Source of the DNA: Thomasclavelia cocleata
GTDB taxonomy: Bacteria > Bacillota_I > Bacilli_A > Erysipelotrichales > Coprobacillaceae
Length of the DNA stretch: 47,407 bases
Assembly: GCF_900102365.1 (NCBI RefSeq)
Contig: NZ_FOIN01000019.1
Span: 1 to 47,407 of the forward strand
Direction of reading: 5' to 3'
How positions within the stretch are numbered: position 1 is the first letter of the stretch; each line of letters begins with the position of its first letter. The notes beneath the pieces are model-generated. The model was not told where the DNA came from, made no database searches, and saw only the letters and a list, made by a program, of their open reading frames with translations. Shown piece after piece: positions 1 to 47,407 of this stretch. A program made the translations under genes and the position numbers.

Positions 1-104
1 ATAGAGGCTTCTAATTTTCTAACCATATGATCAGCTGGAACAAGCTCATCAATAGTACATAAAATAATGTGATCATGTTTAGTTTTATTTACTGTCATTG
101 TCAT
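1..104 (-). CDS. IS1182-like transposase, N-terminal fragment (runs off the window edge)
   Basis: Only the first 34 codons are visible on the minus strand. The translation starts MTMTVNKTKH and continues with an I-D-E-L-V-P-A-D-H-M-V-R-K-L-E pattern. That resembles the N-terminus of IS1182-family DDE transposases, which carry a D-x-L-V-P-x-D-H-x-x-R-K signature. A GGAGG site sits 8 bases before the ATG at 104, and an extended -10 (TGGTATAAT) lies about 30 bases further upstream, so the start is well supported. The rest of the gene is outside the window, so intactness cannot be judged. Confidence 0.6.
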   Translation of the reverse strand, partial: MTMTVNKTKHDHIILCTIDELVPADHMVRKLEAS

Positions 105-130
105 ATTAATTTCCTCCAAATGTGCACTTA

Positions 131-170
131 TATTATACCATATCATGACTTCTTTATCTTAAACAAAAAA
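131..170 (-). promoter_or_regulatory. Promoter of the IS1182-like transposase
   Basis: Read on the minus strand there is an extended -10, TGGTATAAT (the TATAAT complement lies near 132-137). A weak T-rich -35 (TTGTTT, near 160-165) stands upstream. It lies between the stem-loop at 171-218 and the transposase start. Confidence 0.5.
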
Positions 171-218
171 GTCGTGGAGCCTCAAAGTTTGCACACTTGG
201 AACGAAGTCATCCACGAC
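171..218 (-). terminator. Stem-loop at the element end, terminator-like
   Basis: An 8-bp perfect inverted repeat pairs 171-178 (GTCGTGGA) with 211-218 (TCCACGAC) around a 32-base loop. On the minus strand it is followed by a run of six T, the form of an intrinsic terminator reading toward the transposase. Such hairpins inside insertion-sequence ends can block read-through from outside. It may also be part of the terminal inverted repeat; the other end is not in the window. Confidence 0.45.
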
Positions 219-253
219 CACTGATATATTATCACATAAACAACAAAATAAAA

Positions 254-288
254 AGACTGCTGACAATTTTTTATTTGTCAACAGCCTG
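254..288 (-). terminator. Terminator of the AraC-family gene
   Basis: CTGTTGACAA pairs with TTGTCAGCAG on the minus strand (275-284 with 257-266, one G-T wobble), followed by a T run at 250-254. The stem includes the stop codon region of the gene. Confidence 0.7.
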
Positions 289-1161
289 AGACGCATAGCG
301 TCTTTTTTGTGCATGAGGATCATTCATTCTTGAATTGTTGATCATCTTATTTTGTTTTCTAAAATCGCGAGGTGAAAGACTGTGAGTATTTGAAAAAGCT
401 TTAGAAAAAGATAACTGGTTAGCATAGCCACAAGAAAAAGCAATTTGATTAATAGTAAGATCACTATTAATCAATAGTTCTTCAGCCTGAATCATTCGAT
501 AACGTAATAAGAATTCTTGTGGTGAAAGATGTAAGTATTTTTTGAAGAGAGTTGATAAATAACTACGATTAATTGATAAATAATCAGCAATTTCATTTAC
601 TGTTACCATATATTGATAATTATTTTGAATATACTCAATTGCTTTATCAACATAAGGGTTATAGTTAATTTTATTTACTTTATAATTTACATTTGCACTT
701 TTTGCTAAATAAGAAAAGAAAGTAAATAATTGTCCTTGAATAAATAATTCATTACTATAGCTGAGTTTATGATGAGCTAACATAGAAATAGTTAGTTCTC
801 TTAATTCATCAAGATATTCACAATGAATAACTAAATTATTATCATTTAAATTACAACGATTTAGATATAAACGACTTTTATTGCCATCAAATCCAACCCA
901 TAAATATGTCCATGGATCATCATGGTCAGCTTGATAATATGTAACAACATTAGGCATAATCAAAAAAGCATCACCAGTTTTAATTGGATATACTTTATTA
1001 TTAACGTGATACTCACCTTTGCCTTTAAGACAATAATGAATTAAATAATTTTGTCTTATTGCAGGGCCATATGAGTAATTAGGACTACATTCTTGCATAC
1101 CACAGAATTTTAAATATAAATCTTCGAATGATTGATTTTCTATTTCTAATGAAGAATACAT
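271..1161 (-). CDS. AraC family transcriptional regulator (296 aa)
   Basis: A predicted cytoplasmic transcription factor. Residues about 30-110 form a cupin-like sugar-sensing fold (AraC ligand-binding type), with a motif G-x-G-E-Y-H and the stretch Y-L-W-V-G-F. Residues about 185-285 hold the paired helix-turn-helix of the AraC/XylS family, ending in the typical F-S-K-A-F and L-S-P-R-D-F-R-K signature. The length is normal for the family. AGGAGG precedes the ATG. It is divergent from spoIVA with about 100 bases between them. No sugar-use operon adjoins it in the window, so its ligand is unknown; the secreted hexosaminidase at 4597 is the only nearby carbohydrate gene and a link to it is speculative. 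Confidence 0.88.
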   Translation of the reverse strand: MYSSLEIENQSFEDLYLKFCGMQECSPNYSYGPAIRQNYLIHYCLKGKGEYHVNNKVYPIKTGDAFLIMPNVVTYYQADHDDPWTYLWVGFDGNKSRLYLNRCNLNDNNLVIHCEYLDELRELTISMLAHHKLSYSNELFIQGQLFTFFSYLAKSANVNYKVNKINYNPYVDKAIEYIQNNYQYMVTVNEIADYLSINRSYLSTLFKKYLHLSPQEFLLRYRMIQAEELLINSDLTINQIAFSCGYANQLSFSKAFSNTHSLSPRDFRKQNKMINNSRMNDPHAQKRRYASQAVDK

Positions 1162-1262
1162 AGATTACCTCCTCTTTATAACTTATTATAACAAAATTAT
1201 ATTTAGATGTGTTCTAAAAATAGGCAGATTTCATATAAATAAGACGAAGAGAGGAGTTTACA

Positions 1263-2738
1263 ATGGAAACGAAAAATATCTTACATGATATCGCTAAAAG
1301 ATGTGATGGAGACATATATTTGGGGGTAGTAGGCCCAGTAAGAAGTGGAAAGTCTTCATTTATAAAACGTTTTATGGAAATGGCAGTTATTCCCTATATC
1401 GAAGATAAAGATGCACGATTAAGAGCGATTGATGAATTACCACAGTCAGGCAAGGGTAAAATGATAATGACAGTTGAACCTAAGTTTATACCTAATCAGG
1501 CTGTTGAAATGGTAATGGATGAAAGTTTTAAGGTTAATGTACGGTTGGTTGATTGTGTTGGTTATGTTATTGAAGGTGCAAAAGGATATAAAGATGATCA
1601 AGGAATTCGTTATGTTAAGACACCATGGTATTTAGAATCTATTCCTTTTGATCAAGCAGCTAAAGTAGGAACAAAGAAAGTTATTCAAGATCATTCAACG
1701 ATTGGTATTGTAATTACTAGTGATGGTAGTATCTGTGATATTCCAGGTGATAATTATATTGAAGCTACAGATAGTATTATTGATGAATTACAAGAAATAG
1801 ACAAACCTTTTATTGTGATTATTAATACAAAGGATGTTAATAGTAGTGAATGTAAAAGGGAGTATGAACGTTTAACTGAAAAATATGATGTACCAGTATT
1901 ATCAATGGATGTTACAAATATGGAAGAACCAGAAATTGTTTCTTTATTAAAAGATGCATTATATGAATTTAAAATTAGTGAAGTACGTATTGAAGTGCCT
2001 AAATGGTTAGCAATGATGTCAAGTAATCATTGGTTAAAACAAACTTTAGATACATCATTAAAAGAATCATTGCAGTCGATAAAGAAATTTAAAGATGTTG
2101 AAAGAATCGGTGATGCAATTAGTGAGTATGACTTTGTTGATAAAGCTTATTTAACTGGAATTGATACAAGTACATCTAGTGCTACTTTGAAAATAGAAGA
2201 AAGAGATGGCTTGTATAATGAGATACTTGAAGAGATAATTGGAGATAAAGGATTTGATCAAGCAACATTCTTAACTTTTATTCAAGAGTTAGTTGATATA
2301 AAGAAAGAATATGAAGGTTTTTCTAATGCTATTAGAATGGTTAAACAAACAGGATATGGTTATGCTATTCCAAAACTAGATGAAATTGAGTTAAGTGAAC
2401 CAGTGATTATTAAACAAGGACCTCGTTATGGAATGAAACTGGTATCAAAGGCTGGAACTACTTATATGATCAAGGTAGATATTGAAAGTACATTTGAGCC
2501 TATAATTGGTTCTAAAGAACAAGCAGAGGCATTTATTGAGTATTTAAATTCTAATGGTAATGATAAACAGGCTATTTTTGATTGTGATGTTTTTGGTCGT
2601 AAATTAGGTGATTTAATTGAAGAAGGAATGTATATTAAGTTAAATGCAATTCCAGAAAATGCTAGTTTAAGACTTCATGATATTTTATCAAAAATCGTAA
2701 ATAAAGGGAAAAGTAATGTTATTGCAATTGTCCTTTAA
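1263..2738 (+). CDS. spoIVA: Stage IV sporulation protein A, spore coat basement ATPase
   Basis: SpoIVA is a cytoskeletal-type ATPase that polymerises on the outer forespore membrane and forms the platform on which the spore coat assembles. The 491-residue length is normal. A Walker A loop, GPVRSGKS, is at residues 24-31. The protein keeps the family's N-terminal GTPase-like domain, middle domain and short hydrophobic C-terminal tail (ending NVIAIVL) that anchors it to SpoVM and the membrane. The start has an AGAGGAG site. Upstream, CATATAAAT at 1232-1240 resembles a sporulation sigma-E -10 element, although no convincing -35 was seen. A strong terminator follows. Confidence 0.97.
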   Translation: METKNILHDIAKRCDGDIYLGVVGPVRSGKSSFIKRFMEMAVIPYIEDKDARLRAIDELPQSGKGKMIMTVEPKFIPNQAVEMVMDESFKVNVRLVDCVGYVIEGAKGYKDDQGIRYVKTPWYLESIPFDQAAKVGTKKVIQDHSTIGIVITSDGSICDIPGDNYIEATDSIIDELQEIDKPFIVIINTKDVNSSECKREYERLTEKYDVPVLSMDVTNMEEPEIVSLLKDALYEFKISEVRIEVPKWLAMMSSNHWLKQTLDTSLKESLQSIKKFKDVERIGDAISEYDFVDKAYLTGIDTSTSSATLKIEERDGLYNEILEEIIGDKGFDQATFLTFIQELVDIKKEYEGFSNAIRMVKQTGYGYAIPKLDEIELSEPVIIKQGPRYGMKLVSKAGTTYMIKVDIESTFEPIIGSKEQAEAFIEYLNSNGNDKQAIFDCDVFGRKLGDLIEEGMYIKLNAIPENASLRLHDILSKIVNKGKSNVIAIVL

Positions 2739-2739
2739 A

Positions 2740-2775
2740 AAAGGCTAAGACATTAATTGTCTTAACCCTTTTTAT
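2740..2775 (+). terminator. Terminator of spoIVA
   Basis: GGCTAAGACA pairs with TGTCTTAACC across a TTAAT-type loop (about 2742-2767) and is followed by a T-rich run. Confidence 0.8.
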
Positions 2776-3268
2776 TTAATATTTATACAATGAATATATA
2801 AATTTTAGTCAGTTGAGCATACGAAGTATGCGAAATAAAAAAACACACTATGCAGGTGGAGCGATAAAGGTGATTAAGTATAGCTCAAAAATCAAATTCA
2901 TTGGCACATACGAAGTGGATGTGCAAATATCACATCGTCTTCACACCAAAGTATAGACTATAATTCAAGATCAATATTTCTTTTTTGTATGCAATATTAC
3001 ACTATAAATTAAATTCATAAGAATCATCAAGTAAAAAAATATAGATGATATATCTTTAAAAACTGTAAACATAACAATATCCTATTTTATAATAATTTAA
3101 GATATTTTATTCAGTTATATATTTTATAGATAAGAGTTTGTAATTGTAAAAACTTTAATAATTTACTCCTAAAAAACTCTAAGAAATAAATAAAGTTGTT
3201 ATTTTTTGTAACTATTTTGTATATGTTTTATATCAAAATAATGACTTTTAAATATCCTATAAAAGTGC
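2776..3268. other. Gene-free stretch with a dispersed repeat and small hairpins
   Basis: No coding sequence is visible in these 490 bases. They contain copy 1 of an intergenic repeat (about 2803-2880), described separately, and two hairpins with a shared loop core ACGAAGT: GCATACGAAGTATGC at 2818-2832 and a GCACAT/ATGTGC stem at about 2901-2921. The remainder (about 2990-3260) is very AT-rich with no recognisable gene. Confidence 0.6.
2803..2880 (+). repeat. Dispersed intergenic repeat, copy 1
   Basis: Begins TTTTAGTCAGTTGAGCATAC and continues through a run of A, ACAC, CTATGCA and TGGAGC. A second, diverged copy lies at about 17893-17970 with the same blocks in the same order. Both copies stand in gene-free DNA downstream of terminators. 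The identity of the family is unknown to me. Confidence 0.65.
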
Positions 3269-3297
3269 TTGAAATCAGTAATTTTTAATGTTATACT
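3269..3297 (+). promoter_or_regulatory. Promoter of the HU gene
   Basis: A near-consensus sigma-A promoter: TTGAAA at 3269-3274, a 17-base spacer and TATACT at 3292-3297. It lies 30 bases before the HU start. Confidence 0.85.
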
Positions 3298-3326
3298 TTC
3301 GTGGTATTAGAATTATGGAGGTAGTT

Positions 3327-3599
3327 ATGAATAAGAAAGAATTAGTTGAATCAGTATCTAAAGAAAGAAACTTGACTAAAAAAGATGCCGAAATTTTAGT
3401 AGATACAGTTTTTAATACAATTACACGTAGTGTTATTGAAGGAGATAAAGTATTAATCTCTGGATTTGGGACTTTCAAAGTAAACGATCGTAAAGCTCGT
3501 AAAGGAATTTCACCTAAAACACAAAAAGAAATGATTATTCCTGCTAGTAAGACAGTTACTTTTAAACCAAGTAATCGCTTAAAAGATGCAATGAATTAA
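3327..3599 (+). CDS. hup: HU family DNA-binding protein (90 aa)
   Basis: A small histone-like protein that binds and bends DNA in the nucleoid. The 90-residue translation starts MNKKELVESV and contains the family signature GFGTFKVNDRKARKG, in which the beta arm begins, and ends in KPSNRLKDAMN. I chose the ATG at 3327, which has GGAGG 7 bases upstream; a longer reading from 3288 would begin inside the -10 region and is not credible. The gene is monocistronic, with its own strong promoter and a terminator whose left arm overlaps the last codons. Confidence 0.96.
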   Translation: MNKKELVESVSKERNLTKKDAEILVDTVFNTITRSVIEGDKVLISGFGTFKVNDRKARKGISPKTQKEMIIPASKTVTFKPSNRLKDAMN

Positions 3600-3622
3600 T
3601 ATTGCATCTTTTATATTTTTAA
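3581..3622 (+). terminator. Terminator overlapping the end of the HU gene
   Basis: AAAAGATGCAAT (3581-3592) pairs perfectly with ATTGCATCTTTT (3601-3612) around an 8-base loop, followed by more T. The left arm encodes the last residues of HU, so the terminator is partly coding. Confidence 0.85.
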
Positions 3623-3726
3623 TTAAAAAATTTTTACGTCAATAAATAAGGTAATTATTATTTTTTTAATATTATTATTAAAAAGTTAATAATATAGTGT
3701 ATAATAAATATAAAGGAGTTGAGAAT

Positions 3727-4434
3727 ATGCCGTTTTTTTATTATCCAATGTCGTCAACTTATATGATTGGTTATCTTTTGGTTGCCATTGGAACAATAAT
3801 TATGATTTATGCTCAGATAAAAGTGAATAGTGCTTATAGTAAATTTGAGAAAATACCTAACAGTCGAGGGATGACTGGAGCAATGGTAGCTAGAGAAATT
3901 CTTGATCGAAATGGTCTACATGATGTTACAATAAATCAAGTGGGAGGAAAATTATCTGATCATTATAACCCTAGAAATCGCACAATTAATTTATCAAATG
4001 GAATTTATGATGGTACTTCAATTGCTGCTTTAGCAGTAGCAAGTCACGAATGTGGACATGCCATTCAACATTTAGTTGGTTATCGACCTTTAGTGTTTAG
4101 AAATGCAATTTTGCCATTATGTAATGTTGGGCAATATTTAGGGTGGATTGCTGTATTTATTGGATTGTTAATGGGAAATACTAGTGTAGCTTGGATTGGT
4201 GTTATCTTAATGTCAGGAATTTTACTTTTCCAAATTGTTACATTGCCAGTAGAATTTGATGCTTCATCAAGGGCTTTACAAATTTTAAAAACAAATTATC
4301 TTACAAGTGATGAATATAGTGGTGCTAAATCAATGTTATCTGCAGCTGCATTTACATATGTTGCTGCAATGTTGTCAACTGTTTTATCACTACTTAGAAT
4401 AGTTTTAATAGTATTAGGCAATGATCGTGATTAA
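3727..4434 (+). CDS. YugP-type membrane zinc metallopeptidase (235 aa)
   Basis: An integral-membrane peptidase of the neutral zinc metallopeptidase (YugP) family. An N-terminal membrane segment spans about residues 10-30. The zinc-binding motif HECGH is at residues 107-111, preceded by A-V-A-S as in the family. Further hydrophobic segments follow at about 135-185 and 215-230. The ATG at 3727 has AAAGGAG upstream; an upstream ATG in the same frame at 3697 lacks a site. The gene appears to be transcribed alone and has a terminator. Its substrate is not known; other members of the family are also poorly characterised. Confidence 0.88.
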   Translation: MPFFYYPMSSTYMIGYLLVAIGTIIMIYAQIKVNSAYSKFEKIPNSRGMTGAMVAREILDRNGLHDVTINQVGGKLSDHYNPRNRTINLSNGIYDGTSIAALAVASHECGHAIQHLVGYRPLVFRNAILPLCNVGQYLGWIAVFIGLLMGNTSVAWIGVILMSGILLFQIVTLPVEFDASSRALQILKTNYLTSDEYSGAKSMLSAAAFTYVAAMLSTVLSLLRIVLIVLGNDRD

Positions 4435-4445
4435 TTTTATTTTTA

Positions 4446-4480
4446 GATTCAAAGTTCTTAAGCTTTGGATCTTTTTTCTT
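4446..4480 (+). terminator. Terminator of the yugP-like gene
   Basis: GATTCAAAG (4446-4454) pairs with CTTTGGATC (4463-4471) with one wobble, followed by T at 4472-4477. Confidence 0.8.
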
Positions 4481-4596
4481 TATAAAAATAACAATTTGTA
4501 AATAGACCATTAAAAAACATAAATATATCTTACAATAATGATGATATTATTAATAAAAGGGAAACTATTAAAAAGAGATTAAGAAAGGGTATAATT

Positions 4597-7500
4597 ATGG
4601 AGAAATGGAAAAAAAGTTTAATTGTTATTTTAGTGTTACTGATGTTTTTTTCGACATCAAATTTAAATGTTTTTGCTCATGATAGAACAAAGACTTCATT
4701 ATCGACAGAAAGTGAGTATAAAATATATCCAATTCCACAATCAGCTATATATGATGGAGAGGAATTTACGATGAGTGAGTATGTAAACATTGTTTACGAA
4801 ACACAAATCGACCAATATACAAAAAGTTTTTTGGAAGAATTACTTAGTAAGTATAATAGAAATTATGTAGTCAGTAATGAAATAAAAGAAGGAATGACAA
4901 ATATTTTATTAGGAGTAAAAGATTCTAATCAGATTGCAGATAATTATTTAGATAATAATATTATCATTCAAGATAAACAATTGTATTCAAGAATCGATCC
5001 TTATGTTTTAGTAACAGATAATGATGTCATTACAATAGTTGGTAAAGATACTGATTGTACATTTTATGGTATAGCAACATTACAAATGATGTTTTCTTCT
5101 TTTAATGGGGATAAATTTTTAAATGTCCAAATTGAAGATTATGCAATGATGGAATATCGAGGATTCATTGAAGGTTTTTATGGTGGTTGGAATTATCAAG
5201 AACGTGAAAGTTTGATGCGTTTTGCTCGTGATATAAAAATGAATAATTATGTATATGCTTCAAAAACAGATTTATATCATACTGATAAATGGAATGAAAA
5301 ATATCCACCTGAAGAGATTGAAAAAATAAAACATTTAGTAGAAGTAGGAAAAGAGACCAAATGTTATTATGCCTGGTCAGTCCATATTTCAGGTTTTTTT
5401 AGGGGATTGGATACATCAAATAATCAAGCATATGAAATGAGATATAATCAATTAATAGAGAAATTTTCTCAACTTTATGATTTAGGAGTTAGAAAATTTG
5501 ATATTTTAAATGATGATTTTGGTGCTGGTACAAATGAAGATGTAGTAACATTATTAAACCGCTTAACTACAGAATTTATCAAACCAAAAGATTGTGAACC
5601 ATTGACATATTGTCCTCAAGGATATAATAAAGCCTGGTCAGGAAACGGAAACGAGTTAGAGGCATTAAAATCATTAGATCAATCAATTATTATTTATTGG
5701 ACAGGTGATGATGTTAATTCACCGATTACCCAAGAAACAGTTAATTATGTAAAAGAAAAAACAGGACATGATGCTTGTTTTTGGCTTAATTATCCAGTTA
5801 ATGAACATGCTAAGTCTGGTATTTTCTTAGGAGATATTAGTCATTATGCAAGAAGTGATGTGATAGGATTAAAGGGAGCAGTTTCTAATCCTTCACGTTT
5901 TGCTCAAAGTAATAAAGCTGGATTATTTCAATTAGCTTCATTATTTTGGAATAGTACAGATTACCAAGATAAAGTCCAGACTATATGGCAAGATAGTTTT
6001 AGATATTTACAGCCAGAGGTTCAGGATGAATATTATTTGATTGCTAGCAATATTGCTAATTGCCCTGGTTCTTCAAGAGTACCAAATGGCTTTTTAGAAT
6101 CAGAGTATCTTAAAACAGCTTTGGATAGTATTTTAAAGAAAGTAAATGCTGGTAATCTTTTGAAAAATGATGAGGAAGTTTATTATTTGATTAATGAATT
6201 TGAAGCGATTATTGAAGCTGTTAAAGGATTTAAAGAAAAATGTGAAAATCAAGATTTAATTAGAGAGCTGAATCCATGGCTTAATTCATTAAATGATATT
6301 GCTATAAGTGGAAAAGCTGTTTTAAATAGCATTTTAGCTATTCAAGATAATCAAATTGATGAAGCTTGGCAACAATTTTCTGTTGCTGGAAAGAAGCTTC
6401 AAACATGGGATGGTTATTCTACTATTGAAGGCGAAGTAAATAAAGCTAAAGCAGGAAGTAAACGAATTCAACCATTTGTTTATAAACTTGTTACTTATGC
6501 TAAAAATAATTTAACACCATTATTTGATAGCAATAATATAGATTTTATACCTTCGTTTTATTCTGTGTTAGGGGGAATAAGACAAGTCGATAATGATCAA
6601 TCAGAAAAGATTTTTGATGGTGATCAAAGTACTTTTGGTCAATGGAATATTGTTCAAAAGGTGAATGATTATTATGGTATTGATATGGGAAAAGTTATTC
6701 CAATTGAAAATATAACTATTATTCAAGGTAAAAATGATAATGATCATGATTATTTTCATAAAGCTGTTTTAGAGTATTCGATTAATGGAGTAGATTTTAC
6801 TCAATTAGGAGAACAATATGATGATACCATTAAAATAGAAAAAGACAGTTTAGATATAAAAGCAAGATATATTAGATTACGTTTAGTAGAAACTGGAACA
6901 GCTAATAAACCAGATTATTGGACACATATTCGTGAGTTTAGTGTGAATCAAAAAGAAGTTGTTAAAGAACGTATTTATACAAATATAGAATCTTTAAAAC
7001 AAACTCCTTTAACAGTATCCAAAAAAGAATTTAGTATCAGAAATATTCAAGATTTAATATTCAAACCAAATGAATATGTTGGAATCAAAATGATAGGATT
7101 GTCAATAGGTTCAGATATTGAATTTATAAATATAGGATTTGATAATCTAACTTTGCAAGTATCTCGCAATGGAATTGAGTGGGAAAATGTTAATGATTTT
7201 ACCGATTCAAAAGTATTTAAATATTTACGAGTTATAAATTTAACCAATAAAGATATCAGTGGACAAATCAATAAATTAGCAGCTACAATATCTAATTTAC
7301 AGATAAATCCAACTATAAGTGATACTAATTTAAAAAATGATTTAAAAGAAGGTAAGTGGGAAAATCTTTTTGATGGTAATTATAGTAGTTATATTTGGAC
7401 AAATGAAGCACAGAAAGAAAATGATTATATAATGATAGATCTAGGTGTTACAACTGCTTTATATGATGTTAAAATAGTTACTGAAGATGGGAATCCAAGA

Positions 7501-10356
7501 TTATATAATGCGAAAATAGAGATGTCTGTTGATAAGCAAAATTGGACTACAATTGCAACAGTAGAAAATGATAATTCTATTTTTGAGGTACCTTATCGTT
7601 ATGTTGAAGGAAATGGTAATGGTGAGGATGCTAGATATATAAGAATCTTAATTACAGGAAATTCTGGCTATTATTTAAAATTATGTGAAGTTGAGATTAA
7701 TAAAAATGTATCACAAAATAATGATACTACTAATATAGTCAGTTCATTAGATGGTAATGTAAATAATTGTATTGATAATGATATATCTACAGTTTTCACT
7801 GTTGATAAGCCAACAGTGAATAATGATTATGTTGAATATCAATTGATTGAAAATACTAAATTAAAAAACTTTACAATTCTACAGGATGGACAAAATATTG
7901 TTCTTGCAAAAGTAAAAGTAAGAACGATTGATGGTTATAAAGAAGTAGGAATTTTTGATAAAGCGGCTAAGAAATTTGATGTATCAGATTTAAAACAAAA
8001 TATTTTAGCGATTCGAATTGAGTGGCAAGCGGGTCAATTACCTGCTATTTATGAAATATTTACGGAAACAGATGGTAAGGATACAGATGATATAGGGGAA
8101 TATGTTGAACATATTATTTTAGAAGATGTTGATGAATTAACTAATATTGCATATTTAAAAGAAGTAGTAGTTTCAGGGACTAGTGATGGGCAAAAAGAGA
8201 ATGTCACAGATGGAAGTGATGCCAAATGGGATAGTAATTTTATTAAAGGACCTAATGCTAGTGAAAATGCATGGGTATATGTAGATTTAGGTGATAATGT
8301 AAATATTATTAATGAAATAACTATGAAATACTTTAATAAGGTTTATCCTACTAAATATCATATTCAGATATCTAATGATCATGAAAACTGGATAACAGTG
8401 GAAAGTCTTGAAAAGCCACATAATGGACCAACTTATCCAATTGATAATGTCAAGTTTCAAACACCAGTTACAGCTCGTTATGTCAGATTGCTTTTTGAAG
8501 AGTTGAATAGTGTTGCAGCTGGAAATGGTGTGGGATTAAAAGAATTAGAAATAATAGGAAAACATAATAATAATTATCAGATACATTCTGTAAAACAACT
8601 TGATGATTTAAAAGTGGAAATAAATACACCTGGTAATCAATTAGATTTACCTAAATTAATAAATATTTCTGTTTTTGATGCGATGCAAAATGAACAGTTT
8701 ATTCAGGTACCAGTTATTTGGGATCTAACACGTTATAAAGATGATGTTGATGGAATATGTAATCTAAATGGAATACTCGATATTAATTCAAATATCAATA
8801 ATCCTAATAATTATGGTGCAAGTATAAACATAATTGTGGGAAAAGGCGAAGATGAAGTAGATAAATCAGTTTTAGAAACTATTTTAGCTGATGTTAAAAA
8901 TATCGACCTATCTATATATACAAATGATTCAGTAAAAATTTTAAAACAAGTATATGATAATGCTGATAAGGTTTATCATAAAGAAGAAGTTAAACAAAAT
9001 GAAATTGATGAACAAATAGAATTATTACATGTTGCAATAAATAATTTATTATTAAAGGTCACAGTAAAAGTTGAAAATTTAGCTTTAAATAAAAATGTAA
9101 CAGTTTCAGGGACTAGTGATGGTAAAGCTGATAATTTAGTTGATGGTGATATGCAGACAAAATGGGATAGTAATTTTATTAAAGGACCAAATGCTAGTGA
9201 AAATGCCTGGGTTATTATTGATCTTGATCAAGGGACCAGCTTGATTGAGCAAATAAAGATTTCTTATCATAATTTAGTTTATCCAACTAAATATGATATA
9301 TTAGTATCTAATGATAAAGAAAATTGGACTTGTATAAATACAATAGAAAAAGAGCATAATGGTCCAACTTATCCTGTTGATACAATTTCATTTGATCAGT
9401 TAGTAGCCTGCAGATATTTAAAACTGAATTTTAAAGAGTTAAATAATGTGGCTATTGGTAATGGTGTAGGTATTAAAGAAATTGAAGTAATGGGTAGAAA
9501 GATTAATGAAGAAGCGATTGTTTGGAATATTCCTGAGGTTTTTGAAATTGTTGTAGATAAGGGAATAAATATTGAGGATTTGAAGACAATGCTACCAAAA
9601 GTTATTCTAGTTGAAGTAGCAGTTAAGGGAAGTTTATCATATCAAAGTGATAATTTATTTATGGTTTTAATGCCAGTTGAATGGGGTTTAGATGAGTTTA
9701 GTGATAGTGAAAAGGTTATTTTGATAGATGGAAATATTGAAGGAATGGGGTTGATTAATAATTATAATAATCTTAAAGCTTGTTTAAAAATCATTATAAA
9801 TGATGACCATATTAATATTACTAATAAAGAGCAATTAAAAGAATTATTAGATAAGGCTGATAGAATAAAAGATTTAGACCAATATACAATTGAAAGTAAA
9901 GAAAGATTTTTAGAGGCTTTGATGCAGGCAAAGATTATCTACAATGATGAATCAAGTAGTCAAATAATGATAGATAAAGCTAGGGCAGTTTTAAATGAAG
10001 CAATTAATTCTTTAGAAAAAAAAGTAATTATAAAAGATAATTTAGGAAGATTAATTTCTGAGGTAGAAGGTTTAAATGGATTAGATTATACTGATGTTAG
10101 CTGGGAGTTTTTATCAGAGGTTTTAAAAAAGGCAAAGATTATATTTAATCAAATTGATTGTTCACAAGAAGAGATAGATAATTGCTGTATTGAATTAGAG
10201 GATGCAATTAATAGATTAGTAAAAAAGAAAGTAGATATAATTGTTTCAAAGAATCCTAATAGTGTAAATACTGGGGATAGTAATATAGAAAAAGAGTATT
10301 TTGCTTTATTAGCTATTAGTTGTTTAGGTATAATAATTAAAAAAAGAAAAGATTAA
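4597..10356 (+). CDS. Secreted GH84 beta-N-acetylglucosaminidase / hyaluronidase-like protein (1919 aa)
   Basis: A large exported glycoside hydrolase related to clostridial NagH/NagJ, which release N-acetylglucosamine from host glycans. Residues 1-27 form a signal peptide (KKSLIVILVLLMFF core, cut after VFA). Residues about 40-180 match the GH20b-type N-terminal domain. The GH84 barrel runs from about 185 (EYRGFIEGFYGG) to 480, with the adjacent catalytic aspartates in DILNDDFG at D306 and D307. Carbohydrate-binding F5/8 type C (discoidin) modules follow; two, at about 1182-1345 and 1495-1640, are close duplicates. Three FIVAR-like helical modules lie at about 1420-1490, 1743-1810 and 1815-1880. 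The C-terminus has S-V-N-T-G-D at 1889-1894, a hydrophobic segment and KKRKD, which looks like a non-canonical cell-wall sorting signal instead of LPxTG. It is monocistronic. Exact substrate cannot be told from sequence. Confidence 0.92.
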   Translation: MEKWKKSLIVILVLLMFFSTSNLNVFAHDRTKTSLSTESEYKIYPIPQSAIYDGEEFTMSEYVNIVYETQIDQYTKSFLEELLSKYNRNYVVSNEIKEGMTNILLGVKDSNQIADNYLDNNIIIQDKQLYSRIDPYVLVTDNDVITIVGKDTDCTFYGIATLQMMFSSFNGDKFLNVQIEDYAMMEYRGFIEGFYGGWNYQERESLMRFARDIKMNNYVYASKTDLYHTDKWNEKYPPEEIEKIKHLVEVGKETKCYYAWSVHISGFFRGLDTSNNQAYEMRYNQLIEKFSQLYDLGVRKFDILNDDFGAGTNEDVVTLLNRLTTEFIKPKDCEPLTYCPQGYNKAWSGNGNELEALKSLDQSIIIYWTGDDVNSPITQETVNYVKEKTGHDACFWLNYPVNEHAKSGIFLGDISHYARSDVIGLKGAVSNPSRFAQSNKAGLFQLASLFWNSTDYQDKVQTIWQDSFRYLQPEVQDEYYLIASNIANCPGSSRVPNGFLESEYLKTALDSILKKVNAGNLLKNDEEVYYLINEFEAIIEAVKGFKEKCENQDLIRELNPWLNSLNDIAISGKAVLNSILAIQDNQIDEAWQQFSVAGKKLQTWDGYSTIEGEVNKAKAGSKRIQPFVYKLVTYAKNNLTPLFDSNNIDFIPSFYSVLGGIRQVDNDQSEKIFDGDQSTFGQWNIVQKVNDYYGIDMGKVIPIENITIIQGKNDNDHDYFHKAVLEYSINGVDFTQLGEQYDDTIKIEKDSLDIKARYIRLRLVETGTANKPDYWTHIREFSVNQKEVVKERIYTNIESLKQTPLTVSKKEFSIRNIQDLIFKPNEYVGIKMIGLSIGSDIEFINIGFDNLTLQVSRNGIEWENVNDFTDSKVFKYLRVINLTNKDISGQINKLAATISNLQINPTISDTNLKNDLKEGKWENLFDGNYSSYIWTNEAQKENDYIMIDLGVTTALYDVKIVTEDGNPRLYNAKIEMSVDKQNWTTIATVENDNSIFEVPYRYVEGNGNGEDARYIRILITGNSGYYLKLCEVEINKNVSQNNDTTNIVSSLDGNVNNCIDNDISTVFTVDKPTVNNDYVEYQLIENTKLKNFTILQDGQNIVLAKVKVRTIDGYKEVGIFDKAAKKFDVSDLKQNILAIRIEWQAGQLPAIYEIFTETDGKDTDDIGEYVEHIILEDVDELTNIAYLKEVVVSGTSDGQKENVTDGSDAKWDSNFIKGPNASENAWVYVDLGDNVNIINEITMKYFNKVYPTKYHIQISNDHENWITVESLEKPHNGPTYPIDNVKFQTPVTARYVRLLFEELNSVAAGNGVGLKELEIIGKHNNNYQIHSVKQLDDLKVEINTPGNQLDLPKLINISVFDAMQNEQFIQVPVIWDLTRYKDDVDGICNLNGILDINSNINNPNNYGASINIIVGKGEDEVDKSVLETILADVKNIDLSIYTNDSVKILKQVYDNADKVYHKEEVKQNEIDEQIELLHVAINNLLLKVTVKVENLALNKNVTVSGTSDGKADNLVDGDMQTKWDSNFIKGPNASENAWVIIDLDQGTSLIEQIKISYHNLVYPTKYDILVSNDKENWTCINTIEKEHNGPTYPVDTISFDQLVACRYLKLNFKELNNVAIGNGVGIKEIEVMGRKINEEAIVWNIPEVFEIVVDKGINIEDLKTMLPKVILVEVAVKGSLSYQSDNLFMVLMPVEWGLDEFSDSEKVILIDGNIEGMGLINNYNNLKACLKIIINDDHINITNKEQLKELLDKADRIKDLDQYTIESKERFLEALMQAKIIYNDESSSQIMIDKARAVLNEAINSLEKKVIIKDNLGRLISEVEGLNGLDYTDVSWEFLSEVLKKAKIIFNQIDCSQEEIDNCCIELEDAINRLVKKKVDIIVSKNPNSVNTGDSNIEKEYFALLAISCLGIIIKKRKD
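8171..8272 (+). repeat. Internal duplication in the GH84 gene, copy 1
   Basis: Part of a discoidin-module sequence. Bases 8224-8270 match 9160-9206 with a single difference across 47 bases, and the stretch from 8171 (TTTCAGGGACTAGTGATGG) matches 9104 onward. Confidence 0.9.
9104..9208 (+). repeat. Internal duplication in the GH84 gene, copy 2
   Basis: Second copy of the discoidin-module repeat. The blocks are near-identical at DNA level while the flanking module sequence has diverged, as expected after gene conversion or slippage. Confidence 0.9.
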
Positions 10357-10364
10357 AAAGCAAG

Positions 10365-10410
10365 ATATATGGAGTCGAAAGACTCCATATATTATTTCGA
10401 TTTTTCTTTT
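10365..10410 (+). terminator. Terminator after the GH84 gene
   Basis: A perfect 12-bp stem pairs 10365-10376 (ATATATGGAGTC) with 10381-10392 around a GAAA tetraloop. The T-rich tract starts a few bases later, so termination efficiency is uncertain. Confidence 0.65.
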
Positions 10411-10429
10411 ATAATCAAGGAATTGATAG

Positions 10430-10435
10430 TATAAT
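10430..10435 (+). promoter_or_regulatory. -10 element ahead of tseB-dnaD-nth
   Basis: A consensus TATAAT at 10430-10435 lies 23 bases before the tseB start. No convincing -35 is seen at the expected distance. Confidence 0.4.
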
Positions 10436-10458
10436 AGGCATAGAAAGTTGGTGGAGTT

Positions 10459-10950
10459 TTGAAATTTTTACGTAAACATAGATTTGATTTTCTAATGGCT
10501 TTTTTAGTGTTAGTTTTTATTATAGTAAGTTTTTATATGCTTTGGGTCCATGTTCCTTATTCTAAACATAAAAATGATTTAGCTAAGGTTCAACAGAAAA
10601 TTATTGCAGAAAATAAATATGATAGTGCTGATTATTTTAATCGTTATGATGGTGAAAAAAGTTATTATATTATCCACGCTAAAAAGGAAGATAAAGAACA
10701 ATATGCTGTATTTAATGATAAACATAAGTTTATTAAATCGTATAGTGGAGATATTGTTGATCAACAGGTGTGTATAGATGCTTTTAAGGAAAAATATAAG
10801 AAAGACCCCGATGTGGTTGAAATAGGATATGAGAATGAAATATTTGTTTATAGTTTATTATATCGTGGTAATAATTCATTGATTTATGCTTTTTATGGAA
10901 TTGATAATGGAGAATTTATAAAGGCATATCGGATAGACAATAGTAGGTAA
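10459..10950 (+). CDS. tseB: TseB/YpmB-like membrane protein, DUF5590 (163 aa)
   Basis: A small membrane-anchored protein. An N-terminal membrane helix at about residues 12-30 (FLMAFLVLVFIIVSFYML) is followed by an extracytoplasmic region with a PepSY-like DUF5590 pattern, including Y-Y-I-I-H-A and A-V-F-N-D. In Bacillus, YpmB (TseB) interacts with a penicillin-binding protein and affects cell elongation and tetracycline sensitivity. The assignment rests on topology plus synteny: it stands directly before dnaD and nth, as ypmB does in Bacillus apart from aspB. The start is TTG at 10459 with GGTGGAG upstream. Five bases separate it from dnaD. Confidence 0.72.
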   Translation: MKFLRKHRFDFLMAFLVLVFIIVSFYMLWVHVPYSKHKNDLAKVQQKIIAENKYDSADYFNRYDGEKSYYIIHAKKEDKEQYAVFNDKHKFIKSYSGDIVDQQVCIDAFKEKYKKDPDVVEIGYENEIFVYSLLYRGNNSLIYAFYGIDNGEFIKAYRIDNSR

Positions 10951-10955
10951 TAATT

Positions 10956-11549
10956 ATGTATAAAGAATTGATAAGAAATAAATGTATTGATATTAGTCGT
11001 TTGCTATTATTAAGGGCAAAGGAGTTACAAATAAATGATAATGAGTGTCATATTTTAATGCTTGTGTATACATTAAAGGATATTGGAATACAAACAGTAA
11101 CCCCTCAAATGATACAGAATTATTCAATGTTATCAAATCAGGAGCTTAATAAAGTACTAGCGTCACTATTAAATAAAAATCTAATATATAATCGCTTGGG
11201 TTCAATTAGTTTGAATAATCTTGAACAAAAATTATTACAAGAAAATAATAAAACAGAAGAAGTGGAAACAGAAGTTAATCTTATTAGTATTTTTGAAGAA
11301 CAGTTTGCAAGAGCTTTATCACCAATTGAACTTAACATTATTAAAGATTGGAAAAATTGTGAATATAGTGATGAAATGATTATAAAAGCTTTAAAGGAAG
11401 CTGTTAAAAGCCAAGTACTTAATTTTAGATATATTGAAGGGATACTTTCTAATTGGGCTAAAAACGGTATTAAACAGCGTTATATAGAGCAAGAAGAGCC
11501 AAAACGAACTGTACCGATTAGTGAGTATAAATGGTGGGAAAATGAATAA
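10956..11549 (+). CDS. dnaD: DnaD-like primosomal replication protein (197 aa)
   Basis: DnaD remodels origin DNA and helps load the replicative helicase in low-GC Gram-positives. The N-terminal half (about 1-95) has a winged-helix pattern. The C-terminal half (about 105-185) holds the DnaD/DnaB_2 domain, with I-I-K-D-W, I-I-K-A-L-K-E-A-V and the hallmark Y-I-E-G-I-L-S-N-W, then a K-W-W-E-N-E end. The length is slightly short for the family. The gene lies between tseB and nth and its stop overlaps the nth start by 8 bases, which indicates translational coupling. Confidence 0.88.
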   Translation: MYKELIRNKCIDISRLLLLRAKELQINDNECHILMLVYTLKDIGIQTVTPQMIQNYSMLSNQELNKVLASLLNKNLIYNRLGSISLNNLEQKLLQENNKTEEVETEVNLISIFEEQFARALSPIELNIIKDWKNCEYSDEMIIKALKEAVKSQVLNFRYIEGILSNWAKNGIKQRYIEQEEPKRTVPISEYKWWENE

Positions 11550-12198
11550 AGAAAAAACAAGTCGAGTATTAGATTATTTTGAAGAATTATTTCCAAATGC
11601 TTATTGTGAATTAAATCATGAAACAGATTTTCAATTATTGGTTGCAGTAATGCTATCAGCACAAACAACAGATAAAAAGGTTAATCAATTAACTGAAACG
11701 TTATTTAAGAAATATCCAACAGTTGAAGCAGTAAGTCAGGCATCAATATCTGAATTAGAACAAGATATAAAAACTATTGGATTATATCGAAATAAAGCAA
11801 AAAATCTTTTAGCTATGTCCAAAGTGTTAATTGAAGAATTTAATGGCAAAGTACCAAGTGTTCAAAAAGAATTAGAAAGTTTACCTGGAGTTGGTCGTAA
11901 AACTGCAAATGTTGTTCGATCGGTAGCTTTTGATATTCCAGCTTTTGCTGTAGATACTCATGTAGAAAGAATTTCTAAACGATTGGGATTTGCAAAAAAA
12001 GAAGATAGTGTCTTAACAGTTGAAAAAAAACTATGTCGCTCTATTGACCGTTCACGATGGAATAAATCACATCATCAATTTATTTTTTTTGGTAGATATT
12101 TTTGTAAAGCAACTAATCCTAATTGTCAAGAATGTAAGTTATCTGATATGTGTAAGGATCCAATAAAAAAGAAATATTTAGAAAAAGTAAAATGTTAG
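11542..12198 (+). CDS. nth: Endonuclease III, DNA glycosylase/AP lyase (218 aa)
   Basis: Removes oxidised pyrimidines from DNA and nicks the abasic site in base-excision repair. The helix-hairpin-helix loop LPGVGRKTANV is at about residues 114-124. The catalytic lysine is K120, and the catalytic aspartate D138 lies in VDTHVERIS. The iron-sulfur cluster loop C-x6-C-x2-C-x5-C is complete near residues 191-207. The length is normal. I chose the ATG at 11542, preceded by GGTGGG; an earlier in-frame start at 11521 would lie deep inside dnaD. It ends the tseB-dnaD-nth operon. Confidence 0.96.
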   Translation: MNKEKTSRVLDYFEELFPNAYCELNHETDFQLLVAVMLSAQTTDKKVNQLTETLFKKYPTVEAVSQASISELEQDIKTIGLYRNKAKNLLAMSKVLIEEFNGKVPSVQKELESLPGVGRKTANVVRSVAFDIPAFAVDTHVERISKRLGFAKKEDSVLTVEKKLCRSIDRSRWNKSHHQFIFFGRYFCKATNPNCQECKLSDMCKDPIKKKYLEKVKC

Positions 12199-12206
12199 AA
12201 TATAAT

Positions 12207-12246
12207 AAAAAAGTTAGGACTTAATATATTCTAACTTTTTTATTAT
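12207..12246 (+). terminator. Terminator of the dnaD-nth operon
   Basis: AAAAAAGTTAG pairs with CTAACTTTTTT around a 13-base loop, ending in T's at about 12235-12241. Confidence 0.8.
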
Positions 12247-12890
12247 GTGCATAAAGTATGATATGTATTTAGTTGGTGAAAGTCCACATAGGTCAAGTGT
12301 AGTTAAGAACGAAAGAAGGGCAGTTTTGAGGTCTGCAAACAGAAACTTGATATAAGGCTGTAAATAAAGGTGGAAGTCTAAAAGATAAACATAAAACCAA
12401 TGATTCTTAGGATTTCTCTACAGAAATAGGGGGATAAAAGTAGAATGAAATTATCTGGTAAATGTCGAGAGGAACTAATTTGAAAAATATGTGTAGTATA
12501 GACAAATGCCAAGATATAAGAATAAACCAGATTGCAAAAGGATGGATAAACTATTATTGAAAAAAATTTATCAATCAATTTGGGCAATGGATAAGACATA
12601 AAATAATAGTCATAATAATCAAACAATGGAAGAAACTATTAAAGATATATAGAAGTTTACAAGAGCTTAATAAGAAACTATCATGTTATTTTAAAGATGA
12701 AAAAATTTGTGTAGTGGTAAACCTAGGCTTGGCTAGTATAAATAAGCCAATGGTAATGTAGTAAATTACAGATATTCTAGCTATAAGAAAAGGGAAAAGA
12801 CTAAATGTTTTGGTCAATTCCCTTGGATAGTTGATAAATGTAGCACTATATGAGACTCACACATACAGTGGGTTGAAATAAATTAATTTC
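12245..12890 (+). pseudogene. Decayed group II intron (RNA parts plus remnant of its reverse transcriptase/maturase)
   Basis: No intact gene lies here. The 5' part (about 12265-12380) contains TTGGTGAAAGTCC, GAACGAAAGAAGGGCAG and TTGATATAAGGCTG, phrases typical of the folded 5' domain of bacterial group II introns. From 12570 to 12761 one frame stays open for 63 codons and reads like the end of an intron-encoded protein: W-I-R-H-K-I-I-V-I-I-I-K-Q-W-K-K corresponds to the family's W-x-R-R-R-x-R-x-C-I-W-K-Q-W-K-K. Most of the reverse transcriptase is gone. The 3' end (about 12843-12880) is where domain V should be, but no clean domain V hairpin is recognisable, so the element is presumed dead. 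Boundaries are approximate. Confidence 0.6.
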
Positions 12891-12901
12891 TCTCTATTCT
12901 A

Positions 12902-15595
12902 TTACTCTGTTGAGGTATCTGAATTACCAATAGTAAATGTTATTGTATCAGTAATTGTTTTAACATCATCAGATTCGCTGATTTTAATACGATATTGGAC
13001 TCCAGGAGTCAAATTAAATTCTTTTGTTCCACTACCAGTAAAAATAGTTTCATCTCCAGCAGGAGTACCATCCATTGTAAATACTTGAATAATAATTTTA
13101 TTTGAACTATTTTGAGCATTTACTTTAATATTTATTACATTTGATGAAGTAGTACTTCCATTTGTAACAGTGGTTCCATCAGAAGTAATTGTATAATTTA
13201 CTTTGTTATCTGCTTTATTTGATCCAACTGATTTAGTAATTTTATTGGAAGTTTTATTAGGTGCTTTGTGGAAGCGATAATATCCAGTAACATCAACTTT
13301 ACCACTAGGAGTAAAATCAATAGTTCCAGAAGATTGATTTAATGTTGCTGTATGTAAGATATCGTGACTATTAGGATCACTAATTTCAACAACATATTCT
13401 ATTACACCATACATTTTTGTAGCCTCAGTAGCATTTTCATCAGTTGCTGCATTTGCAGGTTCATATTCACTAAAATCTACTGTAATTTTTCCATTGCTAG
13501 AAAGTGAAGCACTAAATGATGATAAATGATTAATATTGTATTCTATTGCTGTTTCATTTGGTCCTGTCCCTTTTTTAGCCCAACCAGTATAGATTTTATC
13601 AGATGGAGTACTAGAATTTGGACTAACGTAAGGATAAACACCAGCAAGAATCTTAATTTCTTCTACTGTATCAGGTTTATCAGGATATGATTTTTTATCT
13701 GAAGTGTTTTTTTCAAGATATTTTAATAATTCACCAACGACTTTTGCTGGATATGCTTTATATTTTGAGGTGTTTTTTCCAGCAGCTAAAGCTTTTTCTT
13801 CAAATCCCATCCAGACAGAACATGTATAGTCAGGAGTATATCCAGTCATCCATAAATCTTTGCTAGCACCACTATTGGTATTTGAGGTACCAGTTTTAGC
13901 ACCAATATTTTCAATACCTTTTAAATATTTATAATTTCCACTATTACTATTTGAATAACTTAACATAGTTTCACGAATCATAAATGAAACATCATCACCA
14001 ATACTTTGTTTTGCTTTTGCTTGAATATTTTTATCAATATTATATGTTTTGTCACTATCAGTAACTTCTACATAATTGACAGTATGAGATTCAATGTAGA
14101 CACCATTGTTAGCAATTGTAGCATATGCACCAGCAAGTTCAATTGGACTGACACCATTTGCCCATCCTCCAATTGCATAAGGCAAAGTTAAATTCTCATC
14201 TTCGGTTGACATATCAATACCTAATGATTCCATATCAGCAATTACCTCTTTAGAAGAAGCTGCTTCTAAAACTTCCTCAAAAGTTGATACAGCAGGAATA
14301 TTCCAAGATTGAAGTAGTGCTTCTTTGATTGGCATAGAACCATGGAAACTATTATCCCAGTTTTTAGGAGTATAACTTCCAAATGATTTTTGTTCATCAA
14401 CAACTGTGTGAACAGTTGACCAATCTAGATATTTATATGCTAGACCATAATCAATAATTGGTTTCATTGAAGATCCAGGTTGTCTTTTTAAGGTTGCTTT
14501 ATTTTTATCTCCTGCCTTATAATTTCGACCACCAATTACAGCAATAATTCGTCCATCTTGAGTAGATTGAATACTTCCAGCCATTTGCATATCTTCATCA
14601 GTATAGTCATATGTTTCACCATTAGCAAATTCAGTTGCCTTTTTTTGTATTTCTTGATTACAATAAGTATAGATATTCATTTGTGTTTCTGCAGGATCTA
14701 GACCAGTTTTTTCTTTTACTTCAGCAGTTACTAAATCAACATATGATGCTAAAGCATTATCTGAAGCCATATTTGATTGAGATAGCATATTTTCAATTTT
14801 AACTTGTTTTGCTAGATCACATTCTTCTTGAGTAATATATCCATGATTAACCATTAAATCTAAAATTACATTACGGCGTTTATTAGCTAAGTCAAGATTG
14901 TAGTATGGATCATATGCACTAGGTGAATTTAAAGTACCTGCTAATAGGGCTGCTTCAGGTAAAGTGAGTTGTGATACTTCTTTATTGAAATAATATTTAC
15001 TAGCTGCAGCGATTCCAATTGAACTAGTACTGCGTCCAAAATAGATTTTATTTAAATATAAAGTAAGAATTTCTTCTTTACTTACTTCTTTAGTTGCTTG
15101 AATTGCTAAAAAGATTTCACTGATTTTACGAGTATAAGTTTGTTCTTCTTTAGGGAAATATGATTTTTTAATTACCTGTTGAGTAATTGTTGATCCCCCT
15201 CCACGAATACTAAAATGTGCTAAATTAGTTATTAACGTTTTAGCAATACGTGGTAAATCAAAACCATCATGTTCAAAGAAGCGTGAATCTTCAGCTGCTA
15301 TTACAGCATCAATCAATACTTGTGGTAAATCTTCATAAGTAATGTTTTCACGTTTACCATTAACATCACTACCATATGTGTACATTAATTCACCATTAAC
15401 ATCATAGATTTTGCTTGCTTCACCAGAAAGTAGACGCTGAGTTGAAAAATCTTCAGTTTCTTTGTATACAGACCATGCAAAAAAACATCCACCTGAAAGG
15501 CAAACGACAATAATTATAATGATAAAACTTGTAAAAACTTTTTTCCAATTCAATCTTTTTTTCTTATTTTCTCTTGTAGTAGGGTTATTTGTCAT
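12902..15595 (-). CDS. ponA: Class A penicillin-binding protein, PBP1A type (897 aa)
   Basis: A bifunctional cell-wall synthase that polymerises glycan and crosslinks peptides. A membrane helix is at about residues 20-44. The GT51 transglycosylase domain starts near 70, with catalytic glutamate E102 in [10 protein letters not shown] and the GGGSTITQQ motif after it. The transpeptidase domain has S375-S-M-K378 (SxxK), the SWN box in [11 protein letters not shown] and K567-T-G. The C-terminal 220 residues are an extracellular Ser/Thr/Asn-rich region with fibronectin-like strands. GGAGG precedes the start. The start overlaps the end of recU by 11 bases; the recU-ponA pair is conserved in Firmicutes. 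Confidence 0.95.
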
Positions 15596-16184
15596 TTTCG
15601 TGACCTCCTAAATAATACTGATCAATAATTTTTAAATAATTTAAACGTGGATTAAATCCTTGTTCAATCAAATGTCCTTTTTCTTTAATACTTTGATAAG
15701 ATATTGATTTTTGACCAGTTTGATTATATGCTTCAATTATATATGAAGCATCAATTAAGTATACCTCATTTAGATGGGTAAAAGCAATAATAACAAATGC
15801 AATTCCATGATGATTAATAATACTTTTTAAATGCTCAATTTGATGAACACTAATATTAGTAAAAGGAAAATTTAATTTTTTAGTTTCTTTAGCTTCAAAA
15901 TCTAAATATTTTCCTTTATATATCCCATTATAATCAGTTGTTGAAGGTGTTTTAAAATATGCTTCAACAATTCTAGCAGCAGATCTTTTGGGATAGTCGA
16001 CTTTTACGATTTGAATAGGTGTTGGCTTTTTATGAATATTAGCGATACCATTAGCTAAATAATATTTATTTGTTAAATTCAAATCTTCCTCTAGATTCAT
16101 TCCACGATGTCGAGTATTTAATTTTCCATCAATCAGTTTAGTTTGACGAATAGTCGTCTTTTTCATGTTGGGATAATTAACCAT
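15585..16184 (-). CDS. recU: Holliday junction resolvase RecU (199 aa)
   Basis: Cleaves Holliday junctions during recombination repair and chromosome segregation. The N-terminal R-H-R-G-M-x-L-E-E-D-L motif and the nuclease core [19 protein letters not shown], carrying the acidic metal ligands and lysine, are present. The length is normal. AAAGGAG lies 7 bases before the ATG. It is the first gene of the minus-strand recU-ponA pair, with which it overlaps. Confidence 0.95.
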
Positions 16185-16364
16185 AATTGCTCCTTTTATT
16201 ACTTTATGTAGGTATTATACCATAACTATGATAAAATATCATAATATCTTGTTAGTTTCCTAAAACATTGTAAATTTAGTTAAATTTAATAACAAATATA
16301 TTAATCACTTGCATTTAATAAAGATTTTTGTTTCAATATATTATATAGATAGGAGTTGATTAAC

Positions 16365-16700
16365 TTGGAACCAAAAATTTTGTTAAGTCCAAAAAAAATA
16401 GTTGCTAAAGAATTTAAAGTTGATTTTAAAGGTTATAATGCTGAAGAAGTAGATCATTTTTTAGATATTATTGTTAAAGATTATGAATCTTTTGCAGCTA
16501 TGTTAAATGCTTCATATGATAAGATTGATCAATTAGAAGCTCGATTAAGTGAACAAAAGATTAAAATTGCTAAACTAGAACGTGAAAAAGCACTTCAAGA
16601 TGATAATATCCATGCAATGGAAGAAAATCTTTCAACAAATGTTGATATTTTAAAGAGATTGTCTTTATTAGAAAAAGTAGTATTTAATCAAAATAAATAG
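16365..16700 (+). CDS. gpsB: GpsB cell-division adaptor, DivIVA family (111 aa)
   Basis: GpsB shuttles penicillin-binding proteins between side wall and septum. The N-terminal DivIVA-like domain (K-E-F-K-V-D-F-K-G-Y-N-A-E-E-V-D-x-F-L-D) is at about residues 15-36, followed by a coiled coil to about 90 and a short C-terminal segment. I chose TTG at 16365, 9 bases after AGGAG; the TTG at 16356 abuts that site and is too close. It lies just upstream of rnpB and divergent from recU, the same neighbourhood as in Bacillus, and one of its usual partners, PBP1, is encoded next door. Confidence 0.9.
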   Translation: MEPKILLSPKKIVAKEFKVDFKGYNAEEVDHFLDIIVKDYESFAAMLNASYDKIDQLEARLSEQKIKIAKLEREKALQDDNIHAMEENLSTNVDILKRLSLLEKVVFNQNK

Positions 16701-16702
16701 TA

Positions 16703-16731
16703 AGACATACCGATAAGGTGTGTTTTATTTT
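16703..16731 (+). terminator. Terminator of gpsB
   Basis: AGACATACC (16703-16711) pairs with GGTGTGTTT (16717-16725) with two wobbles, followed by a T-rich tract. Confidence 0.65.
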
Positions 16732-16761
16732 ACAAAAATTCAATCAAGTTATATTTTAGAC

Positions 16762-16789
16762 TTGTTTTCTTCTTGAAAATAAGTAAAAT
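16762..16789 (+). promoter_or_regulatory. Promoter of rnpB
   Basis: TTGTTT at 16762-16767, a 16-base spacer and TAAAAT at 16784-16789, placing the start of transcription near 16796, exactly where the RNase P RNA helix P1 begins. Confidence 0.7.
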
Positions 16790-16795
16790 ATAGAA

Positions 16796-17126
16796 GACTC
16801 GTAGAAAGCGATTGCTACAAAAGTAGAGGAAAGTCCAGGCTTCCACAAGCTGCGATGCTTGTAGTGTTTGTACATGGCGAATTAATAAGTCATGGTAGCG
16901 TGAGCTAACGACAGGCCTAAGACCTAAACATAAGTATGGTTGATAAGCTATAAAGTGCCACAGAAACTATTCTAATCGAAAGATTAGCTGAAAAGAGGTA
17001 AACTCTGCAAGGAAGAAACCCAAATTTGGTAGGGGAATCATCTTGAAGGAATTGAACTGAAAGATGGATGCATATGCATAGATAAATAATCGTTTGAAAA
17101 ACAGAACTTGGCTTACAAAGCGAGTC
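16796..17126 (+). ncRNA. rnpB: RNase P RNA (bacterial type B)
   Basis: The catalytic RNA that matures tRNA 5' ends. The conserved core GTAGAGGAAAGTCC is at about 16825-16838, GACAGGCCTAAGACC near 16910-16925 and AACTTGGCTTACA near 17105-17116. The outer helix P1 forms between GACTCG at 16796-16801 and CGAGTC at 17121-17126, which fixes the ends. The internal sequences and size fit the Bacillus-type (B) class. It is followed at once by a strong terminator. Confidence 0.95.
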
Positions 17127-17130
17127 TATT

Positions 17131-17155
17131 AGCTGATATTACTCAGCTTTTTTTA
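17131..17155 (+). terminator. Terminator of rnpB
   Basis: AGCTGA (17131-17136) pairs with TCAGCT (17143-17148), followed by six or more T. Confidence 0.85.
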
Positions 17156-17191
17156 TTTGGGTCTGCTATTTTATTTATAAAAGGGGCAGTT

Positions 17192-17575
17192 ATGGATAAA
17201 TATGATTTAGTAAATTGGTATTTTGAAAAATTAGTTTTGAAATCATTTCGTCAAATCGGAAATGATTGTTCATTATGTGAAGTGTTATATTTAAAGTTTA
17301 AATTTATTAAGAGTGAACATTCATTTTTTAAAGAAGCTTTTAAATCTAATGATTATTATTGTATTTATGAATTTTATACAGAAATTATTGAAAATAATTT
17401 GAATCATCAAATAGACAAGGAGCTTGATTTTTTACTGAAAATGTATTGTAAAGGTTCAATTGATATGACAGTTGATTGGGTATTAAATGATATGTCAATA
17501 AACATTGATGATGTAGTTGCTTTATTGAGAGAAGCATTGCCAAAAAGATTAGAACCATTTATATTAAGTATCTAA
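17192..17575 (+). CDS. TetR-family C-terminal domain without its DNA-binding domain (127 aa)
   Basis: The translation begins MDKYDLVNWYFEK, which resembles the point just after the helix-turn-helix of TetR regulators (F-x-D-K-Y-D-L-x-x-W). It continues with the helical ligand-binding half, including Y-C-K-G-S-I-D-M-T-V-D-W-V-L near residues 85-100. The whole DNA-binding domain is absent: upstream is only the rnpB terminator. An ATG with an AAGGGG site exists, so a short protein may be made, but it could not bind DNA as a TetR regulator does. It is either a remnant cut off at the domain border or a small anti-regulator. The family call is by eye only. Confidence 0.5.
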   Translation: MDKYDLVNWYFEKLVLKSFRQIGNDCSLCEVLYLKFKFIKSEHSFFKEAFKSNDYYCIYEFYTEIIENNLNHQIDKELDFLLKMYCKGSIDMTVDWVLNDMSINIDDVVALLREALPKRLEPFILSI

Positions 17576-17677
17576 AATCAAGAATCATAAATGTGATATT
17601 TGCTAATATCTGTAACTTGAATTTTTAAATATTAGTATGTTAATACTTTATCAAGAAATAAAGAAGATGTTTTAATA

Positions 17678-17835
17678 TGGCAAACAAATTTATTTTAAAT
17701 GAATTTAGTTATCATGGAAGTGGAGTGATTAATGAAATTATAATAGGAGCAAAAGCATGTGATTAAAAAAGCATTAGTATGCTTTAATACTGATCTAATT
17801 AAATTTGGAGTAATAAAAAAAGTTGAATTTGAACT
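17678..17835 (+). pseudogene. 5' fragment of a fucO-like iron-containing alcohol dehydrogenase
   Basis: From the ATG at 17678 the reading is MANKFILNEFSYHGSGVINE, the usual start of lactaldehyde reductase-type iron alcohol dehydrogenases. After about 27 codons the frame meets a stop (17762), but the next frame carries on with I-K-K-A-L-V-C-F-N-T-D-L-I-K-F-G-V (from about 17759), the expected continuation. The homology stops near 17835. The 3' end of the same type of gene reappears at 18877-19122 after about 1 kb of unrelated DNA. At least one frameshift plus loss of the middle makes it non-functional. Confidence 0.8.
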
Positions 17836-17862
17836 TCTCTTATTATAAAAGGGAAGTTTTTT
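17832..17862 (+). terminator. Terminator-like hairpin in the disrupted dehydrogenase region
   Basis: AACTTCTC pairs with GGGAAGTT with a wobble, followed by a run of T. Confidence 0.65.
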
Positions 17863-18290
17863 TATTGTGAAATTCAAACGAAGTATGAATTTATGACTTT
17901 AGTCAGTTGAGTATACGAAAAGTAGGCGAAACAAAAAAACACGTGCTATGCACATGGAGCAGTTAAGAAGTTATACAAAGATTTGAAATAAATAATATGT
18001 TTTTATTTTTGATTGTAAATTATTTATTGGGTATAATTTTTCAAGAGATTGGCTCTTTTATAGAATACAAATTATTTGCAAAAAAGTTTATATTATATTT
18101 TTATTTTGTGTATATCAATTTTATGAACTTGTTTATTTTATGATAGGTTTCTTTGGATGAGATATGTTTTTATGATAAGAAATACTTGCTGTTTAATATT
18201 GATAAATAAACAATGAATAATTCCTTAATAAAAGTAATATTTATTAATTTTGTTCTAATTATGATAAAATATAGTGTGTAAGGAGGGATG
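17863..18290. other. Gene-free stretch carrying the second intergenic repeat
   Basis: Lies between the dehydrogenase 5' fragment and the toxin-antitoxin genes. It holds copy 2 of the dispersed repeat and then about 300 AT-rich bases in which I see no gene. An extended -10 (TGATAAAAT, about 18260-18268) just ahead of 18294 is the likely promoter of the antitoxin. Confidence 0.55.
17893..17970 (+). repeat. Dispersed intergenic repeat, copy 2
   Basis: CTTTAGTCAGTTGAGTATAC followed by GCGAAA, an A run, ACACG, GCTATGCACATGGAGC; same order of blocks as at 2803-2880 with scattered differences. The perfect GCATACGAAGTATGC hairpin of copy 1 is degraded here. Confidence 0.65.
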
Positions 18291-18293
18291 ACA

Positions 18294-18548
18294 ATGGAAA
18301 TTCGTCCAGTATCAGATTTAAGAAATAAATTCTCTGAAATTGAGAAAAAAGTTAAAGAAGGAAAACCAGTATATCTTACTAAAAACGGATATGGAAGTAT
18401 GGTTGTATTAAGCATTGAATAATATTCTTAGTTAACTGAAGATATAGAAATGAAATTAGACGAGGCTGATCGATTTGCAAAGTCTACAAAAGAACGCTTA
18501 ACACATGATGAAGTTTTCAGCAATATCAGGGATTGGTTAAATGGATAA
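18294..18548 (+). pseudogene. Phd/YefM-type antitoxin interrupted by two in-frame stops
   Basis: The frame from ATG 18294 (GGAGG upstream) reads MEIRPVSDLRNKFSEIEKKV, a Phd/YefM DNA-binding domain, but ends at TAA 18420 after 42 codons. A second stop, TAG, is at 18429. Reading straight through both stops gives a full antitoxin of about 84 residues ending R-D-W-L-N-G, and its end overlaps the toxin start by 8 bases. No frameshift is present, so each stop could be a single-base change. An internal ATG at 18450 could restart a 32-residue C-terminal piece, the part that normally binds the toxin; its ribosome site is weak. Confidence 0.82.
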
Positions 18549-18852
18549 AAAGTACTATATAAAATATTTACAATTATTTAAACATGATTTAATGGAGATT
18601 ACAAATTATATAAGCAATATCCTTCAAAATCCAGATGTTGCTATTTGTTTAGTAGATGAATTGGAAATGGCTATTTTAAATAGAGCTAAAAGCCCATCTG
18701 GTTATGAGCCTTATCAGAGTTTAAAACAAAGAGAACATCAATATTATCGAATTTATGTTAAGAATTACACTGTATTTTATATTTTAATTAATGATACAAT
18801 GGAAATAAGACGTATTTTATACAATAGAAGAAATTTCTCACAATCATTATAA
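18541..18852 (+). CDS. RelE/ParE-family toxin (103 aa)
   Basis: Predicted type II toxin. The protein has the ParE/RelE fold pattern: an N-terminal strand and long helix with D-x-x-x-I-x-x-Y-I, a central Y-x-P-Y-Q-S-L, then R-x-Y-R-I-Y-V-K-N-Y-T-V-F-Y-I-L and a C-terminal R-R-I-L-Y-N-R-R. Its length is normal and the frame is intact. It follows the interrupted antitoxin with an 8-base overlap, the usual operon form. Whether it cleaves mRNA on the ribosome (RelE) or poisons gyrase (ParE) cannot be told. An intact toxin beside a broken antitoxin is odd and is discussed as a finding. Confidence 0.82.
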   Translation: MDKKYYIKYLQLFKHDLMEITNYISNILQNPDVAICLVDELEMAILNRAKSPSGYEPYQSLKQREHQYYRIYVKNYTVFYILINDTMEIRRILYNRRNFSQSL

Positions 18853-18876
18853 ATTGTTTATGAATGATAATCTAAT

Positions 18877-19122
18877 ATGAAAAATGCAGAAAAAATGAAT
18901 GAAATGCTTTATGTAAAAGTAGAAGATGAATATATTGCATTTATTGAACGTTTAAAGAAATTGTCACAAGATGTTGGAATACCAAAAGATTTAAAAGAAA
19001 TTGTAAAAATTGAAGATTTGGATTTCTTATCTTAGTCAGCTTTTGATGATGTTTGTCGACCTAGTAATTCAAGAGAAATAAGTGTTGTTAAAATTAAAGA
19101 ATTATATAAATCATTGTTATAA
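18877..19122 (+). pseudogene. 3' fragment of the fucO-like alcohol dehydrogenase
   Basis: The frame reads I-E-R-L-K-K-L-S-Q-D-V-G-I-P-K-D-L-K, then a TAG at 19033, then S-A-F-D-D-V-C-R-P-S-N and a terminal L-Y-K-S-L-L. These are the closing segments of iron-containing alcohol dehydrogenases. With the 5' fragment at 17678-17835 it frames about 1 kb of foreign DNA, and roughly 250 codons of the middle are missing. Confidence 0.8.
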
Positions 19123-19132
19123 TAATATAGAG

Positions 19133-19170
19133 TTGAACAATTTTATTATGTTGATTTGTTCAATTTTTTT
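19133..19170 (+). terminator. Terminator after the dehydrogenase remnant
   Basis: TTGAACAA (19133-19140) pairs with TTGTTCAA (19156-19163), followed by T's. Probably the original terminator of the dehydrogenase gene. Confidence 0.75.
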
Positions 19171-19289
19171 ATTTATGTGTATTTGTTAATGTATAGTTAA
19201 TAAAAAAATAATAATATTAAATCGAAATATTAAAAAAAGAAGACGTATATTTTTTAAGAATCTTTCATAAAATAAATGTGATTAGGTTA

Positions 19290-19317
19290 TTGTCAATAAT
19301 AATAATTATGATATAAT
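19290..19317 (+). promoter_or_regulatory. Promoter of the rodZ-pgsA-cinA-recA operon
   Basis: TTGTCA at 19290-19295, a 16-base spacer and a consensus TATAAT at 19312-19317. Confidence 0.7.
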
Positions 19318-19367
19318 TTAGGTGTTTATAAGAGGTTTTCAATTAAATAGAAAAAGGAGGATAGCTC

Positions 19368-20381
19368 GTGGGAAATATTAGTGAACATGTAAAAAGAGAA
19401 CGTGAGGCTAGGGGCATTACATTAGAGGAATTGGCCAAAGGGACATTTATTTCTGTAGCTGTCTTAAGAGATATAGAATCAGGGGCATTTGATAAGTATA
19501 AAGGTGATGAACTATACTTAAAAATGTATTTAAGAAAGATTGCTAAATATTTAGGATTAGAAGAAAAAGAGCTTGATGCAGAATTTGAAGCATTAACACA
19601 GGAGATACAATTAGAAGAAATAGGACGAGGTAAAAAGAATAAACGAGTTGTAGAGGAAAATAAAAAAAATGTGACTATTTCTGGAAAAGTAAGTGATACT
19701 TTTAAAGATTTAAAAAACACAAAACCCAAAAAGCCGATTTCTAATAAAAGGGTATATGAAGATCGATATTTAATGAGATATTTTAAATATGCTTTAGTTG
19801 TTTTAGTTTGTGTAGCAATTATTTTTGTAGTCTGGTATTCAATTGTTGCAAGTAAAACTCCTAGTGATGGAAAAGATTTTAATGACAACAAAACACCTAC
19901 TGTTGAGGGTAATAATGATAAGGGTGTTCAAGATACAGATGACAATAATGATAAAAAAGATGATGATAAAGATAAGAAAGACAATGATAATGATAAGAAA
20001 GATGATGGGGAAACAAATAAAGCTGTTGAAATTACAAAAAATGGCAGTTTAAATTACAGTTTTAAATTAAAACCAGGACAAGAAACTTTTAAATTTAAAG
20101 TTGAATTTGTGGGACGTTCATGGTGTCGGTTAAATGTAAATGGAGCTGAATATGAGGGATTTAAGAGCGGTATTTATAATGATGCTAATAAAAGTAATTC
20201 GTTAGATGCAGCACCTGAGACAGTTGAATTAGAATTTAATGCTGGAGATTTTCAAAATCTAGAGTTAACATTTGGGTATTTTATGGGACATCGTTTTTAT
20301 ATTAATGATACTTTATTAGAAGTAGATCCAAGTGAATATAGTGGGGGAAGAAAGACCCTTGAAATAACGCAGGTGAAATAA
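19368..20381 (+). CDS. rodZ: RodZ-like cell-shape protein (337 aa)
   Basis: RodZ links the MreB cytoskeleton to the wall-synthesis machinery. Residues about 5-75 form an HTH_25 helix-turn-helix (E-H-V-K-R-E-R-E-A-R-G-I-T-L-E-E-L). A membrane helix lies at about 140-160 (ALVVLVCVAIIFVVWY). It is followed by a low-complexity D/N/K linker with many D-K-K and D-N-D units, and an extracellular beta-rich DUF4115-type domain to the end. The start is GTG at 19368 with AGGAGG. The gene overlaps pgsA by one base. The RodZ-PgsA-CinA-RecA order is common in Firmicutes and supports the call. Confidence 0.88.
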   Translation: MGNISEHVKREREARGITLEELAKGTFISVAVLRDIESGAFDKYKGDELYLKMYLRKIAKYLGLEEKELDAEFEALTQEIQLEEIGRGKKNKRVVEENKKNVTISGKVSDTFKDLKNTKPKKPISNKRVYEDRYLMRYFKYALVVLVCVAIIFVVWYSIVASKTPSDGKDFNDNKTPTVEGNNDKGVQDTDDNNDKKDDDKDKKDNDNDKKDDGETNKAVEITKNGSLNYSFKLKPGQETFKFKVEFVGRSWCRLNVNGAEYEGFKSGIYNDANKSNSLDAAPETVELEFNAGDFQNLELTFGYFMGHRFYINDTLLEVDPSEYSGGRKTLEITQVK

Positions 20382-20974
20382 TGAATTTACCTAATAAATT
20401 AACAATTACTAGAGTATTATTAGTACCTTTATTGATTTTAATATATATGTTTCCTTATGATATGGCAGGAATTAATATTCCTGTCTATCATATCTTAAAT
20501 ACTGATATATCATTAATAAATATAGTTATTTTAGTCATTTTTATAATTGCTTCTATTACTGATTATTTTGATGGACAAATAGCAAGAAGAAAAAAGCTGA
20601 TTACAACTTTTGGTAAATTTGCTGATCCAATTGCTGATAAATTACTTATTAATACGATTTTTTTATTGTTAGCAGGTGATGGAACAATTAATATTATAAT
20701 TCCAATAATTATGATATCTCGTGATACAATAGTTGATGCAATTAAAATGTCAGCTGCTAGTAAACAAGTAGTAGTTGCTGCTAGCAACTTAGGAAAATTA
20801 AAGACAGTTAGTCAAATGATAGCTTTAGCATTTTTATTAGTCAATAATTTTCCTTTTTCAAGTTTGGGCATTGATGTAGCGACGATTTTGGCTTGGGTTG
20901 CAACGATAATATCTGTAGTTAGTGGAATTGATTATTTTATAAAAAATAGAGAAATGCTTATGGAGACAATGTAA
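20381..20974 (+). CDS. pgsA: CDP-diacylglycerol-glycerol-3-phosphate 3-phosphatidyltransferase (197 aa)
   Basis: Makes phosphatidylglycerol phosphate, the committed step to phosphatidylglycerol. The CDP-alcohol phosphotransferase motif D-G-x2-A-R-x8-G-x3-D-x3-D is complete in DYFDGQIARRKK followed by FGKFADPIADK, at about residues 60-85. Several membrane helices are predicted. Its ATG overlaps the rodZ stop by one base, and its stop overlaps the cinA ATG, so the genes are translationally coupled. Confidence 0.95.
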   Translation: MNLPNKLTITRVLLVPLLILIYMFPYDMAGINIPVYHILNTDISLINIVILVIFIIASITDYFDGQIARRKKLITTFGKFADPIADKLLINTIFLLLAGDGTINIIIPIIMISRDTIVDAIKMSAASKQVVVAASNLGKLKTVSQMIALAFLLVNNFPFSSLGIDVATILAWVATIISVVSGIDYFIKNREMLMETM

Positions 20975-21432
20975 TGGATGAATTAGCAAAAGCATTAATA
21001 CAATATAATATAAGTATATCTAGTGTAGAAAGTTTTACAGTAGGTAACTTTGCCGCAATGCTAGGAAGTATTCCTGGCATTTCTAAGGTTTACAGAGGAA
21101 GTTTAGTAACTTATCAGAGTGAAACAAAGGAAAGATTACTAGGAATATCACATGATATAATAAAAAAATATGGGGTTGTTAGTAAAGAGACTGCTTCTTT
21201 AATGTGCATTAATGGTAAACAAATCTTAAATAGTGATATATGTGTATCGTTTACTGGTAATGCAGGTCCCGAAGCAATGGAAGGAAAACCTGTAGGTCTT
21301 GTGTATATTGGTATTTTATATGAAGGTGTAAATATTTATGAATTAAATTTAAAGGGATCACGTACCGAAATTCAACAACAGGCAATTGATTTTGTAATTA
21401 AAAAATTAATTGAAAAAGTTAAAGTAAATTAG
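20974..21432 (+). CDS. CinA C-terminal domain protein, nicotinamide-nucleotide amidase type (152 aa)
   Basis: Corresponds to the C-terminal (PncC) domain of CinA; the N-terminal MoCF-like domain is absent. PncC deamidates nicotinamide mononucleotide in pyridine salvage. The catalytic serine of the usual E-S-C-T-G-G motif is kept, but the motif reads E-S-F-T-V-G, and the lysine of T-Y-x-x-x-x-K is kept in TYQSETKERLLG. G-N-A-G-P matches the G-I-A-G-P loop with one change. Since Cys and Gly of the signature are altered, activity is uncertain. It keeps the cinA position directly before recA. Confidence 0.82.
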   Translation: MDELAKALIQYNISISSVESFTVGNFAAMLGSIPGISKVYRGSLVTYQSETKERLLGISHDIIKKYGVVSKETASLMCINGKQILNSDICVSFTGNAGPEAMEGKPVGLVYIGILYEGVNIYELNLKGSRTEIQQQAIDFVIKKLIEKVKVN

Positions 21433-21469
21433 TTTTTTTTGAAGTATATAAAAATAGGAGGAAGTTATT

Positions 21470-22495
21470 ATGGCTGAAGCAAAAACAAAAGAGAATAAAG
21501 AAGAAGCTAAAAGGGCTCAAGCATTGGATGATGCAATTAAACAAATAGAAAAGAAATATGGAAAAGGTTCAGTAATGAAATTAGGAGATCGTAGTGCGGT
21601 TAGTATTGATGTAATACCAACTGGTTCTTTAACGCTGGATTTAGCACTTGGGATTGGCGGATATCCTAAAGGACGAATTATTGAGATTTATGGACCTGAA
21701 TCAAGTGGGAAAACAACGTTAACACTTCATGCCATAGCAGAATGTCAAAAACAAGGAGGTAGAGCGGCTTTTATTGATGCTGAACATGCAATTGATCCTG
21801 TCTATGCCCAAAGTTTAGGTGTAGATATAGATGAATTAATTTTATCGCAGCCAGATTCTGGGGAACAGGGATTGGAAATTGCAGAAACTTTAGTTCGTTC
21901 TGGAGCAATTGATTTAGTAGTGGTTGACTCTGTGGCAGCTTTAGTTCCTCAAGTTGAATTAGATGGTGAAATGGGTGATGCCCAAATGGGGCTGCAAGCT
22001 CGTTTAATGTCTAAAGCATTAAGGAAAATAGCTGCAGAACTAAATAAATCTGAGTGTACGATTATTTTTATTAATCAGTTAAGAGAAAAGATAGGTGTAA
22101 TGTTTGGTAATCCTGAAACAACTACTGGTGGTAGAGCGTTAAAATTTTATTCTTCAATACGAATTGAGATTCGTCGTAGTGAAGCAATTAAACAAGGTAG
22201 CGATATTGTAGGAAATAAAACAAATATTAAGGTTGTAAAAAACAAAGTAGCCCCACCATTTAAAACAACACAGGTTGATATTATCTATGGAAAAGGTATT
22301 TCTCGTGATGGTGAGGTCCTTGATTTAGCTGTAGAAAAAGATATTGTAGAAAAAAGTGGAGCCTGGTACGCATATAAGGGTGAAAAGATTGGACAAGGAC
22401 GTGAAAATGCTAAAACATTTTTAAATACTCATCCTGAGATAATGGATGAAATTACTCAAGCTATCATTAAATCTTTAGAAATAGAAGAAAAGTAG
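21470..22495 (+). CDS. recA: Recombinase RecA (341 aa)
   Basis: DNA-dependent ATPase that catalyses homologous strand exchange and triggers the SOS response. Walker [10 protein letters not shown] is at about residues 75-83, with the family signature A-L-R-K-I-A later and [10 protein letters not shown] in loop L2. The length is normal and AGGAGG precedes the start. It closes the rodZ-pgsA-cinA-recA operon. I did not see a convincing LexA box immediately upstream. Confidence 0.98.
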
Positions 22496-22513
22496 GTTTA
22501 AAATGGGATAATA

Positions 22514-22553
22514 AAAAAGATTTAAAGTTATTATTTATAATTTTAAATCTTTT
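22514..22553 (+). terminator. Terminator of recA
   Basis: AAAAGATTTAAA pairs with TTTAAATCTTTT around a 15-base AT loop. It can work in both directions and may also serve the convergent gene at 22585. Confidence 0.65.
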
Positions 22554-22584
22554 TAAATATCGAAAATTTATTTTATGATGAAAT

Positions 22585-23001
22585 TCAAGAGTCTAACAAG
22601 GGTAATTGGTATTGTTCGAGAATTAAATTGGTTTTTAAAACAGAATATTTATTTTTTAATGCTAAAAGAATCGCTGCATCAAATTTAACTTTTGGATATA
22701 GATAACCATTGTTAGATAATGATAATAGATTATTAGTTTCCCTAATATCTAACTGCATTGCTAGAGCTAGTTGGATAACTTTATTACGACTAGGAATCTT
22801 TGTGCCATTAAAAATTTGATATGCATAAGTTCGATGTAAATTAGCTTTATTGATTAGAATGCTTTTACTCATATTCTTTTTAGCTAAAAGAGCTTCTAAA
22901 TAATCAACAAAATTAATTTCAGGAACTTGTTTTAAAAGTGTTTCAAGAGTTAAATGTTCGTTTTTATTAATAATATCTAATAATTGAGTTGTTGAAATCA
23001 T
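22585..23001 (-). CDS. Helix-turn-helix protein divergent from a Ser/Thr kinase (138 aa)
   Basis: A small XRE-like DNA-binding protein. The region about residues 35-95 has the pattern L-L-A-K-K-N-M-S-K-S-I-L-I-N-K-A-N-L-H-R-T-Y-A-Y-Q-I-F-N-G, a helix-turn-helix of the Cro type, followed by a helical tail. I chose the ATG at 23001 because AGGTG lies 8 bases upstream; a GTG at 23010 falls inside that site. It is divergent from the kinase at 23058, only 56 bases apart, so both genes share a regulatory region. The likely role is to regulate the pair or to be the kinase's substrate; this is inference from context. Confidence 0.7.
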   Translation of the reverse strand: MISTTQLLDIINKNEHLTLETLLKQVPEINFVDYLEALLAKKNMSKSILINKANLHRTYAYQIFNGTKIPSRNKVIQLALAMQLDIRETNNLLSLSNNGYLYPKVKFDAAILLALKNKYSVLKTNLILEQYQLPLLDS

Positions 23002-23057
23002 TTTTATCACCTATACTTAGGATATAATATAAAAATCTATGTTGCAAGGAGAAATGT

Positions 23058-24122
23058 ATGGATATTTGTGAACTTTATGATGAATTAGAAGTAATTAAAG
23101 AAAATAAATATAAAAAGCTTTCACTTGTACGTAACCAAATTGATCATCTTTTATATTTAAAAAGGGAAATTGCTGCTCATAATAAAGAAATATATTATCA
23201 ATTAGCTAAAAATGATAGTAAGTATTGGCCTAAAATATATCAGGTACAGGAATCTGATAATAAAATAATTGTTATTGAAGAATATATTAATGCACCCACA
23301 TTAGAAGATGTTTTATTAAATGAGTCATTGTCTAAAGAAAAAGTTATAAATATTTTCTCTCAAGTATGTTATGCTGTTTTAAAACTACATCAAATGAATC
23401 CTTCAATAATTCATCGAGATATTAAACCAGGTAATATATTTTATGTACATGGCAAAATTTATTTATTTGATTTTGATATTTCAAGAAATTATCAATTAGA
23501 AAAAAATAAAGATACACAGGTTTTGGGAAGTGTAGGATATGCAGCACCAGAACAATTTGGATTTGGGCAAAGTAATAGGCAAAGTGATATTTATGCACTT
23601 GGGGTACTTTTAAATGTATTATTGATTAATAAATTACCAAATGAGACAATTTATTCAGGTGAAGAAGGAAAAGTGATTAGAAAAGCAACTAGCATTGACC
23701 CGAATCAAAGATATACATCTGTTAAAGAATTATTAAATGATCTCAACATAAAAGAAGAATCTTCTGTAAAAGAGTCAACATATAGTTTACCAGGATTAAA
23801 AAGTGATAATAAGATTAAAAGAATTTTATCATTTATAAGTTATGTGATAATATTTTTATTTTGTTATAGTGCACCAGTTACATCAAATGGTGTTTTAGCA
23901 ACAGGAATAATTGCTTTTTTATATCGAACATATATGTATATGATGATAATGACTATAATTTTAGTTATTGCTAATTATTGTGGTGTACATAATTATTGTT
24001 TTTTCTCAAAATCTAAATATTTTATATTTCGGTTACTTGGAATTGTTTTATATCTTATTTTAGCATTATTTATTGAATTAATGGCTATAAGTTTAATAAT
24101 AGCTTTTTTTGAAATTAACTAA
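23058..24122 (+). CDS. Membrane-anchored Ser/Thr protein kinase (354 aa)
   Basis: An Hanks-type kinase domain occupies residues about 10-240. The likely ATP-binding lysine is K35 (L-Y-L-K-R-E-I). The catalytic loop HRDIKPGN is at 119-126. The metal-binding motif reads D138-F-D140 where DFG is usual. The activation segment A-A-P-E-Q-F-G and the D-I-Y-A-L-G-V-L-L motif are present. The C-terminal third has three predicted membrane helices (about 258-280, 290-310, 325-350) and no PASTA or other known extracellular repeat. AGGAG precedes the start. It is paired with the divergent HTH protein and followed by a DUF4352 protein, so a three-gene signalling cassette is plausible. Confidence 0.88.
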   Translation: MDICELYDELEVIKENKYKKLSLVRNQIDHLLYLKREIAAHNKEIYYQLAKNDSKYWPKIYQVQESDNKIIVIEEYINAPTLEDVLLNESLSKEKVINIFSQVCYAVLKLHQMNPSIIHRDIKPGNIFYVHGKIYLFDFDISRNYQLEKNKDTQVLGSVGYAAPEQFGFGQSNRQSDIYALGVLLNVLLINKLPNETIYSGEEGKVIRKATSIDPNQRYTSVKELLNDLNIKEESSVKESTYSLPGLKSDNKIKRILSFISYVIIFLFCYSAPVTSNGVLATGIIAFLYRTYMYMMIMTIILVIANYCGVHNYCFFSKSKYFIFRLLGIVLYLILALFIELMAISLIIAFFEIN

Positions 24123-24193
24123 TGTATGCTAAAAGCAGACCAATTGACTAATTAAAAAATATATAATTTTCTTGTGAAAAGGGAGGATTATAT

Positions 24194-24760
24194 ATGAAAA
24201 TTTTACGTAAGTTTAAAGAATTATCACTAATGAAAAAAATACTATGTTTCATAGTAATTATTGGATTGATTGGAATAGTTGCTGGTGGCAGTTCTAATGG
24301 TGAAACAAAGAAAAAAGAGGATGAGCCTACTAATGAAGTAACAAATGAAAAGGAAGAATATAAAATAGGTGAAGTAGCTAAGGTTGGTGAAGTTGATTAT
24401 TTGATTAATAATGTTGAGGTAACTAAACAAATTGGTAGTGAATATGTAAATACAAAAGCAAAAGATACTTTTTTAATTATTGATATTTCAATTACTAATA
24501 ATGAAAAAGAATCTTTAACTGTAGCTGATAACTTTTTTAAATTATTAAATGGTGAAAATGAGTATTCAGCAGATAGTACAGGTGCCATCTATTTAAATGA
24601 TAATTCAATTATTTTTAAAGAATTAAATCCTGGGGTTACATTGCAAGGAAAAATAGTATTTGATGTACCTGAATCAGTTGCAATGGCAAATGAAACAAAA
24701 TTGCAGGTTCAAACAGGTATTTGGGGTAGTGAAAAAGATGTAATTTCATTGTCTAGATAA
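24194..24760 (+). CDS. DUF4352 secreted or anchored protein (188 aa)
   Basis: An N-terminal hydrophobic helix (residues about 14-32, MKKILCFIVIIGLIGIVAGG) is followed by a Glu/Lys/Asn linker and a beta-sandwich domain of the DUF4352 (telokin-like) type from about 58. Typical features are the phrase F-L-I-I-D-I-S-I-T-N-N, then L-N-P-G-V-T-L-Q-G-K-I-V-F-D-V-P. No lipobox cysteine is present, so it is more likely a membrane-anchored extracellular protein than a lipoprotein. GGGAGG lies 6 bases before the ATG. It stands 71 bases after the kinase gene. The function of the domain is not known to me. Confidence 0.8.
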   Translation: MKILRKFKELSLMKKILCFIVIIGLIGIVAGGSSNGETKKKEDEPTNEVTNEKEEYKIGEVAKVGEVDYLINNVEVTKQIGSEYVNTKAKDTFLIIDISITNNEKESLTVADNFFKLLNGENEYSADSTGAIYLNDNSIIFKELNPGVTLQGKIVFDVPESVAMANETKLQVQTGIWGSEKDVISLSR

Positions 24761-24785
24761 AATTTGTTATATAACGATATGGGGC

Positions 24786-24819
24786 TGTAACGAGTGAATA
24801 ACTCATTTCAGTTTCAAAA
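24786..24819 (+). repeat. Left 34-bp inverted repeat of a 3.2-kb island
   Basis: TGTAACGAGTGAATAACTCA followed by TTTCAGTTTCAAAA. It matches the reverse complement of 27934-27967 with two differences in 34 bases. The pair encloses the type III toxin locus, a decayed HEPN gene and a SecB-like remnant. Confidence 0.8.
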
Positions 24820-24936
24820 AACATAGTCATCTGTGCAATGGCATGAATTTAAGAATAATTATATTTCGGTAATCTAAAATAACTTGGGGTTCTGGGGTTT
24901 TAGATACTAAAAAATCATGGTATTAATTACTAAATT

Positions 24937-24988
24937 AAAAGAATCAGCTGTATATTAGTCAAATTAGATTAATCAGTTGATTCTTTTT
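24937..24988 (+). terminator. Orphan terminator
   Basis: AAAAGAATCAGCTG (24937-24950) pairs with CAGTTGATTCTTTT (24974-24987) with one wobble. It has the form of a strong terminator in either direction but follows no intact gene. Confidence 0.7.
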
Positions 24989-25066
24989 ATATGAAATAAT
25001 ATGATAATTGTATAATCACATTATTCTAACCTTTATATCAAATTATTATGAAGGGGCAAATATTAT

Positions 25067-25278
25067 ATGGAGCAATCTAGAATTGATTTATCAAGATATA
25101 GATTAGAGCAGGCAGAGCAATGTATTATTTCTAAGTTCTATATAAGATTGGAGATTTTATAGAAGTTATTGATTTTGTCAAGCATTCAGGAGTAATATCG
25201 TATTTTAGAAAGACTTACATTAAAATAGGTATTTTTGACATAAAACTATTAAACATTATTTTAGAAGTAAAAGTTTGA
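25067..25278 (+). pseudogene. Decayed HEPN-domain gene (UPF0332 / MNT-HEPN type)
   Basis: From ATG 25067 (AAGGGG upstream) the frame reads MEQSRIDLSRYRLEQAEQC, like the start of HEPN proteins of MNT-HEPN modules. It hits a stop at 25160. The next frame continues L-Y-K-I-G-D-F, then V-K-H-S-G-V-I-S-Y-F-R-K-T-Y-I-K-I-G-I-F-D to TGA 25276, matching the family's K-K-H-S-G-V-I-S-x-F-R motif. The central S-Y-Y-A-x-F-H region that holds the R-x4-6-H active site is deleted. No nucleotidyltransferase partner is seen. It is non-functional. Confidence 0.7.
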
Positions 25279-25347
25279 AAATGTAATCCATTTGGAAGAA
25301 TAAAAAGTATTTAAACTATCATATTATATATAAGCAAACTGTTTTTG

Positions 25348-25376
25348 TTGATTTTTTTATGATTATATGGTATATT
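25348..25376 (+). promoter_or_regulatory. Promoter of the type III antitoxin RNA and toxin
   Basis: TTGATT at 25348-25353, a 17-base spacer and TATATT at 25371-25376, with an extended TG at 25368-25369. The predicted transcript starts near 25383, immediately before the first AAAT repeat. Confidence 0.7.
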
Positions 25377-25384
25377 CTATTTGT

Positions 25385-25452
25385 AAATTGGAGGACCAAA
25401 GCCTGAGTTGGAGCGACTAAATCGGAGAACCAAAGCCTTAGTTGGATTAAAC
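25385..25452 (+). ncRNA. Putative type III antitoxin RNA: two 34-nt tandem repeats (ToxI-like)
   Basis: Two head-to-tail 34-nt units lie at 25385-25418 and 25419-25452. Each begins AAAT and contains GGAG, ACCAAAGCCT and AGTTGGA; differences fall mainly in the last six bases. CCAA and TTGG in each unit (25396-25399 with 25408-25411; 25430-25433 with 25442-25445) can pair. The unit length matches known ToxI repeats (34-36 nt). The AAAT at each unit border matches the A-rich cleavage site that ToxN enzymes use to release antitoxin units. The repeats stand between a promoter and a strong terminator directly ahead of the toxin gene, the standard type III order. Known systems often have 2-6 units; only two are visible here. 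Confidence 0.78.
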
Positions 25453-25460
25453 AGTTTGTT

Positions 25461-25499
25461 AACAGAGATACAACTCAAGTTGTTATCTCTGTTTTGCTT
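25461..25499 (+). terminator. Terminator between antitoxin RNA and toxin gene
   Basis: AACAGAGATACAAC (25461-25474) and GTTGTTATCTCTGTT (25479-25493) form a long stem with one bulged base and a TCAA loop, then T's. In type III systems a leaky terminator here sets the ratio of antitoxin RNA to toxin mRNA. Confidence 0.88.
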
Positions 25500-25523
25500 T
25501 CTTATAGGAAGGAGTTGTTTACA

Positions 25524-27269
25524 ATGAGATTATATAGACCTAAAAGTGATTATATTCAATATCTTTTTGATAGGGATAAAAGAATAATTAATTCAGAAAA
25601 TACGATAGGGGTTCCTATAAGATTAAATGAGTTAATATATTTTTTACCTATTGATTCACCATCTGTTTCTGATTATGAAGATGGCGTTCTAAAGAAATCA
25701 TCCCCAACTATAATGAGAATGTTCGATTTGAAAACCAAAATTTATTTAGGTAAATGTCTATTTTCAAACATGTTTTCAGTTCCTTATAAGGAGTTAGAAG
25801 TGGTTGATATAACTGATTTTGACGAAGAGAAATTTGTACTCATGGAAAAAAAGTTAGAATATATAAAAAGAAACCATGATAGAATTATGAAATCAGCTAA
25901 AATGCTTTTTAAACAAAAAAGTAGAAATTATAAGCAATCATATCTAAAATCTACTGTGGATTTTACTAAGATTGAAAATGCATCATTAGAATGGGAAATA
26001 CAAAAGTATGGGAAACATTATAATAGATTTCCTGATCAGAATTTCTTTTTAATAAATCCAAATATTGATGGGTTATCTGAATACTATTTAATGAATAAAG
26101 AAGTTAAAATTGCAAAAATTGTTTTTGATAACTCATTACAGAAGATTGATAGTATTTTGGAAATTTATAATGCAGAGTATGCACCACTAGAATGTTTTAA
26201 TAAAGATAAACTTGATAGTGAGAGAATGACTGCTTGGTTCAAAGGAAGAGGAATACCTTCATGGCGTGACGGATTAGATGATTTCTTAGAAAATCTAGGG
26301 ATAGAAAATAAGGATTTTTTATTGAATAGAGCATATGGTTTATCTCTGTCGGATCAATATTGGATGAATCCAGTTGAGAGATTAATGGATTGGAAAGATA
26401 TTAATTTTTTTGATCATGATTTTAATAGTCAAGATTTCATAGATGCTTCTTTTGAAGATAAATTTGTAGACAATAGAGCAGTTGATTTTTATTCACCTAA
26501 TAACACATCTGATGGAATGCTGAAAAAAGTATGGATTGTAGGAGAAGATAATCAAAGGTATCTTTTGAAAGGATCGTTTAAAAGAAAAGGATTAGAACCA
26601 TTTAATGAAGTTCTATCAGGAATGATAGCACAAGCAATCAATTTGGAATATATCCCTTATACTATTGAAGTGATGAACAAAACACTTTTTTCAAAATGCA
26701 AATGTTTCATTGGTAAAGATACAGAACTTATTTCAGCATATGCAATTCTGGCAAAAGAGAACATAGATATGAAAGAAAACTGTGTAAATGTTATGAACCA
26801 CTATATTAGAATATTAAAAGAAAAAAGTGTTTTTGCGGTTGAAGAAAAGTTGGCTAAAATGTTTATCTTAGATTATTTAATGGTTAATCAAGATCGACAT
26901 TTAGGAAACTTTGGTATTATAAGAAATGTTAATTCATTAAAATGGGAAGATATTGCTCCAAATTTTGATAGCGGACAAGCTATGTTTTCTCAAAAAGAAG
27001 TATATGAAATGAATTTTGTGAAAGCAGAAGGTTGTTTCTTTAATAATAAGAATTTAGATTTTGAAGAAATATTAAAACATGCTCAGACATTATTTCCATC
27101 AATTCAATTGAATTTTGAAAGTTTAGAAAGTATACCATACAAGTGGAAAAACGAGTTGAAAAAATATCAATATGTTTCATTAATTAGTGATGAAAAAATT
27201 GATGTGCTTATAGAGGGGCTTAAATTAAGAATTGCAAAATTAAAAGAAAATCTATTTAATAGATTATAA
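25524..27269 (+). CDS. ToxN/AbiQ-like endoribonuclease fused to a HipA/CtkA-like kinase (581 aa)
   Basis: Residues about 1-155 look like a type III toxin: S-D-Y-I-Q-Y-L near the start, then Y-F-L-P-I-D-S-P-S (about 39-47) where ToxN has a P-L-x-S-P-K active-site loop, S-S-P-T-I-M-R-M, and L-F-S-N-M-F-S-V-P in place of the L-N-N-M-I-P strand. The helix L-E-Y-I-K-R-N-H-D-R-I follows. Residues about 170-580 form a HipA/CtkA-type kinase: L-S-L-S-D-Q-Y-W-M-N-P linker motif, L-L-K349-G nucleotide-binding lysine, catalytic N-Q-D457-R-H-L-G-N462 and metal-binding N-F-D482-S-G. Typical ToxN proteins are about 170 residues and HipA about 440, so the size fits a fusion. I chose ATG 25524 with GGAAGGAG upstream; the longer reading starts inside the terminator. 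The frame is open throughout. Confidence 0.82.
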   Translation: MRLYRPKSDYIQYLFDRDKRIINSENTIGVPIRLNELIYFLPIDSPSVSDYEDGVLKKSSPTIMRMFDLKTKIYLGKCLFSNMFSVPYKELEVVDITDFDEEKFVLMEKKLEYIKRNHDRIMKSAKMLFKQKSRNYKQSYLKSTVDFTKIENASLEWEIQKYGKHYNRFPDQNFFLINPNIDGLSEYYLMNKEVKIAKIVFDNSLQKIDSILEIYNAEYAPLECFNKDKLDSERMTAWFKGRGIPSWRDGLDDFLENLGIENKDFLLNRAYGLSLSDQYWMNPVERLMDWKDINFFDHDFNSQDFIDASFEDKFVDNRAVDFYSPNNTSDGMLKKVWIVGEDNQRYLLKGSFKRKGLEPFNEVLSGMIAQAINLEYIPYTIEVMNKTLFSKCKCFIGKDTELISAYAILAKENIDMKENCVNVMNHYIRILKEKSVFAVEEKLAKMFILDYLMVNQDRHLGNFGIIRNVNSLKWEDIAPNFDSGQAMFSQKEVYEMNFVKAEGCFFNNKNLDFEEILKHAQTLFPSIQLNFESLESIPYKWKNELKKYQYVSLISDEKIDVLIEGLKLRIAKLKENLFNRL

Positions 27270-27513
27270 AGTACAATTGTAAGAAAAAGATGATATAACA
27301 AGGAAATGTTATACAAAGTGAAATTCTCATTTCAGCCAAAAAATATTGTTGTATCTATAAAGGGATATAATAAATCGAATACAAGTTGTTTTTAAGATGT
27401 TCAAATTTGAACATCTTTTTGTTGGGAATAAAGTCAGGAGGAAACTATTTATTATTATAAAGTGAGATTCACATAGGGCAAAAGCCTTTTTATTATGTTG
27501 ATTAACACATTAA
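27270..27513. other. Short gene-free stretch after the toxin
   Basis: Contains a partial third match to the island's repeat sequence (CTCATTTCAG at about 27328-27337) and the toxin's terminator. A 29-codon reading from about 27308 exists, but nothing supports it as a gene. Confidence 0.45.
27393..27421 (+). terminator. Terminator of the toxin gene
   Basis: AAGATGTTCAAA and its perfect complement TTTGAACATCTT form a 12-bp palindrome, followed by T's. Confidence 0.8.
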
Positions 27514-27843
27514 ATTAAATATGATTTTGATCATTTAAAAGATGATGAAACAATAAAAAGTAGATTATGCTTAAAGACGCAAGTTAAAAAGCTTACTAAT
27601 AACAATAGAATTTTAAGTGTTAATGTTGTAATATCTGTTTTTTTTGAATTTTCAAATTGTGAAGAAGTGTTGAATAGAGATTTTGATGATATATTAAAAT
27701 ATGATGGTATTGCAATATTATTTACTTATGTAAGAACATTGATTCAAAATATGACATCTTATGATTGTTCAAATTCAAGAATTTTATTACCTCCAATTAA
27801 TATTAAAGCAATTGTTGATGAACTTGATAGTAAAGAGGAATAG
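27514..27843 (+). pseudogene. 5'-truncated SecB-like chaperone gene
   Basis: A 109-codon open frame with no credible start codon. It begins right after a TAA and reads K-Y-D-F-D-H-L-K-D-D. Its second half has D-G-I-A-I-L-F-T-Y-V-R-T-L-I-Q-N-M-T, then I-L-L-P-P-I-N-I, the closing pattern of SecB-family chaperones (A-I-L-F-P-Y-L-R and L-P-P-I-N). Roughly the first 30 residues are missing. SecB-like proteins occur as export chaperones and as partners in toxin-antitoxin-chaperone modules. Three stop codons in a row end the frame. The family assignment is by eye. Confidence 0.55.
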
Positions 27844-27877
27844 TAGTAAAATCTAAAAAACAGCTTAAAAAAATAGT

Positions 27878-27925
27878 AATCCACAATAACCTGGGGTAAA
27901 TAAGTTATTGTGGATTATTGTGTTT
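27878..27925. terminator. Structured hairpin before the right inverted repeat
   Basis: AATCCACAATAAC pairs with GTTATTGTGGATT around CTGGGGTAAATAA. It is nested within AACAGCTT and AAGCTGTT at about 27860-27868 and 27928-27935. It may be a terminator or part of the island's end structure. Confidence 0.55.
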
Positions 27926-27933
27926 TCAAGCTG

Positions 27934-27967
27934 TTTTGAAACTGAAATGAGTTCTTTACTCGTTACA
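27934..27967 (-). repeat. Right 34-bp inverted repeat of the 3.2-kb island
   Basis: Reverse complement of 24786-24819 with two differences. It lies 30 bases beyond the end of topB. Confidence 0.8.
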
Positions 27968-27997
27968 ACCGTTTTTAGAAAAATATTTATTTAGCAC

Positions 27998-30175
27998 TTA
28001 TTTTAAATCATCTTTAAGTTTTAATAATGCTGCAAATGGAGAATCTTCAATCGATGTTTGCTGTTTTTTTTGTTGATTCATATATTTTTTAACATCACTT
28101 TTACGAGCTAACGAACTTTTATTTTCACGTTCTTTTTTAAATGCATTCATGTGTTGGCGGTAACCACATGTTTTACAAACAAACATTTGCTTATCACCTT
28201 TTCCTACAAGTTCTAATTTTTTATGACAATTAGGACATCTGGCGTTAGTGACAATTGAGATTGTTTCACGATGTTTACAATCTGGGTTTGAGCATACTAA
28301 CATTTTTCCCTTTTTTCCATTTACTTCAAGCATAAGTTCACCGCAATCTGGACATTTTTTGGTAGTCAGGTTTTCGTGTTTAAATTTAGCTTGACTAGAA
28401 CTAATTTCAGTAATTATATTTTGAGTATAATCTTTTATTTCATTAATAAAGTTATTTGATTTTTGTTGTTTTTTTGCAATTTTTGCTAATTCCATTTCCC
28501 ATTTGGCAGTTAATTCAGGTTCTTTTAAGTCTTGAGGGACTAATTGTAAAAGCTGTTTACCTTTACTAGTAACCCTGATATCATTTCCATGTTTTTCAAT
28601 TAAAAAAGTATTAAATAGTTTTTCGATAATATCTGCTCTTGTAGCAACGGTTCCTAAACCACCAGTATTTTTTAATGTTGTATTAATTTGTTTTGATGAG
28701 CTGTTTGTAAATTGAATAGGATTTTCCATTGCTGATAGTAATGTTGCTTCGTTGAAATAAGCTGGTGGAGTAGTTTGTCCAGTTGTTTTAATGATTTCAT
28801 TAACTGTTATTGTTTCATGTTGTTTTAATAGTGGTAAAGACTGATCGTCATTGTCTTCATCTTCAATTTTTCCATAAACTTCTTTCCATCCAGTTTGTTT
28901 TTCGATTTTACCTTTAGCAGTAAATTTTTCTTTATTAATAACTGCTTTGATAACTGTCTGTTCATATAGATATGGTGGTAAAAGAACCGCTAAAAAGCGT
29001 TTTAAAACTAATTCATATATCTTCATTTCTTTATCACTAAATGATCCTAACATTGCTGGTTGTTCAGTTGGGATAATCGCATGATGATCACTTACTTTGC
29101 TGTTATTTACAAAATGAGCTTGTTTTTTAATTGGGACAGCTAAAATTTTATTAATTATATGATCATAATAACCTCCTTTACTAGCTTCAAGACGTTCTTT
29201 TAAAGTAGGAACGATATCATCTGTTAGATAACGAGAATCAGTACGTGGATATGTTAAAACTTTATGGTATTCATATAAATCCTGCATAATTGATAATGTT
29301 TCTTTTGCTGAAAAACCATACAGTTTATTAGCGTCTCTTTGAAGTTCAGTTAAATCATATAACTGTGGAGCATATTTCTTTTTAGTTGTCTTATTAATCT
29401 CAGTGATTTTTAGTGAATGATTTGAAATATTTGTAATTATGTCATCAATGTTTTCTTCATCAAAAAGATGAGATTCATTTTTATTTGATTGCCATGACCA
29501 GTTAATATCTTTAGTTATTACTTTAATGCCATAAAAAGTACGTGGGGTGAAGTTTTTAATTTCTTCTTCTCTTTTAGCAATCATTGCTAATGTTGGAGTT
29601 TGTACACGACCACATGCTAATTGGGCATTATATTTACATGTCAAAGCTCTAGTGGCATTAATACCTACTAGCCAATCAGCAATACTTCTGCTATAAGCAC
29701 TATGATATAATGCATCGTAATCATGGGAATTTTTTAAATTTTTGAAACCTTCTTTTATTGCTTTATCAGTTACTGAAGAGATCCATAATCTTTGCATTGG
29801 TTTTTTAATATGTGCTTTATTAATGATCCAGCGAGCTACTAGTTCACCTTCACGTCCAGCATCGGTTGCAATAACAATATTATTTACATCATTGCGATTC
29901 ATTAAATTTTTAACTGCATTATATTGTTTAGTTGTGTTTTTAATAACAACAAGCTGCATTTTATCAGGGATAATTGGAAGATCATTGATATCCCACTTTT
30001 GATATTGTTTATCATATTTCTCTGGATCGGCTAAAGTGACTAAGTGTCCTAAAGCCCAAGTTACAATATATTTATTTCCTTCTAAACCACCATTTATACT
30101 TTTAGTACAGTTGAAAACACGTGCGATGTCACGCCCTACAGATGGTTTTTCTGCTAAAATTAATGTTTTTGCCAT
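27998..30175 (-). CDS. topB: DNA topoisomerase III (725 aa)
   Basis: A type IA topoisomerase that passes single strands and unlinks DNA during replication and recombination. The N-terminal Toprim domain starts MAKTLILAEKPSVGRDI and has D-A-G-R-E-G-E. The active-site tyrosine is Y309 in L-T-Y-P-R-T-D-S-R-Y. The C-terminus carries two zinc ribbons: C-P-D-C-G ... C-S-N-P-D-C near residue 610 and C-P-N-C ... C-K-T-C near 645. The length is normal for TopB of Firmicutes. GAGG precedes the ATG. It is alone on the minus strand, facing the island. Confidence 0.95.
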   Translation of the reverse strand: MAKTLILAEKPSVGRDIARVFNCTKSINGGLEGNKYIVTWALGHLVTLADPEKYDKQYQKWDINDLPIIPDKMQLVVIKNTTKQYNAVKNLMNRNDVNNIVIATDAGREGELVARWIINKAHIKKPMQRLWISSVTDKAIKEGFKNLKNSHDYDALYHSAYSRSIADWLVGINATRALTCKYNAQLACGRVQTPTLAMIAKREEEIKNFTPRTFYGIKVITKDINWSWQSNKNESHLFDEENIDDIITNISNHSLKITEINKTTKKKYAPQLYDLTELQRDANKLYGFSAKETLSIMQDLYEYHKVLTYPRTDSRYLTDDIVPTLKERLEASKGGYYDHIINKILAVPIKKQAHFVNNSKVSDHHAIIPTEQPAMLGSFSDKEMKIYELVLKRFLAVLLPPYLYEQTVIKAVINKEKFTAKGKIEKQTGWKEVYGKIEDEDNDDQSLPLLKQHETITVNEIIKTTGQTTPPAYFNEATLLSAMENPIQFTNSSSKQINTTLKNTGGLGTVATRADIIEKLFNTFLIEKHGNDIRVTSKGKQLLQLVPQDLKEPELTAKWEMELAKIAKKQQKSNNFINEIKDYTQNIITEISSSQAKFKHENLTTKKCPDCGELMLEVNGKKGKMLVCSNPDCKHRETISIVTNARCPNCHKKLELVGKGDKQMFVCKTCGYRQHMNAFKKERENKSSLARKSDVKKYMNQQKKQQTSIEDSPFAALLKLKDDLK

Positions 30176-30474
30176 TTTATTACCTCATTTCTAATTTATT
30201 TTACCACATTATCTATTAATGTGATATCAAAACTATAAAATGATACCGCTATCTTTTTTTACTGATAAAATCACAAGTATTTTTAGTTTTAATAAATTAT
30301 AATTTTATAATATATTAAAAAATAGTGATAATAGAATAATAAAAACCACGAACAATAAATAGTTTTCATTGTAAATAAGATAAAAATATTATACAATACT
30401 ATTGTGTTTTTTGCATAAAATGAATTTATATATTCATATAAATAAAACACATAGAAGAAAATGGGGGGCAAAAA

Positions 30475-32031
30475 ATGTCAGAAATTAATGCCGTTTCTAT
30501 TTTAACCTATGTTCTAGCTGTAGCTTTAGGATTTTTTATAAACTATTTAATAAATAAATTAAAAATATCTAAGGCTAACGTAAGTGCTGCAAAAATTATT
30601 GATGAAGCAACTGTTAAAGCAGATAATCTTATTAAAGAAGCAATTTTAGATGCAAAGACAGAAGCTTATGAGTTAAAACTTCAAGCTGAAAAGGAAGCTA
30701 AATTACAAAGACAAGAAATTACTGCACTTGAAAATAAACTTTTACAAAGAGAACAAACAATTGATCGAAGAGATATTGCGGTTCAGGGAAAAGAAGATGT
30801 TTTAGCACAAAAAGTAGTACAATTAGACGAAAGAGAAGCCGGACTAGGGAAACTAGAAGCTGAATTAAAAGAAAAGATTAATGCCAAAGTTGGCGAATTA
30901 GAAAAAATTGCTGCAATGTCAGCGAATGAAGCAAAACAAGAATTATTTAAACAGGTTGAACAACAAATTGCTACTGAAATGACAGCATATATCAAAGATC
31001 AAGAAGAGGAAGCTAAATCTAAAGCGAGTCTAATTTCTCGAGATATTATTGCTAATGCAATTAATCGTTACGCTCAAGAAGAAACAGTTGAAAGAACTGT
31101 TTCAGTAGTTGCTTTACCTAGTGAAGAAATGAAAGGGAGAATAATCGGTCGAGAAGGACGTAATATTAAAGCAATCGAACAAACTACAGGGGTAGATTTA
31201 ATTATTGATGATACTCCTGAAGCAATCACGATTTCATGTTTTGATCCAGTACGCCGAGAGATTGCAAGATTATCATTAGAAACTTTAATTCGTGATGGTC
31301 GGATTCAACCAGGTAGAATTGAAGAAGTAGTTGAAAAAACTAAAAATGAATTAGATGAAGTAATAAGAAAAACAGGAGAAGATGCGATATTTGAATTAGG
31401 AATTTCAAGAATTGATAAAGATATTATCATGATGTTAGGGAAACTTAAATATCGTACTAGTTATGGACAAAATGCTTTACAACATTCTTTAGAAGTTGCA
31501 CATTTAGCTGGAATCATGGCAGCTGAATTAGGTTTGAATCAACAATTAGCAAGACGGGCTGGATTGTTACATGATTTGGGAAAAGCAATTGATCATGAAA
31601 TGCAAGGTAGTCACGTTGAATTAGGTGCTAAGTATGCTAAAAAGCATGGAGAACATCCAGTTGTTGTAAATGCAATTGAATCTCATCATGGTGATGTACC
31701 TGCAACTAGTGTGATTTCAATTTTGGTTGCTGCAGCTGATACTTTAAGTGCGGCACGACCTGGAAGTCGTAGTGAGACAATTGAAAACTATATCCAGCGT
31801 TTAGAAAAACTTGAAGAAATGGCAAAAAGTTTTGATGGTGTAGATCGTGTTTTTGCGATTCAAGCAGGACGTGAAGTACGTATTGTCGTTAAACCTGATA
31901 AAGTGGATGACTTGATGTCACATAAAATAGCTCGTGATATTAAGAATAAGATTGAAGAGGAACTTACATATCCTGGTCACATTAAAGTAACTGTAATTCG
32001 TGAAATTCGTGCTAGCGAAGTAGCAAAATAA
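30475..32031 (+). CDS. rny: Ribonuclease Y (518 aa)
   Basis: A membrane-bound endoribonuclease that starts mRNA decay in Firmicutes. The N-terminal membrane helix lies at about residues 8-24. It is followed by a long coiled coil to about 175, a KH domain ([16 protein letters not shown]) at about 215-270 and an HD domain with H-S-L-E-V-A and [11 protein letters not shown]. The length is normal. A GGGGGG site precedes the ATG. It is followed by ymdB, its usual neighbour. Confidence 0.97.
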
Positions 32032-32036
32032 AAAGG

Positions 32037-32062
32037 GGATAGGCCTAGCCTATCCTTTTATA
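32037..32062 (+). terminator. Terminator between rny and ymdB
   Basis: GGATAGGC (32037-32044) and GCCTATCC (32048-32055) flank a CTA loop and are followed by TTTTATAT. Confidence 0.75.
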
Positions 32063-32077
32063 TGAAAGGAAAATAAA

Positions 32078-32857
32078 ATGAAAATATTGTTTATTGGAGA
32101 TATTTTTGGAGAAATTGGTCGTGAAATGATTGAAGACTATTTACATCGTTTGGTTAAGGATAATCAAATTGATTTTGTAATAGCTAATGTTGAAAATACA
32201 AGTCATGGAAAAGGTTTATTAAAGAGACATTATGATGAATTATCATTTCAAGGGATTCAAGCAATGACGATGGGAAATCATACTTTTGATAAAAAGGAAT
32301 TATATGATTATATTGATGAAGCTGATAGATTAATTGTTCCTATTAATCAGCCTAAAGTATTACCTGGAATTAAGTCACGAGTATTTAATGTACTTAATAA
32401 AGAGGTACGAGTTACTAATGTTTTAGGTGCTGCATTTATGGATAGTAGAAATAGTAATCCATTTGAAATAATAGATGATTATCTAGATTTAAAACAAGAT
32501 ATTCACATAATTGATTTTCATGGGGAAACAACAAGTGAGAAAATAGCGTTTGCACATTATGTCAAAGAAAAAATTAGTGGTGCTGTTTTAGGTACTCATA
32601 CTCATGTTCAAACTGCTGATGAGAAAATAATTGATGGTAAAGTTGCATTTATTAGTGATGTTGGGATGACTGGTCCATATATGAGTGCGATTGGTTGTGA
32701 TTTAGATGCGATTGTAAGTAGATTAAGAGGTTTTAATGCGCCTTTTAGTGTAGCCAAAAGCAGCGGTCAATTATCAGGGGTGATTTTAACATTCGAAGAT
32801 GATAAACCAATAAAAATAGAAAGAGTGTTAATTAATCAAGATCATCCATATTTTTAG
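32078..32857 (+). CDS. ymdB: YmdB-family metallophosphodiesterase (259 aa)
   Basis: A calcineurin-like phosphodiesterase active on cyclic nucleotides, which in Bacillus affects biofilm and nanotube decisions. Metal ligands are visible in order: G-D-I-F-G near the start, N-V-E-N (about residues 38-41), M-G-N-H-T-F-D, D-F-H-G-E and G-T-H-T-H-V-Q-T. The length is normal. It lies between rny and spoVS, as in Bacillus. Confidence 0.94.
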   Translation: MKILFIGDIFGEIGREMIEDYLHRLVKDNQIDFVIANVENTSHGKGLLKRHYDELSFQGIQAMTMGNHTFDKKELYDYIDEADRLIVPINQPKVLPGIKSRVFNVLNKEVRVTNVLGAAFMDSRNSNPFEIIDDYLDLKQDIHIIDFHGETTSEKIAFAHYVKEKISGAVLGTHTHVQTADEKIIDGKVAFISDVGMTGPYMSAIGCDLDAIVSRLRGFNAPFSVAKSSGQLSGVILTFEDDKPIKIERVLINQDHPYF

Positions 32858-32903
32858 GTATAATTTTTTAATGTTTTCATATAGTTGATTAGGAGGCTAT
32901 AAT

Positions 32904-33164
32904 ATGGAAACAATCAAAGTATCATCATCGTCTAGTCCCAATAATGTAGCAGGGGCTATTGCAAGTATGATAAGAAATGAATCTAAACTACAGATTCAGG
33001 TTATTGGAGCGGCAGCTTTGAATCAAGCAATAAAGGCTATAGCTATTGCAAGAGGGTATATAATTCCTACTGGGAATGAAATTATTTGTATTCCTTCTTT
33101 TCATGATTTAATGGTTGATGATAAGGAGATAACTGCGCTTAGATTATTACTGGAATTACGATAA
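32904..33164 (+). CDS. spoVS: Stage V sporulation protein S (86 aa)
   Basis: A small Alba-fold protein needed for sporulation progression and coat assembly. The sequence METIKVSSSSSPNNVAGAIA, then G-A-A-A-L-N-Q-A-I-K-A-I-A-I-A-R-G, is characteristic of the family and of normal length. AGGAGG lies upstream. It sits between ymdB and miaB; sporulation control is known for homologues but no clear promoter was read here. Confidence 0.96.
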   Translation: METIKVSSSSSPNNVAGAIASMIRNESKLQIQVIGAAALNQAIKAIAIARGYIIPTGNEIICIPSFHDLMVDDKEITALRLLLELR

Positions 33165-33333
33165 GTTTTCTTTTTAGATATATTATTTAGTGAAAGGCTA
33201 TATCGTAAAATATAAAATTAATTATTTTAATGATTTAAAGTAAGTCTATTATTATTTGGAAAAGATAATAGAATGCTGTAAAATCAGGTTTAAATTTATA
33301 CTTTTTAATTTAGTTAGATGAATTTTATGTAAT

Positions 33334-33358
33334 AAGGACATATAGTCCTTATTTTTTT
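33334..33358 (+). terminator. Terminator of spoVS
   Basis: AAGGAC (33334-33339) pairs with GTCCTT (33345-33350), followed by a seven-T run. The 170 bases between the spoVS stop and this hairpin show no gene. Confidence 0.75.
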
Positions 33359-33359
33359 G

Positions 33360-33388
33360 TGGAAAAGTTTTGATTTTATGTATATAAT
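33360..33388 (+). promoter_or_regulatory. Promoter of miaB-ricA
   Basis: A consensus TATAAT at 33383-33388 with a weak -35 (TGGAAA at 33360-33365) at a 17-base spacing. Confidence 0.5.
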
Positions 33389-33410
33389 AGGTTAGAAAAG
33401 TGGTGAATAA

Positions 33411-34856
33411 ATGAAAGATTATAGTAATTATTTTAAAGGACCTTCATTAAGTGAGGCAAAAAGAAGAAGTTGTGATGAAGTAGGTCGCTATGACGATGCA
33501 TATTATGTACCAGAGGAAATGATCAAAGCTGGTCTTGGTAAGAAATATTATATACAGACATATGGATGTCAAGCAAATGAACGTGATAGTGAAACTTTAT
33601 CAGGAATTTTGGAAAGTATGTCATATCAGCCAGCTGAAAATATTAAACAAGCTGATGTGATTATTTTAAATACCTGTGCAATTCGTGAGAATGCTGAAGA
33701 GAAAGTTTTTGGAAAAGTTGGGTATGTAAAAAATTTAAAAAAGACTAATCCAGATTTAATATTTGCAATGTGTGGCTGTATGGCCCAAGAAGAGGTTGTA
33801 GTGAATCGAATTTTAGAAAAACATCCTCATGTTGATTTAATTTTTGGAACCCACAATATCCATCGTCTACCTGAATTATTAAAGGATGCACTTTATAACA
33901 AAGAAATGGTTGTTGAAGTATGGTCAAAAGAGGGAGATGTAATTGAAAATGCTCCAGTTAGACGTGATAACAAGTATAAAGCTTGGGTAAATATTATGTA
34001 TGGATGCAATAAGTTTTGTACATACTGTATTGTTCCATATACTAGAGGAAAAGAACGCTCACGTTTAGCAAAAGATATTATTAAAGAAGTTGAAGAATTA
34101 GTAGCTGATGGTTATCAGGAAATAACTTTATTAGGTCAAAATGTTAATAGTTATGGCAAAGACCTTGGAGATGATTATAATTTCTCTAATTTACTTGAAG
34201 ATGTTGCTAAAACCGATATTCCTAGAATTCGTTTTACAACGAGTCATCCTTGGGACTTTAGTGAAGATATGATTAAAGTTATTGCTAAGTATGATAATAT
34301 CATGCCAGCGATTCATTTACCTGTACAATCAGGTAATAATGAAATATTGAAGTTAATGGGACGTCGTTATAGTCGTGAACAGTATTTAGCTTTATTTCAT
34401 AAAATTAAAGAATATATTCCAGATTGTACAATTACAACAGATATTATTGTAGGATTTCCAAATGAGAGTCATGAACAATATTTAGATACTTTATCATTGT
34501 ATCAGGAATGTGAATATGATTTAGCATATACGTTTGTTTATTCTCCTCGTGCTGGTACTCCTGCAGCTAAAATGGCAGATAACGTAACCAGAGAAGAAAA
34601 GGATCAGCGTTTATATAAATTAAATGAAATTGTTAATGAAAAGGCTCATAAGCAAAATCAACGGTTTTTAAATGAGGTTGTTGAAGTATTAGTAGAAGGA
34701 ACTTCAAAAAAAGACGATACAATGTTAACTGGATATACACGACATCAAAAACTTGTTAATTTTAAAGGAAATCCATCTGATATTGGAAAGATTATTAAAG
34801 TAAAAATTACAGAAGCCAAAACATGGGCATTAAAAGGTGAAGCAATTGAATCATAG
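33411..34856 (+). CDS. miaB: tRNA-2-methylthio-N6-dimethylallyladenosine synthase (481 aa)
   Basis: A radical-SAM enzyme that adds the methylthio group to i6A37 of tRNAs. The N-terminal domain binds one cluster through C-Q-A-N, C-A-I-R and C-G-C-M. The radical-SAM C-x3-C-x2-C is C-N-K-F-C-T-Y-C near residue 196, and a TRAM domain lies at the end. The product of miaA at 41773, encoded 7 kb downstream, makes its substrate. Its end overlaps ricA. Confidence 0.96.
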   Translation: MKDYSNYFKGPSLSEAKRRSCDEVGRYDDAYYVPEEMIKAGLGKKYYIQTYGCQANERDSETLSGILESMSYQPAENIKQADVIILNTCAIRENAEEKVFGKVGYVKNLKKTNPDLIFAMCGCMAQEEVVVNRILEKHPHVDLIFGTHNIHRLPELLKDALYNKEMVVEVWSKEGDVIENAPVRRDNKYKAWVNIMYGCNKFCTYCIVPYTRGKERSRLAKDIIKEVEELVADGYQEITLLGQNVNSYGKDLGDDYNFSNLLEDVAKTDIPRIRFTTSHPWDFSEDMIKVIAKYDNIMPAIHLPVQSGNNEILKLMGRRYSREQYLALFHKIKEYIPDCTITTDIIVGFPNESHEQYLDTLSLYQECEYDLAYTFVYSPRAGTPAAKMADNVTREEKDQRLYKLNEIVNEKAHKQNQRFLNEVVEVLVEGTSKKDDTMLTGYTRHQKLVNFKGNPSDIGKIIKVKITEAKTWALKGEAIES

Positions 34857-35175
34857 TTTAGATTATGCAAAGCAGTTAAATGACTATTTATTAAATCTTG
34901 AAGTAATTAAAGAGTATCAAAAATATGAACAGTTAATTAATCAAAATACTAAAATTAGAAAAATGGAAGCTAAGATAAAAGCTTATCAAAAAAAGATAGT
35001 TAATCAAAAAGCTAAACAGGATGAAACAGTTATTAAAACGATTAAAGAATATCAAAAAATTAAAGAGGAATTTGAAAATCATCCTTTGGTTGTTAACTAT
35101 CTTTATCTAAAAAAAGAGGTAGATGAGATTATACAATCGATAAATAGTTACATAAATGGACAATTATTAAAATAA
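34846..35175 (+). CDS. ricA: YmcA/RicA-like protein, YlbF family (109 aa)
   Basis: An all-helical protein with the Com_YlbF pattern, including Y-Q-K-Y-E-Q-L-I-N, I-K-A-Y-Q-K-K-I-V and a long coiled coil. In Bacillus RicA (YmcA) works with YlbF and YaaT to control RNase Y specificity. That fits its place in the rny-miaB region. I chose TTG at 34846 with AAAGGTG upstream; the GTG at 34837 is part of that site. It overlaps miaB by 11 bases. Confidence 0.82.
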   Translation: MNHSLDYAKQLNDYLLNLEVIKEYQKYEQLINQNTKIRKMEAKIKAYQKKIVNQKAKQDETVIKTIKEYQKIKEEFENHPLVVNYLYLKKEVDEIIQSINSYINGQLLK

Positions 35176-35178
35176 GGG

Positions 35179-35207
35179 TTGACTTAGTTATTGAACATAA
35201 TTATAAT
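35179..35207 (+). promoter_or_regulatory. Promoter of guaB
   Basis: TTGACT at 35179-35184, a 17-base spacer and consensus TATAAT at 35202-35207; the best sigma-A promoter in the window. No riboswitch is visible between it and the gene. Confidence 0.88.
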
Positions 35208-35251
35208 ATTATGAAATATTAGACATAGAGATGAAGAAAAGGAGAGATAGA

Positions 35252-36766
35252 ATGGCATATTTTTTTGATGAACCATCGCATACATTTAATGAATATCTTT
35301 TAGTACCAGGATATTCATCGACTGAATGTCAAGCTAAAAATGTTGATTTAAAGACACCTTTAGTTAAATTTAAAAAAGGTGAGGAACCAGCGTTATCGTT
35401 AAATATTCCTCTAGTTTCAGCAGTTATGCAGGCTGTATCTGATGATAAGATGGCAGTTGCACTTGCAAGAGAGGGTGGTGTTTCATTTATTTATGGGTCA
35501 CAATCAATTGAAGATCAAGCAGCTATGGTTAAACGAGCTAAAACTTATAAAGCAGGATTTGTACCAAGTGATTCAAATTTAAGTGCTAATGATACATTGG
35601 CCGATGTTATTGCTTTAAAAGAAAAAACGGGACATTCTACTATGGCAGTAACAGAAGATGGTAGTGCTAATGGTAAATTGTTAGGAATTGTAACTGGTAG
35701 GGATTATCGTGTTTCTAGAATGGATTTGGATACAAAAGTAACAGAATTTATGACACCATATGATAAGTTGGTTTGTGGACATATTGGAGTTACGTTAAAA
35801 GAAGCAAATGATCTTATTTGGGATAATAAACTTAACGCTTTACCTATTATTGATGATAATCAAAAGTTAGCATATTTTGTTTTTAGAAAAGATTATGAAA
35901 CAAGAAAATCTAATCCAAATGAACTATTAGATGATTCAAAACGATATGTAGTTGGTGCGGGAATTAATACTCGTGATTTTGCAGATCGTGTTCCAGCATT
36001 AGTAAAAGCTGGTGTGGATGTATTATGTATTGATTCTTCTGAAGGTTTTACAGAATGGCAAAAAATTACAATTGATTGGATTAGAGAACATTATGGTGAT
36101 AGTGTAAAAGTTGGTGCTGGGAATGTTGTTGATGCAGATGGATTTAGATTTTTAGCCGATGCTGGAGCAGATTTTGTTAAAGTTGGTATTGGTGGTGGTT
36201 CTATCTGTATCACTCGTGAACAAAAAGGAATTGGTCGTGGACAAGCAACAGCAACAATTGAAGTAGCGAAAGCTCGTGATGAATATTTTAAAGAAACAGG
36301 TATTTATGTACCAATTTGTTCAGATGGTGGAATTGTTCATGATTATCATATGACTTTGGCATTAGCTATGGGTTCTGATTTTATTATGTTAGGTAGATAT
36401 TTCTCACGTTTTGATGAATCTCCTACAAATAAAGTAAGTATTAATGGTCAATATATGAAAGAATATTGGGGTGAAGGTTCAGCTCGTGCTCGTAACTGGC
36501 AACGTTATGATATGGGCGGTGATTCAAAACTTTCATTTGAAGAGGGTGTTGATTCATATGTTCCATATGCAGGAAGTTTAAAAGATAATGTTGGTTTAAC
36601 TTTGAGTAAGATTAAATCAACAATGTGTAATTGTGGAGCTTTAACTATTCCTGAACTACAAGAGAAAGCAAAAATCACTTTAGTATCTTCAACAAGTATT
36701 GTTGAAGGTGGGGCTCATGATGTTGTTTTGAAAGATTCTACATCAGGAAATGGTCATAAAAACTAA
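35252..36766 (+). CDS. guaB: Inosine-5'-monophosphate dehydrogenase (504 aa)
   Basis: Oxidises IMP to XMP, the first step of guanine nucleotide synthesis. The barrel starts F-N-E-Y-L-L-V-P-G. Two CBS motifs are inserted at about residues 95-225. The catalytic loop is G-G-G-S-I-C-I-T-R near residue 320, with the cysteine intact. The flap contains [12 protein letters not shown] chose the ATG at 35252 with AAAGGAG; the upstream ATG at 35231 lacks a site. It is inserted between ricA and cotE, which are adjacent in Bacillus, and has its own promoter and terminator. Confidence 0.95.
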
Positions 36767-36776
36767 ATAAATAGAT

Positions 36777-36807
36777 GAAGATGTAGTAAAATACATCTTC
36801 TTTTTTT
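36777..36807 (+). terminator. Terminator of guaB
   Basis: GAAGATGTA (36777-36785) pairs with TACATCTTC (36792-36800), followed by seven T. Confidence 0.88.
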
Positions 36808-36826
36808 ATGTTATTAGGTTTTTTGT

Positions 36827-36854
36827 ACATTTTTTGAAATATTTGCATATATTA
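36827..36854 (+). promoter_or_regulatory. Candidate sporulation (sigma-K/sigma-E-like) promoter of cotE
   Basis: ACA at 36827-36829 and G-CATATATTA at 36845-36854 with 17 bases between AC and CATA. This fits the sigma-K consensus AC-N16/17-CATAnnnTA. cotE is transcribed from sigma-E and sigma-K promoters in Bacillus. Confidence 0.45.
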
Positions 36855-36869
36855 AAATAGGTGAAGAAC

Positions 36870-37364
36870 ATGGCAAACAATATTCGTGAAATTATTACTC
36901 AGGCAGTTATTGCTAAAGGGAAAAAGAGAACCCTTAATAAATATCCTTTTGTTATTGAAAACTATGATAAGATTTTAGGATGTTGGATTACTAATCATCG
37001 TTATAATGCAACTTTTAAAAAAGGTCAGCCTATTGTTTTAGGAACTTTTGATGTTCATCTGTGGTATAATTATAATGATGATAGTAATATTTTGAAACAA
37101 ACAGTTAGTTATATGAATGAATTAGATTTGGTTAAAAAGGAAAGTCGAAACTTTGATGAAAATGATGAATTAATGGTAGTATGTAATCGAGAACCTAAAT
37201 GTATAAGTGTAAATAAAAGTGATGAAAATGTATTAATTGAAATTGAAAAGGAAATATCTTTAAGTGTAGTTGGGAAAACAACGATGAGAGTAGAGACTAA
37301 AAATGAAAAAGAATCATGGGATGAATTGGATAATATCACAGTAGATGAAAATTTTATCAAATGA
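36870..37364 (+). CDS. cotE: Outer spore coat protein CotE (164 aa)
   Basis: A morphogenetic protein that recruits the outer coat onto the spore. Family features are I-R-E-I-I-T-Q-A-V, L-G-C-W-I-T-N-H-R-Y and V-H-L-W-Y-N-Y, and the acidic tail. The length is normal. I chose the ATG at 36870, 5 bases after AGGTGAAG; an earlier GTG at 36861 is within that site. Its position just before mutS matches Bacillus. Confidence 0.92.
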   Translation: MANNIREIITQAVIAKGKKRTLNKYPFVIENYDKILGCWITNHRYNATFKKGQPIVLGTFDVHLWYNYNDDSNILKQTVSYMNELDLVKKESRNFDENDELMVVCNREPKCISVNKSDENVLIEIEKEISLSVVGKTTMRVETKNEKESWDELDNITVDENFIK

Positions 37365-37386
37365 AGGCGTAAGCCTTTTTTCTTTT
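37364..37386 (+). terminator. Small terminator after cotE
   Basis: AAGGC (37364-37368), a GTAA loop and GCCTT (37373-37377), then T-rich. It begins at the last base of the stop codon. Confidence 0.6.
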
Positions 37387-37397
37387 GTTAATAGTTG

Positions 37398-37406
37398 TGC
37401 TATAAT
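37398..37406 (+). promoter_or_regulatory. Extended -10 promoter of mutS-mutL-miaA
   Basis: TGCTATAAT at 37398-37406, an extended -10 with consensus hexamer. The -35 is weak. Confidence 0.6.
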
Positions 37407-37439
37407 GGGATAGTAATTTTTTAGAAGTGGAGTTAAGAT

Positions 37440-39953
37440 ATGAAACCTAAATATAGTCCAATGATGATGCAGTATTTATCAATAAAAGAAGAAAACCAGG
37501 ATTCTATTGTAATGTTTAGATTAGGGGATTTTTATGAAATGTTTTTTGATGATGCAATTTTAGTATCAAAAGAATTAGAAATTGCATTGACTGGAAAAAA
37601 TGCTGGTGCAGTAGAAAGGGTGCCAATGTGTGGTGTTCCTTTTCATTCAGCAAGTGGATATATTCAAAAGTTAGTTGATAATGGTCATAGAGTAGCAATT
37701 GTTGAACAATTGAGTGAACCAGGAAAAAAAGGAATTGTTGAGCGTGGAGTAGTTCAAATCATTACACCAGGTACTATTTTTGATGAATCACTAACAAATA
37801 ATAAAAATAATTATATTGCAGCTTTAGAAGAGTTTGATTTTAATTATACTTTAGCTTTTTGTGATATTTCTACAGGTGAATTTTGTGTTACTAATATTGA
37901 TAAAAATGAGAAGCTTTTATTAAACCAGCTACAAATGATGGCTGTAAAGGAGGTTGTTTGTTTATCGAAGCATATTTTTAAATTTGATGATATTTTATCT
38001 TCACCTTTTGATAATGATAAATATAATGATAAATATGCGAAGATTTTTAGTAATATTAATGATTTAAAACAAATAAAAACAGCTTCATTATTATTAAATT
38101 ATTTATTAGATACACAAAAAAGAGAATTAGAACATCTTCAAATAATTGAAGAAATAAATAATGATGATTATTTAACAATGGATCTATATACTAAAAAAGC
38201 ATTAGAATTAACTACAAATACTAAAAACAATGAAAAATATGGTAGTTTATATTGGCTGTTAGATCAAACTAAAACAGCAATGGGATCAAGATTATTAAAA
38301 CAATGGATCGAACGTCCTTTAATAAATCAGGCTCAAATCGAAGACCGATTAGATATAGTAGAGATTTTTACTAATTATTTTATTCAAAGAGAAAGTGTTA
38401 AAGAGATTTTAAAAGATATTTATGATCTTGAAAGATTATCATCACGAATTGCGTTTGGAAATATTAATGCTCGGGATTTAAAGTGGATAAGTTCTTCTTT
38501 AAAAGTGCTACCCGAATTAAAAGCGCAGTTAATATCATTAGATGAACCTTTGATTAATGAATTAGCTAATAAATTAGTTGATTTAAGTCATATAACAGAA
38601 CTCATTGATCAAGCAATCGTTGATAATCCACCACTGACAGTAAAAGAGGGTGGAATCATAAAAGATAGTTTTAATGAAGAATTAGATGAACTTAGATATA
38701 TTCGTAATCATGGAAAACAGTGGTTAGCTAAATTTGAACAAAAAGAACGTGATAAAACAGGAATTAAAGGATTAAAAGTTGGTTATAATCGAGTTTTTGG
38801 ATATTATATTGAAATCACTAAGGCAAATTTATCTTTAGTTAAAGATGAATTTAATTATACACGTAAACAAAGTTTATCAAATGCAGAGAGATTTGTTACA
38901 CCAGAATTAAAAGAAATGGAATCAAAATTATTAAGTGCGCAAGATAAAATGGTGAAATTGGAGTATGTTTTATTTACTCAAATTAGAGATTATATAAAAA
39001 AAGATGTTCATACTCTTCAAGATGTTGCTAAAGTGATTGCTCGAATTGATGTTTATCAATCTTTAGCAATGATTTCAAGTGAGAACAGTTATGTACGACC
39101 AGTATTTAATCAGAGTAAAACTTTTAATGTTGTAGATGGAAGACATGGTGTAATTGAACAAGTAATGGCACAAGGATCATATGTTTCTAATGATGTAATG
39201 ATTGATAATAATTATCCAGTATTATTGATTACAGGACCAAATATGGGTGGTAAATCAACATATATGCGCCAAATTGCTTTAATTGCTTTAATGGGCCAAA
39301 TTGGATGTTTTGTACCATGTAGTGAGGCTAATATACCTATTTTTGATCAGATATTTACTCGAATTGGTGCTAGTGATGATTTGATTTCAGGACAATCTAC
39401 ATTTATGGTAGAAATGTTAGAGGCAAATAATGCTTTACGTTATGCAACAGAAAATTCTTTAATTATTTTTGATGAAATTGGTCGTGGTACAGCGACATTT
39501 GATGGGATGGCAATAGCTCAGGCGATGATTGAATATATTGCAACCTCAATTAAATGTATTACTTTATTTTCGACTCATTACCATGAATTAACATTTTTAG
39601 AAGAAAAAGATTTGGGAATTAAAAATGTTCATGCTAGTGCTTCAATTGAAAATGATGATCTAGTATTTTTATATCGAATCAAGTCAGGTCGTTCAAATAA
39701 ATCTTATGGAGTTAATGTTGCAAAGCTTGCAAAATTGCCTGATGCAGTTTTAAATCGTGCTAATGTTTTATTAGAGGCATTAGAGGAAAATAATATTGAA
39801 CATCATTTAAGTAATGATACTTTAAAACAAGCTCCTGCAACTTCAATGAGTGTTGTTGAAAAATATCTTGATAATATAGATCCAATGGCATTATCGCCAA
39901 TTGATGCTTTATCAACATTGATAGAATTAAAGAAATTAAATGAAAGTAGGTGA
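37440..39953 (+). CDS. mutS: DNA mismatch repair protein MutS (837 aa)
   Basis: Recognises mismatches and starts repair with MutL. The mismatch-reading motif G-D-F31-Y-E33 is in FRLGDFYEMFF. The C-terminal ATPase has Walker A G-P-N-M-G-G-K-S-T from about residue 599 and the A-T-F-D-G-M-A and S-T-H-Y-H-E-L segments. A full-length MutS1. GTGGAG precedes the start. It ends inside the ribosome site of mutL. Confidence 0.97.
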   Translation: MKPKYSPMMMQYLSIKEENQDSIVMFRLGDFYEMFFDDAILVSKELEIALTGKNAGAVERVPMCGVPFHSASGYIQKLVDNGHRVAIVEQLSEPGKKGIVERGVVQIITPGTIFDESLTNNKNNYIAALEEFDFNYTLAFCDISTGEFCVTNIDKNEKLLLNQLQMMAVKEVVCLSKHIFKFDDILSSPFDNDKYNDKYAKIFSNINDLKQIKTASLLLNYLLDTQKRELEHLQIIEEINNDDYLTMDLYTKKALELTTNTKNNEKYGSLYWLLDQTKTAMGSRLLKQWIERPLINQAQIEDRLDIVEIFTNYFIQRESVKEILKDIYDLERLSSRIAFGNINARDLKWISSSLKVLPELKAQLISLDEPLINELANKLVDLSHITELIDQAIVDNPPLTVKEGGIIKDSFNEELDELRYIRNHGKQWLAKFEQKERDKTGIKGLKVGYNRVFGYYIEITKANLSLVKDEFNYTRKQSLSNAERFVTPELKEMESKLLSAQDKMVKLEYVLFTQIRDYIKKDVHTLQDVAKVIARIDVYQSLAMISSENSYVRPVFNQSKTFNVVDGRHGVIEQVMAQGSYVSNDVMIDNNYPVLLITGPNMGGKSTYMRQIALIALMGQIGCFVPCSEANIPIFDQIFTRIGASDDLISGQSTFMVEMLEANNALRYATENSLIIFDEIGRGTATFDGMAIAQAMIEYIATSIKCITLFSTHYHELTFLEEKDLGIKNVHASASIENDDLVFLYRIKSGRSNKSYGVNVAKLAKLPDAVLNRANVLLEALEENNIEHHLSNDTLKQAPATSMSVVEKYLDNIDPMALSPIDALSTLIELKKLNESR

Positions 39954-39958
39954 TAAAA

Positions 39959-41773
39959 TTGCAAAAAATAAGACAACTAGATGATGTTTTAGCTAATAAA
40001 ATTGCAGCTGGAGAAGTAATTGAGCGACCAGCTAATGTTGTAAAAGAATTAGTTGAAAATAGTATAGATGCTAATAGTAGTAAAATAGATGTAATTGTAG
40101 AAGAGGGAGGATTGGATTTAATTCAAATTATAGATAATGGTGATGGGATGGTAAAAGAGGATGCTTTACTATGTTTTAGTCGCCATGCTACGAGTAAAAT
40201 AAAAGATGATCAAGATTTATTTTGCATTCAGACGTTAGGATTTCGTGGTGAAGCAATTCCTTCGATTGCATCAATTAGTAATTTTGAATTAAAAACAAGT
40301 ACTGGTGAAAAGGGAACGATTGTAAGTTATCAATATGGTAAATTTATTAAGTGTGAAGATAGTGATTGTAAAAAAGGAACTAATATTAAAGTAAAAAAGT
40401 TATTTCAAAATGTTCCTGCACGTTTAAAGTATATTAAATCAACTAATGCAGAGTTTGCAAATATTCAAACTTATATAGAACGTTTGTCGTTATCTCATCC
40501 ACATATTGCATTTTCACTGGTACATAATCAAAGGACAATATATAAAACTAATGGAAATGGTAATTTGTTAGAAGTAATTTCTAATGTTTATGGCTTAAAT
40601 GTCGCTAAAAATATGATTGCAGTTGATTTTGAAGATGATGAGTTCCATGTATCAGGATTTATTTCAAAAATTGATGTTAATCGTGCTAGTAAAAATCATA
40701 TTGTAACAATGGTGAATTCGAGAGTTGTTAAAAATAAAATAACGGTTGATAGTATTAATAATGCTTATCGTCGTTATTTAGCTGATAAGCGTTTTCCAAT
40801 TGTAATTGTAAATATTGAAATAGATCCATTTTTAGTAGATGTTAATGTTCATCCCTCTAAATTAGAAGTACGATTTTCTAAAGAAACGAAATTAAAAGAA
40901 TTAGTTTCTCAAGGAATTAGTGAAGCTTTAGCTAAAATTAATTTAACTTATGAAGCAGTAACATACAATAATAAGCCTAAGTTTATACCTGATTTACAAC
41001 AACCTAGTCTTGATTTGAGCTACGAAAAAGAGTTAATTAATCCAACTAAAAAACCTGTGGATGAAACAACTAAAGAAATAATTTATCAGGATATAAGAGA
41101 TGATGAAAAAATAGTTGCTGAATCAAAAAAGGATTATATCATTCCTGATAAACAGATTATTGAAACAAAAGTTGAATTACGTGAAAAACTAATGAAGAAA
41201 AAGCTGTTTGTAAAAGGACAAGTCCATGGAACATATATTATTTGTGAAGATGAAACAGGAATGTATATTGTTGATCAGCATGCAGGTCAGGAAAGAATAA
41301 ATTATGAATATTATTTAGAAAAATATAAAAATCTTGATTTGTCAATGAGAGATTTGTTGATACCAATTACTTTAGAATATCCTTTGAGTGAATTTTTAAT
41401 TATTGAAGAAAGAAAGGATTTATTAACTCAAGTAGGAATAAATCTTGAAGTATTTGGAGATAGTGGCTATGTGATTAAACAATTACCATTATGGATGCAA
41501 AATATTGATGAGCAATTATTTATTGAAGATATGATGACACAGTTATTAAATGATAATAAAATAGATGTAGTTAGATTACAAAATCATGCAATTGCAACAT
41601 TAAGTTGTAAAGCTTCGTTAAAAGCAAATACATATTTATCTAATGAAGGAATGCAAAATATTATTGATAATTTAATGCGTTGTGATAATCCATATGTTTG
41701 TCCACATGGACGACCAACAATTATCTATTATTCTGTTTATGAGATTGAAAAACTATTTAAGAGGGTCGTATAA
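39959..41773 (+). CDS. mutL: DNA mismatch repair protein MutL with endonuclease motif (604 aa)
   Basis: The N-terminal GHKL ATPase has N-K-I-A-A-G-E-V-I-E-R-P and D-N-G-D-G-M. The C-terminal domain carries D-Q-H-A-G-Q-E-R-I-N-Y-E and C-P-H-G-R-P, the metal-binding nuclease motifs found where MutH is absent. So strand nicking is done by MutL itself. I chose TTG at 39959, after AGGTGA at 39948-39953; the GTG at 39950 lies within that site. Its stop overlaps the miaA ATG. Confidence 0.96.
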   Translation: MQKIRQLDDVLANKIAAGEVIERPANVVKELVENSIDANSSKIDVIVEEGGLDLIQIIDNGDGMVKEDALLCFSRHATSKIKDDQDLFCIQTLGFRGEAIPSIASISNFELKTSTGEKGTIVSYQYGKFIKCEDSDCKKGTNIKVKKLFQNVPARLKYIKSTNAEFANIQTYIERLSLSHPHIAFSLVHNQRTIYKTNGNGNLLEVISNVYGLNVAKNMIAVDFEDDEFHVSGFISKIDVNRASKNHIVTMVNSRVVKNKITVDSINNAYRRYLADKRFPIVIVNIEIDPFLVDVNVHPSKLEVRFSKETKLKELVSQGISEALAKINLTYEAVTYNNKPKFIPDLQQPSLDLSYEKELINPTKKPVDETTKEIIYQDIRDDEKIVAESKKDYIIPDKQIIETKVELREKLMKKKLFVKGQVHGTYIICEDETGMYIVDQHAGQERINYEYYLEKYKNLDLSMRDLLIPITLEYPLSEFLIIEERKDLLTQVGINLEVFGDSGYVIKQLPLWMQNIDEQLFIEDMMTQLLNDNKIDVVRLQNHAIATLSCKASLKANTYLSNEGMQNIIDNLMRCDNPYVCPHGRPTIIYYSVYEIEKLFKRVV

Positions 41774-42684
41774 TGGAAAAAGTTATTGTGGTAGTAGGAC
41801 CAACTGGAGTTGGTAAAACACAGATGGGAGTAGCTCTTGCTAAATATTTTAATGGAGAAGTAATTAGTGGGGATTCCATGCAAATATATAAGACTATGGA
41901 TATTGGTACTGCAAAAGTAACAAGTGAAGAAATGAAGGGAATTGTTCATCATCTAATTGATATTAAAGATCCAACAGAAAATTATAGTGTTAAAGATTTT
42001 CAAGACGAAGTAAGATTAAAAATAAAAGAAATTACTAGTCAAGGTAAATTACCGATTATTGTTGGTGGGACAGGTCTATATATTAAAGCAGCACTTTATG
42101 ATTATGAATTTGGTGAAAGTCAGATGGATCATCAAGAATATATTGATAAATATCAAGCTTATTCAAATAAGGGGTTATATGATCTTTTAAACAAAATTGA
42201 TGAAACAAGTGCAAAAGAACTTCATCCTAATAATCGTCAACGAGTATTAAGAGCAATTGCTATTTATGAAAGTACAGGTATTAAAAAGAGTGAGACTCTA
42301 GCAAAACAAAATCATGAATTAGTATATGATGCTAAATTTATTGGATTGACTTTAGAACGTGAGGCTTTATATGAACGAATTAATCAACGTGTTGATTTAA
42401 TGATGGAACAAGGCTTGCTTCAAGAAATAGATGGTTTAATGAAGAAAAATTATTCAAAAAATCTTCAAAGTATGAAAGCTATTGGTTATAAAGAATGGTT
42501 TGATTATTATCATGGAACTCAAACCCTTGAAGAAACTTTGGAATTAATCAAAAAGAATTCTCGTAATTATGCTAAACGTCAATATACTTGGTTTAATAAT
42601 CAAATTCCAGTTAAATGGTTTAATGTTAATCTTGAGAATTTTGATCAAACAATTAAAACAGTTATTAATGATTTAGAAAGATAA
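41773..42684 (+). CDS. miaA: tRNA dimethylallyltransferase (303 aa)
   Basis: Adds dimethylallyl to A37 of UNN-reading tRNAs, the substrate for MiaB. The P-loop G-P-T-G-V-G-K-T is at residues 9-16. D-S-M-Q-I-Y and G-G-T-G-L-Y-I follow, and the C-terminal R-Q-Y-T-W-F-N-N is typical. It is coupled to mutL by a one-base stop/start overlap. Confidence 0.96.
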   Translation: MEKVIVVVGPTGVGKTQMGVALAKYFNGEVISGDSMQIYKTMDIGTAKVTSEEMKGIVHHLIDIKDPTENYSVKDFQDEVRLKIKEITSQGKLPIIVGGTGLYIKAALYDYEFGESQMDHQEYIDKYQAYSNKGLYDLLNKIDETSAKELHPNNRQRVLRAIAIYESTGIKKSETLAKQNHELVYDAKFIGLTLEREALYERINQRVDLMMEQGLLQEIDGLMKKNYSKNLQSMKAIGYKEWFDYYHGTQTLEETLELIKKNSRNYAKRQYTWFNNQIPVKWFNVNLENFDQTIKTVINDLER

Positions 42685-42765
42685 TTATGTCAATTTATTA
42701 CTCATGCAACTATTAATTGACAGATTGATTAGTCATAGTTTATTGTGAAAAAATTATAATCAAGG

Positions 42766-42880
42766 TTGGCAGGAGAAAAAATAAAAAAGGTTATCACAAG
42801 AGGAATTATCATATCATCTTGGGGTATCAAGATAATTAGTAAGTAAATGGGAGTCTGAAGTTTTCTCGAACTAAAGGATA
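42766..42880 (+). pseudogene. Remnant of an XRE-family regulator gene
   Basis: Fragments in two frames: L-A-G-E-K-I-K-K at 42766, then L-S-Q-E-E-L-S-Y-H-L-G-V-S-R at 42791-42832, TAA at 42833, and L-V-S-K-W-E-S-E in the same frame beyond it. Together these match the helix-turn-helix of Cro/CI regulators (L-S-Q-E-E-L-x-x-x-L-G-V-S-R-Q-x-V-S-K-W-E). A deletion, a stop and the loss of the rest make it dead. The surrounding bases from 42685 to 42965 show no other gene. Confidence 0.75.
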
Positions 42881-42966
42881 ACTTACCTGTTTGTAGAAAA
42901 GAAATGATTATATTGAAATAATATGTATAAAAAAAATTTAGAATTTGCAGAGGTATTTTTGGGAAT

Positions 42967-43508
42967 ATGAAAAGATATGTTGCTTTATTAAGAGGTATTA
43001 ATATAAGCTAAAAAAATAAAGTGCCAATGGCAGAATTAAAGAAAGGCTTTGAAAAACTTGCATTTGAGGAAGTTAAGACATATCTGAATAGTGGCAATGT
43101 AATTTTCTCTAATGATGAAGATGATACAAAGAAGTTTACAAATCAGATTGAGGTAATGATTAAAGAACAGTTTGAGCTTGACATTTCTGTTTTTGTCATA
43201 CCAAGTAAAGCCCTTGAGGATATCTTGCAAAATGCACCTGACCAGTGGGGCAATGACAACAAAGAAATCTATGATAATCTGATTTTTATTATATCATCAG
43301 CAAAATTTTCTGATGTATATAACGAAATTGGGGAACCTAAAAAAAGAATTAGAAAAGATAGAGAATTATAAAGAAGTAATATTCTGGTCTTTTAGCCGTA
43401 AAGATTATCAAAAAACAAATTGGTGGTCTAGGGACAGCAAGTGCAAATATCAACACTCAGCTAACAATAAGAACAGTTAATACTATTAGAAAAATAGTTA
43501 ATATGTAA
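42967..43508 (+). pseudogene. DUF1697 family protein, broken by one stop and two frameshifts
   Basis: The start MKRYVALLRGINIS matches DUF1697 proteins, and a TAA follows at once (about 43009). The same frame then runs K-V-P-M-A-E-L-K-K-G-F-E-K-L and L-N-S-G-N-V-I-F to about 43330. Near 43340 the frame shifts to E-N-Y-K-E-V-I-F-W-S-F-S-R-K-D-Y-Q-K, and near 43430 it shifts again to T-A-S-A-N-I-N-T-Q-L-T-I-R-T-V-N-T. The whole gene length is still there, so inactivation is recent. A 116-residue reading inside it (43021-43371) is only the middle portion. Confidence 0.85.
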
Positions 43509-43581
43509 TCGCTTTTCAAATTTTTGTTTTTGATTATGATTTAAAGAAAAGACAAGTTTTATTTATGGATTGGGGGGATAT

Positions 43582-44361
43582 ATGTATTATCCAAAACAAA
43601 TACCATATATTTTAGATAGAGAATTTCAAGAGCATATTGAGTATAAAGAATATCTATTTAAAGAATTAAACGATTATTGTATGTGTATTTGGCAAATGCA
43701 TTCAAAAAGAATTTTAAATAAAACTATATATAATTATATATTACCAGATGCCTGTATTGATATAGTAATTGATTTTTCAAATAAGACTATTCGTTTTGCT
43801 GGTTTTAGTAAAGAAACAATTCCGTTTGAATTAAATAAAAAAATAGATTATATGGGTGTAAGATTAAAACCTGGCTCTTTTTATCTTCTTTTTAAAATAG
43901 GTGCAGATCAGATAATGGACCATCCCCTTCCGTTTTCAAAAATAGATAATTCAGATAGTTTGTATGAAATATTTACTTTAACAGATGTAAATGAAAGATT
44001 GAATATTTTTAAAAATTATTTATTAGATAAAATAAAAAATAAGCCAAATACAAAATATATAGAAGTTGTTGAACAATTATATCAAACACCTAAAGAACAA
44101 ACAGTGATAACTATTGCAGAAAGCTTTAATTGCAACAAACGACATTTATATAGAATATTTAAAATGAATTATGGATTATCTCCAAAAGTATTGTTAAATA
44201 TACTGAGATTACATTTATGTTTAACTTTAATGATAGAAAATGATATTGATTTCATTGAAGTTGCGAACATCTGTGGTTTTTATGATCAGGCTCATTTCAT
44301 AAAAGAAATAAAGAAATACACAGGATTTTCGCCTTTGAGATTATTAGATAATTATAAATAA
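43582..44361 (+). CDS. AraC family regulator with DUF6597-type N-terminal domain (259 aa)
   Basis: Residues about 5-130 have a DUF6597-like pattern, including I-L-P-D-A-C-I-D-I-V-I-D-F and Y-M-G-V-R-L-K-P-G. The C-terminal 100 residues form the AraC helix-turn-helix pair (N-K-R-H-L-Y-R-I-F, then F-Y-D-Q-A-H-F-I-K-E-I-K-K-Y-T-G-F-S-P). I chose ATG 43582 with GGGGGG upstream. It is followed after 64 bases by a VOC protein; regulators of this type are often paired with a glyoxalase-fold protein, so a shared resistance or detoxification role is a reasonable guess. Confidence 0.88.
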   Translation: MYYPKQIPYILDREFQEHIEYKEYLFKELNDYCMCIWQMHSKRILNKTIYNYILPDACIDIVIDFSNKTIRFAGFSKETIPFELNKKIDYMGVRLKPGSFYLLFKIGADQIMDHPLPFSKIDNSDSLYEIFTLTDVNERLNIFKNYLLDKIKNKPNTKYIEVVEQLYQTPKEQTVITIAESFNCNKRHLYRIFKMNYGLSPKVLLNILRLHLCLTLMIENDIDFIEVANICGFYDQAHFIKEIKKYTGFSPLRLLDNYK

Positions 44362-44425
44362 TGTCCTTTTTTTACAATACATATATGTGTGCCAATCCTA
44401 TAATTATATATGGAGGTAGAAATAT

Positions 44426-44806
44426 ATGTATGAAACAATAACAACAAATATTATGGTTGAAAATGTAAAAGAAACAATAGAATTTTATCAAAGTAAATTA
44501 GGATTTCAAAAAGTATTAAGTGTTCCAGAAGAAGGCAGTATCCTAGATTTTGCTATTATAAAAAAAGATAATATTTCTATTATGTTTCAAGAAAGAAAAA
44601 ATTTACTAGATGAATATCCTACTTTACAAAAAAATGAAATAATACCAACATTTACTTTATTTATTACTGTTAAAGATGTAGAAAAATTATATGAAGAACT
44701 AAAGGATAAAGTTAAAATTGCTAAAGAACTTCATAAAACATTTTATGATAAAAGTGAATTTGCTATTTTTGATAATAATGGAAATGTTCTAACAATAGCA
44801 TGTTAA
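44426..44806 (+). CDS. VOC-superfamily glyoxalase/bleomycin-resistance-like protein (126 aa)
   Basis: Two beta-alpha-beta-beta-beta units of the vicinal oxygen chelate fold. The first starts T-T-N-I-M-V-E-N-V-K-E-T-I-E-F-Y and leads to L-G-F; the second starts T-L-F-I-T-V-K-D-V-E-K-L-Y and ends F-A-I-F-D-N-N-G-N-V-L. The length is normal. TGGAGG precedes the ATG. It may bind a small molecule or metal; substrate is unknown. It appears to form a unit with the AraC regulator in front. Confidence 0.88.
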   Translation: MYETITTNIMVENVKETIEFYQSKLGFQKVLSVPEEGSILDFAIIKKDNISIMFQERKNLLDEYPTLQKNEIIPTFTLFITVKDVEKLYEELKDKVKIAKELHKTFYDKSEFAIFDNNGNVLTIAC

Positions 44807-44839
44807 GTATGACTTTTCAAAATTTAAGTAGAATTATAT

Positions 44840-44880
44840 AAAAGGGTTAAAAAGTTATAAAATTTTAGCCCTTTTATTTT
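44840..44880 (+). terminator. Terminator of the araC-VOC pair
   Basis: AAAAGGGTTAAAA (44840-44852) pairs with TTTTAGCCCTTTT (44863-44875) with one wobble, followed by T-rich sequence. Confidence 0.78.
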
Positions 44881-45240
44881 TATAATGATTATGATTTATT
44901 AGTCAATTAAAAGAGTAAATTTTAGTTTATAGATAACTAGCATACACATCACACAGACGAAAAATAATTGTATTTACAAGGAAAAATCGCATTTTACAAG
45001 GGAAAGTAAAATGCGATCATTTGACATATGAAAACTGGATAGAGAAATGAAAAAGATAGTTGATTTTAATTAAGAAGTTGACTGTATTTTTTTACAGAAA
45101 TTTAAGCCTAAGCAATTATCAATACATGGTATTTATTTTTTTAGTCTCTGTTCTTTGATGTATGGAAAAAAGTTTAAATCAAAATAAGTTCAAACCGCAA
45201 ATAATCGTTAGATTCCTAGTTTAGTATTATCTAAATTATA
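44881..45240. other. Gene-free stretch with a perfect 12-bp palindromic arm pair
   Basis: ATCGCATTTTAC and GTAAAATGCGAT (about 44987-45018) form a perfect hairpin around an AAGGGAAA loop. TTTACAAGG occurs twice (about 44973 and 44994). The rest, to the rarA stop, shows no gene. An old insertion-sequence end is possible. Confidence 0.5.
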
Positions 45241-46509
45241 TTATCTACTGTTTTTTTGATTTAGTTTTTTAATATTGCTAGTTCTACCGTGTTTTAAAAT
45301 GCGACGATAATTTTCTGCTAAAGCTCGTTCATAATTACTAGTCATCCATGGTATATAAAATTGAGTATTTTCAAGTTCTTTTGGGAGATATTGAATATAT
45401 TCCCATAATTCAGGACGATTATAATCATATTTTTCATCATCCTGTAAACCGATAGGGGTAAAACGTAAGTATGAAGGAGTTTTTAAAGAACGTTCATTTA
45501 ATGAAGTTATTGCTGCATTGATAGCATTTTCACTGGATTTTGATTTTGGTGATAAGCATAAATCAATAATTGCACTTGCAATTGGGATTCGAGCTTCAGG
45601 GAAACCAATTGTTTTAGCTGCTTGTAAAGCTATTACTGTACGCATACAAGCATTAGGATTAGCTAAACCAATATCTTCATATGCAGTAGTTATCAGACGA
45701 CGTTCTAAAGATTCTATATCATTTGCTTCAATTAATTTAGCGAAATAATACATTGCTCCATTTGGATCACTACCACGAATTGATTTTTGTAATCCACTTA
45801 AGGTATCATAGTAATTATCCTCATCTTTATCATAAACAACATTTGTTTTAATAGCAGCAGTTTTTAAATCATTTTGTGTAATATGATTATTTTCACAGAC
45901 AATTGTACATATTTCTAAACAATTATATCCATAACGAATGTCGCCACTACATATTTTAGCAATGCTTTGTAAAGCGTCTTTGTCTATTTTATATTTGTTA
46001 TCTAGACCAGCTGGTGAAGTTAATGCTTTAGATAATCCGTCAATAATCTCATTAGTAGTTAGTGGTTTTACTTCAAGAATGTGACAACGTGATCTAATTG
46101 CTGGATTGATTGAATGATATGGGTTTGCAGTTGTACATCCAGCGACAATTAGTAAACCACTTTCCATGTGAGAAAGAAGATCATCTTGTCGAGCTTTATT
46201 TAAGCGATGAACTTCATCAATGATAACAAATAAACCATTACTCAATTTAGCTTCTTCAATAATAGCATCCATTTCTTTTTTATTGCCAGTAGAGGCATTA
46301 AAGATACGATAGGGTATATCCAAATCATTTGCTAAAGCTATTGCAATAGTAGTTTTGCCACAACCAGGGCTACCATATAATATAATTGAAAAAGGATGTT
46401 TCTTTTCTACAAATTTAGTTAGAATAGCATTTGATCCAACAAGGTGTTTTTGACCAATAATTTCATTTAAATTTTTAGGACGCATTCTATTTGCAAGGGT
46501 TGATGACAT
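45241..46509 (-). CDS. rarA: Replication-associated recombination protein A, AAA ATPase (422 aa)
   Basis: RarA (MgsA) acts at stalled replication forks. The N-terminus M-R-P-K-N-L-N-E-I-I-G-Q-K-H-L is typical. Walker A is G-S-P-G-C-G-K-T-T at about residues 46-54, and Walker B is F-V-I-I-D-E-V-H-R-L-N. The sensor region and a C-terminal tetramerisation domain with G-S-D-P-N-G-A-M-Y-Y follow. AAAGGAAG precedes the ATG. It is divergent from dtd. Confidence 0.95.
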   Translation of the reverse strand: MSSTLANRMRPKNLNEIIGQKHLVGSNAILTKFVEKKHPFSIILYGSPGCGKTTIAIALANDLDIPYRIFNASTGNKKEMDAIIEEAKLSNGLFVIIDEVHRLNKARQDDLLSHMESGLLIVAGCTTANPYHSINPAIRSRCHILEVKPLTTNEIIDGLSKALTSPAGLDNKYKIDKDALQSIAKICSGDIRYGYNCLEICTIVCENNHITQNDLKTAAIKTNVVYDKDEDNYYDTLSGLQKSIRGSDPNGAMYYFAKLIEANDIESLERRLITTAYEDIGLANPNACMRTVIALQAAKTIGFPEARIPIASAIIDLCLSPKSKSSENAINAAITSLNERSLKTPSYLRFTPIGLQDDEKYDYNRPELWEYIQYLPKELENTQFYIPWMTSNYERALAENYRRILKHGRTSNIKKLNQKNSR

Positions 46510-46585
46510 ATTATCTTCCTTTCTTTTTTGAAATTAGTTATAATGATTATAACATTTTTAAATATTGAAAGATAGGTGGATTATT

Positions 46586-47035
46586 ATGAGATTAATTGTA
46601 CAAAAAGTAAGTAAAAGCAGTGTTAAGATTGATGGAGAAGTGGTAGGGAAAATTAATAAGGGATATATGGTTTTAGTCGGAATTACTGATGGGGATGATG
46701 AAATTTTAGTTGGAAAGATGGTGGATAAATTAGTTAATTTACGAATTTTTGAAGATGAAAATGATAAATTAAATTTATCTTTATTAGATGTTCAAGGAAG
46801 TATATTATCAATATCACAGTTCACTTTATATGCAAATTGTAAAAAAGGTAGAAGACCAAGTTTTGTTGATGCAGCTAAACCAGATGTATCAAAACCGTTA
46901 TATGATTTATTTAATAAAAAATTGGAAGAAAAAGGAGTTAAGGTAGAACGTGGTGTATTTGGAGCAATGATGGAAGTTTCGTTGATTAATGATGGACCAG
47001 TGACAATCATTTTAGATAGTAAAGAAATTTTTTAG
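46586..47035 (+). CDS. dtd: D-aminoacyl-tRNA deacylase (149 aa)
   Basis: Removes D-amino acids from mischarged tRNA. The two cross-subunit active-site motifs are present: S-Q-F-T-L-Y-A at about residues 77-83 and N-D-G-P-V-T at about 137-142. The length is normal. I chose the ATG at 46586 with AGGTGGA; the upstream frame extension lacks a ribosome site. It is monocistronic, ahead of the rRNA promoter. Confidence 0.95.
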   Translation: MRLIVQKVSKSSVKIDGEVVGKINKGYMVLVGITDGDDEILVGKMVDKLVNLRIFEDENDKLNLSLLDVQGSILSISQFTLYANCKKGRRPSFVDAAKPDVSKPLYDLFNKKLEEKGVKVERGVFGAMMEVSLINDGPVTIILDSKEIF

Positions 47036-47060
47036 TATAGATTAGATAAAATTTGTGGTG

Positions 47061-47097
47061 AAATATATCTTGAAAATTAGTCAAGATATATTTTTTT
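47061..47097 (+). terminator. Terminator of dtd
   Basis: AAATATATCTTGA (47061-47073) pairs perfectly with TCAAGATATATTT (47081-47093), ending in T's. Confidence 0.85.
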
Positions 47098-47119
47098 ACA
47101 AAATAAATAAAAAAAAGAC

Positions 47120-47148
47120 TTTACAAAAGAGAAGTGATATGGTAAATT
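47120..47148 (+). promoter_or_regulatory. rRNA operon promoter
   Basis: TTTACA at 47120-47125, a 17-base spacer ending in TGG and TAAATT at 47143-47148 (extended -10). It is the only good promoter between dtd and the 16S gene. Confidence 0.65.
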
Positions 47149-47154
47149 AAATAG

Positions 47155-47372
47155 GCACTCAGGGAAAGGGAGAGAGGCCGGAGAAAAAGGCATGAAAAAA
47201 GTCAAAAAAAAGATTGACTAAAGAAGGAAAAGAGTGTAAGATAAACAAGTCGGCAAAAGAAGCCGAGGAGATCATTGAAAACTAAACAGAATTAAGAAAC
47301 ACACGTCAATATCCGGAAGGATAGAAAAGAAAAAGAAGAGCTAAACAAACGAAGAGTTGTTTGAAAGATAAA
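47155..47372 (+). promoter_or_regulatory. rRNA leader
   Basis: A purine-rich untranslated leader. ATTGAAAACTAAACAG near 47274-47290 resembles the antitermination/processing sequence found ahead of and between rRNA genes in Firmicutes. No coding sequence is present. Confidence 0.65.

Positions 47373-47407
<35 letters not shown>

Follow-up and report, generated by a model that had tools for sequence, protein, structure and literature searches.

The window, by which we mean the whole stretch of 47,407 nucleotides that was analysed, holds two tandem ToxI-like RNA units followed by a terminator hairpin, a ribosome-binding site and a gene for a 581-aa protein that combines a ToxN-like part with a HipA-like kinase part. 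The features of this locus are as follows:

25348..25376, + strand: putative extended –10 promoter (TTGATT, 17-nt spacer, TG-n-TATATT), a consensus match only
25385..25418, + strand: ToxI-like unit 1 (AAATTGGAGGACCAAAGCCTGAGTTGGAGCGACT), from repeat comparison
25419..25452, + strand: ToxI-like unit 2 (AAATCGGAGAACCAAAGCCTTAGTTGGATTAAAC), from repeat comparison
25461..25493, + strand: intrinsic terminator hairpin in the interval between array and gene (AACAGAGATACAAC-TCAA-GTTGTTATCTCTGTT, then TTGCTTT), from a fold of 25383–25500
25506..25514, + strand: ribosome-binding site AGGAAGGAG, read from the sequence, 9 nt upstream of the ATG at 25524
25524..27269, + strand: ToxN-HipA fusion gene, 581 aa, from ORF translation and from profile and PDB sequence searches
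25524..26003, + strand: pseudo-ToxN domain, residues 1–160, a ToxN/AbiQ fold without the catalytic set, from Pfam, model and alignment
26076..27254, + strand: HipA/CtkA-type kinase, residues 185–577 (K349, D457-R-H459, N462, D482), from model and sequence motifs

The two 34-nt direct repeats described in the initial annotation were borne out, as 26 of 29 compared bases are identical at a spacing of 34, and none of 60 second-order Markov shuffles of the window yielded a comparable pair. Within the window, a pair of such quality is unique at offsets of 30–40. The unit motif (consensus across loci AA[AG]NNGGAGNACCANAGCCTNAGTTGGA) also recurs at homologous loci in other genomes, while a reversed control pattern gave no matches in the same genome search. 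Tandem Repeats Finder at score 30 did not list the array because it consists of two imperfect copies, and Rfam gave no ToxI match at either gathering or relaxed thresholds, its single weak hit being due to chance. Both units start with AAAT and the second ends with AAAC (25449–25452), as had been read before. This 5′ border of the unit is A-rich in all loci (AAGA in L006, AAAA in L013 and L014); the window's AAAC at the 3′ end of the last unit, like the stretch from there to the terminator, is not conserved between loci.

Unit 1 starts 9 nt after the end of the promoter-like site, and transcription is predicted to start a few bases upstream of that unit. In a scan of the fusion loci (see below), the position of the extended –10 element relative to unit 1 was –18 for the window and L004 and –34 to –45 for most others, and none was seen upstream of the array in L016. 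The end of the feature as first claimed (25493) coincides with the end of the terminator hairpin. A Rho-independent terminator separating array and toxin gene is one of the criteria for type III systems (PMC5086642), and the hairpin at 25461–25493, which is strong and has a T-rich tail, is placed accordingly. The proposal of a ToxI-like array in a type III layout, with repeats, terminator and a gene of the ToxN family in this order, is thereby supported.

The unit is compatible with an H-type pseudoknot in which stem 1 would pair GG (columns 7–8) with CC (19–20) and stem 2 would pair CCA (13–15) with UGG (26–28). Pairing is possible in 98.9% of the alignment cells, compared to 12.6–60% when the partners are slid. 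In the single-ToxN relatives L043, L048 and L058, stem 2 has changed from CCA/UGG to CCC/GGG (A-U to C-G, one pair), and five compensatory cells were counted in this stem (0 of 500 shuffles); stem 1 consists of two G-C pairs only and is without covariation. Because the covariation comes down to one pair and one evolutionary split, support for the pseudoknot is real but thin. As to the pseudoknot check that had been suggested, the unit is compatible with an H-type fold, with compensatory change at one pair only. The CCAA/TTGG pairing pointed out earlier is indeed kept in both window units, but the relatives keep three pairs (CCA/TGG), with the fourth often being T.T or G.T. As these bases are identical in both window units, no covariation can be drawn from the window alone.

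Based on sequence and structural model, the protein encoded downstream is a ToxN-fold domain joined to a HipA-like kinase with intact motifs, an identity that the initial annotation had overlooked. In profile searches, residues 1–154 hit ToxN of Pfam at 2.2e-19, which is above the cut-off, and AbiQ of PADLOC at 4e-25, residues 328–499 match HipA-like families slightly under the cut-offs, and a PDB sequence search with the fusion protein returned AbiQ (1e-9), ToxN and the Helicobacter kinase CtkA. In NCBIfam, no family covers the whole 581-aa protein. In an AlphaFold2 model (15 alignment rows, mean pLDDT 81.5), residues 1–160 superimpose on AbiQ 4glk (Z 21.4, rmsd 1.9, 156 residues) and on ToxN (Z 20), residues 185–577 on full-length HipA (Z 18.5 over 321 residues) and residues 299–581 on CtkA (Z 21.1), the packing of the domains being uninformative because of low confidence at the linker (167–175) and at 311–332. 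Residues K349, D457-R-H459, N462 and D482 align with the motifs of CtkA and HipT(Lp), and the kinase motifs DRHxxNFG and D-[SN]-G are invariant across fused and single kinases. The ToxN fold asked of a type III protein and the fold with catalytic residues asked of a HipA-type kinase are therefore both present. An HTH antitoxin (HipB) was found neither adjacent nor fused to the gene; the next gene upstream encodes a DUF4352 protein, and the sole nearby HTH gene lies at 22585–23010 on the opposite strand.

The fusion gene is part of a variable islet (22585–27843) that comprises the HTH gene, a Pkinase-family membrane kinase, the DUF4352 protein and ToxN-HipA. This islet adjoins recA (21470–22495), with a topoisomerase gene (27998–30175) and an rny-like gene (30475–32031) beyond, and is likely an insertion hotspot. 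At its far end, a short frame (27520–27843, + strand) with a sub-threshold SecB match (1.6e-4) is possibly the remnant of a SecB-like chaperone; such chaperones accompany some toxin-antitoxin systems. Elsewhere in the window, the RNA of RNase P (bacterial class B) was located at 16805–17116 (+ strand). Two more HipA-like kinase genes or fragments without ToxN are present in the same genome (G000:C28:21743–22402 and G000:C27:25028–25783).

To examine the active site of the ToxN-like domain, nine fused domains were aligned with 51 single ToxNs, to which the protein of P. atrosepticum was added in what we take to be its reference sequence, the numbering of which agrees with the residues named for E. 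coli ToxN. In E. coli ToxN, the catalytic site is formed by K33, T52, S53 and K55 and the RNA is held by W57, F88, Y110 and Q117, while changes at K33, T52, K55, W57 or Q117 abolish toxicity (PMC8860590). The catalytic set, scored as a basic residue at 33, S/T52, S53 and a basic residue at 55–57, is complete in none of the nine fused domains compared to 46 of the 52 single ToxNs, although the Fisher values for this comparison count related sequences rather than events. The basic residue at 33 is absent from all fused domains because its loop is deleted, whereas all 52 single ToxNs have it. Likewise, S/T52 is kept in 2/9 fused domains versus 49/52 single ToxNs, S53 in 4/9 versus 48/52, any basic residue at 55–57 in 2/9 versus 52/52, Y110 in 0/9 versus 40/52, and Q/E117 in 1/9 versus 50/52. 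The window protein itself displays E or a gap at 33 and D44, S45 and S47 at the other catalytic positions, and it no longer has Y110 or Q117. The structural positions G37, P50 and Y47 and the core are retained in the fused domains, which furthermore share a strongly conserved basic helix (RLYKQKxKxYxQxYL). By alignment, this helix falls in the alpha-4 region of E. coli ToxN, and in E. coli ToxIN the alpha-4 helix contacts the pseudoknot (PMC8860590). As the fused domains form one clade (support 100/99) with a single origin, the loss of the active site is best read as one loss that was then kept.

As judged from alignment and model, the ToxN domain has thus lost its RNase active-site set, and toxin-mediated release of the units is unlikely. 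At the cut-off used, there is no other ToxN gene in the window's genome, so no ToxN appears to be at hand for cutting the array in trans. The earlier view of the AAAT borders as ToxN-like therefore stands as far as an A-rich border at each unit is concerned, but not for unit release via AAAT cutting by the gene product. A bifunctional toxin, in which the ToxN domain would still cut and free the units through a rearranged active site (e.g. R33, D50, Y51) while the kinase provides a second activity, would agree with the intact ToxN fold, with the fusion-specific conservation of R33 and D50-Y51, and with the A-rich borders kept ahead of both units in most fusion loci; these largely conserved AAAT-like borders could reflect continued cutting. 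We nevertheless deem it unlikely, since every published catalytic or RNA-holding position that was tested has gone, jointly with the others, from all or most of the fused domains (K33 0/9, Y110 0/9, Q117 1/9, basic 55–57 2/9) and the border is AAGA or AAAA in the three loci named above, with the last unit's 3′ border unconserved.

After merging duplicates between the genome and contig collections, ten distinct fusion loci were counted (the window, L004, L005, L006, L007, L013, L014, L016, L017 and L077), all of them in the window's own order and spanning at least eight genera. Sampling 395 genomes across the class and 392 across the phylum revealed no fusion outside this order, and when order and phylum were scanned for ToxN-domain frames of more than 400 aa, these ten loci accounted for all of them. 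Viral contigs yielded single ToxNs and single kinases and, at the sensitivity of the search, no fusion, and phage and plasmid records held one half or the other only. No description of such a fusion was met in the open-access papers searched, which is not proof of absence.

The layout of units, terminator, ribosome-binding site and fusion gene is found in 10/10 fusion loci, each with a terminator-like hairpin at the equivalent position. Nine of the ten have two units (the second of L014 being degenerate), with an extra partial unit ahead of these in L005 and L007, and the decayed locus L017 has one. Two units is therefore the normal state, and the unit-number comparison suggested earlier identifies two as the usual count for the fusion clade. 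Among the single-ToxN loci of the same taxon, array size as estimated from the lengths of periodic stretches varies between about one unit (L048) and nearly four, and the locus with one recognisable unit (L048:1402–1438) has an intact-looking active site. The idea of a contracted array is not upheld by these counts, and two-unit arrays are also known elsewhere: CptI of Eubacterium rectale has two units (PMC4627078), and for antiQ 1.8 repeats suffice. The other earlier suggestion, that of a toxin requiring just a small RNA assembly, is possible.

The fusion gene is intact at six loci, with 48–59% identity to that of the window, and carries stops or frameshifts at the other four (L007, L016, L017 and L014), some of which may be assembly errors. 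Four of ten genes being broken indicates that selection for keeping the module is weak in places. Together with the array standing alone in three or four genomes, these lesions could point to a decaying fusion toxin of which both parts are being lost and the array is a relic. This seems very improbable, however, given the invariant kinase motifs of the six intact genes, the well conserved units, and a single origin followed by spread across at least eight genera, which is unlike a relic.

Outside the fusion loci, the unit pattern was encountered in four genomes of the family, none with the fusion gene behind it:

G001, L127:1501: one unit and terminator
G039, L137:20: two units and terminator
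G012, L129:1501: a half and a whole unit and terminator
G022, L134:1119: degenerate unit

L129 is syntenic with L005 and L007: a MATE-family transporter gene precedes it, and about 60 bases stand in place of about 1.85 kb of L005. An addiction module that has lost its toxin would be expected to leave the antitoxin behind; L127, L137 and L134 fit a gene that was never inserted equally well.

The kinase part without ToxN (residues about 186–575) is widespread, most close relatives standing alone. One relative carries an N-terminal HTH (L120) and another, in Collinsella, an excisionase-like HTH (L070), while a third on a Selenomonas plasmid (L069:2630–4143) is preceded by a gene annotated as a HicB-family antitoxin. 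These differing N-terminal parts and neighbours suggest that kinases of this family can exchange the control part at their N terminus, which is a pseudo-ToxN here. Among the closest single kinases, the majority lack an evident antitoxin gene, and the kinase may therefore not be toxic. Inhibition is likewise not a proven need, and with the nuclease lost the original reason for neutralisation is gone as well, so that the RNA might instead be an activator or scaffold, with pseudo-ToxN and RNA together targeting the kinase or switching it on. We regard this as quite unlikely, as the antitoxin-first order with a terminator is that of type III systems in 10/10 loci, and solo arrays persist without the gene as expected for a harmless antitoxin.

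Given the lost cutting residues and the fusion to a kinase, the repeats probably restrain the kinase rather than a nuclease. Our preferred reading, to which we assign a probability of about 0.6, is that of a type III-like module: the pseudo-ToxN domain would bind an RNA antitoxin, and this RNA would hold the HipA-like kinase in check. The array would be transcribed from its own promoter, with most transcripts stopping at the terminator, and the RNA would thereby outnumber the ToxN-HipA mRNA. Each unit may form a short H-type pseudoknot to which the N-terminal ToxN-like domain binds, and this binding would keep the attached HipA/CtkA-type kinase inactive. The array RNA presumably either remains intact or is processed by an enzyme of the host. 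When this short-lived RNA falls, for instance upon phage shut-off of host transcription, the kinase would be freed to phosphorylate a cell target and growth would stop. RNA binding, inhibition, toxicity, trigger and target are thus what we infer for this module.

In descriptions so far, type III systems are ribonucleases neutralised by RNA, and HipA kinases are neutralised by proteins. There is about an even chance that the locus represents a new class, in which an RNase toxin has turned into an RNA-sensing domain on a HipA-like kinase and a small RNA directly controls the kinase in place of a protein antitoxin. If so, type III RNA control and HipA kinases would be joined in a compact RNA-controlled kinase, with the RNA antitoxin re-aimed at a new effector. 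The fusion also makes testable a non-catalytic role of the ToxN-ToxI contact, and two units as the functional minimum without unit release.

With ToxIN and AbiQ-antiQ (P. atrosepticum, B. thuringiensis, E. coli, L. lactis), the locus has in common tandem units of 34–36 nt, a terminator before the gene, the ToxN fold and a pseudoknot-compatible unit, and its unit sequence is related to that of single-ToxN units of the same bacterial family (GGAGNACCC..GCC..GGG). Unlike these systems, however, it lacks the ToxN catalytic set and is joined to a HipA-like kinase, making toxin-mediated unit release unlikely. Since the catalytic site is missing, we do not class it among the ToxIN ribonuclease systems despite its ToxIN-like layout and fold, although the RNA side may well work like ToxIN. 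HipBA, HipBST and CtkA of Helicobacter pylori share the HipA fold including the N-subdomain region (185–577) and the catalytic D-x-H...N...D, but the window has no neighbouring HipB-like gene, and the kinase is apparently regulated through an RNA-binding domain of its own polypeptide. CptIN of Eubacterium rectale shares the two-unit array and the type III layout, and differs by its 45-nt units, its active ribonuclease and its unfused toxin (PMC4627078). Finally, AbiF-RCd22 of Clostridioides difficile, although its Abi protein is unrelated and has no kinase or ToxN part, features an RNA antitoxin whose two motifs measure 33 and 35 nt and which the toxin reportedly does not process, so that a two-motif RNA antitoxin left uncut has been seen before (PMC12373285).
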